Positions 1-64,000 of a stretch of DNA of 64,000 nt are shown here, piece after piece. The position numbers and the translations under genes are program-made. Under the pieces are notes generated by a model. It worked only from the letters and a program-made list of their open reading frames with translations. It was not told where the DNA came from and ran no database searches. The number at the start of each line of letters is the position of its first letter. Within the stretch, counting starts at the first letter, position 1. Source of the DNA: Gymnopus androsaceus JB14 (Eukaryota > Basidiomycota > Agaricomycetes > Agaricales > Omphalotaceae). Location: positions 282,343-346,342 of the forward strand of contig ML769410.1 in NCBI GenBank assembly GCA_009733575.1. Reading direction: 5' to 3'.

Positions 1-695
1 ATATAAAAATATCGACGGGACGCCCTGGAGAAAACAGATGGTCCGTCTGCTTGAAGATTCTTCTAGTTTCGACTTTTTCCCTTCATCATTACAGGACCGT
101 TTCATGGTTTACCTTCTCTAGTGTCTTCTCACACCATAAGTTTGGACCTTGAAATGCAAATCCCATCCCTTAATATATCAATATTATAAAAAAAGGGGAC
201 AAGATGAGTAAGTACTGGAAAGACGACCCAGAATTTAGAAATGACACATCCCTCGTCCTAAAAAGTAAGCATTGTTTTCTGACTGTTGAATGACTCAGTA
301 AGAGCGGAGTTTTGAAGTGAATTGTGCTGTCGATTTCTTCACTGTTGATTTTACGATTTTATATCTTTATATTGACATATTAAATACGAAGGAGTACAGG
401 AAGTTTTATATGACTAAGTTTCAGTGAGCTTTGAGCCAAGTCTTCCCGCTTTTTTTGTTGCTCAGACTACACTGTCTGCTGCCTTCCATGACCTCGTTCC
501 TTCCTTTCAGGCCGACAATGTTTTACATTTCTCGCTTCCTGACGCTTCAATGTATATACTACTCTTCCACAACATGAACAGTCACTGAAAGTCCATTTTA
601 TCTATCCTACCCAGATTCGACATCAATTACTGGTATCCAACATCAGGTCAAGCCTGAATCCCCAACCACATCGAATAAAAGGTCGGTTGTTTTAC
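1..695. other. Upstream region of the ferredoxin gene, no certain gene
   Basis: No family was recognised here. The stretch is AT-rich and precedes the ferredoxin coding sequence. An N-terminal mitochondrial targeting exon of that gene could lie here, because the ferredoxin core starts very close to the first usable ATG at 696, but no presequence exon could be assigned with confidence. Confidence 0.4.
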
Positions 696-1209
<514 letters not shown>

Positions 1210-1598
1210 TGAATAGTTTATAACGGTGGTAGTACTCGGTAGACAGATGTAAAAGAATCGGGTTTGTGCTTTCGCCTGTCACTGTGTCACAAACAGAAGA
1301 ACCAAAATAAGCAATTGTTTCGAAAGTAATCCGAACCCGGAGTCGATAAATGGAAATAAGATTAACATCAACAGTAAACTAGTCTTGAAAGGATTCTGGG
1401 TTCAAGATTCGCCTGATGGTTGGTCGACGTTGACGTCGGGTAAGCGAGGTAGAACAAGCCTATGAATACTATATAAATAACAAGTTCATAATGTAGACTC
1501 GCTCTTGCGGTGCCCTCACGTTCCATTGGAAATATTCATTCACATCATTCACAGCTCATTACCCTAACTACTGCTCCACAGACATCTCTGCTCTGATT
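1210..1598. promoter_or_regulatory. Intergenic region with TATA-like box for the MFS gene
   Basis: This 389-bp gap separates the ferredoxin stop from the MFS start. An AT-rich TATATAAATAA lies near 1470-1480, about 120 bp before the ATG at 1599, which is a plausible core promoter position. No other gene is seen. Confidence 0.35.
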
Positions 1599-3413
1599 AT
1601 GCAATCCACACCGAGAGGTATTACTTCGTCATTCGCAGGCTCTCAACAATTATCTGAGTCTGGAGCTCCATATACGGAAGACATAGCACTCTCCGAGGTG
1701 GCACCCACTTCGGGAATATCAGAAACGCCATACAAAACTGAAGGTTCAGCAGTACATTCAATAGCTGTGTCTACATTCAACGAAGAGGAGGGACTTCCTC
1801 CGACTGACAGAGGCGTGGGAGCGTGGACATTTTGTGCCGCAGCCTTCACTATCGAATTTCTTTTCTGGGGACCTCAGGTATGTGTCGATTTTTATTACTT
1901 CTTGCATTTTTAGCTTACCCCTTCTCTATCCAAAAATTCAGTCTTCCTTTGGCACTTTCCAGTCTTATTATGACACCCATCCTCCATTTGATCAAGCATC
2001 ACCAACTGCTATAGCCAGCATTGGTACCACAGCACTAGCCCTGGAATATGGAGCTGGCATTGTGTTGATGGCAATATTTCAAAATCACCCTCAACACCTC
2101 AGGATTCTCATGCACTTCGGTTTGATGTTGTGGCTGGTCGGTATAGTTGGTGCAAGCTTTGCTACCAAGGTATGTCAATCTTAAATGAATCCCAAGCTTA
2201 TTTCATTTCGAAATCTTCAATTTCAGGTCTGGCATTTAATCATCTGTCAGGGTATTCTTCCAGGCCTCGCAGCCGCGGTTATCTCGTTTCCTATATACAT
2301 CTGGTCAGTTCAAATTTATTATTTCTAATCAATCGCTAAATTTCTCTCTACAGGGTGACACAGTGGTTTATTGGCCGACGTGGCCTTGCCTTGGGGCTCA
2401 TCATTACAGGCGCATCACTCGGAGGAGTATGCCTCCCTCTTTTCACTGATGCATTATTGAAGCGATTCGGTGTTCCATGGACAATGCGGATATGGGTTTG
2501 CATGACTGCAGTACTAGGAGTTACTGCACTTCATTTTTCCCGGCCAAGATTGCCTCTTGCATTGAATGCTCCTGGTGCACAACCCGAGTTTACATCCAAG
2601 ACGTTGTTAAATGCACCATTTCTTATCGTTGTGAGAATCTTGGTGATCAAGCTGTTGACTCAAGCCCTAACTGTTCTACTTCAGGCTTTAGCTTCATTCT
2701 TGCAAGCTGCTGGGTACTTCCCGGTCAGCGTTTTTTTGCCAACGCAGGCCTCGAATCTTGGCATCTCAAATCCTAATATACGTTTGTACAGGCCATCATA
2801 ATTCAATTATTTTCAGTGTTTTGACTACTACATTTAGTTCTTTCTGTGCTCAATTTGGCCAATATGGTTGGTCGCTTGTTGTGGGGTCAAGCATCTGACA
2901 AGTTTGGCTATATTGGTCTTATGGCTGGTTCATCTGCGATCAGTGGTATATTAGCTTATCTTCTGTATGGCTTTGCCAATGGCCTTGCTAGTCTGCTCAT
3001 ATTTGCTCTTCTCTTTGGAGTCTTGGTGCGTTAATCCAAGCACCTCGTAGATAACGGTTGCAATATCTTATGCTCTATTACAGGCCGGCGGATACTCATC
3101 CATATGGGCTCAAGCAGCGCGTACCATCTCTTCTAGCAAGCCTGAGCATGTTCCGGTCCTTTATTTTGCGCTTCAGCTTGCCAGAGGCGGGGGATGCATT
3201 GTAGGCCCAATCATTGCATCTATTCTTTACAACCCATTCTCCGGTGTCAAAGAAGGGATTAATGGTAGCATTTATGGGCCATATGATTCTGGTGCTCTCA
3301 GTCTATTTGTAGGATCCGCACTGATTTCCAGCGCCCTCGTTGGCCTATCTGCTATATTGCCAAGACAGGTCAGGAGCTTAGTGATTGGAAATGCAGATGG
3401 GGCTGGGGTTTAA
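1599..3413 (+). CDS. MFS transporter, monocarboxylate-porter (MCT/MCH) type
   Basis: A plasma-membrane carrier of the major facilitator superfamily; fungal members of this group (Mch-type) move monocarboxylates or riboflavin, so the substrate is not fixed by sequence. The start ATG 1599 gives a long hydrophilic, Ser/Thr-rich cytoplasmic head of roughly 75 residues before the first membrane helix (GAWTFCAAAFTIEFLFWG). Further exons encode helices with QGILPGLAAAVISFPIYIW, then WFIGRRGLALGLIITGASLG (the conserved MCT loop with RRGLA and a glycine-rich helix), LWGQASDKFG (the MFS DxxG-type loop between the two halves) and a final exon with AGGYSSIWAQAARTISS and LARGGGCIVGPIIASILY. Introns are about 50 nt, the first starting gtatgt after GPQ. 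The stop is TAA 3411-3413. No in-frame break was noticed, but one or two intron borders around 2630-2850 are unsure. It sits head-to-tail with the ferredoxin gene; no functional link is evident. Confidence 0.88.
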
Positions 3414-3764
3414 TCAATGGCCGCTCACTAGGAAACTGGCAGCTTCAAATCTAGTGGGCGGCATGTCTAATACTTCATGCAAACCTAAAATTAAACAGGC
3501 AGTAGTCTGAGGCTTGATAAAGCTTGTACTGACAGATTAAATTTGTTGTTCACGGATTCAATGACTCATTTGCATACTATATCTACCCTCGAGAATGATA
3601 AATCTCACATGTCCTGGAGGTCCAGAGGCTGAGATCGCACCCCTCGAAGCTATAGACCGCGATCAATGCTAATCACCAATTTCCACCAACATACGAATAA
3701 TATAAAGGGCACAAGAAGGGCTCCTAGTCCAGCCAGCACCCACCCCATCGTAAAAAGGGTTGTT
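3414..3764. other. Gap without recognised gene
   Basis: No coding sequence, RNA gene or clear repeat is recognised between the MFS stop and the small TIR element that follows. Confidence 0.5.
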
Positions 3765-3977
3765 TTGATTGACCGGCTTGGCCGGCTTGCCGGCTTGCCC
3801 ACAAGTTGCCCGCTGTACGTACTATTAAATATATAGAGTACTATACAGTTCTGTACTATAAATATGGTACACGGAAACCGGGTTGCGAGGAAAACCGAGA
3901 TAAATTGCGGCTTGTTAATTGACCTGCTTGTTTGGGTTGAACAACCCGAAACAAGCCGGAACAAGCCGGTCAATCAA
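3765..3977. mobile_element. Small TIR element (MITE-like), 213 bp
   Basis: The two ends are a perfect 16-bp inverted repeat, TTGATTGACCGGCTTG at 3765-3780 and its complement at 3962-3977. Inside the left end the word GGCTTGCC is repeated, and inside the right end AACAAGCCGG is repeated, so imperfect symmetry continues inward. There is no coding capacity. No clear target duplication is visible at the borders, so the superfamily cannot be named. Confidence 0.7.
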
Positions 3978-4924
3978 TACTACCCTAGTTACGATGCCAG
4001 TATCTTCAGTATAGGCTTACCCCAAAAGAGGTTCAAGACGAACGTGATGTGACCTTCGTGTTGTTGGTCCGTTATTTACTTTACTGTCGTAGTTATTCAG
4101 GAATATATGCATGCTTATGGTTGAGAGACTGGGATTGTGAGGAGATGCGACGGCAAGGTGAGCTCAGAGGTATCATGTATCAAAGACAGCTAAAGTATAA
4201 GTAGGAGCCGCCGTAAACTTACATCCTGGATTCCTTTGAGCTTTCCATGCCGAATTTGGGACCATTGTATATGGGCCGAAGGTGAATGTTTACGCCCTGT
4301 CCTTAACAGGTTGGATCGTGCACTCGGTAGGTTTTTATGTGCAGAATTACGGCGAGCCTGCACTATGAGGATGACGCCTGGGAGTTAGCTGGGAACACGA
4401 GCTTGTAGGTGACAGCTGTTGTGTCCATAATTGTGAGTGTATCTTTCAACACCACCTGCATCTTTTTGATGACATACAGGACAAGGGTATTCTATGTGGA
4501 TTAAATACAAGACCAAATGAAAAACTTCATTTGCCCCTCCATAAAATTTATCTGAACCATATGAACTTCAAAGATACAGGAAGGCAGGTATAATATTGTC
4601 ATTTAGCAGTCTCTCTGGAAATTCTAACTCATTCGCAGATTACATGCATTGATAACCAATGTATTGTATCAGGCTTGATTCATGGTGGGATTTCTTGATG
4701 AGCATTTTAAGCTACTGGTTGCTGAAAAAATACCTTTTGGAGATTGAAAACCCAACCAACAATCCACATTTTTCAATTGGGTCCAAACTTTGAGCAATGA
4801 AATTTGCCAAATTGCAGCAGTCAGGCATGCTTTTTTGCCCAGTTTCATATTCTTCTCTCCAAATTCATCTCTAAGCTACTACTGGCATCCAGTATTCCTC
4901 TCCCAGGTGGCCAGTACATCAAGG
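3978..4924. other. Long gap without recognised gene
   Basis: About 950 bp with only short reading frames on both strands. No domain, RNA gene or repeat is recognised. Confidence 0.45.
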
Positions 4925-5192
4925 CATCAGCAAAACCTGGGTGAACTGGATAGCACTGGATAGTGCTATCCAGCACTCATAGCACCCATAGCACCCATAG
5001 CAAGGTCCCCATCTATCCAGAGCTATGGGCTGCTATGGATTGCTATAGAGCATGACATATGTCAACAGGCAATATAATTTGGGAAGTCCATAGTAACTCA
5101 TAGCTATCCATAGCAATTCATATCAGTTCATAGTCCTATGGCTGCTATGGCTTGCTATAACAGCTATGGCAATTATCCAGGTTTTGCTGATG
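4925..5192. mobile_element. TIR element, CATCAGCAAAA family copy 1
   Basis: The ends are CATCAGCAAAACCTGG and its exact complement. Between them the word CATAGC/GCTATGG recurs many times, in one orientation in the left half and mostly the opposite in the right half, so the copy is a string of subterminal repeats rather than a coding element. It is close in sequence to the copy at 17560-17847. The flanking dinucleotides are GG and AG, so the 2-bp duplication seen at the other four copies is imperfect here. Confidence 0.85.
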
Positions 5193-5786
5193 AGTATACA
5201 GTCAATGATATGGTGAGTATCTGCTTTTGCATATCTGTAGACTATTCAATAGGCCTCTTGAATCCTAGATCATGCCATACCAATACCTGAAGATCAGTTA
5301 TGATTTGCTGATCACTTGGTGAATTGAAGTAGACTATCTATGCTGCAACCCTTGCTTCAATGGGTTCAATTCTATGAGTGGCCCTGCTTTTGCTCAGCTA
5401 CACTACATCTTCACAACCATTGTTGGTGGGAAAACATACCCCATTGCATTTATTCAGCCTTACAGAACTTTTCCAATTAACTGACAAAGTTACCCTGACA
5501 AAGACCTTGGGCTTCTTTGACTCCATAAAGAGATGAAAACTCCGTTTATTTCAGTTCATACATGGAGCAGTTGTTGTTCCAACAGATTTGTCTGATGAGG
5601 CCATTGTTTGGGATGCTTTGGATGGAGACATTTTTCTCCAAGTCCTCAAGCATTTCCCTGGCTATACTACTGGCTTTTGCAAGACTTAATTATTGCCCTG
5701 CAGTTGCTTGAGGGACTTGAAAAATTGGTTTGTCATTTTCCAAGGATGCTTACAGCTGAGCTAGAGAGTCCTGATATTACTCCAAA

Positions 5787-5863
5787 TCCAATGCTCAATT
5801 TCACTGGGGACCCATCGTTCTGTGATCTCGAGGAAGATGCATGGGAAATGTTGGATCCCATGA
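5787..5863 (+). repeat. 77-bp direct repeat, left copy
   Basis: This copy matches 6171-6247 with about one substitution (CTCGAGG here, CTCAAGG there). The two copies flank a proline/CCCG-rich insert and about 80 bp of other sequence. Confidence 0.9.
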
Positions 5864-6053
5864 CAATGAAAACAGTGTTTCCAAGGCATAAACACTATCT
5901 TAAAATATGTTGGGTACCATAGATGCATGCATGGTCCTCAAATCATTACAGAGAGCTTAAAATAGCTGTTTGAATGCAGTTGTACTTATATTACAATTTG
6001 TATTATAAAAACCCTTAAAATCATAAAAATGTAGGTTTTCTTGGTTCTACACA

Positions 6054-6170
6054 GGTGGATCCGGGTATATTGCCGGGTCCCGGGTGTGCAAAGCTGGACC
6101 CAACCCGACCCGGCACAGCCACCCGACCCGGAAACCCGGCATACCCGGCATACCCGAGCCACACACTAAC
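6054..6170 (+). repeat. CCCG/ACCCGG-rich simple repeat tract
   Basis: About 115 bp built from loosely repeated CCCGG, ACCCG and ATACCCGGC words. It translates as Pro/Gly-rich low-complexity protein in one frame and is more likely the end of a non-autonomous element or a satellite-like tract than a coding exon. It lies immediately before the second copy of the 77-bp repeat. Confidence 0.6.
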
Positions 6171-6247
6171 TCCAATGCTCAATTTCACTGGGGACCCATC
6201 GTTCTGTGATCTCAAGGAAGATGCATGGGAAATGTTGGATCCCATGA
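6171..6247 (+). repeat. 77-bp direct repeat, right copy
   Basis: Second copy of the 5787-5863 repeat. After it the reading frame continues through MNHLAGWGASLETIKKR to 6366, whereas the left copy leads into an unrelated stop, so the right copy is probably attached to the original downstream sequence. Confidence 0.9.
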
Positions 6248-7668
6248 TGAATCATCTTGCAGGCTGGGGCGCAAGCTTGGAAACCATCAAAAAAAGAGTA
6301 CAAGCCAGAGGAAAGGAAGGGCTGGATGGTCTTGTTAATTTCCTGTTGCATTTTGTGAGAAAATGAAGGGTGTGCAGTGATTTAATGGAGCATAAGATGG
6401 ACTTGATCATGAAGGCTGTTCAATCATTGTGAGTATTTCTGCAATCCAACAAAGCCTATAACTAACTTTTTCCTGTGTAGCATCCCACAAGAGCTTCCTC
6501 CAATGCATACAGTAAGCTCTTCTCACCACTTGCAGTCTGACCCAGCTACTATTGTTGTAAAGATGCCCATTAATGTCAATCAAGTAATGAGCTCTCATTA
6601 TGGAGTGAGAGCAAAGTAACTTATTTCGCTAACTTATTTAACTTATTTCAATTCAATCAAGTTAACTTATTTTTTCCCACGCTTATGAACTTTACTTAGT
6701 GAACGTCGATTTACTTAGTGAATCTATTACGGCATATTTAACACTAACTTCGTAAATCAAATGTCCTGTATGCTGTCCCATTGCTTGCTATTGCTGTCAA
6801 TGTTCTTAAGAGCACCCAAATAGACATGCTATGACTGTTCACTGTATCTTCGAAGCTCGCACCTGGTATAATCAGCACACTATTGATTGCTTACTTGATG
6901 AACGTATTATGGCATATTTATCTTGCCGTTGTTGTATCAGACTAATTCAAACATCTTCTATGTTGCTGCTCACTGTTGTTTTTGTGCTATGTGAATGAAC
7001 TTATCTGCAGACCATGGCCTGTGCACTTCCAGTATAAGTTGTTACAGACATTAGTGTAGTCTCGAGTCTGTTGTTGATACATATTATGGTACAAATTCAC
7101 CACTGTTTTAGCTATATCACTTAGCCATTGCTAAGCTAACAACTTTTTCCATTAGCGAGTGGTCCTCACTGCAGCTAATTAAATTTAAAATGAGTGATAA
7201 GTGCAAGTGTAATACATCTCCCATCACTCTGAGCACAATATACTTAATACTTACACGCTAGATGCTCACTTTTCTGTTTGTTGCATAATATTTTTGAGTA
7301 CTTCACATCAGTATTAGATGTATCAATGTTGCTTATGATAAAAAAGACTTATATATCAGTATTACTAGTGAATACAAGAGTATGTATGGTATCACAATGT
7401 CAGCTCATCCTGAGGTTATCTTAGGCTCTAATTTTACCTACTGGGGGCAGCTCTTCCTTTTCCCCTGCCCCTTCCTTTACCTCTACTTCTACTATTACTA
7501 TCCCCCGGACCCAACTTTTTATCTTCTACGCTTTCCACAATTTCCATAGCTTCCTCTGATACTCCTGCATGTCAAAATCTTTTCATGTTCTGCACAAAAT
7601 CTGGATCACCCCAAGAGTCTGCCCTTTCTCGCTTCTTCTTTTCTGGATTGCTACGAAACTTATTGGCC

Positions 7669-7974
7669 TCAGGATTTTTTCGGGAGATTGTAGGGCTTCG
7701 AAGGAGTGGAATCCACCTGCATATAATCAAGTGCTCTTGAGTTCACTGGTATGGGAGGAGGATGTTTGGGCTCAGATTGTTTGATCTGTGCTTGAGGTGT
7801 GGCCAACATTTCATTTGACAGATCTATACCAAGCATGTTCACTTCTTCAGTTGATGCCACCTCCCAGTTGTATGTTGTTCCATCAACATTGTGAGCTGTA
7901 ATGACTTGATCCCCCACATGAAACAAGGAAGATTGCTTATAGTTGTGCTCAGTAATCAATTTTGTATGGCCATG
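7669..7974 (-). pseudogene. Unrecognised reading-frame fragment, probably element-borne
   Basis: A minus-strand frame of about 96 codons with mixed composition (HVGDQVITAHNVDGTTYNWE near its start, then a Pro/Ser-rich part). The similar-strand frame just downstream encodes a basic Lys/Arg-rich stretch with a frameshift or gap between. No family is recognised. It lies within the probable inserted block, so an old transposon-borne gene piece is the simplest explanation. Confidence 0.25.
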
Positions 7975-8583
7975 TTATGGTCATACAGTGTATGGTGCTG
8001 GATGTATGAAGTTAAGAAGTTTAAAACTATCAATTGCAAGTCAGTATTGTCTTAAAGATGCTCAAATGACTTTACTTACTTATACCTTTGCTTGAGCTCA
8101 TGACTTGAACCATGCATTGCAAGGCCAAGGTAGAGTAGAGGATAGAGGCTCAGGGTTCCTTATAGGATGTCCGAGTCAAGTCCAAGTTGCATTTTTCCAT
8201 GAAATTTGAGATGGGAGTTTCTACAATTTAGGCTCAGATACCTCATAATTTATAGAGCAAAAAGTTGGCAAGAAAATGTGTAGAAGTGTCTAATTTTGAC
8301 TACTCACACTTACACTGCATGCACTTCCGTATATGGCCATCTTCTTACCATGAATACAGCCAATTTTCATACCGCCGACCGTACCGTACAGAGAGGTGTC
8401 CAGCGATTGACAGTACGGCGTCATAACCGTGAAAACCATCTGCATATACCGTATATAACGGTTCCGGTGCAGAGCCCTACTGGTTACATCCCTAATCACA
8501 ATTGGCTTTGTTTACATCTTCGTATAGACTTTTGGAGTCGACTTACTGACTGATATTGGTCTGATATGTAAGAATTTCATCTT

Positions 8584-8775
8584 TCTGACCTCCTCCCACT
8601 TGTTCCTGTCCGCTCCGCATGTACAAGTACTTGTACCGGAGCCTCGCAATCGACTTTAAGGAGTCTCAGGAATAACTACCTCACGCATATACACTAGTTT
8701 TATATTGAATTCCCAGATTAACTGCTGCTTCGGATTTACTTACTTACTACTACTCCTTTAGTTAGACCCTAATAG
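8584..8775. repeat. Dispersed repeat, copy A
   Basis: About 190 bp that is clearly similar to 42784-42960: both contain CTCCC, TTCCTGTCCGCTCC, a TCG-CAATCGAC / TCGTAATCGAC block, GGATTTACTTACTT and CTACTCCTTTA. No coding capacity is seen. Probably a fragment of an uncharacterised fungal repeat such as a solo LTR or SINE. Confidence 0.7.
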
Positions 8776-9540
8776 TTCTGTCCATTACACTTATATAGTG
8801 CCTGAAACTATTTCAAGTAACCTGGACATTGTGGTCTTTTGGCCCAGTTGGTGACCAGATTGACTGTAGGCAGCCCCTTTAGAATTACACCAGTCCATGC
8901 ATATTCACCTGCTGAAACAAGCGAGTGATTGAGGAGGTTTAGACAACCGGTGTACATTGATACAATGACTCCCATCTTATAGAGACTTATTCCAGGCTAA
9001 AGTTTGTTGAGAGTTCACAAGGCATTGGTAAAAACTTGTTTCAGGACTGCGCCGGTGCATATAGCTTTCAAATAGATTGTGAGTATGCCCGAGAAATAGC
9101 ACAGGAACATTACATAACTGATAGCGTAGAGCAGAGAGAACAGATGATAGAGATAACACTGTGGCATCAGCAAGGCATTTGTGACAGTTAGTTATGAATG
9201 AGTCAGTTGTAGCGACAGAAAAAGTTGCAGAAAATGGTGGTACGGTCATTAATGGAACCTTTACCATCAGAGCATTCAAGTTATACAATGATAGATGGAG
9301 TAAAGTTGCAAATGTGGGTGAATACGTTCGCATATAACAACTCATAATTGAGGTAAATGAACCTAATGTGATGGTTCTGTGATGAGCACCGAGGGGCACA
9401 AACAAGTCGCAGCTGGTATAGTCCAATTGCATGAGACTCTGAGATACTCAATTGGCCTCGATACTGCTTCAAACCTCTCAAAAGCACAAATTATTTCACC
9501 ATAAGTTACGATAAGTATGATAAGTTAGCTTGTCAAAATT

Positions 9541-10402
9541 TCAAACTCCGCTAACTTATTTACTTGTGCCAAGATTTGCCGTTAAATTTACATTTATAAC
9601 GACAATATAAATACCATTTGCGCTACTTGTGGAGCGTAAATAAGGACGTTGTTGACAGCAAATGGATTCTATAGCTCATATACACTCGTTCATATAATAT
9701 AACATGCATATGTGCATGTTTTTTTAGCAACACTGGAGTCGGAATAGGTCAATATTAAGCAGCATACTGCTTGTACCAATTGTACAACCTTTCTCGGATG
9801 ACCCAATACAAGCTGTAGGAGCATAATTCACATTAATTAGAGGCTGAATAACCTTGAGAAGTGTCCAGGATGGGGGTGGAACTGTGAAACAGTAGTTATA
9901 CATATTTTATAAGGTAGCTACAGTGTCGGGCAGAGTGTACAGAGCTCTATGAGCCTTCCAATACACTTAGGTTGTTGATACCTAGCTTGTGGCACACTAT
10001 AATTAAAATAAGTTAGCATAAGCATCAGCAAAACCTGTATGACGTGGGCAGTGCTTGAGCGAACTGTCCAGAGCTCCCAGCGCTCCAGCGTCCCAGCACT
10101 CAGATGGTCCGGCCGATGCAGGAGGGAGCTCCCAGAAGCTCCCAGAGGCCGCAAAATTACCTTATTTGGAAATAACATATGATTTTATATTTCTGACAGC
10201 ACTGGCAAGCGCTGGCCAGTGCTGGGAGCTCTGGGAGCGCTGGGAATTTTAAGTAATCCTGTGGGAATCAAAATGCAAAATACAGGTTTTGCTGATGAGT
10301 AAGAATAAGTTAGAATAAGTTAGATACATTAAATTGTCATGACAAGTTAACTTAAGTTAACTTATGTATTGATAAGTAAGCAATAAGTTAGCGGAGTTTG
10401 AA
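9541..10402. mobile_element. TIR element of 862 bp with TAACTTATT ends
   Basis: The ends are a perfect 21-bp inverted repeat, beginning TTCAAACTCCGCTAACTTAT at 9541 and complementary at 10382-10402. It has no coding region of note and contains copy 2 of the CATCAGCAAAA family at 10023-10297, which therefore inserted later. Whether it is a separate MITE or the end part of a larger element at 6604-10427 cannot be decided here. Confidence 0.7.
10023..10297. mobile_element. TIR element, CATCAGCAAAA family copy 2
   Basis: Ends CATCAGCAAAACCTG and CAGGTTTTGCTGATG, with AG on both outer sides as a 2-bp target duplication. Its inner words are GCTCCCAG / CTGGGAGC and CAGCGCT, different from copies 1 and 4. 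Nested inside the 9541-10402 element. Confidence 0.85.
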
Positions 10403-11418
10403 TTTATAATTTAGTTTGGTAGCCATCCTCATTATGGTCCCATTTCCATTGCTGCTGCTGGTTCCACCTCCATTGTTGCTGGTTCTATTTCTGTCACTGC
10501 TGCTGGTTCCTCACAGGCTCCCATAGACATTGATATTCATACTGTTGCGAGAATGCCATGTCAAGGGCTAGAAGTTGTCTTTCCAGCAGGTAAAACACCA
10601 CATACTGCATACCCTACAGGTTTACATGATCAATTTGCACTTCCATGGGGCTATACCATTCATAAAGGTCAAATGTTCCTGCACTCTGATTCCTGTTCCA
10701 AATGTCTGCCTGCCGGCTCTGCAGCAGAGTGTTGTCAGTGGTGCCATGATCTTCAGTGAAACAAGATGCTAGAAGGTATTTGCACCAGGATCACAGATGG
10801 TGTAAATGAGTCTGCTCCATTTGCCTACTATGAACATGAAGGTATATTCACTCTAGCCAGACAAAAAGTGGTACAGATTGATGACCTGCATTTGCAAGCA
10901 CAAAACATGTCCAGAAAGATTGCTGTTTGTGAGGGAGCGCTTGACAAGCATGAGTGATTTGTCCTCACAATTGCAAGTGGGAGCAAGTTGACTGTCCGAT
11001 TTAGGCATGTATGACCGCTGGCATGGGAATACATGGAATGTTGGCGTAATATGAGCAAGCTGCTGAAGGGCTGTATCAGCCAAAAGGATATGAGGAGAAG
11101 GAAAACCTATGGGCAATTCTGTTCTGGCAGCTTGGTGGTGCCCGAACCTGCAAAATAGTGCATCAAGCTTTAGCTCTTCCTAGTTTCTCTCATGCATGGT
11201 CTCATTCCACTATGACTACACTAGTTCCCTCTCCCATGACTCTGAACCAAGGCAAAATCTTGCAGAATATTGATACCTGTTTCAAGGGCTTAACCAAAGT
11301 TCTTGACTCAAAAAAAGTCATCCACATTTTCTTGATATTCAATGAGATTGCATTAGAAAAGAGGTATCAATTGGACATTAAAATGAACCATTTCCTGGGT
11401 CTGTGTTGAGGGCATGTT

Positions 11419-12636
11419 TTGCAGACAGCTTTGAAGTTTGAGAATGAGAATGACCTGAATGTCATGGTTGAGGATGTGAAACAAGATGAGGTTCATCTTG
11501 CCAGCAAGGTATGTTATCCAATTGGAATGACAAACACATGCATCAGACTTATGCGTGCCTCCTATCAGGCTACTATGGGCACTATTGGTATTCTTAGTGG
11601 AAATTCATGGATATATGGTGGCCACCCTATTCTAGTCTCTGGAACATGCAAAAAGGAAAATGCCATAGCTCATGCAAAACTCATCCAAACTGCAATCAAT
11701 GAGGTTAATTCCAAGAAAGGCAAAATCCCTTTCCAAAATGTCAGCATTGCTCCCTATGAAGAAGCAAAACAGGGAAAAGCCCTTGTTGAGCTCATGCTCA
11801 AATATCATCTGTCTCAAGATTCTCCACTCTATCCTCTCCTGAGTCCATTCAAATTCATGAACTTCTTTGTTGGCGAAGATGACTTGACCGCATACAAAGA
11901 CTGGAAGCATGTCACTTTCAAACATCTCTGTAACTTGATTCTCAGGGAGCAGGGAATCATGGTTAATGGCATTCTTCTTACCCCCAGTATCTTCAAACAA
12001 CATCTTGCTTCTGATGGTCACCCACCTCAGCACATCCAGCCACTGTTTGATCCAGAGGATGAACAGGATGTAAAACTGGCCTATTCACTTTTGAGTGACA
12101 TCTGGTCACTCAACCCAGCAGTCCCCAAGGGTTTGTGTGCCAGCTTTGCTGAGAGTTGTAAGGCTATTTTGATTTTCAGAAAGCTCTGTTATCATCTCAT
12201 CTATCCATATATCTGCATTGATCTTTCCTTATCTGCGCAGTTGGAGCATCTCAATGCTGCTGCACATCTTGCAATTGGTCTCTATGTCCACAAAGGAGCT
12301 GTGAGGAAGTTCCTTCCAAATGAGCTCTTTCTCAATATCATGATCATGATCAAAAATGCATACTTTTGTGTTGGTAAAGCAAGTCATGGCTTTATTCTAT
12401 GGGGTTGTAATTCTAATTCTCCAACTGCTATGGATAAAGAAACTGCTGACAGATTGGATGGGCACCAGATGCTCAAAGACATGGCTGCAGAAGCAACTGA
12501 ACCACTGGTGGAGAAGGTTGAATGCACCATCATTTTTGGCAGTACATCAATGTCAAAGTTGCATGCTCTCTCTCTTGCATTCAAGCATCTTGGTTCACCA
12601 AGTTCTACTGATCATTTGAAACAAAGTAGTGCTTAA
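11419..12636 (+). CDS. 405-codon open frame of the transposon-like gene
   Basis: The best preserved piece of the family described at 10553-13537, open for 405 codons. Recognisable family words are MNFFVGEDDLTAYKDWKH (with the DWKH core), LCNLILREQGIMVNG, DPEDEQDVKLAYSLLSDIW, LEHLNAAAHLAIGLYVHKGA and IMIKNAYFCVGKA; in relatives the last is followed by a 'LLGTDRLE' motif, which is replaced here by different sequence, so the C-terminal part is probably frameshifted or substituted. The cDNA-like frame has no visible introns. The ATG at its start may not be native: upstream broken frames suggest the original protein began earlier. Function unknown; a role in transposition is inferred from copy number and the surrounding elements. 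Confidence 0.55.
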   Translation: MQTALKFENENDLNVMVEDVKQDEVHLASKVCYPIGMTNTCIRLMRASYQATMGTIGILSGNSWIYGGHPILVSGTCKKENAIAHAKLIQTAINEVNSKKGKIPFQNVSIAPYEEAKQGKALVELMLKYHLSQDSPLYPLLSPFKFMNFFVGEDDLTAYKDWKHVTFKHLCNLILREQGIMVNGILLTPSIFKQHLASDGHPPQHIQPLFDPEDEQDVKLAYSLLSDIWSLNPAVPKGLCASFAESCKAILIFRKLCYHLIYPYICIDLSLSAQLEHLNAAAHLAIGLYVHKGAVRKFLPNELFLNIMIMIKNAYFCVGKASHGFILWGCNSNSPTAMDKETADRLDGHQMLKDMAAEATEPLVEKVECTIIFGSTSMSKLHALSLAFKHLGSPSSTDHLKQSSA

Positions 12637-12841
12637 AACTTTCATTAAACTATGATAATGCTACAGCAATACAAACAGGAATGACTTGGAACTTATTCTG
12701 AATGATATTGGCTGTGAGGGTGGTATCAAAGATGAAGAAGGTACCAGCTCTGATGTGGAAGAAGAGGACAAGCAGGCAGACCAGGGTACAGACATCAATG
12801 ATTCAAATGAAGGCTTGATATTCCCAGAAAGTGATGAAGAA

Positions 12842-13026
12842 CATCAGCAAAACCTGGTGAACTGTGGATTGCTGTGGATTGCTGTGGATTGCTGTGGATT
12901 GCTGTGGATTGCTGTGGGTTGCTGTACAGCACTGTACAGAAGCCCAATATAATCCACAGAAGCCACAGTGCTGTCCAGTTCTGGACAGAGGGGACCTTGC
13001 TGTGGGATCACCAGGTTCTGCTGATG
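12842..13026. mobile_element. TIR element, CATCAGCAAAA family copy 3
   Basis: 185 bp with ends CATCAGCAAAACCTGG and, complementary with one mismatch, CCAGGTTCTGCTGATG. AA flanks both sides as a 2-bp target duplication. It interrupts an acidic region of the transposon-like gene. The left half is a perfect tandem array of a 10-bp unit (see the separate entry). Confidence 0.85.
12864..12924 (+). repeat. Tandem repeat of 10-bp unit GTGGATTGCT
   Basis: About six consecutive copies of GTGGATTGCT, the last one GTGGGTTGCT, inside TIR-element copy 3. The reverse complement appears as AATCCACAGAAGCCACAG in the right half of the same element. Confidence 0.9.
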
Positions 13027-13537
13027 AAGGTGATGCAGAAAAGATATGGGTGGATGTGAATGGTTACCCAATTGGATGGGCAGAATATGAGTATGAACAT
13101 GATGATATGTTTGTTGAGTATCTTCCCTCCATACTGCAAGACTGTAGCAAAAGCCTTGATGGTATGACAAAGCTTTCATCCATCATTAATATCCTGCTAA
13201 CGGTACTACAGTGCCATTAAATATAGAATTGTCTGAGAATTTTGCTGAAATCACATCAGCCGAGGAACCATCAACTGCTATGGATGTTGCTGCTGATATT
13301 CCTGGCCCTGAGATATCAGCTGGGTCTGGGGTTGATCTTGATGCTGATGCTGATACAACAGGAGAACCTAGCAGATGTTCTGATCAGAAGCAGAAGTGCA
13401 TTGAATTAAGCAGTCTGTCAGACTGTACTTGTGGGATTACTGTCTTGGTGGAGGTCAAAGCAGTGCAGAGAGCAGTTCAGTGTCAAAAAAGGGATATGAG
13501 ATGGATTGGGTATGTGATATTGAATTTCATTAGATGA

Positions 13538-13797
13538 TCATACTGATTTAAACACCTTGTATCATATGGAATGTGTTTCTCTTGATTTCCATACCAAAAC
13601 TTGAGTCTGGAAGGCTTGTAGCAGCAATGGTAATAGAAAATGGAGGTAGTACTTGTTATCTTATCTAGATATACCATATATCTACCATGGGAATGCTTAC
13701 GTAGATAGTTAGTCTGACCAAAAGGCCAGTTCCAAAAAGTTTGTAGCCCCTTAACAATCATTACTCCACCTCCAGATGCCAATATTATCACATCCAA
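13538..13797. other. Junction between transposon-like gene and copia remnant
   Basis: No recognisable protein. It lies between the last piece of the transposon-like gene and the first readable part of the copia reverse transcriptase; no 5' LTR was found here. Confidence 0.4.
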
Positions 13798-15815
13798 ATA
13801 GGTCTATTGGACCAAGAAGGATGAAAAAGGTCACATTACGAGACACTGAGCTTGTCTAGTTGTATGTGGATTTAATCAGATCCCAGACATTGATTACTTC
13901 CCAGACAAAACCTTTGCATCTGTTGCAAAACTTGCATCAGCCTGTGCTATACCTAGCATTGGAGCTGAGAAGAGTGTGATTATTCACTAGATGGACATGA
14001 AATCTGCATATCTTTATGGGAAATTGGATGGCAACAAGTGCATCTATATAAAGGCACCTCCAGGCATTGATATAGGGGTAAAAGCAGGTCAAAAATTATG
14101 GCTTAAACTTGTACTTTATGGACTTAAACAAGCCAGTTGACAATGGTACATGTGATTCAGGGAAATCATGGCCCAATTTGGGTTTAAATGGTCTGATTTG
14201 ATCACACTGTTTTCTATTGAGCTAATCCCTTCACCATCATTTTCATACATGTTGACAACATGACATTGGTTACCAAAACTCTGGCCATCATGGAGAAATT
14301 GAAGATATTGGGGCAATAATTGAAGTTGTCAATTCTGGAAAAATCCATTGGCTACTTGAGATTGAGATCTGAAGATCTCTCCATAACAGGACAATTCACT
14401 TATCCCAGCAATCATACATTGATACCATACTCTCTTGCTATGGATTCACGGATATAAAGCCGCTCTCTATTCCTTTTGATCCCCACATTCATCTTTCCAA
14501 AGACTAGTCACCCAAAATGGTTGAGGAAATTGCTTCCATGTGCAACAAACCCCACAGAGAGGCCCTTGGCACTCTCCAATACTTATCAATCACTATGGGA
14601 CCTGATATCACCTATGTGGTCTCTATCCTTGCTCACTTGTCTCAGAACCCCAGCATCACTCATTGTAATGATGTATGCTGTGTCTATGCCTATCTCGAAT
14701 ACACCCAAGATTTTTGGCTTAGTTCCTGCAGGGAGCAGAAAGACAGAGCTTTAGGCTATTTGGATGCCAATAGTATGTCCCAAGAGGACCAACATGCCAT
14801 TTCTGGGTATGTTTTTATGTTGAATGGTGGAGCAGTGTTTTGGTCATTGAACAACAAGAAAGCATTTCCTTATCCACCATGGAAGCCAAGTATATTGCTT
14901 TGACCCATGCAGCAAAGGAAGCAATCTGGCTTAGGAACCTTTTATCAGAGATCTTTGGTCCTATCACTCATCCCATTTCTATCATATCAGACAGCCAGTC
15001 AGCCATTGCATTTGCAAAGGATGATTGTTCTCATGCCAGGACTAGTGATGTGCCGGCTGGGGCCCAGCTCAAAAGCCCTGGCCAGGGCTGATCAAAATGT
15101 TGAGCTGGGCCCTACATGACGGCTGGGGCTCGGCTAGGGCCTGGCTCAAGCTCAGGCCCCGGCTCAACACATATAGAAAAATCTCAGTGTTTATCAAGAA
15201 AAAATATCATACAAGTAATACTTCTAATGTAAAATAGATCTTATACATCAAGTACAACCTTATAGAACCTTGCACCGACTGAAAAACAGTAACAGACTAA
15301 AATCTACATGATTTTTAGACCTGTTGCATACCATTTATCTTGCATACACATTGTTCTGTAGCAGAAGATAGTATTTCATTGCTTGGAATGAGGTTATGAA
15401 TGGTTCAATAGTTCTGTATTTCTGTAAAATATGGTTAATTTTTACAGAAAAAACCTCTATTCCACTATTAAATTAGGTGCTCTGAGCCCCGGCCCAAGAC
15501 CCCGGCTCAGGGCTTTCAAAAATCTGAGCCTGGCCTTGAGCCCCAGCAAGCCCTAGAGATCGGCTCTGGCCAGGCACGGCTCAATCAGGCCCGGCTCAGA
15601 GGGCTCAAGGGCTCTGAGCCCTAGCCGGCACATCACTAGCCAGGACCAAGCACATTGATATCCAGTATCATTTTATTTGTTATGTCATTGAAGAAGGAAA
15701 AATTTGTCTTACTTACTGCCCTACCAAAAGCATGATGGCAGACATCTTCACCAAAGCCTTACCTTCAATGAAAGCTAAACACTTTGCTGCATTCATGGGA
15801 CTTGAAAAGGTTTGA
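13798..15815 (+). pseudogene. Ty1/copia retrotransposon pol remnant (RT and RNase H)
   Basis: The 3' part of a copia-type polyprotein. The reverse transcriptase starts with YWTKKDEKGHITRH and runs through GFNQIPDIDYF, MDMKSAYLYGKLDG and YGLKQAS; RNase H ends with EAIWLRNLLSEIFG, SDSQSAIAFAKDDCSHART and, after an insert, PTKSMMADIFTKALPS. The stop is TGA 15813-15815, followed by a purine-rich tract and the LTR. The RT has in-frame stops at 13847-13849 (TGA), 13988-13990 (TAG) and 14138-14140 (TGA) and later frameshifts. Gag, protease and integrase are missing. The RNase H is split by a hAT-type MITE at 15043-15638. It is a dead, 5'-truncated copy. Confidence 0.9.
15043..15638. mobile_element. 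hAT-type MITE nested in the copia RNase H
   Basis: 596 bp with near-perfect ends TAGTGATGTGCCGGCTGGGG and, on the other side, the complement of TAGTGATGTGCCGGCTAGGG. The 8-bp target duplication GCCAGGAC is at 15035-15042 and 15639-15646. An 8-bp duplication together with ends beginning TAG-G-TG is the hAT signature. Removing it and one duplication restores the copia frame (HART then KHIDIQYH). The ends are rich in GGCTC / GAGCC subterminal words; the middle is AT-rich and non-coding. Confidence 0.92.
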
Positions 15816-15822
15816 GGGGGAG

Positions 15823-16908
15823 TGTTGGAATATCAAGAGTAATTTTGTCTATCAAACTATTCATGGAATGCTTTCTTGTAGTATCCACTACTCTGTTTGT
15901 ATCATCATCCCATGCACTCCACATCTATCATCTTGCAGTCTCCACTCTGTCTCTCACTGTATCTACCTACTATCTTGCAGTATCCACTTTACCATATGCA
16001 CAGTAGCCACAGACATTCATGCAGTAGCCACTTGCCCAATATATTGTTTGTACATAGGACTGTATATAAGCCTAGTGTGGAAGGGACACGTACGCGACCC
16101 GCGGAATACGGACAACGTGATCGTTACGCACCTTGGGCGCCTTCATAATTCCGTCTTGTTTCCCTTACCACGACAACCGCAAACTCCTTCGCTGTCAATC
16201 CCTTTGACATTACTTCTTTTCCGGACTCGATACCGCCGACTACGACTACGACTCGACCTTTATCTTGTACTTACGCTGGGAGCTTGAGGAGGAGAGAGGA
16301 GGAGGAGACACCCGGTCCGGCACCAGAGTGCCCTCGCCTTGAGCAAGCGTCGCTAGAGCTCGGGGGACTCTACACTGCACTCTGGGGGATTATGCTAATC
16401 GGTAGCCCGGTGTCGAATCCGAATTTATCCAAATCGAGTCTCTTGGCACTCTAATATACGTGCTTCTTTTTACTTCGCGTTTCAAGCAGAATTTTCATAC
16501 TTATAGTTTGTACCGACAAAGAATTGAGATCTTTCCTTTTGCCCCCAACCACCATCGTCGTGATTTGGCCATCGTAGCCAGCTAGGTCTGATCCCGGTCT
16601 CGTTTCTCGCTCACTCCTCAAGTTTCTCGCTATCAAACTGACTTCGTTAGTTTGGTAACACTATAACTACGGATAACCTCGAGCCTTATTCAAGAAAGGT
16701 TCGGTTACGTGGTACTCAAGCTTTAGGTACGCCCTCTCGTACTTATCTACCCCTCACTACGCTCCTCCGGTGGCGTTAGCGTTCTGCAGACGCTTGCGCT
16801 CCCCCTATCTACAGGTAGACACCCTCGGTTCCGACATGACTAGGTGCCTCTGATTCTCCCCGAGAATCACCCTTCCTTCTGCACTAGGTACTATACCCTG
16901 TAATAACA
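15823..16908 (+). repeat. Probable 3' LTR of the copia element
   Basis: Begins TGTTGGAATATC directly after the purine tract GAGGGGGAG that follows the pol stop, as expected for an LTR start. TATATAAG at 16062-16069 is a plausible TATA box. A possible end is TGTAATAACA near 16899-16908, giving TG..CA borders, but this would be a long LTR of about 1.09 kb. With no second copy in the window, the 3' border is uncertain. Confidence 0.6.
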
Positions 16909-17559
16909 CCATTGTCCCCCATCAATCAGTGTGATTGTTCTACTAAGTCCTGTGTGGACTTACTGCTGCTAATTCCTATTTAAGTAACTCTAACATCAGA
17001 AATATGATCGAGCAACATGACTCCATCAGCAAAAATGGTCTGGGCCTTGGATGACCTGAGGACACTTAAGGATTACCTAGTTGAAGGAATTCTGAGGGAA
17101 TCTGAGAAAGCCTGAGGAAGCCTAGGGAAGCCTGGGAAGCCTGAAGCAACTTGAGGTAACCTAGGGATACTTCTGCTGAGTTATACAACCCAAAAAATGA
17201 TTCTCATCCTTTATTATTCAGCTGTATTGGTTTGCTCAATTTCCACATTCATATTACTTAAACCTTATTATCTCATTACACTCATAGATTATTGACTTAT
17301 TTCAAAACAAATTGTTTTTTGAGACTCATTAATGTTTTACTAGCCTTAAATTATGACTCGGAACACCTCACTTAAGTATTTTTAACTCAAGTTCAAGTGT
17401 AACATATTTATCAAGTTAACTATTACTTCATCATGAATCTGATTTGACCCCATCAACAGAGTTTTAATTGTATGCAGTCTACAGGCACCCACGCAGTTTG
17501 GCGCTTATTCAATGATATTTATACACATGATAATTCAATGTACTAGTTTATTGAAGTTA

Positions 17560-17847
17560 CATCAGCAAAACCTGGGTGAACTGGATAGCACTGGATAGTG
17601 CTATTCAGCACTCATAGCACTCATAGCACCCATAGCAAGGTCCCCATCTATCCAGAGCTATGAGCTGCTATGGGCTGCTATGGATTGCTATAGAGCATGA
17701 CATCTGTCAACAGGCAATATAATTTGTGAAGTCCATAGTAACTCATAGCTACCCATAGCAATTCATAGCAGTTCATAGTTCTATGGCTGCTATGGCTTGC
17801 TATGGCTTGCTATGACAGCTATGGCAATTATCCAGGTTTTGCTGATG
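17560..17847. mobile_element. TIR element, CATCAGCAAAA family copy 4 (nested)
   Basis: 288 bp with ends CATCAGCAAAACCTGGGTGA and its complement up to CCTGG, flanked by TA on both sides. It is a near duplicate of copy 1 at 4925-5192, including the CATAGC / GCTATGG inner words, and is inserted in copy 5. The close similarity suggests recent activity of this subfamily. Confidence 0.88.
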
Positions 17848-17995
17848 TATTTAGCTTGTAATCCTAGTTCTAGATAAATCTCAGGCTGTCTCAGCCTCTC
17901 AGGCTTCCTCAGGCTTCTTTGGGCTGCCCCAGGTTCCCTCAGGTTGTACTCAGGTTGTGCTCAGGTTGTGCTCAGGCTGCAATGAGGCTCCCTCT

Positions 17996-18085
17996 GGTGA
18001 TATCAGGATTTGGGCAAATTCCTAGGTAGCCTACTAGTGTAAGTCACCCTCAAGTGATATCAGGATTTGGGCAAATTCCTAGGTT
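17996..18085 (+). repeat. Tandem duplication of about 58 bp
   Basis: The word TGATATCAGGATTTGGGCAA with the following TTCCTAGGT occurs at about 17998 and again at about 18056, inside TIR-element copy 5. Confidence 0.8.
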
Positions 18086-18171
18086 GCCTAAGTCACCCAG
18101 GTTGCCCAGGTTGCCCAGGTCATATTAATCTAACCTATAGGCTATCCCAGGCCCAGACCATTTTGCTGATG

Positions 18172-18712
18172 TCCATGAACATAGCTGATTCAGATATATC
18201 TCATTGCTCCATTTTCACAAGATGTATTATGAACTTTAAAGATTATGAAAAAGCTGAGAGCCAATCACATTATCTGTGGCAGATATTATTGGCTTGGGAA
18301 CAGTGTGGGCTCTTGTAGCATGCGCCTTATCATTTATGGTACTGGTTGCATTGATGCTACTGTATCCCCCACTGTCCCGCAAGCACAATAAGATCTTGAT
18401 TTACACATAGCATTAACCAAACCGAGATGGGACATAGTTATACAAAAAAGGATTTCCCTATGATCGTGGCAGAAGGCAAGTTGGCTACACCGATGTTGCT
18501 ATATTTGATACAACTCCCACCTTTAATAACACAATGTAGCCATTGGCTCTTGTTTTCCTAACAATGTATCGGCATCATCTCCCAGTATCTTTAAAAAACT
18601 ACGCAAGGCGTACTTGCCATGGGCCCAGATGTCACAACTTCAAGTTCAGATTCTGGATTTTCTCGAGCGATGGAAATGTGACGACCGAGAGGTATGTTCA
18701 AGCCTTTACATA
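18172..18712. other. Gap without recognised gene
   Basis: No coding sequence or repeat is recognised; part of it will be the 3' untranslated and terminator region of the minus-strand GH76-like gene. Confidence 0.45.
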
Positions 18713-21336
18713 TTAACATAAAAGAGGAATGTAAGCCTCAAAAATATTCACAACCGCAAAAGCTAGAACTTTTCTTTTACCAAAGAACCAGGCAAAAATT
18801 ATTTCATTCGCCATACATCGAATGCAATCATCGATCCGGGGTCTCATACGCTGGCGGCGCATTTCCCGCTTCCTCCGGCCGTCCCTCCGCTGAATCCTCT
18901 CCTGTAACAGCTGAAGTAAATCACCCGTTGGTATCTCCTCAATTCTTGAACTATCTGTCGTGTTTGGTGGATGCGTACCAGCTGGATCTATGGAGCGCCG
19001 AGAATCACCGCTTGAACGCACGTTCACCACTTCAATTTGCGGCCGCTTGATATCATGCAATCCAGCACTGCCAGTGCTAGCGTCATGATTCTCGGTGTTA
19101 CTGTCACCAGTAGTCGATAACGCTGGAACACTGGGATTTGGAACACCAGGATAGGATAGAATGATCGGAAACCGCGGGGTATAAAACTCTTCCTGGTCGT
19201 AGGTCACAGTCAAGGGACGTGCATCGAATTCAATATCCAATTTGTTCATAGCCAGCTTCTTTCTCTGAATGCGTCGTCGGTGTCGGGTTGCGTAAAATAT
19301 TACGAGAGCAATTCCAGCCAGTAATGCAAGCCCCCCGACGATTCCGCCTGCTATGGGGCCTGCATCATTAGTATGCGCCGTCGTACTATCTTTGGCGCTT
19401 GAACCTCCCGTGTTGGTTGAGCTGGAGTTGGTTGAGCTAGAGACCTGTGCACCGTTAACCAGCCCGGATATAGCGAATGTTTGATTTGTTGGGTCGTACT
19501 CTGTGACGGGTGGTCCGGTCCATGATCCAGCGTATATATTACTATTTGGATTGGTAGCCGCTGTCACAATGCTGTTATACTGGACGAAATATGGTGAGAT
19601 ATTCATCATTCGAAAAAAAGCTAGGATTTACCTGAACAGAAAGGAAATTCCCGATATATGTGACAAGGTCTGCCGGTCCACTTAGGCTAATAGCATGATA
19701 TATCACTCCTAGTCCTTGCACGAGCGCCGTATTGCCTAAATCTGACTCGACCTCTATAGGAAAAAAAAACACTCAGAGAAGAGGAACATCAAGTAAAAAA
19801 AGAAACGCACGGATAATGCCGCCGGTCGAGTTACAATAAATATTCGTCGTGAGTGTGATATTGACAACTTCGGAACGTCTTGAAAATCCACCACACCAAA
19901 TACTTCAGCTTGCTTGATCAACGACTCAAGATGTTTAATATGAACACTCACAACGTATCCACGGAAATATTCTGCTTCCCAAATGAAACATCACCCGGCA
20001 AGACAGCTAACCCTTCCATAAAGACCCCTACTTGGTCAATCCGAAAGTTCCCTGTTCCAAAAACATCGCCGCAGGAAACACTGTCATTTGCAGATATGGC
20101 TGCTACCCCATTATTCACACTGGTGATGTTGATGACGTCCACCATGAAAGCACCAGAATCTTGCGCTGCGTTGAGGTAAGTGTTGTCGGCGGTTGCTTGG
20201 AACAGGTAGGCGGAGAGTCTAAGTAGCGGTCGAGAGAGGGAGAATTAAATTGGTTCACTTTCTCCGAGTCAACTCAGGGTCTTACGTGAAGAATAATCTA
20301 ATGGATATAAGGCATGAGGGGAAGAGCTTTACAAAAACGATGATGGGCACAAACGCAGTGGATCCTCCAAGTATAGTCGTATCGTTAAAGTCGGTGTTCT
20401 AGATAGAAATCATGAGCGTTCAAATTCAAATTCAAGCTAGATGAACATTTCCCCAAAACGTACCACCAACCAGCGTAGCTACACCCCATCAAGCAAGAGA
20501 ACAAGTAAATATATACAGCGCACTCGAGAGACGCCAAAAAACACGTACCATCCGAACAGGTCTTTGTAAAGTTGAATCCTTTTGTAGAAATCGTTTTCGA
20601 GGCTACATTCGCACTAGAAATGGTAAGACTGCGACCGTATGTCCAAGCCTGGGTAGCTATATTGAGTATTGATGAATCTTGGTAGACCTGGTACGCGCGC
20701 ATTGCGTCGACGCCTTGATTTCTAGAAGCAATGCGTATGAGACAATTAATTAGCATCAGCAAGAACGCTTGACATACATTGGGCCATTAGACTATTCAAA
20801 GGAATACGAGTTGTGATGAGCACGGACGGAAAGGGGATGAGACGGGTAAAAATGATACGAACACTATACCGAGAAGAAAGGGTTATTATAGTCAGCAGTA
20901 ATCGAGTCGAATACAGCAATAGATCAAACAAATACCTACAATTCGCTCGATGAAAAGGAAGAAGTCGAGAAATACGCCGTGACTGGTTCTTTGAATGAAG
21001 TTTGGTTGTTGTAAAAGTCATACATAGCTAAAATGGAAAAGAAATCGACGCTGGCGTTGGCTGGTTGATGTTTATTAAATTAAGGCAAGCTGAGGGCGGC
21101 GATGACTTACCCGTCCCATTGTTGATCACCTGCTGGATAGAAGCTTGGACGGTGGACTGGCGGTCGGCAGTGGATGCAGTGATGTTTGTGCCCTATGAGT
21201 GGGGACCGTTCAGTGCGTGAAAGATCTGCTTAGAAATTGCTACACGCACCTTCCATGACCCAGGTGTCACGAACTCATCAGCCAGCATCTTCGTGATGAA
21301 AGCCAGCAATAGCAGTAAGTATCGCATCGAGCGCAT
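18713..21336 (-). CDS. GH76-like (alpha-1,6-mannanase fold) secreted protein with C-terminal membrane anchor
   Basis: Likely acts at the cell surface on mannan or glycoprotein glycans, as GH76/Dfg5-type proteins do in fungi. About ten short exons are readable from ATG 21336 down to TAA 18713-18715. The first exon encodes a signal peptide (MRSMRYLLLLLAFITKMLA). Later exons carry family words: GTNITASTADRQSTVQASIQQVINNGTG in two parts, AMYDFYNN, AMRAYQVYQDSSIL, AWTYGRSLTIS, LSAYLFQATADNTYLNAAQDSG, GNFRIDQVGVFMEGLAVL, GNTALVQGLGVIYHAISLSG, and SGSWTGPP-like AGSWTGPP in the last exon. The last exon then has a Ser/Asn linker, a membrane helix (GPIAGGIVGGLALLAGIALV) followed by RHRRRIQRKK, and a long cytoplasmic tail. 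The Asp-Asp pair typical of active GH76 enzymes was not seen, so activity is uncertain. The final 45 residues look unusual and may be a read-through extension. Confidence 0.8.
19580..19631 (-). other. 52-nt intron of the GH76-like gene
   Basis: On the minus strand the intron starts gtaaatcc and ends cgtccag. Splicing joins FLSVQ to YNSIVTAATNPN in frame, which supports the exon model and shows the typical intron size of this genome. Confidence 0.85.
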
Positions 21337-22929
21337 AGTCAAGCCGTCTCAGTGTGAAAAGGAAATATAGAAGAGGATGGAAGAGAAGGGTAAAACAAGG
21401 GGAAGAACTGTCGCCATGCTCTCAAAGCATTTGCACAGGACAATTTAGGGCGTGTATTGATTGAAATCCTGGTCGGTTCAATTACTCATGTGCAATGAGT
21501 CCGCCAAACCCGTTACCAAGCCCTATGCATTGAAATCCTCTCAAGTCAATCTCTTGTTTTAGAAATATTATCAGAGGATCATTTAATACATTAAATGGAA
21601 GACAGGTGGCAGTTTGTGCTTCACCGACTCCGGCTTGGCAAATTCGTGTTGAATGAAGCTTTGAGAATGAAAATGAAGGGAGGAAATCCTGAGGATTGGA
21701 AGAAAGAGGAAGAGAAACAATAAGGAGAAATGTTCATTCGTTATTATTTGTTATGGCATAGAATAGCACTTACACTACACAGAACGGCTGAAACAGCGTC
21801 GACAATATGTACTTTGATCGTCCATCCACATATTCTGCAGCCGCCGCTTGTGATCCAGGGCCTACAGTCAGACTCCTGGGGTGTCAACGAAACCAATCCA
21901 ACCTATACAGAAACATGTAACACACTAATTATGTCGGACACGGGATGTCGTCGTTTGTTGCTTGTAATGCAGAATGTTTACAGGCGGACTCTAAGCCGTG
22001 AAGGGGGGCAACGAAGGCAATGAGACTGAAGACTGTAAGAAAGACTAAGAGATGACTGGAGATGAGAAGCAATTGAGACGCGGAAAGAGAAGCATGAGAG
22101 CTTAAACTCACCGTCAGCGCCCGCTATTCTCGGTCCAGGTCCGGCGCTATTAATGTTTGACATTCAAAAACATTTGTACAGGTAACAGTCACACGGAAAG
22201 GAAAAAATTCGGTAGACCTTATTTTGCAACTGAAAGATGCACGTGATTCTGGATAAGCCATGTATGGCGTGGGAATAATCACATGATAGCCGATATGCCA
22301 TTTGTGGATTATCACAATAATTCAAGTGGCAATTCGGTAGACCTTAATTTTTTCCCTTTCCGGTGTGAGTACTGCATACGAAGCATTCAAAGATACATGA
22401 TCCAAGAATTCAGAATGCAAAAATCCAAAATATAAGTAAGAATCCAAAATAAGAATATAACACGAATTACAACAGGCAAGTATCGCAAGAGTCCCATCTG
22501 CTTCATCATTCATGAGTCATGACCCAACGTCGAACGCATTCACCATCTGTATTTCCCAGTTTCTATAGATCACCCCTGATCACCCCACTCGGCTCAACAA
22601 GAACTGGCACTGCGGTTAGCGGTAGCTTTGGACGCTGAGCCGGTGCCGCACCTTTACCCTGGGCCTTATCACTCTCTGCCATCCTTCGGCCTCTCCCTCG
22701 TTCCCGACTCTCCCGAATCCGAACGCAAACCCAAATCCAATTCCGACTCCGAACTTAAAAGAGGCAGGAGCGGGTACAGTAGACGTCTAACCAACCCTTG
22801 ACGGCTTTAGCAATAGATGAGTGGTACTGCCGTAGTAGAACGATACGACGACGCTACAAGAGAAATAATGATTTCACAGTGAATTTAGTAGCAAAAAGAA
22901 TAACCTTTTCCGGCCCGAACAGGAACATA
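21337..22929. other. Long gap without recognised gene
   Basis: About 1.6 kb upstream of the GH76-like gene. Only short, overlapping frames are present, such as 21730-22023, with no family resemblance. It presumably contains that gene's promoter. Confidence 0.4.
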
Positions 22930-23359
22930 CACTGCGGCCAGGCCATAAAATATTGCACGATAAACCTTAAGATAAACGTAATAATAAACCGTTAGAAAAC
23001 CAATATGAATTTCTCGTGAAAAAATGATGATTTCTCGCTTGATAACTACTATGAAATTAACAAAGAATTTTTTTGACAATGGCACGCAAAAATCTTTATA
23101 TTTTGTGCCTGAAAAATAAAATGGCCACTCAGCACCCCCTAAGATCCGCAGAGCCGGTGAGCGGCTGTTTTATTTTTCAGGTGCAAAACATAAAGATTTG
23201 CGCATGCCATTGTCAAAAAAATTCTTTGTTAATTTCGTAGTAGTTATTGCACGAGAAATCATCAATTTTTCATGAGAAATTCATATTGATTTTCTAATGG
23301 TTTATTGTTAAGTTTATCTTAAGGTATTTTGCGCAATATTTTATGGCCTGGCCGCAGTG
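22930..23359. mobile_element. CACTA-type foldback MITE, 430 bp
   Basis: Starts CACTGCGGCCAGGCC and ends with its complement. The two arms are about 190-200 bp each, highly complementary over nearly their full length, with a small centre around 23131-23167. A 3-bp target duplication ATA lies at 22927-22929 and 23360-23362. CACTG ends with a 3-bp duplication fit the CACTA/EnSpm superfamily. It has no coding capacity and would fold into a long hairpin. Confidence 0.9.
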
Positions 23360-24515
23360 ATAGGAGCGATGTTCAGGTAACATCCTACCCAAGCCCGAAC
23401 CCGAGCTCCTCTCCTCCTCATCATCACCAATAGCCTAAATCTCTCAGATTCAGAAGCCTCCAATTCGGAACACCAAGAATGCGTGCGGTGGAGCAGGGAT
23501 CAACCCGAAGGAAGAAGAGGAGTTATTCAGGGTCTCTTTCTTCCCATTGGCCTCGTCTTTCTTGCTATCGGGCTTTGGTGCACGGATGCAGTTGCTGATA
23601 TGTTTGACAATGTCCAGAAGACTACGAATGAGAGTGCTTCTCTGAATGAGCAAAGTTGGTCACTCAGTTCCAGATTCAACGGTGAGAGGAAGGCAGTGTG
23701 ATGAATTTCATGTTCATCACAGGGTGCAGGAAAAAAAAAGGGGTTGTGCATGGAACGATAGAGGCCAACAAACGAAATGAGTGAAAAAAAAACTTACCAT
23801 ATCAACCAATGCCTTTACCCCAATTGCAGCAACATCAAATGACATTGAATGTGGGAGCTTTATGCCATCGGGATACACCTTCAATTGACAGCTGATTGCG
23901 AAATTGGAGAGCAGTTTTCAAAAAATGCTCCTCGGTGATGGAATTTATGAGCAAACAACGATTCAATACCAGGGCTCCACTCCTGAGGAGCTCGAAGCTT
24001 CGCTGGTCACTGGCAGCAAACAAGAATCCTGAATAGTGCGAAATTGAAAACGCTCTCCGATTTTGCAATCAGCTGGAAATGTCCCGTGTTACAATGTATG
24101 CCTAAGAAGAGAAAGAAGAACTTGTGTTAACCCATGTCCTGTTCGAACTCGAACAAAAAAAGAGCCGAAAAAATACACACCTCAGAGTCTGGTAGCCCTA
24201 CTTTTCCCCAACCCGTCATACCTTCACCCAGGTGAGATCACTCTCACTGCCCGGCAGGAGCCCACCAATGGCTGGGATGTCTGTGCCCACGTTCTGGTTA
24301 TTGTTGCCATATCCACAAGTATACATCTCGCGGTTACCAGAAAAATATATGATCGGAGTCAGGCTGGAACCTGCGCCGGTAATGAGCCTTCATATCGGCG
24401 GCCCCATGGTGCTGAACAAAGAGAGAGGTCGGAGAAGGGAGAGAGTCTTCTATGACATTTGAGTTGATATTCCTGGGGTGGGTATGAGTGGCGATGGCGA
24501 CGTACTTGCTATGTA
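23360..24515 (-). other. Unresolved minus-strand coding-like fragments
   Basis: Several minus-strand frames look partly exon-like: 23835-24068 with ISCQLKVYPDGIKLPHSMSF (in a neighbouring frame) followed by a gtaagt-type donor, and around 24230-24340 with MYTCGYGNNNQNVGTDIPAI. I could not join them into one gene or recognise a family. They may be a decayed gene disrupted near the Tc1/mariner insertion that begins at 24516. Confidence 0.25.
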
Positions 24516-24607
24516 TGTAAGTGACCGGACATACCGTGCCAGCCAAGCACAATCACTTTTCGAGCTCAAAAATTGGTGTTTTTGCATACAAAAAATGTAA
24601 CTAAGTA

Positions 24608-25094
24608 TCAGTATTGAGTGTGCCCACCATTAGCTTCAATTCCGGCCTGTACCACCTGTGGCATGCGGTCAATAAATGCGTTGAATTCATCAAAGTCCAA
24701 ATTTTCCCAAACCTCTAAAATTGCATTGCACAGCTTGTCGTATGTCGAAGGTTGAGTCTGAAGGTCACGAATATGCTTCTTGACAACATCCCACAAAGGC
24801 TCAATAGGGTTGAGATCTGGAGAAGAGGGTGGATGGGGAAAAAGAGGGATACCATGTTCATGGAACCATTTGACTGTGCTCTTCGCATGATGCGCACACG
24901 CGCCATCCTGCTGAAAAATGAAATTTGGCCTGTCCTGGATCATCAGGTCACAAAACTCGAGCAAGGCACCATCGAGAGCCTGTTCTCAATAGTGTTCTGC
25001 ATTAAAACTACCACCTTTTCTGCCAGGATATTCCAAAATGACAAGTGGGCCTCTGGCACCTTTCATGATGCATCCCCAGATCATGCAGCGTACA
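24608..25094 (-). pseudogene. Tc1/mariner transposase, C-terminal half
   Basis: Encodes the second and third catalytic acids of the DDE domain: FQQDGACAHHAKSTVKWFHE (second Asp) and PPSSPDLNPIEPLWDVVKKH (third acidic residue region). Just upstream on the same strand is MIWGCIMKGARGPLVILEYPG. A TGA stop at 24986-24988 breaks the frame between these parts, so the copy is dead even apart from the insertion. The break with the N-terminal half coincides with the 7-bp duplication GCGTACA at 25088-25094. Confidence 0.9.
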
Positions 25095-25471
25095 CAGCCA
25101 TAGCAGCTAGTGATCACATCAACTTGGGGAATTGCCCTAAGTCTGATATGATCAGCAAGGGGAATTGCCCAAGCCCCAAATATAGGGCAGCTGGTGAAGA
25201 TACAAGACCTTGGTCAACTGCCCAAGAGAACCATCTGGCATATTTATCAGCACTGATAACCCAAACGCACTCATTGGTATCATTATCAATTACCGTGCTC
25301 CGTGCTGAGACAGATGGACTGGACCATCTTACGGATCTGGCCTGGAACGGTACTTGATCTGAGTAAAATAGTGGCAATGTGAAGGTTTGAACCCTCATTG
25401 CTTTCAGTATTAATCTCATGATACCTAGGTGAAAACGGGACGCGCTAACAACTATGCCATTTGACCAATAC
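25095..25471 (-). repeat. Left inverted arm with tRNA-like head
   Basis: Similar throughout to the reverse complement of 31509-31886, with roughly one difference every five to ten bases. Read on the minus strand from 25471 it begins GGTCAAATGGCATAGTTGTT, like the 5' end and A-box of a tRNA gene, and about 60 nt later has GGGTTCAAACC, like a B-box. The similarity between the arms stops just outside this tRNA-like start. Two GGGGAATTGCCC-type words recur near the outer end. Confidence 0.8.
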
Positions 25472-26269
25472 TTAACTTGCAATGTCATCAGACTATAGCA
25501 CCTTCGTGACCAAAAGTATATATTATTATTTATTAATAAATTGAAAATAAATTGATAAATGTTATTATAAAATTTGGAATGACCTGCGGCATGTTGGAAG
25601 CTTTGAACAAGCCCAATCATGTATATTCCCTTCAACTCGCTGCTAAAGCGAACAAAATATGTACCACAGCTCAAGGATCCTCAACCGTTGGTCAATCTTA
25701 TCCAGTCTACGAAGGACCCTCGTCTGCTGTCTGGGATCGGCCTCTGCACGTTGGCTCCGGGACCACTGATCCCGAGGATTGGACCTCAGACTTTATTCTC
25801 TCCGGTCATTGACCTGCTGGTTACTTCCCCGATCCTAATAGTGTTGGCAAAGAGAGAAGTCGAGAAGAAGAGTATGGAGTACAAGTGGCTAACTCGAACG
25901 CTCCTCGAGCGCAGCCATACTTGAACAACATAAGAGTTTTGCTTTCCGTGTGCATGTCGTATGGAAAGTGAGGAAACAAAAGATTTTGGCACATTTTATG
26001 CATGCACCTTCCCGGATATCGCAGATGCTACGTTACATGTGAGTATAAAACTTAGGAGTTAGCAGCAAAGACAAACCAGTTTCCACCGTTGTTTCGATAT
26101 TTTCTCTACACCAGTACTGGCTCCATGAAAAATGTCGTTGGCTATGCGTGTTTCTGGGCCCATGTTGCACAAAGGAGATACACCCATTCTCCGTGGATGG
26201 GTTGCTTGAAAGCTCCTCCTTCATTGCGCCCTAATATGCTAGACTGAATCATTTCATGAGCAACCGACA
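25472..26269 (+). other. Interior of the composite element, unrecognised frames
   Basis: A + strand frame at 25619-25924 has an exon-like stretch (LKDPQPLVNLIQSTKDPRLL, then hydrophobic residues and LVTSPILIVLAKREVEKK) that may be another captured gene piece, but no family is recognised. The remainder is AT-rich. Confidence 0.3.
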
Positions 26270-27810
26270 CTATGAATACGCGGAATGATGTACGACAGGA
26301 TTCTCCAGAGAAACAGTACATTTCAAATTTGGCAGAGCATGGCGCTCTGGCAGTTTCTGCAAACGTCTGGCCCTTTCGGAGTGACTTCTCGAGAGACCAC
26401 GGGTGTGATTACATTTGAGTGGATGGGCCTCTACATTGCTGGATGAGGAAGTTGCTTTCGGCATATCAACGCTGAATGGCGTGAACGGAGGTAAAGCATG
26501 GAAAGGGACGAGGTTGGCTTCGCTTCTGCGAGCCAAAGGAAGGGAGCCAGATACTTTTTTCCTTGACCAGAAGGAAGATCTGCAGGTCAACTTGTTTGGT
26601 GTATGATTGACTGTCTCGGGCACTTCCTTCTCTACCTCCTTTCCTTTCCGTATCACATCTACTGGACCAAAATTGAGGAAGCCTGCAGGCCCCAAGGAAA
26701 GCCCGCGGTTCCTTCTCTGATTTGGTACATCTGACGGAGCAGACTGTGCTACAGCAGAGACCGCTCGCTTGGTACGGAGGGCTGCGTCCCTTTGAGGCTG
26801 GGTAATATCTAATGCCGACGGCGTGGATGCGAATGCGATGCTATTAATTTCGGAAGACGATGAAGAGGCGGAAGCCTGAGGAAGAACGTGAGGGAGACTA
26901 ATACCTAGCAATGCCTGCGCGAGAGCACTTGTTGGTGAGGGCCTAGTATATCCTCCGAAGGAAAGTCTCCCAGAGCTAGAGGGAGGAAATAACGTGTCCT
27001 CTCTGGAATTCCTTCTCGAAGTTTCGCACGTGAACTGGACCCAGGAGTTGGAGGTAAATCCTTCTCTATTTTGAGCATAGAGCTCCGATCCCATCATGCT
27101 AGTCACAGGTGCTTGGACCGGAGCCTGAGCTGCGCCCCAAGGCGATGCGGTTTGAGCAGTAGCACCAGAGAATTGACCGAAACCATTACCCATGACAGGC
27201 GCTGACTGAGCCGGAGGAGTAGAGAAAAGGGAAAGGATGTCTTGCTTGACATCCTTTCTCTGCTCAGGAGAAGTGGATTGGGAGTGGTTGTTCGTGGTCA
27301 CGATTGGGGGTGCATGGAAGTCAAGGGAAAAGAGGTCATTCTGAGGTGCAGGAGCAGGGGCAGGGGAGCAGGAGCTGCAGTTTGCAGAGCAGCTGGCACT
27401 ACGCCCACTGGCCTATCTACAATACTGGCAGAAAGCAGTTGATGTTTAGTGGATGTAGGAGCCGTAGAACGTGCAGCGCTAAAGCTACTTGTTTGAGCGT
27501 GAGTCGCTCGTGTAGGAGTAGGAGCTTGCTGTACTGGTGTGGCAGGTGCTGATGGCGGTTCGGGCACTGAGGCTACGCCGGTGGAAAGTACAGAGGGGTC
27601 GGTAGGAGGAGGACCTTCTAGTGCCCATTGGCGTGATTCATATTTTGAGTGAATAAACGAGTCGATTTTACTGCATTAGCATCAAGTTAGCTTTAGATTC
27701 ATATAGCATACGTGCGACGCACTGTTCTGGTGGAATATGGCCTTGCTTCAGATGGGCTTCCCTGTAAAGATTGGCCAGACGATTGCCCCACTTTTGAATA
27801 GACTGGAATC
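26270..27810 (-). pseudogene. Truncated ArfGAP (SMAP/Age2-type) gene fragment, chimeric at its 3' end
   Basis: Read on the minus strand: an exon at about 27730-27806 encodes IQKWGNRLANLYREAHLKQG followed by HIPPEQ, the end of an ArfGAP domain; the next exon encodes KIDSFIHSKYESRQWALEGP followed by PPTDPSVL, then a Pro/Ala-rich linker; then NDLFSLDFHAPP and KQDILSLFSTPPAQ, the short motifs typical of fungal SMAP/Age2 proteins. The CX2CX16CX2C zinc finger that should precede IQKWG is absent upstream. There is a frame change in the linker near 27360, and beyond the Age2-like motifs the 343-codon frame 26270-27301 continues into unrelated Ser/Arg-rich sequence. So the copy lacks its catalytic region and looks spliced together with another gene. 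Confidence 0.75.
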
Positions 27811-27814
27811 CAGA

Positions 27815-28078
27815 TTAGACAATGTACAAGTAGCAGTTCATCTGCGTCATTGAGCCTATTAGATGTCGCATTGTTGCTGAATGCTGGTAATGGAGCTTCC
27901 ACAGCGGCAAGGAAAAGAAATGCGTCGTTGTCTGCGTGGTTGTCGTTACAACTTCTGTAGTTGTAACCGTCATTTCTGCAAAAAGGAGAGGCGAAGGATT
28001 GTTTCCTTGTAGGAAGGAGGCGGCGGATGGGCAGAATTGTGCTTTGAAGAAAAAGGATTCAGCCCAACCATGGAGCAA
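27815..28078 (-). pseudogene. Start of a second captured gene (Thr-rich N-terminus)
   Basis: A minus-strand frame with ATG at 27972 and MTVTTTEVVTTTTQTTTHFF then SLPLWK. Thr-rich openings of this type occur at the start of a fungal hypothetical protein I remember but cannot name. It directly adjoins the broken ArfGAP fragment on the same strand, where the ArfGAP zinc-finger exon should be, so it looks like a foreign 5' end placed in front of it. Function unknown. Confidence 0.35.
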
Positions 28079-29301
28079 GATGAATTTCAGTTAAGAAATC
28101 CGCTAAGAAATATAAGTTGATGCTTTCTCGAGCAGAGTGAGCTTGCACGCACATTGCTCATCCATATCCCAGTAGCTGTATGAGGCCTTGTAGCAGCAAT
28201 GGCAAATTAGAATGGAATGGAAGGGTGGTTGGGCTGTCATTCGGAATCGGAGTGATAGAAATGTTGTCGCTGTGGTAGAACGAAAGGAAGAAGGCAGCGT
28301 GAGAATGCGTTGGACAACGGGCGCTATGTCCACGATCATCGTTCAGCATGGCTCACCAAGTACAAAGATGACTCTTGATAGCTCTCGAACCCACCGGATA
28401 TTGTTCCTAGTGGTGTTTCACATAATCTGAGCAAAAACTGCATCAAAATCCAATCAAAATAGCCTGCAATATGATTACATTGCAGAAATGTGTATCTTTA
28501 CTTGAGTCCGCCGTGCATAACAGTGAGCTCAAGGATGGAGAAACTCACGTATTGGCCTCAGCATTTGGGAATAATATATTGGATACTATATAGACGTAAT
28601 TAGTGAAGTTGAAGTTGTTCAGATTAGTCAAACTAACTGGACACGCTTTTACTTACTTTCAAGTAAAGTTAGTATACCGAAGGCACATTAAACAGTGTCG
28701 AGAATCATATCATTGTTCAATAAATGAGATCTTGTTGTATGATATACTTACAGTGTACTTCCTCCTGGTGAACATCAAAATCGAGTGTATACCAGCCCAG
28801 AGCGTTGTTAATTGAGCAGACAAGCCACCCGTGGTGATATTCAAAAGCGTCAGGGGCGTCCTTACCAAATCCAAACTACTTACTATCAAGGGAATTTTGC
28901 TCATTAAACAAGCTTGTAGAATATCAGAGACTCAATAAATTGAATCCCGGTAGGGTCCGGATGGTATCTGATATCATCTTACTGCTTGAGAATGTCGTTT
29001 TGAACGACGAGCTCGAAAGGAACACTCATTAGGCGCCTACGGACCATGTTTCCGAACGTAATTCTTTTGCAATCTCACGGTTGAACTTTGCTCTCAACCA
29101 ACTCTCAATTCAGTGAATCACTACGCAAGACCTCTTTGGGACCATGGTACATGCATTTCACTAGTTTATAATGTTTATTTTGAACTTATTTTCGAATTTC
29201 ATACGCCAATTTTACCGTCCAGCTTGCTTGTATACTCCCTCTACTAGAACTTGTTACAGATTGCATAGACAATTCATCTGCTGAAAATTGACTGAATCGG
29301 T
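28079..29301. other. Interior of the composite element, nothing recognised
   Basis: About 1.2 kb of AT-rich sequence with short frames only, for example 28603-28815. No domain or repeat recognised. Confidence 0.35.
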
Positions 29302-30330
29302 TTGATTTGGATACCAGAACAGCAGCTTCCAATCCCAATTCAACTTCTATGGCTGCTACTACTATTACTACTACCAGAAATACGGCGCCTTCTCTCCAAG
29401 AGGCTTCTCAGCCACCTCGCGCTCTACCCAGTCCTACGACCGCTTCAAGATTCCCATGGTCTCAATCCCAATCTCAATCTCGGCACCTCCGTCCAACGCG
29501 GACTTCAGGTATCCCAATGCTGATGGCGGCATTGGTGATAGTAGCAATGGCCTGAGGAACGACGACATCCGCGGCCAAATGTATACTCCAACTTTGGCGG
29601 ATCTACTTCATGTAGGAATGAGTATGGGCGTAGGAAGGGGTATGGGCTTGGAGTACAGTCCAAGATGGCTCGAGTCCAGCTCGCTTCGTGTTGCTCCTAG
29701 CCAGTTTGGCTATTTCCGAAGCTGAAGCTTGTGCAATGGATATATGGTCTGGTCAATGGGACGACCTGGTCCTCAACATCATTGGTTGCTCACGTGAAGA
29801 ATGTTGTCGTGTCCGAGGCTGGCTAAGCGAAGTGGACACATCCAGCTGCGGAGCCAGAGTCATTGGGCTGGTGGGAAGGTATTTGGTTGAGAGATATGTA
29901 TTTGACCTGGACACGATTATGACCACCTTCACTGAGCTCGATATGTAGGTCAGTCTCAACAAAGCATTCCAGTCCCCATCCTTATAACCCACATCGCATA
30001 CGCCCTCTCCTCTCCCTCCCCCAAAGTCCGAACCCTAGTCTCCTACATCCTCGGCTTTTGTCTATTATCCAACCCCAAGGATTCCATGTCTTCGAGGATG
30101 CAGGCTGAAGAAGCGAAATGGAGAAGCAGAAGCAGACGACCAACGCTTCGTATGTGTCTATCTGTAATTGTTCGCAGATTGTTCGTACCAACCAATGTTA
30201 CAACCACAGCACCGACGGATCAAAATCCAAACCTGGAGGAAGAATCGCAGATCGCATGAAGGCAAAACTCTGGTCCTTCTATATCCATGTCAAAGTCAAA
30301 CACAAGGCTTTCAAAAGACACCGCAGCTAG
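29302..30330 (+). pseudogene. Captured host-gene fragments, one part possibly formin-like
   Basis: Exon-like + strand pieces follow one another with frame changes: a Ser/Asn-rich part around 29456-29725 (GQMYTPTLADLLHVGMSMGV), an acidic part at 29688-29948 (SEAEACAMDIWSGQWDDLVL), and at about 29960-30110 the sequence ITHIAYALSSPSPKVRTLVS then YILGFCLL, which resembles the armadillo-repeat GTPase-binding region of fungal formins. The formin match rests on one motif only. No intact gene can be assembled. Confidence 0.35.
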
Positions 30331-31508
30331 TCCGAATCTGTTTAGCAGTCCCAGTCCGAATACCCTCTCTTTTCCCGAAAGCATCAGCTTCGTCACTGGA
30401 TTCACCTTCATCTTCAGCGCTCTCAACATTAACAGCGTTATCAGCGCCATTGACTGTTCCTGGGTCGCCTGTGGCTCATGTTCCAACATCGTTTTCATCG
30501 TCGTCTGCATTTCCTTGGTCATCAACAGTGATAAACCCTCTCTCTCTCGCTAATCTTATCATCGCTGCGCAAATAATCCTGCCCATCTTCTTCCTCCTCC
30601 TCCCTCTTACCAATTTGACACTGTCTCTGCCCACGACAAATTGTCCTCTACTGCCAGCACCGAAATGATAGCTGGGAACATTGCCATGCACCATGTAGGT
30701 CTAATAAAAACTTACATGATCCCCTGCCACTCCTAATCCTGTATGGCTGACCTTCAATCTACAGATACTCAAACTCCGCTTCTCCTCGGCGCAGTTCTAA
30801 ATCAACTCCATTGCCTCAATCCACGGTCACTCATGCTTTTTACTGCGTGCAGGCATAATTTCACTCCCACAATGAAGGGTACAAGTGACTTCGTCGTTGC
30901 TTTATCAGCCGATGGAGAGCGTCACATCCTTGTTGACCCTTCACCTATCTCCGCACCTCATCCAGTGCCCTTCTCGGCTTCGCAAAAAGCACCTCCGCAT
31001 CTTTACTTGAAACTGGAGCTGGGGCTGGAGTGCAGCCTCGCACGTCCTCGATGCTGTCTGGTGAGCTACTCAACATGGGTCGCTCGGTCTTCAGCGAGGT
31101 GGAAAAAAACCAGGGGGGTTCCTATTACGTGCAGCACAGTGAGTAGCTTCGTTAACATCTCTCTATCGACCTATTCCTGATTAGTTCTCCGCTAGTTCTC
31201 GCACATGGTTCTGATAAGCACGGACCATCTGATCACTGGACTGCCAGATTACGCTAGTATTTGAGTTTGTCTCTGGCGTTGAGCATAGGATCTGGTGCAA
31301 GCAGAGATGAGGCTTGTGAATATAAGGGTGGGCCATAGAAACTAATCAACATTAAATCAGCCTTTTTGATATACAGCGTCGAGTCCAAGACATATATTTT
31401 GAATAAGTAATGAAATCAATCAGTAATTAAATAATAGTGTATATTATTAATATATTATTATACCACGCATGATTCTAGCTGTGATAGATCAATTACGCCC
31501 CACAATAT
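30331..31508 (+). other. Interior of the composite element, unrecognised frames
   Basis: Open frames occur on both strands (30168-30668 +, 30220-30525 -, 30743-31180 +), low in complexity and Ser/Leu-rich. The last one has a TISAPHP-like, ordinary protein composition but no recognised family. From about 31370 the sequence is very AT-rich, mirroring the AT-rich segment next to the left arm. Confidence 0.3.
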
Positions 31509-31886
31509 GTATCGGTCAAATGGCAAACATGTTAACACGTCCCGTTTCTATGCGTAGATCACGAGGTTCATATCGGAAGCGCTGAGGGTTCTAATCTTTG
31601 TGCAGTCAATATTTTACTCGGGTCAAGCACCGTCCCAGGCCAGATCCATAAGGAGGTCCGGCCCATCCATCTTATCACGGAGGACGGTAATTGATGATGA
31701 TTTAATTGCAATGGTCCGGATTATCAGTGTTGATAAATATGCCAGATGATCCCCTTGGGTATTTGCCCAAGGGTTGTATCCCTGTCAACTGCCCTATATT
31801 CAGGCCTTGGGCAACTACCCTTGCTGATCACATCAGACTTCGGGCAGTTCACCAAGGCTGATGTGATCAGGTAGCTGCTACAGGTG
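31509..31886 (+). repeat. Right inverted arm with tRNA-like head
   Basis: Inverted partner of 25095-25471. Read on the + strand it begins ATCGGTCAAATGGC, has a degraded A-box region (TGGCAAACATGTTAACACG) and a B-box-like GAGGGTTCTAATC about 60 nt later, and ends GGTAGCTGCTACAGGTG next to the duplicated GCGTACA. Confidence 0.8.
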
Positions 31887-32471
31887 GCGTACAGATGACT
31901 GAGTGAGCTTTGGAACACAACAATCATCGAGTAGCTCCTCGCCAGGCCACCTGGTAACCCAAATCCGACCCTTGTTTTTGCCCAAAACCATGTACGCTTC
32001 ATCGGACCAAACAACATTTTCCCAATCTTTTGAAGACATTTTTGAATGCTCCTTTGCCCATGCAAGTTGCTTTTCTTTAGTAGCGGTGCTCAAGTATGGG
32101 ACCTTTTTGGCAACTCGATGATGATAACCTTGCTCTGCGAGAACATTTCTGACCAAATTCCGACTGCTCTGAGGTTCATGCTCAGAACCAATTTCCTGCA
32201 GTGGTTTTTGACAATTTTGGACATCAGTTGCCACAATATTCTCTTTATCCTCATCAGTGAGCTTCGAGGGACGTTCAGAGCGAGCGAGATTTGAAGTTGA
32301 ACCAGTTTCCTGGTACTTTTTCCAAATATCGAAGCCGGTTGATCGGGGAATATCATGCAGTTGAGCTGCTTTCGCAATGTTTCCTATGGCTTCCACTGAG
32401 CCAACAAACCAATTTTTGGTGGGAGAGTCAAGCTGACGACAAGATGTCTTATGCTTAATAGCTCGGGGCAT
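31887..32471 (-). pseudogene. Tc1/mariner transposase, N-terminal half
   Basis: Open from ATG 32471 on the minus strand to the break. It encodes two helix-turn-helix regions (EAIGNIAKAAQLHDIPRSTG and the ERPSKLTDEDKE linker region) and the first catalytic Asp in WENVVWSDEAYM, followed by GRIWVTRWPGEELLDDCCVP and KLTQSSV. The break is at the 7-bp duplication. Read across the nested block, the codons before it and after it (in the left half) join in frame without any loss, which shows a clean insertion. Confidence 0.9.
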
Positions 32472-32529
32472 GTAATGGTTGAGAGTAGCATGTATATTAA
32501 TACGAATATGCTATGTCTGGTCACTTACG

Positions 32530-33135
32530 TACATAGCGAGTAGATGCGGAGGACTAAGAGTGATTAAATTCCCACTCCTGCCTATCGTTCCCTTGTCTTT
32601 TGTATCCACATCGATGGTATTCGTACCGGAGCTCGGGCTAGAGTTTGGATTCAACAACCCACCAGCGGCAACCTGGACAAGTTTGGAAACGTCCTACGAT
32701 TTAGCGGGGTATTCTGTGCTAAATCTCGTCTTTCTGTCATGGGTCCGCTTGTAATTCAGGTCTGGCGGACGATGAGAAGGGAATGGGTTCCTTCTTCAAA
32801 GATCTTTAAGTAATAGAGCACTGGTAATGGAGTGAAGCAATTTCAGTACCAAATTTGGCGAGAAAAAAGCGCAGTATATATACCTTTTCAGAGGAAATCC
32901 CTAGCACACTGTGTCTCAAGTGCGCTGGTGTTGGTATCGTTGATCGCAGTCCCAATTTCTACGCTATCCGTTCCAATGGCACCGAATGCATGTCACCGTT
33001 AAGGCATGAAGCAGGAAGGGAAGGGAAATAGAGTTGAGGCTTGTATGGGGGGCCATCGTTGTCATTGCAAGCATTCAAATGGGACTTGGGATGGTTGAAA
33101 GATTGAAGGTAGAATGGTATTTGTATCACACTGGA
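32530..33135. other. Gap without recognised gene
   Basis: About 600 bp between the Tc1/mariner end and the foldback element; no coding sequence or repeat recognised. Confidence 0.45.
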
Positions 33136-33900
33136 AAGTGACAAAAATCTGCTTGGCAGATTGTTAGACTGATAATAAAACAATCAGTTTATGTTTTGAT
33201 AAGACCAAAAGTCAGGCTGAAACAATGGTTTTTGGTCAGGCTGACACTCTGGCTGACAAGGGATGATTCAGCCAACAATTCACTCTAGATGATATGACTC
33301 CCAAAAGTCTACAATTCAGGGGGCCTGATTCTTGTACTGATTCTAGGACTTTCATCTGTACAATTAATATCATTGAAATTAAATATTTTACTTTGGATGA
33401 ATAGGCAGATGAATAACAAATAATCAGTCCTGACAATTACTCTACTGAAATGACAGAAATCAGTAAGTAATTTAATATCTATGAAAGTTGAAAAGGTTCA
33501 TAACTGAAGGCTGGTGCTATTCATATGAAAAACCATTTTTCAGCCCAACTTTTATATGTATTGAATTACTTACTGATTTTTGGTATTTCAGTAGCCTAAT
33601 TAACAAGACTGATTTTGCTGTAAACATCTGCATATTCATCTAGAGTGAAAGATGTAATTTCAATCATAATTATTATACAGAAGAAAATACTACATTCAGT
33701 ATGTGAATCAACCCCCCTGAACTCTAGATTTTCAGGAGTCATAACATCTGTACTAAATTGTGGGCCGAATCATCCCTTTTCAGTCAGAGTTTCTGCCTGG
33801 CTGGAAATCTGTGTTTCGGTCTGGCTTTTGGTGTCATCGAAACATGGACCAATTGTTTGCGTATCAGTCCAAAAATCTGCCGAGCAGATTTTTGTTACTT
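33136..33900. mobile_element. Foldback TIR element, 765 bp
   Basis: Begins AAGTGACAAAAATCTGC and ends with the complement of AAGTAACAAAAATCTGC. The two arms are each about 370-380 bp, similar along their whole length (for example AAGGGATGATTC, ATGACTCC and CTAGATGAATA occur in both), with a centre near 33510-33530. A short palindrome GCAGATTTTT / AAAAATCTGC lies just inside each end. No coding capacity; the superfamily is unclear because no direct target duplication could be recognised. Confidence 0.85.
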
Positions 33901-34238
33901 CCCCGTGTGTATTTGGGAATCAGGATCGGACTGAGCAGGTGGCAAACTGGAGCATCCGATATGACGAAGAGCCGGGGTCGACAACGACAGAGATAAGCAT
34001 ACTCTGCATACGAAAATTTTAGCTATATGGTCTGGAAACAGCATGTAAGTCACTCACACGTCCATAAAATCATCCAGCAAAGCTTGCACTACTGAGGACC
34101 CTTGCGAAACGCATCTCGCGGTTACTTCTGTCTCTTTTGTCGATGGATCGAGTTCACCGGTGCGCGGTAGACCGGAAGATGCAAGCTGGAACTGGTAGCG
34201 CAAATTCTAGTGCCAGGTGAGACGGCGGCTGAGGATAA

Positions 34239-34860
34239 GTGAACTTGTTGTCCACGTGCACGTGGACGGTGGGCGGTGGCGCCCAACGCTTGTCAATCTC
34301 CACCCATGGCTATCATTTCTATCATGCGACTTGCTATCAACGACTGGTCTTGTACCTGAGCCTGAACTCTGAATCACTGGTGTTATCCGAGATTCCTCAG
34401 GAAATCTACACGGAGATAATCAGCCATCTCAAACGACTGCATCTCCGAAGTCACCAACAAGCGGATCAAAGATCTTCTCGGCATTCCGCTCAGTTGTCGT
34501 TTTCGCTTCTATCGAAATACTACTTATCAGAGACAGAAAGAACCACCGCATAACCCTTCTGCGGTCGTTGAGCGAAGGTGGTACCGTTGCCGAATCCCTG
34601 GCTCCTCATGTATCATCCGAGGTTGGCATAATTACGATGAGAAGCGAAGTCACTGCTGCCTTCTCCATTTCAAGATAGTCGACAGAATCAGCATGTTCAC
34701 GCAAAACCACAGTGATGCCATCCTTAAGATGGCAAACCTCACCGCCGTCATTGAATTTAACTCCATCATTCTCGAGGGCTTCTGCGTTTAACCACCCTTA
34801 CATTGGAATATCTCGATCTCACTGAGTCACAGAGGAGGACATCAACCTGATGAAACTAAA
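34239..34860 (+). pseudogene. Decayed F-box-like gene
   Basis: At about 34375-34432 the translation reads LVLSEIPQEIYTEIISHLK, the typical opening of a basidiomycete F-box protein. The following sequence in shifting frames (SLTNKRIKDLLG-like, VIEFNSIILEGFC) resembles the leucine-rich body of such proteins but is broken by stops and frame changes. F-box proteins select substrates for SCF ubiquitin ligases. This copy looks inactive unless several introns are hidden. Confidence 0.45.
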
Positions 34861-36335
34861 TGCCAGAAATTTCTTCCCCTGGTCACAAATCTCAACCAAA
34901 CGACCGGGTATTAATGTAGGAATTAGTGTTTTTGACCCAAACCCTCCTCCAAGGCTTCAACCTTGCATATTCTCAAAATTCGTGTTGTTGTTCATTTTGG
35001 TGCACTCTACAAATTCTCCGCCCTCATTCAGGAGTAGTGAACGCCCACGCCCAATTTTCCTCTCCCGTCTGAAGAACCTCCGAAACATCGCCTTCTCTCT
35101 CCCCACCTACTTTCACACCTCACTGACTCCGACCGTACTCCCATAACCTTTCTTGTCTCTTTTTCGACCTGGCTTACTGTACATGTTCGAAACATTTAAT
35201 GAGCTCCATACCTTGTGTTATTTCCGAATTACAAAATCTATCCTTGCCGCGGGAATGGTCTAACAGTGTACGCCGGTATCGATCGAAGTTTTTACTCCAC
35301 AGGTGCCCGGATTTGAACACCATCTCGTACCTTATCTCTTCGACACTCCCTCTCCGAGTCCGAGTCCAATATCGATCGACGCGATACCTTCTCAGCTGGC
35401 TACCTCCCACGTTCTCGTCTTCGTCTTCCGAGGTGCATTATGTATGGATCATCTCTGTATCTGTTTCGCTTGGGCTTTAAGCTAGAATCAGAACCATTAA
35501 ATTGACAGAACTCGAACATTAAGCAGCTGTACAGAGTGAATGGCTCCCGATGCAGCTTTTGCTTCTATCCTCCCCATCTTCGTCGTGGACGTCTTGCTGG
35601 TAGAGTTCCTCAGCGGCAATAGGATTTTCGGTTCCCGGATTATGTGGAATACTTTCGCATATCTATATCAGTGAACTCCCTTAGGGCTCTTTCATCCGCG
35701 CAATCCATAGGTTTCCTCTGAATAAATGCATTGATTCCATTCATGCCAACCTTCCTGCTCCGACTCGTTTTACATCTACCAACCACGACTTTTCAACTGC
35801 TACAGAAGCGCAAGGCGGTCTTCACTCGTGTATACAATCAGCTTTTGCAGTCCAAGCTAAAAACATTGAAAATGGTTGATCGAAGCAGAAAAGATTTTAA
35901 CGTCCTTGTTGCGCTAGTCTACAGTATTCCCTGCGTTCATGAAGTGTTGTACTGATTCGGTAGCTCATTTTCAGTGCAGACCAACATGCCTGATGGGTCC
36001 GTGGGCAGATCGAGCCTCAGGTTCAAGTACTATTGATTATTTAGCACGGGGGAACCCAAGCAAATCCGCACCGGACCCAAATTCCCTCCAAGAAGTTAAA
36101 TCAACTATACAATGTATACCCCGCACAACTACTGGCAAATGAATGATCATGCCGATTGACAGCACGGTAGGTATCTACAGTACCATAGACTGTAAATGAC
36201 CCCCAAAAAAATACAAAACAAGTTATGGCGGCTTCAAAGTATCTGACAATCTTCAGATCTGTCTAAATTCTAACAAACAGCATAGAATCTCATAGAATGG
36301 GTATTAAAAAATCCAAAAATCGAGCAATTATATGA
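34861..36335. other. Gap with dispersed repeat, no intact gene
   Basis: Short frames only (34850-35146, 35731-35955). The segment 35321-35578 is a dispersed repeat described separately. Confidence 0.4.
35321..35578. repeat. Dispersed repeat family 2, copy A
   Basis: Similar to 49638-49927, sharing CGATCGACGCGATACCTTCT, CTTCGTCTTCCGAGGTG, TTGACAGAACTCGAAC and the GCAGCTT-TGCTTCTA region, and similar in its last part to 43153-43240. Probably a non-coding transposon remnant. Confidence 0.75.
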
Positions 36336-38182
36336 TCAAATCTGCCTCTGGAATTTATCCAATTCTCGCCTGTGTGTTTTTTCTTCATTATCCTTCTGCC
36401 CCCGCATCCTCTCTACATCAAACCGAGCTTGCTGGATTACTACAGGTCTTTGGTCCGCGGCCTTAATTGGATCAGAAATTGCAACCAGAGAAGGATTCAT
36501 GTCAGCTCCAGATAAAATATCAACCTTTTGGACCGGTGAATGTACTCCATTGTCATCATAAATCGGCTCATTATCTTTTCCTCCGCCTCCATAATTCATA
36601 TTCGCCAGCTCGATTCCACCATCATCATAATGAGCTCTGGCTAAATTGACCTGTACAGCCAACTTTGATTGATGGCTCTGGAGTTGAGCAGACTGATGAT
36701 CCCTGGTTGATAAAGGGAAGCCACTTCCGTATTGCCCTGAATACGATTTACCACTACGCTCATGAGCGATAAGGGCCCTCCAGGCAGCGAGGAAGGACTG
36801 AAATACACATAAACCAGTCAGATACAGGAAATTAGGTGCGAGAACACTCACAGGGTCCACAGCTGTTAGAAACGCATAAACGACTGCACGTCCTCCATAT
36901 AAGAAATCACCTAGTATAATGTGTCAATACGAAGACATCAATGAACATGGACACAAAATGACACCTACTAAGAAGTAGAATGTGATAGTCATTCAAACTA
37001 TGCACTCCACCCGTGAATGTTGCGTGTAGCACACACATAACACTCAGTAGGTTAATAACGCATGATGCAAGGGGATATAGTGCTGTATTTACATTTTCCA
37101 AATTTAACGCTTTTTTGAAAAAAAAAAAAAGTGTAGTTGAAATGCTCACCGATACGTATCAAAACTGATTTATAATGCCTTGCATATTCCAATCTTTTAT
37201 TGCTGCTTCCACTAGTTGCGCCAGTATCATAGCGAGCATTAACATTGACGGCTTTTGATACCAGGTTCTAGTCAGGAAATTTCAGGAGTTGTTTCTGAAG
37301 GATAATACAAAATCTCTGGTTAGCACTAACCCGTTGTTTTAACATATAAATTATGACTGTGAGAGATGTGACTACCTCTCCGAGCACTGTTAACAGGGTC
37401 CAAAACAACTGGGTGCCTATCTGTGACTTGAGTTAGATATGAGACCGCATAGCTTGGTTTGAGGGTTACATACCTGCCAAGCAAGAAGCTGAGATTGATT
37501 AGGGTTCTTGTACCAACAGTCTCCAACGAGGGTATCCCAACTAAGCTCCAGCAATCAGTCAACAATATCATCAGCACTCAAAAAGTAACACACCCATACT
37601 GATCAGTAGCGTAAGCTGGGATGGTAATTATCAGGCTCATTAATGTCGACCCAATCATGTAGTATCTTTCCATCTTCTGGCCATTGACACTATGAACTAT
37701 GACCAGCTGCATGTTCAATGCAATGCAGAACAGAAGGAAACTCGACATTTCCAGAGTGACCTGATGCTCATCAGTTCGACCAAGATACGAACTTTAATCT
37801 GAAAATTTGGCTACCTGAAGAACCCAAATTGTGAATCCACATCGCCATGTCGGTCCCGTAAAAGATCCACCGACAGCATTTACAATTCCAAAAACCATGC
37901 TAAAGAAATTTTTAATAGATTAAAACATTATTGACGTCAAGAAATGTCCAAAACATAAGCAGTACATACTTTGCTCCTAACGCATACGCCAAAATCCTGA
38001 AACTGACTCGATCCAGGTGCCGCCTAGACACAGGGTGAAGAGCAACAATTCCAATTGCCAGCAAAGCCACGAAACACATTGCTGCTCCAACGATGGAGGT
38101 ATACTCCCATAGTTTGTTGCTTTTATCTGATATTTGAGAACAATAGCACCAGGATTCAAGGAAAGAACATACGAGACATCAT
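36336..38182 (-). CDS. Seven-transmembrane receptor-like (GPCR-like) protein
   Basis: A multi-pass membrane protein of a basidiomycete family resembling G-protein-coupled receptors; ligand unknown. The model starts at ATG 38182 (MMSHKSNKLWEYTSIVG once a 46-nt intron, 38127-38172, is removed). Later exons encode the helices AAMCFVALLAIGIVAL, MVFGIVNAVGG, VTLEMSSFLLFCIALNMQLV, MERYYMIGSTLMSLIITIPA, QIGTQLFWTLLTVLGEVVTS, CVINLLSVMCVLHATF and LYGGRAVVYAFLTAVDP, about seven in all. GDCWYKNPNQS is an extracellular-type loop with a Cys. The last exon gives a long hydrophilic C-terminal tail of about 150 residues, rich in Gln, Asn and Asp, which in receptors is the regulatory tail. The alternative ATG at 38216 leads out of frame. 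Receptor identity is inferred from topology. Confidence 0.65.
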
Positions 38183-40648
38183 CCATTTCATTGGTGAATA
38201 CAAATGGAGTTGACATTATGAACAACGCTCTGCTGGAGAGTTGAAAACGCCAATATGCTGGCACGAATAAAAAATGAGGCAACATAATTAAGACGCCTTT
38301 AGGTTTATATACTTAACACCATTGAATGCGGAGCTGGGACAATCAAGAGCGTTGCGAAACAGAGCTACCAACTCACTCCAAATCACGGATCATAACACAG
38401 CTGCGACTGGCTCCACACAGAAGCGAGTATCGTAAGTCGCTGGGTTACCGTGAACTACGGTAACTGCTCCTGTGCACATAGAACCCAATCGGACTTAACC
38501 GTAATCTGGAAGTGGCCAGTTTGATGTTAATGGAGTTCATCATGTGTAAGGGTATTTTGTCTCGACTCTCATGGCGAGCTAAAATTCCCGTTTTGAATGG
38601 AAAAACTTCTCCCACTGCAGTACATTGTTTGTGCAGTTTGTCCCTCCGACTCCCAGTGGCATAGTGTACTAATTCGACCATTTGTTCACAGTGACCTGTG
38701 ACGGGTCCGGTTAAGAATTTTGCGAGGAACATCAAGGATGAAAGAGAAATGATTAAGAATTTCCCCAAGACGAGAGAATGGAGAGAAAAGTGCTCATTTG
38801 GCGGAGTAACAAGAAATACAAGACAATGCTAAATACCGGAAGAAAAGCCTGAGTGGGTGGGGGTAAAGGAGATGTACGGGTATTTAATCTTGAGTGATGC
38901 TATATATAAACACCTCATAAGTATATGTGGGAATTAATCCTTCGAGATCTAAAAGTTGTATGCGGAGCGATGAGACGCATATCTGCGTATGGATTAGTAT
39001 ACATGACCTGTGATAGGAACATGCTCTGCCTTATTTATTTATTTAATTTTCAACTACAATTTTCTGTGTTCCAAGCCAAATCGACCATCGACAGAGCACT
39101 GTCAATGCATTCTTTTGCAAATTTTTGAGGGGACCTGAAGATTTTATTTTGTTTTGGTAGTAACAGTGTTCGCGACTCTCAGTGATCTGTGACCGGCTGT
39201 TCATTCTGGGCGGCCGTCAGCCCATTAACCCATGAGTGAATAAACGGTTAAACGCGGCTATAAAACGTATATAGAAATATGTAGTTGTAACAACATGATC
39301 TTAGATCAATCGTCTGGAGCGATTACCTTGCAGACATCGTGATAAGTGATAAGCAGATGCAAAAGTTACATGTTATATATAGCCACCTTTAGGTTCCGCG
39401 ATTTGTGGAGTGGCAAGATCTGCTTGCCACCTGCCTCTTTACTGTAATGACTGCTCCCGGTTTGACCAAACTTCTTCGTAGCATCATGAAACAATCAGTG
39501 GAAGTGATGCACCGTGATTTGCGGAATCAGAGTTGGCAAAGGTATGAGAATATGCCATCCTCGCCCCATACACTTTCCATGTACGTATGAAGAAATCGCA
39601 GGTTGCATAGCTATATACATGCCGGAGTGAATTTTCCGTACCTACTTATTGAAGTTACCATATTACATCCATACATTGCTGATCGTAGGTATCCATCGAA
39701 GATTTAAAGCACATCGTGCGTAGGGGGTAATGTCAACTACTTATTAAGATCTGCCTATCTGACATGCACCCAGTCCTCCCCCCCCCCCCCCCCCCCTCTT
39801 CCCTACATAATAGTTGATATTTCGTCTTTCTCGGTTGAGCACCCCTTGGTGTACCCCTGGTAAGCTAGACTAGTGCCACATACAACTGCTCACCAGCCTG
39901 AAACCTAAATCAACGATGTTTAGATGTATATCTAGTAGCAATACACGGACGTCGGAACTGCAGAAACAGAAAGTCAGAATCAAAAGTGAAAATGAATTAA
40001 ATTGTTGTGAAACGTACATTCCGGGAGATCGTGTACAACCAACGTACAGCCTGCTTACGACTAACCAGAAACATGAGCAGCCTTGACATGGACCGGTGTG
40101 ATGTTGACGGCACATGAAGATACCGCTTATGCATTAGGAGCGCAAACTTGTGGTCAAAAACATAGTACAGTCTGCTTCGTGTTTGAGAAGGCGACCTAGT
40201 TGATCGAGTATTTACAGCTCAGGCGTAGCTTGAACAGCTGTAGCCGGATATTTATCTCCGCCGAGTAAGAGTGCTCTGAGATAAAAACAGGTGCGTTCCA
40301 AGTTGCGACCGTGCCTCGACGGCTTAATCTGGTGGACGAAATCTTGAGCTTCTTCTGAAGATCCGAATCTTAATCAACATGCACATGCGCGGAGGAGGCT
40401 GAGTTTAATCTAACCTCAAATTCATTGTTTTGCCCTCGCACCGGCAGTTCCCACTGGAACAATCATTACTCCACCTTAGCTCCTGTATCAACTGATCTTT
40501 GCGGGAACTGATTAGCCTGAGATTGTTCAAACACATTGTGGAGTGGACAGTGGTACACCGTTCCCAATTCAGCCAAAAGCCAGAAATATATAATAGTACC
40601 ACGTCAAAATCGCATTGGTATCGAGCCCTGCTCTTTCTTGTCAAGGCT
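38183..40648. other. Intergenic region with poly-C tract, no gene seen
   Basis: About 2.5 kb between two divergently oriented genes. A minus-strand frame at 38445-38768 begins with a hydrophobic stretch (MGKFLIISLSSLMFLAKFLT) but has no supporting features. A run of 20 C at 39778-39797 is the only strong landmark. AT-rich AGAAATATATAATAG near 40585-40597 may be the core promoter of the amino-acid transporter gene. Confidence 0.45.
39778..39797 (+). repeat. Poly-C (G) tract of 20 bases
   Basis: Twenty consecutive C bases, length as given in the assembly. It can form a G-quadruplex on the other strand and is prone to length error. Confidence 0.95.
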
Positions 40649-42586
40649 ATGGCCAATTTCGAAACAGCCTCAAAGCAAGAGTCCTTAAGCAATGAGGAAG
40701 TCATTGTTGACAATTTGGATTATCACCAAATCTTAACGAAAACAGATAGCTTCCGAGAATGGCCATGAAATCAGGTATCGTACATGCAGTTGGCAGAAAG
40801 TGAGTTTTATCGAGATGAGACAGCATACAGCTCTTTGACGTGTCTACTGCTAGACTGCAGGCCTGCTATTCTCGGAGTACATATGCCTTGCCATACTTTC
40901 TTTTCCATGGTAAGCTTGAAGCAAGTACTATGCTGACGATGCTTACAGAACACTGTATCTAGGTCATTCTCAATTCTAGGGATGTTTCCCGGTGTCGTTG
41001 TAACACTCGCCATTGCTGCAAGCGTTCAATATACATCCTTAATTGTGTGGAGGTTTTGTATGAAACATCCAGAAGTGCAGGATGTCTGTGATATTGGCCG
41101 AATTCTGGGTGGTGGTTCTCAAGCTGCCTACAATTTCACAGCGCTCTTATTCATCTTGAATAATGTCTTTATTATGGGTTAGTCTGCGTTCGAAATTTAG
41201 ATTTCTTACACTTCATCTTGACCGGATTTTAGGTTTTCATTGCTTAGTTGGAGCCAAATTGCTCAATACCTTAAGCAATGGTGCTTTGTGTACAACAACT
41301 TTCAGCGCCATCGCTGCCATTATTTGCTTTTTGTTCAGTCTTCCTCGTACACTCAAACAGATGAGCTTTATTGGAGTATTCAGTGCTGCAACAATGGGCA
41401 TTGCTGTTCTTCTTGCCGTTATATTTTCTGGAGTGCAAGATTTCCCAGCGGGCTTTAATGGAGTTCCTCCATTGGTTACAGCTTTCCTGTCAAGGGATCC
41501 ACTTACATTTCAGGTACTTCATTTCAAGACAGTTCTCCTTGTTTACCTTAGCGATTTACAGGGATGTCTGCATTTTTAAACATCACCTATACCCTGGTCG
41601 GTCAGATTACAATTCCTTCAGTAAATAACAACCATTTATGCGTGAAGAGAGTGCTAACATATGGATTAATAGTTTATCGCAGAAATGAAAGATCCCAAAG
41701 ACTTTCCGAAAGGTGAAGTATGTGATCACGTTCATATTAGTATTGTCTGAGTTTACATTATTCTGAATCTATAGCACTATGGGCCTGCACCATTTGTGAA
41801 ACTGTTTTGTTCACCTTATGTGGTGCTATTATGTACCATTATGTTGGCAGTCAGTACATGATATCCCCGGCATTTGGCTCTCTACAACCAGTTTTCAAAA
41901 AGATAGCATTTTCGTTTGCTATACCAACTATTGTATACCTGGGGGCTTTATATGCTGTAAGCATTTTATTTTATCCTCTTGCTCTGACCGTGGCTCACAA
42001 GCAATCACAGTCAGTTTCTGTCCGTTTCATATTTTTCCGGATATTTGCAGGCTCTCATCACAAACACTCAAACACTATCACCGGATGGAGTGTTTGGATC
42101 GGAATCATTGCATGCCTATGGATAGCAGCTTTTATCATTGCAGAGTTGATTCCTTTCTTTTCCGACCTACTCAGTTTGATGAGTTCCCTTTTTGGTAAGT
42201 TTCTTCAAAAGTCAATATACATGAGTACACTTACATCGCATTCTATAGATGGATTTTTTGGGTATGCATTGCCAAGGCTAAGTTGGCCTTAAGTGGATTA
42301 ATTCTTTTTCATAGATTTATATATTGGGGAATGGCTTACCTAGCAATGAACCCACCAAATGTTCGTTGGAAAGGTCCCAGGCAAACCTTTGAAACTCTCT
42401 TGAATTACTTTTGGATAGCCTTTGGGCTTTACATTCTGGTTGCAGGGACATATGTAACTATAATTCCATTTTCTTCAGTTTCCGAATCTAACTCTATTTT
42501 GTTAGGTTTCTGTGCAGTCAATCATTGATAATTACAAGATTTCAGCTTATGGAAGTGTCTTTAGCTGTGCCTCAAATGGTATCTGA
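40649..42586 (+). CDS. Amino-acid transporter, AAAP/Avt family
   Basis: Likely a vacuolar or plasma-membrane amino-acid carrier of the Aa_trans family. The first exon starts MANFETASKQESLSNEE; the frame seems to stop unless a short 48-nt intron (about 40705-40752, gtcatt..aaacag) is removed, after which ENGHEIRYRTCSWQKT leads to the first helix LLFSEYICLAILSFPW. Next come SFSILGMFPGVVVTLA, WRFCMKHPEVQDVCDIG, the conserved loop of this subgroup, AAYNFTALLFILNNVFIMG, CLVGAKLLNTLSNGA, SLPRTLKQMSFIGVFSAATM, GAIMYHYVGSQYMISPAFGS, WSVWIGIIACLWIAAFIIAE and FIYWGMAYLAM, i.e. about 11 helices in all. At least eight introns of about 45-95 nt are needed. The last exon ends SVQSIIDNYKIS..CASNGI with TGA 42584-42586. 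No disabling break was found, but the first intron has a weak donor. Confidence 0.85.
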
Positions 42587-42783
42587 TTGGTGATAAACAG
42601 CCAATGAGTAATATTGTTGAAATAATTATCTCTTCATGGAAAACAAGTCATCGATGTTCCCGGTGATGGCCTTTTCCATATACTATAGCCATGCTCCCAG
42701 CCTGCTCACGCCATCTCATTTTGGCGTTTCACCTTTGATTTTTGTTTAAATTGTGTAAGGATTTAATGCTTACCCTTGCCTTT

Positions 42784-42960
42784 CCCGACGTCCTCCCGCT
42801 CTTTCCTGTCCGCTCCCCACACATAGACGAATCTCGGAGCTTCGTAATCGACCTTAGAAATAACTACTATGCGCATACACGCTAAGTCTCTATTCAATTC
42901 TTGGATTAACTACTCTTTTGGATTTACTTACTTGCCACTACTCCTTTACTTAGACCCTTA
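42784..42960. repeat. Dispersed repeat, copy B
   Basis: Similar to 8584-8775 (see there). Both copies are in the same orientation, 34 kb apart. Confidence 0.7.
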
Positions 42961-43152
42961 TTCCAATACTTAGATATCATTGTATCTCATCGTACTACCT
43001 TGTCGAATCAGCTCAGGTCATTTCCCATTTATTATCCCTTGATTCTCTTGAATTCCTGTGCAAACTCCATCCCGGTTCATAACAAATTGTCATTGAGGAC
43101 GGCCGAGCGATTTCAAAGCTTACTGAAAGCTGAGTGCTTAAAGATGAGAATC

Positions 43153-43240
43153 TGATTCAGAACCACCGCATTGACAAAAAAACATTGAGCAGCAGTACAG
43201 AGGCAATCGCTTCCGTGCAGCTTCTGCTTCTACCCTATCG
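43153..43240. repeat. Dispersed repeat family 2, partial copy C
   Basis: Shares CAGAACCACCGCATTGACA, GCAGTACAGAGGCAATCGCT and GCAGCTTCTGCTTCTACCCT with 49838-49920 and, less closely, with 35480-35575. Confidence 0.7.
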
Positions 43241-44593
43241 AACCAATGCAGTTTACTGTCTTGCCATAGGAAGATTGGCTGTCTAGGTAGCCTGGGAGCT
43301 CGGAGAGATGGAGGCGATTGTGAATCTGTGATTTTGAAGGATCGGAGTCAGAAGCGGTAGAGCAAACCGGAATCGGTCGCTCGGCCGGGACGGAGTTAGA
43401 CTTCTTCCTTACCTTTGGTTGCGTACCACAACAACAGTTTCAGCTATTCCGCCATTCCACCGCGTTCATCTATACTGGTCATCAAACAGAGATGGCTTCG
43501 AATTCCTAGGTCTGAGTTTCTCGATTCCAACCACTTCAAGAGTCAGACAGTCCTGTTTCTTACTCGCGGATAGTCTTCGAAGCTTTTCTAGAGAGAGATA
43601 AACGTGTTTGTTTCGTCGAGGGCGGAGGAATCTATTATTCAAGGTTTTTAGTATTTAGCATTCTCCGATCTCTCAGTTGACGCTCCAAGCACAGTAGTAT
43701 ACGCCGCCTTCGCGTCCACGACTTTCCACCCATTGTCGTTCACTCTACATCCTAAACCAAAGAAGGACAAACCTGTGATCTCAAGTAGGCGATGTGCAGA
43801 TTCCGGAGCCGTAAACGTCCAGGAATGTAAGCGGGCTTTAGGATGGAGAAAAACGACAAAACTGCCAGAAAACTCCGATATGGTGTGTTCGTTCGTTCTC
43901 GCATTCGCTGTGTACTCATTCAGAATTCCACAAGATGGTAATTTTCACCGCTACTCCCCAACCAGCATCAGAACCCCAACCAGAACCTAGTGCATCTTGA
44001 CAAGAAACCGCCTTCGTGCCGCCACCTCGTCCTTTTCGCCTCTGGGTTGAATTATTACGCGTAGCGCAACTTTAGAACGTTGCCGTTGGTCTAGCTGGAT
44101 TACCGAGCTACGGCATTAGAGCAGCGGGGGCACCGGTGGAAGGAGCAGTCAGAAGGACCTTGACAGTGCTTTCGGCTTAAGAAGAATTCAGGTACTGTAT
44201 GTAAATGTTCTTGCTCGGCGTCGTTTTCTGAACTTAGTATCCTACTGCTCATCGACTGGAAGCCACAATGTTGCGCGCAAATCGTGGCTTATTCTGCTGC
44301 ACCGCAACTACCAGGATGTCTACGTCGCGTATAGCACCGCGCCTGTTCTTTTTCGTTTTTCCCTTTTTTATCGTGAACCGCCGTCCTTTGAACCCGACCT
44401 CCATAGCTACCTATCCATCTTCTACCTACCGCTTGACTCTAACGAATTAAAGCCATATCCTTATCGCAGCGTCTGCTGTTCAGCTATTTTGCTTTTCCTT
44501 GTCTAATTGACGTACCCATTGTTGCACAAGGAATCAATAATTTATTTGCTTGCGTCTTTCCCCTTTCCGACGTCGAAAATCGATGAACAAGAA

Positions 44594-44872
44594 TCAACAG
44601 TCGAGGTCGAGGTCCCGTTGACTGGGATATAGGATGGAGATCGTGCCGCCGGGGAGCCTGGGCTCAGTAGTACAGGTAACATTGAACTTTGGCCTCGTGG
44701 ACACCTTGGATGGATTAGGTGGGCCGGAGACTGCGCTCATGCCTACGTTGGTCCAAACATTCAAGGTTGGACTGTCTAGACGTTGAATTTGGATGGGTTT
44801 ACCATTCTTAGTCAATCGTAACTCACCTAGGTCTGGTTGAGCAGGTAGGACAACTTCAATTTTGCTTCTCAC
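44594..44872 (-). CDS. Unrecognised frame, possible gene fragment
   Basis: A minus-strand open frame of 92 codons ending at 44594, with balanced composition (LPAQPDLGELRLTKNGKPIQ, then VWTNVGMSAVSGPPNPSK). No signal peptide, motif or family is recognised and no flanking exon could be joined, so it may be the remnant of a gene or a chance frame. Confidence 0.2.
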   Translation of the reverse strand: MRSKIEVVLPAQPDLGELRLTKNGKPIQIQRLDSPTLNVWTNVGMSAVSGPPNPSKVSTRPKFNVTCTTEPRLPGGTISILYPSQRDLDLDC

Positions 44873-46468
44873 TACTGCTACCCGATGCCCAAACTATAGC
44901 TATGGTCCTTAGAACCAAAAGTGGTACGCGTTCCCCATATCTCTGCATTTGAAGCTCACGAGTCCTATCTATTTAGGTCCTTAAATCCTGCTATATGACG
45001 CCGGCTAATGCCCTCCAATTCGTTGACCTCTCTCTCATGCTCTCGCCTTGGGAAACACCCCCCTCTCAACGCTCGTTGTTCCAAAGCTCTTGCAATGGCA
45101 GGCTCGAATGAATGAAGTCCATGTCGCATATCTCGATGTTCACTCGGAGACTGAACCAATGGCATATCTGCTAGTCAATGCCATACCTACTGTGGCTCAT
45201 CTGGGTTTCTGTCTTCCTACGTAAGTGCCAGGAGATTCGAGGAACATGCCCGAGAAATAATTCAGTAAGGATACCACAAAGTAAGATGTTATATTTCATC
45301 GTAATTACATACATACGCTGTATGTTAACGATTCAGCCAAGTATTCCGGGCAGCCATTCGAAATACCCCTCCCCCACCGCTGGTAAGTTGTCGTTTAAGG
45401 AAGCTAGCAACATGGATCTTTCCCTCAATGCAGCGTTCGTCCAGGTGAGTCTGGTGTCCCTAAGCTTACTAGTTACTCTTCAAGTTAATCATTTCCAGAG
45501 AATGGACTTCCTGCTCGAGTCGAGCAATACCAGATTCATGACATTCGCTCTCTACCACTACACGAAACTTGGGTGCACGGTTCGATTACTTGCAGCAAGA
45601 AATCAAGCTTGCCATTGCAGAGCAAATTCCTGCCCAAGATAAGAATCATTACGCTTGTCCTATTTTTGTTTAATTGTTCGTTGGTCATTCGACCTAGCGT
45701 CAGAATGAAAAGTCCCAATTTTGAATACCACATTTCCAGGACAAGTAACCGATTCTTTGTTGCGGCACCTTCCTATTATTACTGTCGAATATGTTCATGT
45801 TAACCTTGAGCTAAAGGTCGAGATAAGGACTGTATTGTTTTTAGTTCCTTAACATGGTACAAATATTATATTCACCTTTGCTTCATAGAATCTCACTATC
45901 GAGCTCGCTCAACCTTTGCATGAAGAGGTAGATTCTGTTGTCAAGAAGATGGGGTAGACAAATGCTGGGATAGGTAAGATGTGAAATTCGGATAGCTTCA
46001 TAATGGAAACACAAAGGTATAAGTGGGAATACGTCGGTTTTCCTGTTCTTCTGCCAGTTTTACCGCAGCGCAACGATCAATTTAATAGCGTCAATGCCCC
46101 GAATAGTGCTCAGAGACTTACATTCTTCAACGGAACTGTCATCCTGTAGGCATGATAGTTTATATGAAATTCGTCATGATGATGTGCGTTCAGACTCTTA
46201 AAGGATTTGATCTTTAGCTCAGCAATTCTATCCTAGGAGCTTTACGAGGAGGCAGATACACTGAACCCCTCCCGATTCTCCGACATGCGCGCAAAGCAAG
46301 TGAAAGTATCAAGTACCAAATGATAGGAGCGGACCCTACTTTCCTGCTATTCGGCTGGGTTTTAATTTTTTTCCAGCAATCCAAATTTACACTTCGTACA
46401 TGCCATTATGATAACGTTTATAATTTATTTGCTTGCCCTTTTTCCCCTTTCCAATGTTTGCCTTGATA
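44873..46468 (+). pseudogene. Unrecognised exon-like sequences
   Basis: On the + strand, VVPKLLQWQARMNEVHVAYL with the following DVHSETEPMAYLLVNAIPTV (about 45070-45205) ends at a gtaagt donor; EASNMDLSLNAAFVQ (45398-45444) ends at gtgagt; MDFLLESSNTRFMTFALYH (45503-45560) follows an acceptor. These look like exons of a former gene, but no family is recognised and no single frame joins them. The rest is non-coding. ATAATTTATTTGCTTGC with TTCCCCTTTCC occurs near both 44537 and 46420. Confidence 0.3.
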
Positions 46469-48567
46469 CTATAGTACATCTCCACCGTCCAAGTCTAGCT
46501 CGCCCTCTCCTTGGAATGTCATGCTCTCCCGATCAAGGCTCATAAGCCGAGCGTACTCCAGGAATAGCCTGCAAAGATATCTGAGATCGGCGTTTATCCT
46601 CCTTTGAAAAACACACCTGTAGAAATACGCAAGGATATCCTCCTTTCGCCAAAATGTTTTACTCCATTCTCGGCCCTGTAATGCAATCTTTCGTGCAAGA
46701 TCTTCATGTGCACCCTCTCCATTGGCGTCGCCACGAAAAAATATTAAACTATCATACAAATCGGACAAATCGACTTGGACCGGGATATAGTGCACCCAAG
46801 GTGCTATGCGGTCTGTGAACCTATATACTTGACGGTAAATGCACGGCGAGGAAGAAGTTCGACTGAATTTACCACTCGGGATAGATAGTGGACTTGAAGA
46901 TCAAGGAGTTGGAAGTGATCAGGCGCTTGAAACGACCAGACCAACCATTACCGTCAACCTGGAGAACAGTTCTTAGTGGTCATTATAATGGCATAACGAT
47001 TGGAGCAACAACGCACGTCAAAGACATATTTGTAGTTACCGGCGTCCTTGTAAGATTGTGGCTTTTTGTACTCGTATAGATTTTTCATGAGGGTGCATGC
47101 CGACTCTGAGCAGTGAGTGGGTTCCCCAGCAAAGGCGATGTCCATTATAGCTGGATTTATTCGCGCCTTCCGAGCTGTCTGCAAGGGACTTAGAGGTTGA
47201 TCCTCATATCCTGATTCGGGTGGGATAAGGTAATCAAGGGTACCGTTGAGCTCGTTAACAAGTCTCACGAGCCTGTCCCTATGAGAGCTTTGCCAGTCAA
47301 ACGACGAATCATAATAAATACCCGTGTTCGAGCCCCGCCAAAGTAAACGTTCGTCCTCCTTGTCGTCGAAATCAGGATCGTCGGAACGAGGAAAAATGTC
47401 TTCGACCCAAAGGTAGGGCGTTGGTATACGGATATTGTGGTGAACAGCAGTGGTGCAAGAAGTGAATTTGGGGATCATGATGGAAGATGGATTAGGACCG
47501 TTGGGGTTGCTAAGAAATTGTCCATGTAGCCCGAATAAAGAAGGATGCAGGCAAGGGTCCATCGACTGACGGTGATCGTGAATGAATGTCTTCTTGGGAT
47601 TTTGTGATGGAGGTCCATCAAGATTGAGGTCTATTAGACGAGCTGGGGATTCTGGAGGGCAAGCTGATCTCCAGCCAAGATGATGTACGGACGGAAGACT
47701 GTTCTTGTCTATGTCTGAGAGAAATTTATGAAGAAATAATCAAATAGTAAATGGAGTAGCTCACAGGAATCCGTACTAGCTGCTTCAAGGAGCACACTTT
47801 TGAGCATGTGATCTGTTAGAAGATCTGGACCATCATGGGGAGTAAATGTTGCGCGGAATGAAGGGAGGACATCTTCGATATTCTTCAAGTACTCCAATAT
47901 CATCGGTGGATGTTTTTTGACACCAGGGTGGGCGTCCTCCCGGAAGGTCGTTCTGAGTACCTCGAGTTTGCCTTCCGCATCCTTCCCAAGAGTGTACGAA
48001 TCAGGTATAAGCTCCTGGGCAGCCTGGAGCGCGATCAATTCTCTCGGTTCCATGCCCCAGAATGGCTCAAGGTCATTATATATCTGATCATACTCGTCTG
48101 GAAGCTGAACATCATTCTCCTGGATATAGTCCCACCTAATAAAATCCAAATTAGATCCACTAACATATTTCGTGAAGAGCGTACCATTTGTCAAAACCTT
48201 TTGGAGGGGAACGTCGGTACCTCCGTCTATATTCAGCGATGGCTTCATCGAGTGATGAACTAGCTTTCCGCTTTTTCTCCTTCCATGTTTTCTCTGCTCG
48301 ATCTATCAGTTCGAAAATTGGATGAGGCCCTAGAAGATCAACTTCAACCAGACCATCAGGTCGAAAAGTATGTTCTCCTGTGGCCGTTCGGGGATACTCT
48401 TCCAAGTTATTCTCGAGCGAAAACTGCAATGTCGTCTCCGTGTAGGTCAAGGCTACATCATGAAAAAAGTGGGAAGTAAGTAGAGCAGAGATTAACGATA
48501 GAACGATGCCCATGAGCAAAAGTCGTAAGGAGCGCCGAATTCGAGATGACATCTTGAATGTGGACAT
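46469..48567 (-). CDS. CAP10-type glycosyltransferase, family GT90
   Basis: A Golgi type II membrane protein of the CAP10/GT90 family, whose members add xylose or related sugars to fungal capsule and cell-surface glycans. The start ATG 48567 is followed by a basic stretch and one membrane anchor (LLLMGIVLSLISALL, residues about 15-30). Then come family motifs in order: DGLVEVDLLGPHPIFELIDR, AIAEYRRRYRRSPPKGFDKW, a 50-nt intron, VQLPDEYDQIYNDLEPFWGM, FRATFTPHDGPDLLTDHMLK, LGWRSACPPESPAR, HDHRQSMDPCLHPSL, WVEDIFPRSDDPDFDDKEDE, LLWRGSNTG, INPAIMDIAFAGEP, AGNYKYVFDVDGNGWSGRFK (across an intron), RLITSNSLIFKSTIYPEW, APWVHYIPVQVDLSDLYDSL and GREWSKTFWRKEDILAYFYR, and the end at 46469. All conserved blocks are present and no break was found, so the gene looks functional. 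Five or six introns are required. Confidence 0.92.
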
Positions 48568-49637
48568 GGGTTAGCGGGCTAGCGTCGAAAGAGCCTCCTG
48601 AGCCTCCTGTCTTTTATACCAGTGAATATCCTATCCTTATCCATATCTAATGAGCTTGGCAACAGTTATGACATGTAAAACAATGTCGAGTGTCAATATA
48701 TGTGTGCACTCGGCTTCCGTGAACAGAAATGGCAGCTTGAAGTTGAGGGTGGTATCGATGAAAGCGGAATTTTGAACTCTCCGTCAGCTACGAACTCCTT
48801 CAATGAGGATTCAACTATAATCATAGAAATCCTCTAGGGCAGTTACGAGACTAAGAGCAAATAAATTCAGCATATTCTCAAATCTAGAGCACTTACAGGT
48901 CTCTGTATTGGCGCTCCCAAACTTTCCTCGATTTTTGCTGTTTCTGACTCCTGAGCCTAAATGACTGCATCCACCCTTTACGTAGGGCGTAGCACATTCC
49001 TTTGAACACTACTCCTCTTTTTACAATCGCCATCTCTCAACCATTGTCGTCCGTCACCCTTCACGACCAGTCCTTCTGCTGATCTAACGTTGATGTTGCT
49101 CTGCTCGGAGAACTTGCGCAGAGCTCCGAATGACCCCATCTACATCCTCCTGCAACTCGACACAACCACATTCACTGCATCTCCGCTTCAGCTTTCTAGT
49201 CCACTGACGAACGGTGCTGTTTCCAATGACACTTTCCACCCTGAACGACCACTTCCCCTGTGGCGTGGCTTGCTTTTCATTTCATCTCCCTTCATTCCAT
49301 CTCTCAGCCGCTACCCGGAGCGTGAACCAGACGCTGTCTATGGAGGAATGCACATAGTACCCTTGTCGCTGCACCTGTCACTCGGCCTGAGCGCCTGCAT
49401 ATGGATATATGATATCCCTCATCCCGGAGTTACTTGACTCCCGTCAAGCTCGAGGTGGTTCGTGGACTAGACTTCGCTCCCGCTGAATATGATCTGACGA
49501 TCTGAGGGGGAAGATGGAGAGATACTTAATCAGAACAAAAGCCCTGGGAGACCGGTCCGACCTTCTCTCTTGATAGGAAGCCTAATTCGAATCAAGCTTC
49601 CATCCTCATCCCCAGTCTTAGTCTTAGTCTTGAATGC

Positions 49638-49927
49638 CATCTCGTATCCTATCTCGTGCCATCACTCCTCAGGCATCTCATCTTTGAAGCCTCAGTGGCC
49701 ACCGGTTACCTCCGACTGCCTCTCCGACCTCGATATCGATCGACGCGATACCTTCTCTACTCCCTTCCTTCCAAGCCTTCATCTTCATCTTCCGAGGTGA
49801 ATTATGTCCGGATTATTTCGCTTGCTGCAAGCTAGACCTTGAACCACTGTATTGACAGAACTCGAACTTAGCAGCACTGCAGAGGCAATCGCTCCCGCCG
49901 CAGCTTCTGCTTCTACCCTCTCCATTC
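49638..49927. repeat. Dispersed repeat family 2, copy B
   Basis: Similar to 35321-35578 and partly to 43153-43240. The shared CGATATCGATCGACGCGATA word is distinctive. No coding capacity. Confidence 0.75.
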
Positions 49928-50210
49928 GTTGTCGACTTCTTTTTGCTTTGTTATCACTATCTATGCTCATATGTGAGAGAAGGCATCCGTTACAACTTGA
50001 GCAAAGTTGCATGAGATTCACTGAATTTCAGATGATGGCACGGAGGAAGGATGCGCTCCTCCAAATCTCTCGACTCCGTAGGGTTACTCATGAGCTTTGA
50101 CCTTTGCTGACACAATAAGCAGCCTCGCTCACCGGAAATCTCCCTATTCCATTGAACTATCCTAGGGTAACGAAGAGGACATTGGCCCAAATCTGAGGCA
50201 ATGCGCCAGT

Positions 50211-50212
<2 letters not shown>

Positions 50213-50241
<29 letters not shown>
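50213..50241 (+). repeat. Poly-A followed by (GA)n
   Basis: A run of about 19 A from 50213 followed by AGAGAGAGAGAG. A plain simple repeat; the A-run could be the tail of an old retroposon, but no body was recognised upstream. Confidence 0.8.
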
Positions 50242-53200
50242 GAATAACTAGCATTATTGCATACTGAAGTAAGCCGAAAAAAGAACCATTGGTTTCTCTG
50301 ACGCTTCCCGTCTGCCGTAGCCTCAAACCGCGAATGCCCATTGCACTAGCTCCGCCGTTTTCCGTCCTCTTTCTGCAACAGTAAGCCCATCCCATTGATC
50401 TGAACCAACTTCGATTTCTGTTTTCTTGAGCATTCCCCCACCTGCTTTCAGAGATCGCGAACATAAGCCAGAGGAACGGTCTGAAATAAGGGCCTATGAA
50501 TCAATCACCCTCCATCGCCCCGTTAGTCCATTCGCAGTTTGGGTCCTGCACATTTCCAGAGATACACATAGAAAATTCACCTCTGGGTCGACGTCTGATC
50601 CCTAAACCTACCTCGTCCATAAGAATGAACGCAGCAAGGGAGGAAATTATAATAGGATTAGGATCGACGGCGGCGAACGGGAATACGGTAGTAGCCCCAA
50701 AATCATCCACACAACGGGCTACGCTATGCGCGACGTAATGATCCAGTTGCTAGACTTTTCCCTTCCTTTGCTTTTCTTCTTCGCCGTCGATGAAGCGATG
50801 GGGTTTGTATACGCCCACGGTCTCTATGGAGAGGCGAGAGAATATAGCCACAATCAAGCCAAGCCCACCGACTAAATTCGCCTAATCCCTTCGGCTTTTC
50901 ATCTCCAACTTCGCCTTTCTCTGCTCCGCTCCCAAGAATCAACCCTGGACTCCCTCTCCCCTACCGCTCCTCCAACCCACATAGCACCAGAAGCTTGGAC
51001 AAGTCACAGCGGAGTTCGAGGCGCGGATATGTGAAGGTTGGGTTCGGAGGGCTGGAGAGAGGGAAACAGGAGGTGGGTTGATTAGGTGAATTAAGTGAAG
51101 GAGATGAAGCAGCAGTTGGAGCTGAAACAGCTAGAGCAAAACCGGGACAAGTAGACGGTGAACGTAGACACCGTAGCGTAATATCGGAAAAGTTGGAGGA
51201 TTCGCGGTTACGTTGAACGGACCTGGTTCACGCTCAACCGCAAATATCCTCGATTCCAGCGTGGGTTTGGGCTTGAGTTGTGCCTAAAGGAAAGAGTCGA
51301 ACATTGATCACTGTTGATGTAGACGTAGCGCAAATTCCAGAGGTAGAAGTACAGATCATCCTGATTCAATTTCGACGCCATAGAAGGAGCTCGAGGTTGA
51401 GAACGAATCCTCATCTGTGAGAGGTAACAGAAGGCGAACAGTGGATACCGACGCGGCGGTCACGATGGCAGCATATGATGACCACGATGAAAGCGCTCTT
51501 CATCGATGTTCTTCCCGTAGTCGTAGCTGTAGTCTCAGATGTCACGCCAATCATAGCAACACGATAGCTTGAAAACGGTCAGAAAATCAGCAGCGTCTAA
51601 CTAGGGAACTAAACTCACGAATATTGTATTTGTCACCATAATTGCCGGTCCCAAAGCCTCCCGCGACCAGGATGATAATACCAAAGCGAAATCACCCTGG
51701 AGCTCAAAAGGTCCTCAGAATGCGTAAAAATGAGCTGGGACTAGAAACCGGAGGCGGAGAGGAGGAGGGAAGATGGGAGAATATCTCTTTATCGCTCCTA
51801 GAAAGAATAGCCCAAGATCCATAGACCATCTAGGTAGTCGATAAAAGTAAAGGAAAGGCGCATTTCTGATTTTCCAAATTCGCCCACCTCGCATGCTCTA
51901 TCCAAATTCCGATATCCACTTTAACCATCAAGACCAAAGGCAAAGCCTCCAAAGACACGATGCAGACGCAGCATCTGCTAAAGCCACCAAGTACCTAAAC
52001 CTCCACTGAGGATTGGGAGTTGGTAGCAAATGCCGAACTGTACTGTATCTGCTGCACTCGTCGGTAGAGGTGATTGAGGATAAGAGCGAGCGTGAGCTAC
52101 TGGAGCCTGAGACCCACTCGGAGAAGGTCGTTGAATGCTAGGGTCAAGGCAAAGGTTGAAACTGTTGCGGCCCAACTGGGAGCGATATCGATATTGATTT
52201 AGTAGCACACACAAATCGACGTCTGCTGGGTGCCAGATGAGATGTATGATACCGCAATAATTCCTTCATTTCCCAGTCAGTCAAAAGTCCCTCTTTCACA
52301 TCTCTTTTTGCTAGTCGCCGCACGGCTTGCGTTCAGCCGAAATCATCCAACCACAATCCAAAGGAGAAGCAGAGCTGATGCAGACTCGGAGAAGGCTTCG
52401 TGAAGAGACGGTCGTATTGAATGCTGGTTGGGAGTGGTAATCCTGCGATTTGCAGTACACAATTAGCGTTTTAAGCTTCCCTCAAGATAAAAAATGCAAA
52501 TTATATACCTGTACCAACGCTAATTCCTTGGCTTGCATATTCGGTGATATTGATGGACGCCAACTAAATACAGTAACCCTGGAGAATAGTAAATTTCAGG
52601 CTACTTTCGTAGCTCTACCAAGCGAAGCGTGAATGACAAAAGAATAGATTGTGAGAGGAGTGCGGAGAGATGAGATGGCGGATTGAACAACAGATCCGGA
52701 GCGGGCCACCGGACCGTTGGCCTTCGAGATTTGCACCATCTACTTGTTCTCTGGTGCCAGGTCTCGCTGTTTATCCTCTTCCTTCAAGCCCTGGCCCAGT
52801 GCTTTCAATGTCTCTATAGGACCATTCACGCGGGTAGCCACATTTTGTCCTGGATATACGTCTATGATCTAAGGTCTATGGTCTATGGTCTATGGTCTCT
52901 CTATCGACTCCGAGTCAATTTTGATCATACAGGACGTTAATGGCATCCATTCTCTCGATACCATCACGTTATGCTTCTCATTGTGTCATGATTACTGAAA
53001 AAGGTAGTAGAGTAGGGTAGAGTCTCCTGCTGGACGCAATGTAATGGTGTTACATCGACGACCGTACTTCTTGTACACCTTGCTTCCTATCTACCCCTCC
53101 TATCTGGCAGTACTTTCCCCGCAGCCCATATGCGACCCTCCTCCACAGGCCAAGAGCAACTCCAGACTCGTTTACCCGTTATCCAGTAAAAGAACATGGA

Positions 53201-54050
53201 AACGAACTGTCGACTCAGATGTTTCGAAGAGGACGGACGAACCCCATTTATACAAACTCCTTCTCCTCTACATTCAATCCTTGGTTCAACGTTTATGTTC
53301 ACCCTAGGCCTACTCCCTGATTACCCTGATTACCCTTGGGCAACTGGTCGCCGAACCAACCGGATTCCACCACAAATCGAAAACCTGTACTCCTTACTAT
53401 AATGAGGAGCCTGAAGACGTCGAGGAAACAAGTGGCCTAGAAGTCATCTGTCCATATTTCACTGTGATATATATCAACGACAGTACCAAGATCTAGAAAA
53501 CCCGGGAGAATGGCGGCTTCGGAATAAGAAAGGAAGAGTCGCTGCCGGCGTCTGCCATGATCTTGCTTTGTAGCTAGACCCGGGATAGACATTGACAAGG
53601 CGCCCGTTCGTATATAACGCAAACGCCTAAGCAGATGTGAGTCCCTATCTCATATAGCGAATGCTAACCAGCATACTTATGCTTGTCCTCCAGGCTGGGC
53701 TTATAAGCTATGTATGTGTATATTCACGGTCGTTGGATGTCGTGGCTGCTTCATTATTTGTACGTTCTTCCTCGGAATGATGCTTGCTACTACTACTCTT
53801 CCTCAAACTCTGAGCCGCTGATACAAGATAGCGCCTCAAAACTTACCCTATATACAACTACACACAACTCATCTTTTCTGATGTCTGATCTGCAATATCA
53901 CCGTATAAAGACTGCTATCTTCAACTGCCATATCCACCAACTATCCTCCAACTATCACATGTATAGGATTTAGCGTGTAATCAAGTTCCTCGTTCCTTCC
54001 AACACAGTCCAGCACTCGATCCCAAGCGTCCCCCGCTCGAGTCGTAAGCC

Positions 54051-54688
54051 ATGTCTACTCCATCCTTGACATACGTTCCACCATCTTCAAGCGATCGCTC
54101 TCCGAATCTCCAAACAGCTCTCGCATTCATCGAAGCCTGTAATAACTGGTATTCAAATCCGGACGGTACTGTGGCTGTCGAGCAGACGCTGGATCTATTC
54201 GACGAGAGTTTGCAACATCTTGTGCTGCCGAAATCCCTACAAAGGCCTGCACTCAACAAGAATGATTACACCGTATATTTTACGGGGATGCTGCACTTGT
54301 TGAAGGGATTCAAGGTGAGAGACGTCAAGCTATCGTCTTGCATTCAGTCACAATCGTTTCTTAGGCCACCGTGCATGAAGTTATCGAAAGCACTGCTGGT
54401 AATTCAGTGGTGATTCATGTATGTGTCCTCCTCAATGGTCGCGCCCATAGATACTGACACGGTATCATACAGGCATCTTCGGTCGGGTTGGGTGTGAGTG
54501 GCGCGCCCTACGCCAATGAATATATGCTTGTTTTTCATATGATTCCGTCAAACGACCCGGGCGTATTGCCGAAAATATTGAGCGTGAAGGAATTTGTGGA
54601 TAGTAAGCTGTCCGTCGATTTTTTCCAGGAGGAACGACGGAGGGCGGCGGAGCGTAAAGGAGGGCAAAGCGATATCAAAGATGTATAG
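54051..54688 (+). CDS. NTF2/SnoaL-like domain protein
   Basis: A small soluble protein of the NTF2-like fold, whose members include SnoaL-type cyclases and many of unknown function. Three exons: 54051-54314, 54365-54418 and 54474-54688, with introns starting gtgaga and gtatgt and ending ttag and acag. The spliced product is about 177 residues: PNLQTALAFIEACNNWYSNP, then FDESLQHLVLPKSLQRPAL and a conserved-looking NDYTVYFTGMLHLLKGFK, ATVHEVIESTAGNSVVIH, ANEYMLVFHMIPSNDPG and a basic, charged C-terminal helix KEFVDSKLSVDFFQEERRRA. The alternation of an N-terminal helix pair with later strands fits the fold. No targeting signal. Neighbours give no clue to function. Confidence 0.75.
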
Positions 54689-56791
54689 ATTGGTGATGGA
54701 AATTCTGAGATCTAGCTGGGTAGACTCGGTAGAGATCCCGAAAACATGTAGTCGGTGTATGGCGGTACCTGCTGAGTTGGTATGGTCTGACTCCCTGGCC
54801 ATTCGGGCCTGAGTCGGTCAATCACTTTCATCGTTGTATTTATGTAGTAGTCTGCAGTCTTTTCAACAAGTTAAAATTATGGCAAATACTTCTGGAAGGA
54901 ATGCTTATAGCCGCTATATGTATGTCCAGGATAAAGATTCTATACTATATGCGTTGGCATCGAGAGCAACTGATGTTGAGTGTTTTTTTATGCATTCAGC
55001 AAGTTGCTGTATTGCATTTATACGATATAATATGTACGCTGAAGGTGAGACATCGTTTTGAACCCCATAATGCTGCTGTTATCTGGGGATTCGCCATTCT
55101 TGCATGTAAGATAATGTTGAACCTCCATACTGTTTCTCTCGTTTTCCAGTGGTCGCTAATCCCGCCCGCCACTAAGGTGGAGGGTTGGCAGCGATGAAGA
55201 TGTGGGACAAGGCGGGACAGTTGATTTATTTACCTTTGTATACATCTACAGCTGCAGGGGGACCGTACTATTTTTGCACTCACTGCAAACCGTTGATTTC
55301 CCATTTTCGAAGTTTTCGAAGTTTCTTGATGTTTATATCCCTCCACAATTCTAGGAGTAGTAATAATCCATGAAATATTTCTTATTCCTTATTCCTTACC
55401 GATGCGAGCATGCACCTCAATCATGCGTACAACCCGGAAGGACCAGCTGCTAAAAGCGACTTTGAATAATATGCTTGATACCATTGGATGTTCGGGCAAG
55501 GAGTCTCTTTTTTCGGTTCTTGGTTAGATATATAACACAGTAAGGTGAAGACTATGTTTGATAGAGACAATGTCCCATATTTCCTCATGTCGCAGCGATC
55601 TAGTTACTGATCAAGCGGCGGAATCAAGCTATCCTTGTATTATTCCCAGAGACTTAAATTCGTCCTCTTTCTACTTACATTTCCGCCGGAGCTGATCTTA
55701 AATAATTTGAGAGCTCAAATCGAAGGCTCGGAGCTAGAAATTTAAAGCGATATGGCATGCTATTCATCGAACAAATCTGCAGTTCTGTTGTTTTCTCATA
55801 CTCCTTTGGGTTGAGGATGCCCCCGCACCTCCCTGCACTGTTTGTTGACCGTAACACACACGAAACGCGAAACCTGGTCTGCGAAAGCAGGAGGAGTTTA
55901 GGGCTGACCTTGAACTGGATAATCGAAAATTAATTGAGATGGTGGTAAAAAACAAGCCGGCTGATTGCAAGGACTGGGCGCTTACCACTCCTTGTCACCG
56001 ACTCACCATTCATCTTTCCCGTCTTTCTTAGTCTGTTCAAATTGAGGATACTCTCAGGATACCGCTATCAATATAAGAAGACACATGTGGTATATCTCCA
56101 AGGAATGCGTAGTAGAAGGAGATTCAAGGTGTGATGGAAAAGATTTCGATGGGCAGTAACCTTGGTTCTCAGTTTGTCTTATCCATATACGCCCATCTCC
56201 AATGTCATCTGAAATGATCCCATAATTATATGACTTTTTTTCCAAAAAATCTGTACCCGCCTGTCCCAAGCGTCTTCTTTCAGCGCCTTCATCGGTTGCT
56301 CTTCAGGACTTTCAAGTTCAGGCGTGTAGGTCTCTGTCTCCATGCACGCTTTTCTCACTGCAATATCACAAAAAGATTCTCGCCAGCCCTTCGGAGCTCG
56401 ACCCATGACCTTGCAAGGGAAAATACCCTCGACGACGTTCAGCGATCTTTTCCTCGTGAATATCACGAAAGCGTTGATCGACTCACCGGCGGACCGCTCC
56501 TTAAGGATCACGGAAAATTGTCTGAGTAAGTTTGCTGCGACGCAATGGTCAGCGAGAAGTCCTATGTATAGATTTACTCTCTCCCTGGGCAGGGGTCAGA
56601 CCGGTCAGGTCTAATTTTCTCTACATCATCGTCATGGGGCCGTCGCCTCCTTGCCAGTCGTAGGATCCTCCCTCTTTGACTTGACCTGATACACATGCTA
56701 CGTTGAATCGTGACCACTAGGAATGAAGTCCATAAAATCGTTTCGACTTGATAATGTTCATTTGGCTTCTCTTTGTCCAAGATCAAGCAAG
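54689..56791. other. Gap without recognised gene
   Basis: About 2.1 kb. Short overlapping frames on both strands, such as 56179-56511 and 56230-56529, have no recognised family. Its right end is the promoter of the GH51 gene. Confidence 0.5.
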
Positions 56792-59700
56792 ATGCTGAGG
56801 AAAACCTTTGCGTTTGCGTTGGCGTTGGCGACTGCTGCAGCGGTTTATGCATCCACGTTTGATGTTACTTTCACGACGACTACTGGACATGCCGTTCCTA
56901 GTACCCTTTGTGCGTCTCAATTATTGTTTGAAATGTTTGAGCTGACGACCTTGTCACGATATCCAGATGGATTGATGTTCGAGGTATTGATTAGGAACAC
57001 TTTGACTTTTGCAGAGGCTTAACAATCCTCTTTTGCCTCTGCTTTGCCCAGGATATCAATGTGAGCGCTCGTTGTCCATCTAAGAACCGTTTCAACGTAC
57101 TAAAGTGGTCCCATTAGCATGTACGCGCTCTTTCCCCACGAGAGCCGGTCTATCATTGATGAATGTATATCTTATACAGAGTGGAGATGGTGGCCTCTAT
57201 GCTGAACGTACGTGCGACCGCATATTATCCTGAGGTAGAACTGACAGTTTTCGCGAATAGTCCTTCAGAATCGAGCTTTCCAACAAGTTACTCCCCGTTG
57301 GTTTTTCTTCCTTACATCTCCTCCACCCTCATCTTGACGTACGTTTGCCACTTGACAGTCACTGAGGCGGCTCTTACTGCATGGGCCGTAATAGGCTCTG
57401 CTGACATTGCCGTGGTAGCAGCAGCCTCACCCTTATCGACTGCGTTACCAAATGCTCTCCAGTTCGCGGTACCTGCAGGTACTCCCGGTACCGTTGGTGT
57501 CCAGAATTCTGGATATTTCGGTACATAAACTCATTCAACCGCCGAACTGCACACTATCGATTAACATTGTTTATCTACAGGCATTCCCGTTACGGCTGGC
57601 TGGACATACACTGGTTCGTTCTGGTATCGCACTCCTACCCCACCCACCACTGAGGTAAAGGCTACCTTTACCGCGGCTCTTGAATCTTCGACCGGTACGG
57701 TATTCGCCAGTACTACCGTACCATTTACTACCAGTTCTACGTGGCAGCAGGCAACCTTCACCTTTACCGCCGAGTCAACCCAAACATCGGCTAATAATGT
57801 CTTCGCACTTTCGGTTCCTGCTGCGTCTGTGAACGATTTGACCATTCAATTTGCGCTTTTCTCACTATTTCCACCAACATTCAACAATCGGGCGAACGGA
57901 ATGAGGCTGGATATTTCGGAGGTAACTCGTGCTGCTGACCGTTGATGAGTATATTCTCAATGCTTCGCTGATAGACTCTCCTTGCCATGAAACCTGCTTT
58001 TTTCAGGTTCCCTGGAGGAAATAGTATGTGTTTGATCTTGAGACATAGGGGAATGCTAAACAAAGTTTTTCATAGATCTGGAGGTACGACGAGCTTCCCA
58101 CCAACATTCAAAACTCAATGATTTCTTTACTTCAAGGGTGAAACTCCAGCTGACCGCTGGATCTGGTCGAATACTGTAGGCGCTATTATAGATCGTCCTG
58201 GACGAGTAGGTGACTGGGGATATGTCAACACCGAGTAGGTCAATATTTCACTCCTTACGCTTAATCCTCATCCACTTTTTCGGTGTTAGTGGTCTTGGCT
58301 TGTTCGAATATCTTCAGTGGATTGAGGATATGGACATGCAATCCATTATGGCAGTCTGGGCCGGTAATTGATGAATAATTTGTGGGCGATGGTGTTTTGA
58401 CTATTGAATAGGTTATTCCTTGAATGGAGCGTCGGTTGCAGAAGATGACCTATCGCAGTATGTCACAGATGCTATCGATCAGGCAAGCCAAGTTTCCATT
58501 TGTGGCTTGCTGAAATACTCAAAAGCACTGTAGATCAACTTTGTAATTGGCGATGCGAGTACTAATGCTCAAGGTGTATTCTATAGCGTTCGCCACTTCA
58601 CGGCCACGTACTGACTAACATACATTCAGCTGCAATTCGTTCAGCCATGGGCCATCCCGAACCATTTACTCTTAACTACATCGAAATCGGGAATGAAGAC
58701 TTCTTTTCGCCGACTACGTGAGTTCCGCCGAAGTCGGTAACATATTGATGCTCACTAGATATGTTGCTAGATACGCTGATTACCGTTGGGCAGCTTTCGT
58801 CGACGCCTTATCTGCGGAGTTCCCTCAACTCCGTGAGCACTACCTATATATCCAAGTAGGGAGCATGCACTGTACTGATCCATCGTTAGACTACATCGCT
58901 ACTAGTGCCACCAGTGGAGACGTTCCAACTCTTTCCCCGGCCCCGACATACTGGGACTTGCATAGTTATTCAGATCCCGGTAAGCATGTGTAGAACATTT
59001 TGAGATTAAGCTCTGCTAACCAGCACGTCGCTCGAAGCTTTCTTCATTGGCGGTTCCTTCAACTTTGACATATTGCCTCGAAACGGCCTTCAGTTCTTCC
59101 AGGTACTGTTTCACTTTCTTGACTCACTCTTAACTGCCAACTAAATTTCTGTTTTTCCCTTCGCTAGGGTGAATATGCTTGCATGTCTACAAACAGCGGT
59201 GTCGATTTATCGTTCCCTTTCATTGATGGTATGTTTGAAAAACTTGAGAGAGAGAAGGGTTCGGTTGATCTTATATGAGAACACCTTCAGGCGCAATTGC
59301 GGAAGCCGCGTACATGACTGGGTTTGATAGGAATTCCGATATTGTCTTTGCTGCATCCTACGCGCCTGTTTTGCAGAATCTTAATGACTTCCAATGGGTG
59401 AGCCGACCTACGTATCGATGCTCTAAGAGTCTGTTCACAACATTTCCTTTCCCTACGAGTCCTGATCTTATTAGCTTTACGTGCGTTCATCAACCCGTTC
59501 TTTGCTGTAAAGAGAGACTGATCAACGGCGTTCATTGAAAAGGGCAAATACAATCATTCCTTCTACATCCTACTACGTTCAAAAAGTATGGGAATTTTAG
59601 CCTTTTTTTTCATTCTGATCCAACCTGTTCCGTTCCGATAGCTGTTCAGCTTGTTCAAAGGTGATTTCTACCTCACTTCCACAACAAACACCGCAAGCTC

Positions 59701-60027
59701 GCCAGTACAATGGAGTATTACTCGTGACACAGCAGCCAACCAATACTTCTTAAAGGTCGGTCGGGTTGAGTCCATATTTCCCTTCACTCATTGTTTCTCC
59801 AGGTCGTCAACACCGCAACAACTGCCAACACAGTTGTCTTCACTTTGCCATTTACGCCTGCATCCTCGGCAGGTACTGGTACCATCTTAACAGCTCCTTC
59901 GGGCACAATGAACACGCCCACAAATCCCAACGCCGCTGTTCCCTCGACCATTTCGTTTACTGCAGGGCAAACCATCACATATGATGCCCCAGGACTTTCA
60001 CTTTCCGTTCTTGTTGTGACTGCTTAA
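56792..60027 (+). CDS. Secreted alpha-L-arabinofuranosidase, family GH51
   Basis: Removes terminal L-arabinofuranose from plant hemicellulose and pectin side chains outside the cell. The first exon, ATG 56792, gives a signal peptide (MLRKTFAFALALATAAAVYA) and FDVTFTTTTGHAVPSTL. Many short exons follow, including 9-30 nt ones: LMFED / INxSGDGGLYAE / LLQNRAFQQ as in the family start, then AWAVIGSADIAVV, a carbohydrate-binding-like region with WTYTGSFWYRT and TTSSTWQQATFTFTAES, WIWSNTVGAIIDRPGRVGDWGYV, FEYLQWIEDMDMQSIMAVWAGY, IEIGNEDFF (acid/base Glu at 58695-58697), YWDLHSYSDPG, QGEYACMSTNSGVDLS (nucleophile Glu at 59171-59173), AAYMTGFDRNSDIVFAASYA, and LFKGDFYLTSTTNTASSPVQ near the end. The stop ends at 60027. 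No disabling mutation seen; exact borders of the smallest exons are approximate. Confidence 0.9.
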
Positions 60028-60540
60028 AGGAGAAACGCCTAGTTTCGCATTGGGAGTTTGGTCTTGTAAAAACTCAAGTTTGTATTGTCCAATTGAAATT
60101 TCAACGTCTTTCTGCGTCGGAGATTTCAGCGCACGAATGCGCTATGAAGTAAAATGACTAATACTTAAGTGGTGAACAGACAATGTGTGGTCCTTCGATT
60201 GTTATGAGTCTTTCATCAAATCCTCTTGACCTATGCTTCGGTCCCAGCTCTGAGACACAGCAATAGACGATCCACACAGGAATCGATGCACCAAAAAAAA
60301 ACGAGCCAGAAAAGACCCAATCGAACGAGGAGATGCAGCTGCTCGTCGAGAAATCTCCAGCGCGTCGGCTGGGATGGCACTGGACCGGTCCATTGATTCT
60401 TCTTGCTCCTTGTCACTCAGAAGAGGTGAAATCGGCCGTGGATACCTTCACTTAACCCGCATGCGTACAAATTCAGCACTTTGATGGAATATGAACGATA
60501 GACCCAGTAAGCGGTTCATTTTTTGACTGTCTCAGTCTAA
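60028..60540. other. Gap between GH51 and phosphatase-like genes
   Basis: No gene recognised; it holds the 3' end of the GH51 transcript and the presumed promoter of the next gene. Confidence 0.4.
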
Positions 60541-61560
60541 CATTCAACCATTCTAACTTGGTTCCAACGCTTGAAGCTCTCGTACACCTGGGGTATTGAT
60601 CCGTTGCTCAGTACAGGCGCGAAGGAGATGGTGGGTGCCACACTTTTTCCATATATATTCTTGTCTGTCATTAGACTCGAGCCGGGAAATGAATACACTC
60701 TGTCAGTGCCACTCGAACCGAATCATTTTTCAAGTCTTTCACCAGAAGCATGCTCGCAGAGGCCTCCCTTTCTCTTCCACCTTGGTGTACTTTCAAATTC
60801 TCGTTGTCAATACCAACGATTGTAAGGATGAAGAAATACGAGACCAATGAGCTTGAAGTGGTAGGGCTCAATCTGGATTCGTTCTTTACCATATACGGTA
60901 TCGGCAGTAGGCATTTTTAGTGACCTATCAATTCTAGAAGCTGCGAGCGATGCGTTTAGAACGGTCTTTATGCACCTCAGAGATTACCCTGATGATACTT
61001 GCCTTGTCCATTGCGCAGGTAAGTGCGAGTCTTGTCAGTTCTTCTGTGTCGCTAATGTAGCGCCCTTCCTATTTTGAGACAGTAAAGATCGAACAGGGAT
61101 GTTTATTGCTCTCTTATTACGAACCTTCGATCCATGTCGTCTTTGATTCAGCTGAGTGCATTCTACTCGGGTTTTAGGCGTCTCCGACCAAACAATCATG
61201 GACGAACACGCCCTGACAACTGTTGTAATCGCTCTAACCGCACTCCTCCTCGCTCTAAAACTCACAAAAGGTTGCCCGGACTCAAATGTACAACTAAATT
61301 TGATTCTTTCATTCTACTCCATTATATGGGAAGCATCGACCGCCACCGCTACACATTTAATAGTATTGCGTGTTCCTTGTGGCATACCATATCTATATAC
61401 TTGCTCACAAGGAGCTCGTAGTAGATTAAAAAGCTTTACAAATGGCGCCGCAGTTGAAAGTTTGTACGGGATGATTACCGAAACTGGAAATATCCGAAGG
61501 TATCTTGGTCGACAAAACTACCTCGTAAGTCTTAGTCCTATCGTAATCTAATCAACTCAT
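60541..61560 (+). CDS. Tyrosine-phosphatase-like protein (HCx5R), approximate model
   Basis: Resembles the fungal tyrosine phosphatases of the Tyr_phosphatase3/Siw14-like group, which remove phosphate from protein tyrosine or inositol phosphates. Exon-like pieces: 60938-61018 with AASDAFRTVFMHLRDYPDDT then CLVHC, an intron of about 60 nt, and from 61079 SKDRTGMFIALLLRTF. Together they give the loop HCADSKDRTG, i.e. H-C-x5-R; most relatives have HCTAGKDRTG, so a Ser replaces a conserved Gly. Then GVSDQTIMDEHALTT after another acceptor matches the following family helix, and AVESLYGMITETGNIRRYL a later one. The N-terminal third and the exact start and stop could not be resolved, so this could be a partly decayed gene. 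Confidence 0.55.
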
Positions 61561-62575
61561 TTGTGACAGTATGTGAGCTTACGCCAGTCCAGCGGATCAG
61601 CACCATATTCCTTGCAGTACAATGCTCACTGATGAAGCGATGTTATGACAACTTGGAGCGGACCAAACATTACTCGGTGTGTAACTTCAATAAACAAAAC
61701 TGACTGACTGTTAGCTCAGTTGGTAGAAAAAAAATACATCTGGGCCTAATATCAATCCATCTTCCACCACAGCATTAGCAAATTAGCACTGCTACAAGGC
61801 AAGGAGCTCCTTCCATATTTGGAAAAAGATCTTCCGCATTCGGATGACTGATCGGATTGCTTAATCGATCCGGTTAACCTAGGACAATGTCTTACCGCTT
61901 ATAGGTTGGCCATCTTCAGCCGGGACTTTATTTGAGTCGAGAACTGGTCAAACTGTAGCTGTAGGAGCGCCTCTAGGAGGGAATGAAGCGGTGGTATACA
62001 CATGATTTCGGTGTGCCGATAGCACGTTATCATTTCAGATTTTACAGCTTGGGACGGTCTCCAAGTTTGACTATTCGAATGGATAGAGGGCTGTCGCCAT
62101 CTATGTCAAAAATCTGAGGACGGAAAGGAAACAAAGAAGGAATATGACCCAGGGAGTACAGGAAAAATAAATCATTGAAGGTGGACGAGCAAAATAGTGC
62201 TCACGGGGAATGGATAAGGGAAGCACTCGCTCTGGAGCTTTGACCATGGACAAGGGAGAACTGGAGACCATCTCCAGATTGTTTGAAGCAATCTCGGACA
62301 ATGGCAAGTAAACCAGAATGAACTGTACACAATCTTTCTTGAAACAGTTTGATTATATTAATGAAGTTAAAACAATTCAAGTTAGTAATGAGTAGTTCGA
62401 GTCGTCCCCTGAAATTTTCAGCGGCGAGGTTTTTTTTTGTAGATCTATTGCGGCTATAAAACAAATCGCTTTGGAAATCAAACATTTGGAACTGGTGACA
62501 ATGTCTATCCTCCTCCCTGTTTGATGCTTTCAGAAATTTTCTCGTACTTGGGTAAACAAGATTGGCCCCTGTAAT
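61561..62575. other. Gap without recognised gene
   Basis: About 1 kb between two convergent genes, with only short frames (62101-62307 -, 62201-62485 -). A D-arm-like string near 61710 is not a tRNA gene (see rejected items). Confidence 0.5.
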
Positions 62576-64000
62576 CTATAACTGTTCAGTTCGAGTTCTT
62601 GACATAAAAAAAGTGGAGATTTTCACCGATTCTATTCCACCGATTCTATTCCATACACGGCAAGAGCATGAGCCCTCTCGGTATTCATTACCGGAAGGAC
62701 AATGTTCATAAGTTGCATGCCGGTAGCCAATATCACGGAAAAAGTGTATGTTATGCTTGGGGAGAAACAGTGCCGCAGCAATTGAATGTACAGGAGCATC
62801 ACCCCACCTCTGAAATGTTCGTACCATGAGAAATGACGGGAAAAGAAAGAAAATATTTGATAACTTACTTCGTAGTAAAATCCGCCTTCGGTATCAAGGA
62901 AGTTGAAAAATTTTTGGTAAGCTTCACTCCGCCAAAAATCCATGTCCGCAATCTCAAAGTTGCTCCAGACTGAGCGAAAAATCAAAGATGGAGGATGTTG
63001 TGACTTGAGAAACACTCACAGTGACATGATGTATACGTTTCCCCTCCGTCTGCACTTATAAATTCCATGGCGTTGTCGTTGACGATGTACTGAGGGTACT
63101 TCTCGATGAATTCTATAACAAGTACCATTTTTCAGTCGCTTTCCATGAAGCTGAGAAGCGATAAACTTTTTACACTGTCCCACAGAGTGGGTATGGTTTC
63201 AGGTATCTCATATAAAGCGATCGTGAAACCTTAGGGAAAAGCATGAATACCGTATTGCCAACTGATTTATGGGCTCTTTCTACGCACTGTAAGTATGGTT
63301 ATTGTTGATCATAAAGTGAAAGGGATCATAATTTGTGTCACAAGAGTATTTGACATCCGGCCTGCCGAATGTAGAGGTAAGCATTTATAGCTAGGGAAGA
63401 GCGCCCGACATGCTCACTCTATGCGCCAATAATACTTGTATTGCTGAAGCAGCGGATGCTTGAAGAAGAACTGTATGTGACCGTCAGTTCAATTGGCCAT
63501 AAGCATACACTCCTTGCCGTCGTACGTACTCCAGAATAAAAGCGGCACATGTTTCTGTACTGTAAGCTCCCTGTGGTGAAGTTGAGAAGGGCGTTGATGA
63601 AACAAGACTCGAGACATACCACCATATATTACCTTCTCCTTCTTCATTCTCGCGCGAGCTGCTGCCGCCTTTGCTTCATCGATCCAATCGGGCTGTACCC
63701 AATGCTCTCTTGGAATCAATCCAAATTTTACTGAGGATCTTGTTTCCACCAATACCCGGCTGTTAGATTGAAGAACGACGGTACAGATCAGAACGATACA
63801 AGAACAATTTGATCAGCGCACAAACCCTCGAAATTCATTCGTGAACTCTTCATCATTCAAAAAAACCCATGGATAGTGATACTTCTCGTTAAAACTCCTT
63901 TCTACTTCCCTCATACTAGATACGACACCATCGATATCGGAGTTTCGGGCCAGGAATACCAGTGTTGCGTTTTCGTTTCTGTATGAGGGTTGAAATGTAA
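62576..64000 (-). CDS. KTR/MNT1-type alpha-1,2-mannosyltransferase, family GT15 (5' end outside the window)
   Basis: A Golgi type II enzyme that adds alpha-1,2-mannose to O- and N-linked glycans of cell-wall and secreted proteins. The start and membrane anchor lie beyond 64000. Minus-strand exons read: TLVFLARNSDIDGVVSSMRE, VERSFNEKYHYPWVFLNDEE with FTNEF, FGLIPREHWVQPDWIDEAKA, NMCRFYSG / FFFKHPLLQQYKYYWRIE (RIEP-type active site across an intron), KYSCDTNYDPFHFM, FTIALYEIPETIPTLWDSV, EFIEKYPQYIVNDNAMEFIS then ADGGETYTSCH, WSNFEIADMDFWRSEAYQKF, FLDTEGGFYYE and RWGDAPVHSIAAALFLPKHN through IGYRHATYEHCPSG, with introns of about 50 nt between. All conserved blocks are present. The last residues after CSCR are unlike the family ending and follow a 14-bp tandem duplication (62627-62654), so the C-terminus may have been changed by a frameshift. 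Confidence 0.9.

Follow-up and report, generated by a model that had tools for sequence, protein, structure and literature searches.

Insertion of a gene-carrying block into a mariner copy

The locus studied here poses a two-part question: what is the 6,792-bp block, filled with pieces of host genes, that interrupts a Tc1/mariner copy in the window (the whole 64,000-nucleotide stretch of Gymnopus androsaceus JB14 DNA that was analyzed), and how did it come by its cargo? The interrupted copy has the following parts:

24503..24504 (left) and 32541-32542 (right): TA target duplication of the mariner; the inverted repeat reaches here, and TA lies in the same place in three other copies
24505..25094, minus strand: mariner left part, transposase 3' half, DDE_3; its last 7 bases are GCGTACA (25088-25094)
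31887..32540, minus strand: mariner right part, transposase 5' half, HTH_Tnp_Tc3_2; its first 7 bases are GCGTACA (31887-31893)

The terminal inverted repeat of the mariner is 24503-24533 / 32512-32542, and the start CTYGCTATGTA beside the TA is common to the uninterrupted copies C240, C203 and C574. A first, sequence-only reading of this DNA had placed the ends at 24516 and 32529; these ends are real, but the true ones lie 11 bp further out on each side. The GCGTACA duplication that it reported is exact. The joined flanks (the empty site, 1,219 bp) align end to end with C240, C203 and C574 at 92-94% identity, and a 241-codon open frame runs across the junction, so the two transposase halves are continuous in frame there. 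An in-frame stop follows, with 125 more codons past it; the insertion is thus not the only defect of this mariner copy. The DDE_3 and HTH_Tnp_Tc3_2 domains confirm the Tc1/mariner family, and the TA duplication, inverted ends and DDE transposase that define it are all present in the split element. The block was inserted into this copy, creating the 7-bp duplication.

A dispersed family with shared arms and center

The inserted element has the following parts outside its gene cargo:

25095..31886, no strand assigned: inserted element, read as non-autonomous KDZ (Kyakuja-like), 6,792 bp, 5'-CAGCC...CAGGTG-3'
25095..25480, plus strand: CAGCC-side arm, long-arm version, with subterminal TGATCACATCA / TTGCCC repeats; 87-88% to L021 and L022
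28274..29183, plus strand: central block conserved in the family, largely non-coding, near full length in 14 fetched loci
30315..30872, plus strand: segment common to another family element (C42:139952-140494, 89%)
30874..31494, plus strand: segment common to family copies on C320, 93%
31495..31886, minus strand: CACCTG-side arm, ∼392 bp

The arms are inverted over ∼380 bp at 77.6% identity when gapped (ungapped pieces of 215, 83 and 42 bp at 76-83%). The inverted arms of 378 bp described earlier are thus present in the window element but are not the usual family form: the two ends of most copies are alike over only ∼75-95 bp, and the remaining CAGCC-side arm differs. A coding function for the central block was rejected, as most gap lengths are not divisible by three (90/601). 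A short frame, from an M(V/I)S start to a stop near ELERN, can be read in 10 of the 14 centers.

The arm has at least 44 matches in the genome (best 40 of 76 candidates scored), and the family end patterns occur at 38 and 19 sites, with none for a reversed-pattern control. Copy numbers are lower bounds, because the genome searches scored the best candidates only (40 of 76, 40 of 91 and 150 of 335 in three of them). Nineteen end pairs were tested: 13, the window element included, have a perfect 7-bp duplication, one matches at 6/7, one (C324) has an 8-bp duplication matching at 8/8, and four (L028, L033, L036 and L038) have none. Among 342 cross-pairings of these ends, no perfect 7-bp duplication was found. 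Arms and central block are common to the elements, while the cargo differs and is mostly private to each, so the expectation of other inverted pairs with different cargo was borne out. L037 is a chimera whose stretches match L033, L034, L021 and L032/L023, indicating that elements exchange parts. The arm matches, the duplications (13/19 versus 0/342) and the alignment of the 1,219-bp empty site at three loci together exclude chance. An assembly join or chimeric contig is scarcely credible: the assembly is a 934-contig draft, but the 7-bp duplication is exact, three paralogues retain an intact empty site and many contigs show the same layout.

Probable assignment to the KDZ superfamily

As the first reading had noted of its interior, the window element itself carries no transposase, and a Pfam search of 60 cargo and neighboring frames returned no DDE transposase. 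Pfam matches to reverse transcriptase and integrase were seen in L026 and, by elimination, probably in L024, reflecting retroelement DNA inside or between elements. A KDZ transposase domain lies inside two larger same-ended elements, C324:37408-48784 and C41:6313-21832; the C41 element is flanked by a perfect 7-bp duplication, and the two loci are collinear between the KDZ frame and the CAGCC arm. Because these same-ended elements encode a KDZ transposase, a non-autonomous KDZ element is the best reading of the block.

By termini and duplication length it comes closest to Kyakuja, to which excerpts of PMC12730594 ascribe 7-bp duplications, found here in 13 of the 19 pairs, and 5'-CA..TG-3' termini, found here as CAGCC...CAGGTG. 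The same excerpts describe Kyakuja-1_LB and -2_LB as having no TIRs, whereas the window ends are imperfectly inverted, and the C324 left end has inverted similarity of ∼75-130 bp to the CACCTG arms of other copies. We therefore file the element as Kyakuja-like, not as Kyakuja proper. The central block is barely recognizable in C324 (87 bp, 30.6 bits), so descent of the center from a KDZ element is not firm.

Membership in the hAT superfamily is very improbable: 7-bp duplications are also made by hAT7 families of rusts (excerpts of PMC12730594), but the transposase found between these ends, at two loci that are collinear from transposase to arm, is of the KDZ type. Helitrons are rolling-circle elements not known to make target duplications or to carry TIRs, and the target duplications and inverted ends found here rule them out.

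Host-gene cargo in nested layers

In the genome search, both cargo sides of the window element were tiled by matches at unlinked donor loci:

25624..25921, minus strand: probably repeat-derived, as its match at C56 (part, 91%) adjoins a retroelement-like frame; 89% to C124:144622-144912
25930..26323, minus strand: piece of a PHD-like zinc-finger gene, outer layer, arm side; C124:134695-135099, 85%
26323..27095, minus strand: unnamed gene adjoining pescadillo, middle layer; C2:618024-618798, 95%
27086..27838, minus strand: piece of an ArfGAP gene, zinc finger missing, innermost layer; C98:130758-131511, 97%
27838..28105, minus strand: C2-locus gene continued, from 34 bp before the putative ATG; C2:617745-618023, 91%
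28105..28168, minus strand: PHD gene continued, outer layer, center side; C124:134232-134295, 89%; common to L034
26270..27412, minus strand: 380-codon open frame joining the ArfGAP and C2-locus gene frames; no Pfam domain
29277..29648, plus strand: three collinear pieces of one locus; C389:37441-37687, 38228-38314 and 39820-39866, 81-91%
29650..29918: piece matching locus C193:55658-55942, 75%
29925..30085, plus strand: formin gene piece; C4:240584-240749, 90%
30087..30545, plus strand: gene piece whose donor has a weak rhodanese match; C458:28806-29276, 79%

These host-gene pieces occupy the places where the larger relatives have genes. The ArfGAP piece recognized from the start derives from an ArfGAP gene, and the suspected formin piece has a donor that carries Drf_GBD; together, the dispersed end pairs and the cargo matches at unlinked loci support the original proposal that a TIR element carrying genes had entered a mariner copy. 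The donor names ArfGAP, formin, PHD and carboxypeptidase come from Pfam or homology, the C2 and C389 genes were judged by open frame alone, and "NTO1-like" is a provisional donor gene name.

The left cargo is nested, in the order PHD-finger gene [C2-locus gene [ArfGAP gene] C2-locus gene] PHD-finger gene, and identity to the donors climbs inwards, from 85-89% (PHD) through 91-95% (C2 locus) to 97% (ArfGAP). The ArfGAP piece from C98 sits between directly adjacent C2-locus bases, with 0-8 bp lost, and 399 bp of the PHD-gene layer are missing at the C2-locus junctions. The PHD-gene DNA is uninterrupted in L033 (arm-side junction) and L034 (center-side junction), and the C2-locus and C98 pieces were found neither in 16 other family loci nor elsewhere in the genome beyond their donors. 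From the nesting, the rising identity and the uninterrupted relatives, we infer that the PHD-finger piece would have been captured first, then the C2-locus piece and then the ArfGAP piece.

Other family elements carry different host DNA. L036 contains DNA of the C37 serine carboxypeptidase gene at 97% identity with its introns kept (intron-like GT..AG stretches, judged by eye); L021 contains DNA of the unlinked locus C19 (85%), and L034 that of the unlinked locus C210 (82-92%), although some stretches of the L034 query hit a repeated family as well. The left cargo of L031 gave no long donor, its matches beyond the arms being short or weak, and a 255-codon frame of L021 had no homologue at E 0.001. 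An HSP70 match in L033 spans just 45 residues. Retro-capture was rejected on the retained introns. The family has the features that define Pack-TYPE elements: it is non-autonomous with TIRs, and it carries host coding DNA captured at the DNA level (introns kept in the L036 copy).

Fate of the captured pieces

The captured pieces appear mostly to decay as passengers, apparently neutrally. Differences from the donors number 13/17/22 at codon positions 1/2/3, and both main pieces carry single-base frameshifts. It is accordingly improbable that selection maintains the cargo as functional genes: the 380-codon frame does fuse two of the captured pieces without leaving either native frame, and captured genes point outward from the center in all eight cases judged, but the codon-position differences, the frameshifts, the absence of Pfam domains from the window-element cargo frames tested and the mostly private cargo of each element speak against it. 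The outward pattern was noticed post hoc, and six of its eight donors were oriented by domain or homologue (the rhodanese match being below cut-off) and two by open frame.

Mechanism of capture

Break repair that copies unlinked genes is the likely mechanism of capture. A break inside an element would be repaired by template switching, copying ectopic, unlinked host DNA, and relatives such as C41 or C324 may provide the transposase in trans. Three observations point to this reading: the ArfGAP piece lies between adjacent C2-locus bases, the capture junctions share 1-10 bp, and introns are kept.

The strongest alternative, unlikely yet deserving of real weight, is the Pack-CACTA route, in which two copies insert near one another, aberrant excision deletes the facing ends and a hybrid keeps the intervening DNA, so that repeated rounds give nesting. 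This tandem-insertion route has been proposed for plant Pack-TYPE elements (PMC8903248, PMC13317346, in part); the L037 chimera fits it, and the 399 bp lost from the PHD-gene layer are allowed by truncation. Against it, the C98 piece between adjacent C2-locus bases needs two independent truncations at one place, and the C37 and C389 donors contributed separated collinear pieces, although later deletions could give these too. According to a 2026 review, TIR elements may also use a capture mechanism still to be discovered, besides tandem insertion (PMC13317346, in part). Overall, we put at about 0.8 the probability that the block is a non-autonomous KDZ-superfamily transposon, closest to Kyakuja by termini and duplication length, with layered host-gene cargo and break repair as its likely source.

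Relation to known systems

The excerpts of PMC12730594 report capture of a TET/JBP gene by KDZ elements. Kyakuja as described there shares with this family the 7-bp duplications, the CA..TG termini and the KDZ transposase (here in the larger relatives), whereas the element here has lost the transposase, holds many partial host genes and has imperfect inverted ends. Cryptococcus KDZ1-KDZ3 are active, measure 9-11 kb, and have long TIRs and duplications of 4-8 bp; they are autonomous-type, unlike the window element, and host gene fragments are not reported in the portions of PMC12810828 consulted. Plant Pack-MULE and Pack-CACTA elements are alike in being non-autonomous TIR elements with several host-gene fragments captured at the DNA level, but the present family is fungal, belongs to the KDZ superfamily and has a conserved central block and visible nesting (compared with parts of PMC8903248 and PMC13317346).

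It is fair to say that fungal gene-capturing TIR elements are not commonly described, but there are exceptions: Pyrenophora tritici-repentis hAT and Tc1/mariner transduplication likewise involves fungal TIR elements that multiply host-like genes, though there, on the evidence of part of PMC3538342, one gene is amplified near-identically, beside the transposase in the long form, whereas here the cargo varies by copy. In the literature searched we found no KDZ element with such host-gene mosaics. The present family would extend mosaic gene capture to this superfamily and would provide, beside Helitrons, a DNA-level path to exon shuffling in mushrooms. Helitrons of Pleurotus and Fusarium likewise hold captured fungal gene fragments (PMC4289320, PMC5148889, in part). 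A more speculative and rather doubtful proposal is that the family serves as an exon-shuffling platform: the center would act as a two-way promoter with first exons, repair of cargo breaks to either side of it would copy host genes, and sense pieces would yield chimeric transcripts on both sides. The layers of the window element can be told apart: relatives that lack the interruption document the outer step, every layer has its donor locus, and one insertion falls between neighboring bases. This makes the capture mechanism testable with strains of one mushroom.

Results

The window covers positions 282343-346342 of contig C28. Its mariner copy runs from the TA at 24503-24504 to the TA at 32541-32542; the sequence-only reading rightly described it as TA-flanked, and three other copies place its true ends 11 bp further out than proposed there. 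Between 25094 and 31887 it is broken by a 6,792-bp block, the window element (25095-31886), with GCGTACA on both sides. Joined minus one duplication, the flanks give a 1,219-bp sequence that aligns over its full length with the copies on contigs C240 and C203 (94% each) and C574 (92%), and the transposase frame crosses the break. The block is an insertion with a 7-bp duplication. A stop elsewhere in the frame (24985-24990 region, minus strand) lies away from the insertion site, so that this mariner copy is broken twice over.

The arm of the block has at least 44 matches in the Gymnopus androsaceus JB14 genome, where the CACCTG-end pattern occurs at 38 sites, the CAGCC-end pattern at 19 and the reversed patterns at none. 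We tested 19 end pairs for duplications: 13 have a perfect 7-bp duplication (the window element, loci L021, L023, L025, L031, L034, L037 and L040, elements on C41, C897, C362 and C42, and a second element on C431), L022 matches at 6/7 and C324 at 8/8, and none was found at L028, L033, L036 and L038. Cross-paired ends, taken as a control, gave 0/342 perfect duplications. The elements have their ends and a central block in common, and their cargo is mostly private or common to few others. Inverted similarity between the ends is usually short (∼75-130 bp for the C324 left end against CACCTG arms); the 378-bp arms in the window are a long-arm form common to L021 and L022. By a profile, the centre is near full length in 14 loci. 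Judged against the ends, its direction is the usual one in 11 of 13 elements and inverted in two (window 28274-29183; L033:3236-4067), possibly by inversion through the inverted arms.

A search for the KDZ domain (PF18758) gave at least 161 matches in this genome and found it in none of 14 control genomes. Two of the matches fall inside elements with family ends, C324:37408-48784 and C41:6313-21832. The domain was confirmed in each of these elements, their sequences are collinear from the KDZ frame as far as the CAGCC arm, and the C41 duplication is perfect at 7 bp. Since KDZ occurs between the same ends, and 7-bp duplications and CA..TG termini are described for Kyakuja in the accessible text of PMC12730594, we would call the family Kyakuja-like KDZ, a provisional subgroup assignment by described features. 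The same text describes Kyakuja without TIRs, whereas this family has short inverted similarity between its ends.

Cargo of the window element, left side, from arm to centre
25624-25921: match to C124:144622-144912, probably repeat-derived
25930-26323: PHD-finger gene on C124, 85%
26323-27095: C2 gene, 95%
27086-27838: C98 ArfGAP gene, 97%
27838-28105: same C2 gene, 91%
28105-28168: same PHD gene, 89%

Cargo of the window element, right side
1: three collinear C389 pieces
2: C193 piece, 75%
3: C4 formin piece, 90% (its donor carries Drf_GBD)
4: C458 piece, 79% (the rhodanese match of its donor falls below the cut-off)
5: stretches common to family copies on C42 and C320

The left-side pieces are nested. 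The frame of the C98 donor is 100% identical to a Gymnopus androsaceus JB14 protein over 81% of the query. The two C2 pieces stop at neighbouring donor positions, 618023 and 618024, which places the ArfGAP piece between adjacent C2 bases; the loss of C2 DNA there amounts to 0-8 bp, according to the reading taken of a 10-bp similarity. PHD-gene DNA runs uninterrupted through the arm-side junction in L033 and, by 19 bp, through the centre-side junction in L034. None of 16 other loci compared contains C2 or C98 DNA, and among the matches listed in the genome search these two pieces match their donors only.

We also searched cargo stretches of four further elements (L036, L021, L034 and L031). L036 carries DNA of a serine carboxypeptidase gene on C37 (97%, then 95% past a ∼1.77-kb jump in the donor), and its sister on C897 has common flanks (∼96%) around a different middle. 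The L021 cargo matches unlinked loci on C19 and C187 (85% each), and that of L034 an unlinked locus on C210 (82% and 92%), next to a repeated family. For L031 no long donor emerged from the search, which gave pieces such as one at 75% to C193. Long unlinked matches are thus present in 4/5 elements searched, the window element included: unlinked DNA lies between the family ends.

L037 is a patchwork matching L033, L034, L021 and L032/L023, in which one changeover falls on a single position (5399), indicating that elements exchange parts with one another.

Several smaller features were observed. Ten of 14 centres contain a short frame (28960-29032, plus strand, in the window) that starts M(V/I)S and stops near ELERN, perhaps what is left of a first exon. 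At least six centre copies (C32, C223, C163, C14, C192:113100 and C104:114248; query 119-596, 73-77%) share both end positions, as if this part were used by another derivative element. The end patterns at C2:982777-983076 suggest a miniature copy, with both family ends just 300 bp apart. An 834-codon reverse transcriptase and protease frame (L026:2541-5042) inside the 16.8-kb C42 element is a nested retroelement.

Discussion

The accessible portions of the papers concerned describe transduplication in fungi by hAT and Tc1/mariner elements (PMC3538342), captures by Helitrons (PMC4289320, PMC5148889), TET/JBP captured by KDZ elements (PMC12730594) and KDZ elements that are active (PMC12810828). 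In the accessible part of the open-licence PubMed Central literature we found no KDZ element carrying a mosaic of fragments from host genes.

Nesting and rising identity suggest the order of capture. Pieces were probably acquired during repair of breaks inside the element, by template switching at stretches of 1-10 bp in common, with transposase probably supplied in trans. The main rival is the tandem-insertion route described for Pack-CACTA in the available text of PMC8903248 and PMC13317346, which calls for capture by two neighbouring copies; the last layer was inserted between adjacent bases, which counts against that route for this layer.

All eight donors with a judged direction (C98, C124, C4, C458, C37, the L033 HSP70 piece, C2 and C389, the last two judged by open frame) read outward from the centre (sign test ∼0.008, two-sided, for a pattern noticed afterwards in few cases). 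The captured pieces look like passengers, since 52 substitutions are spread 13/17/22 over codon positions 1/2/3 and single-base deletions are present.
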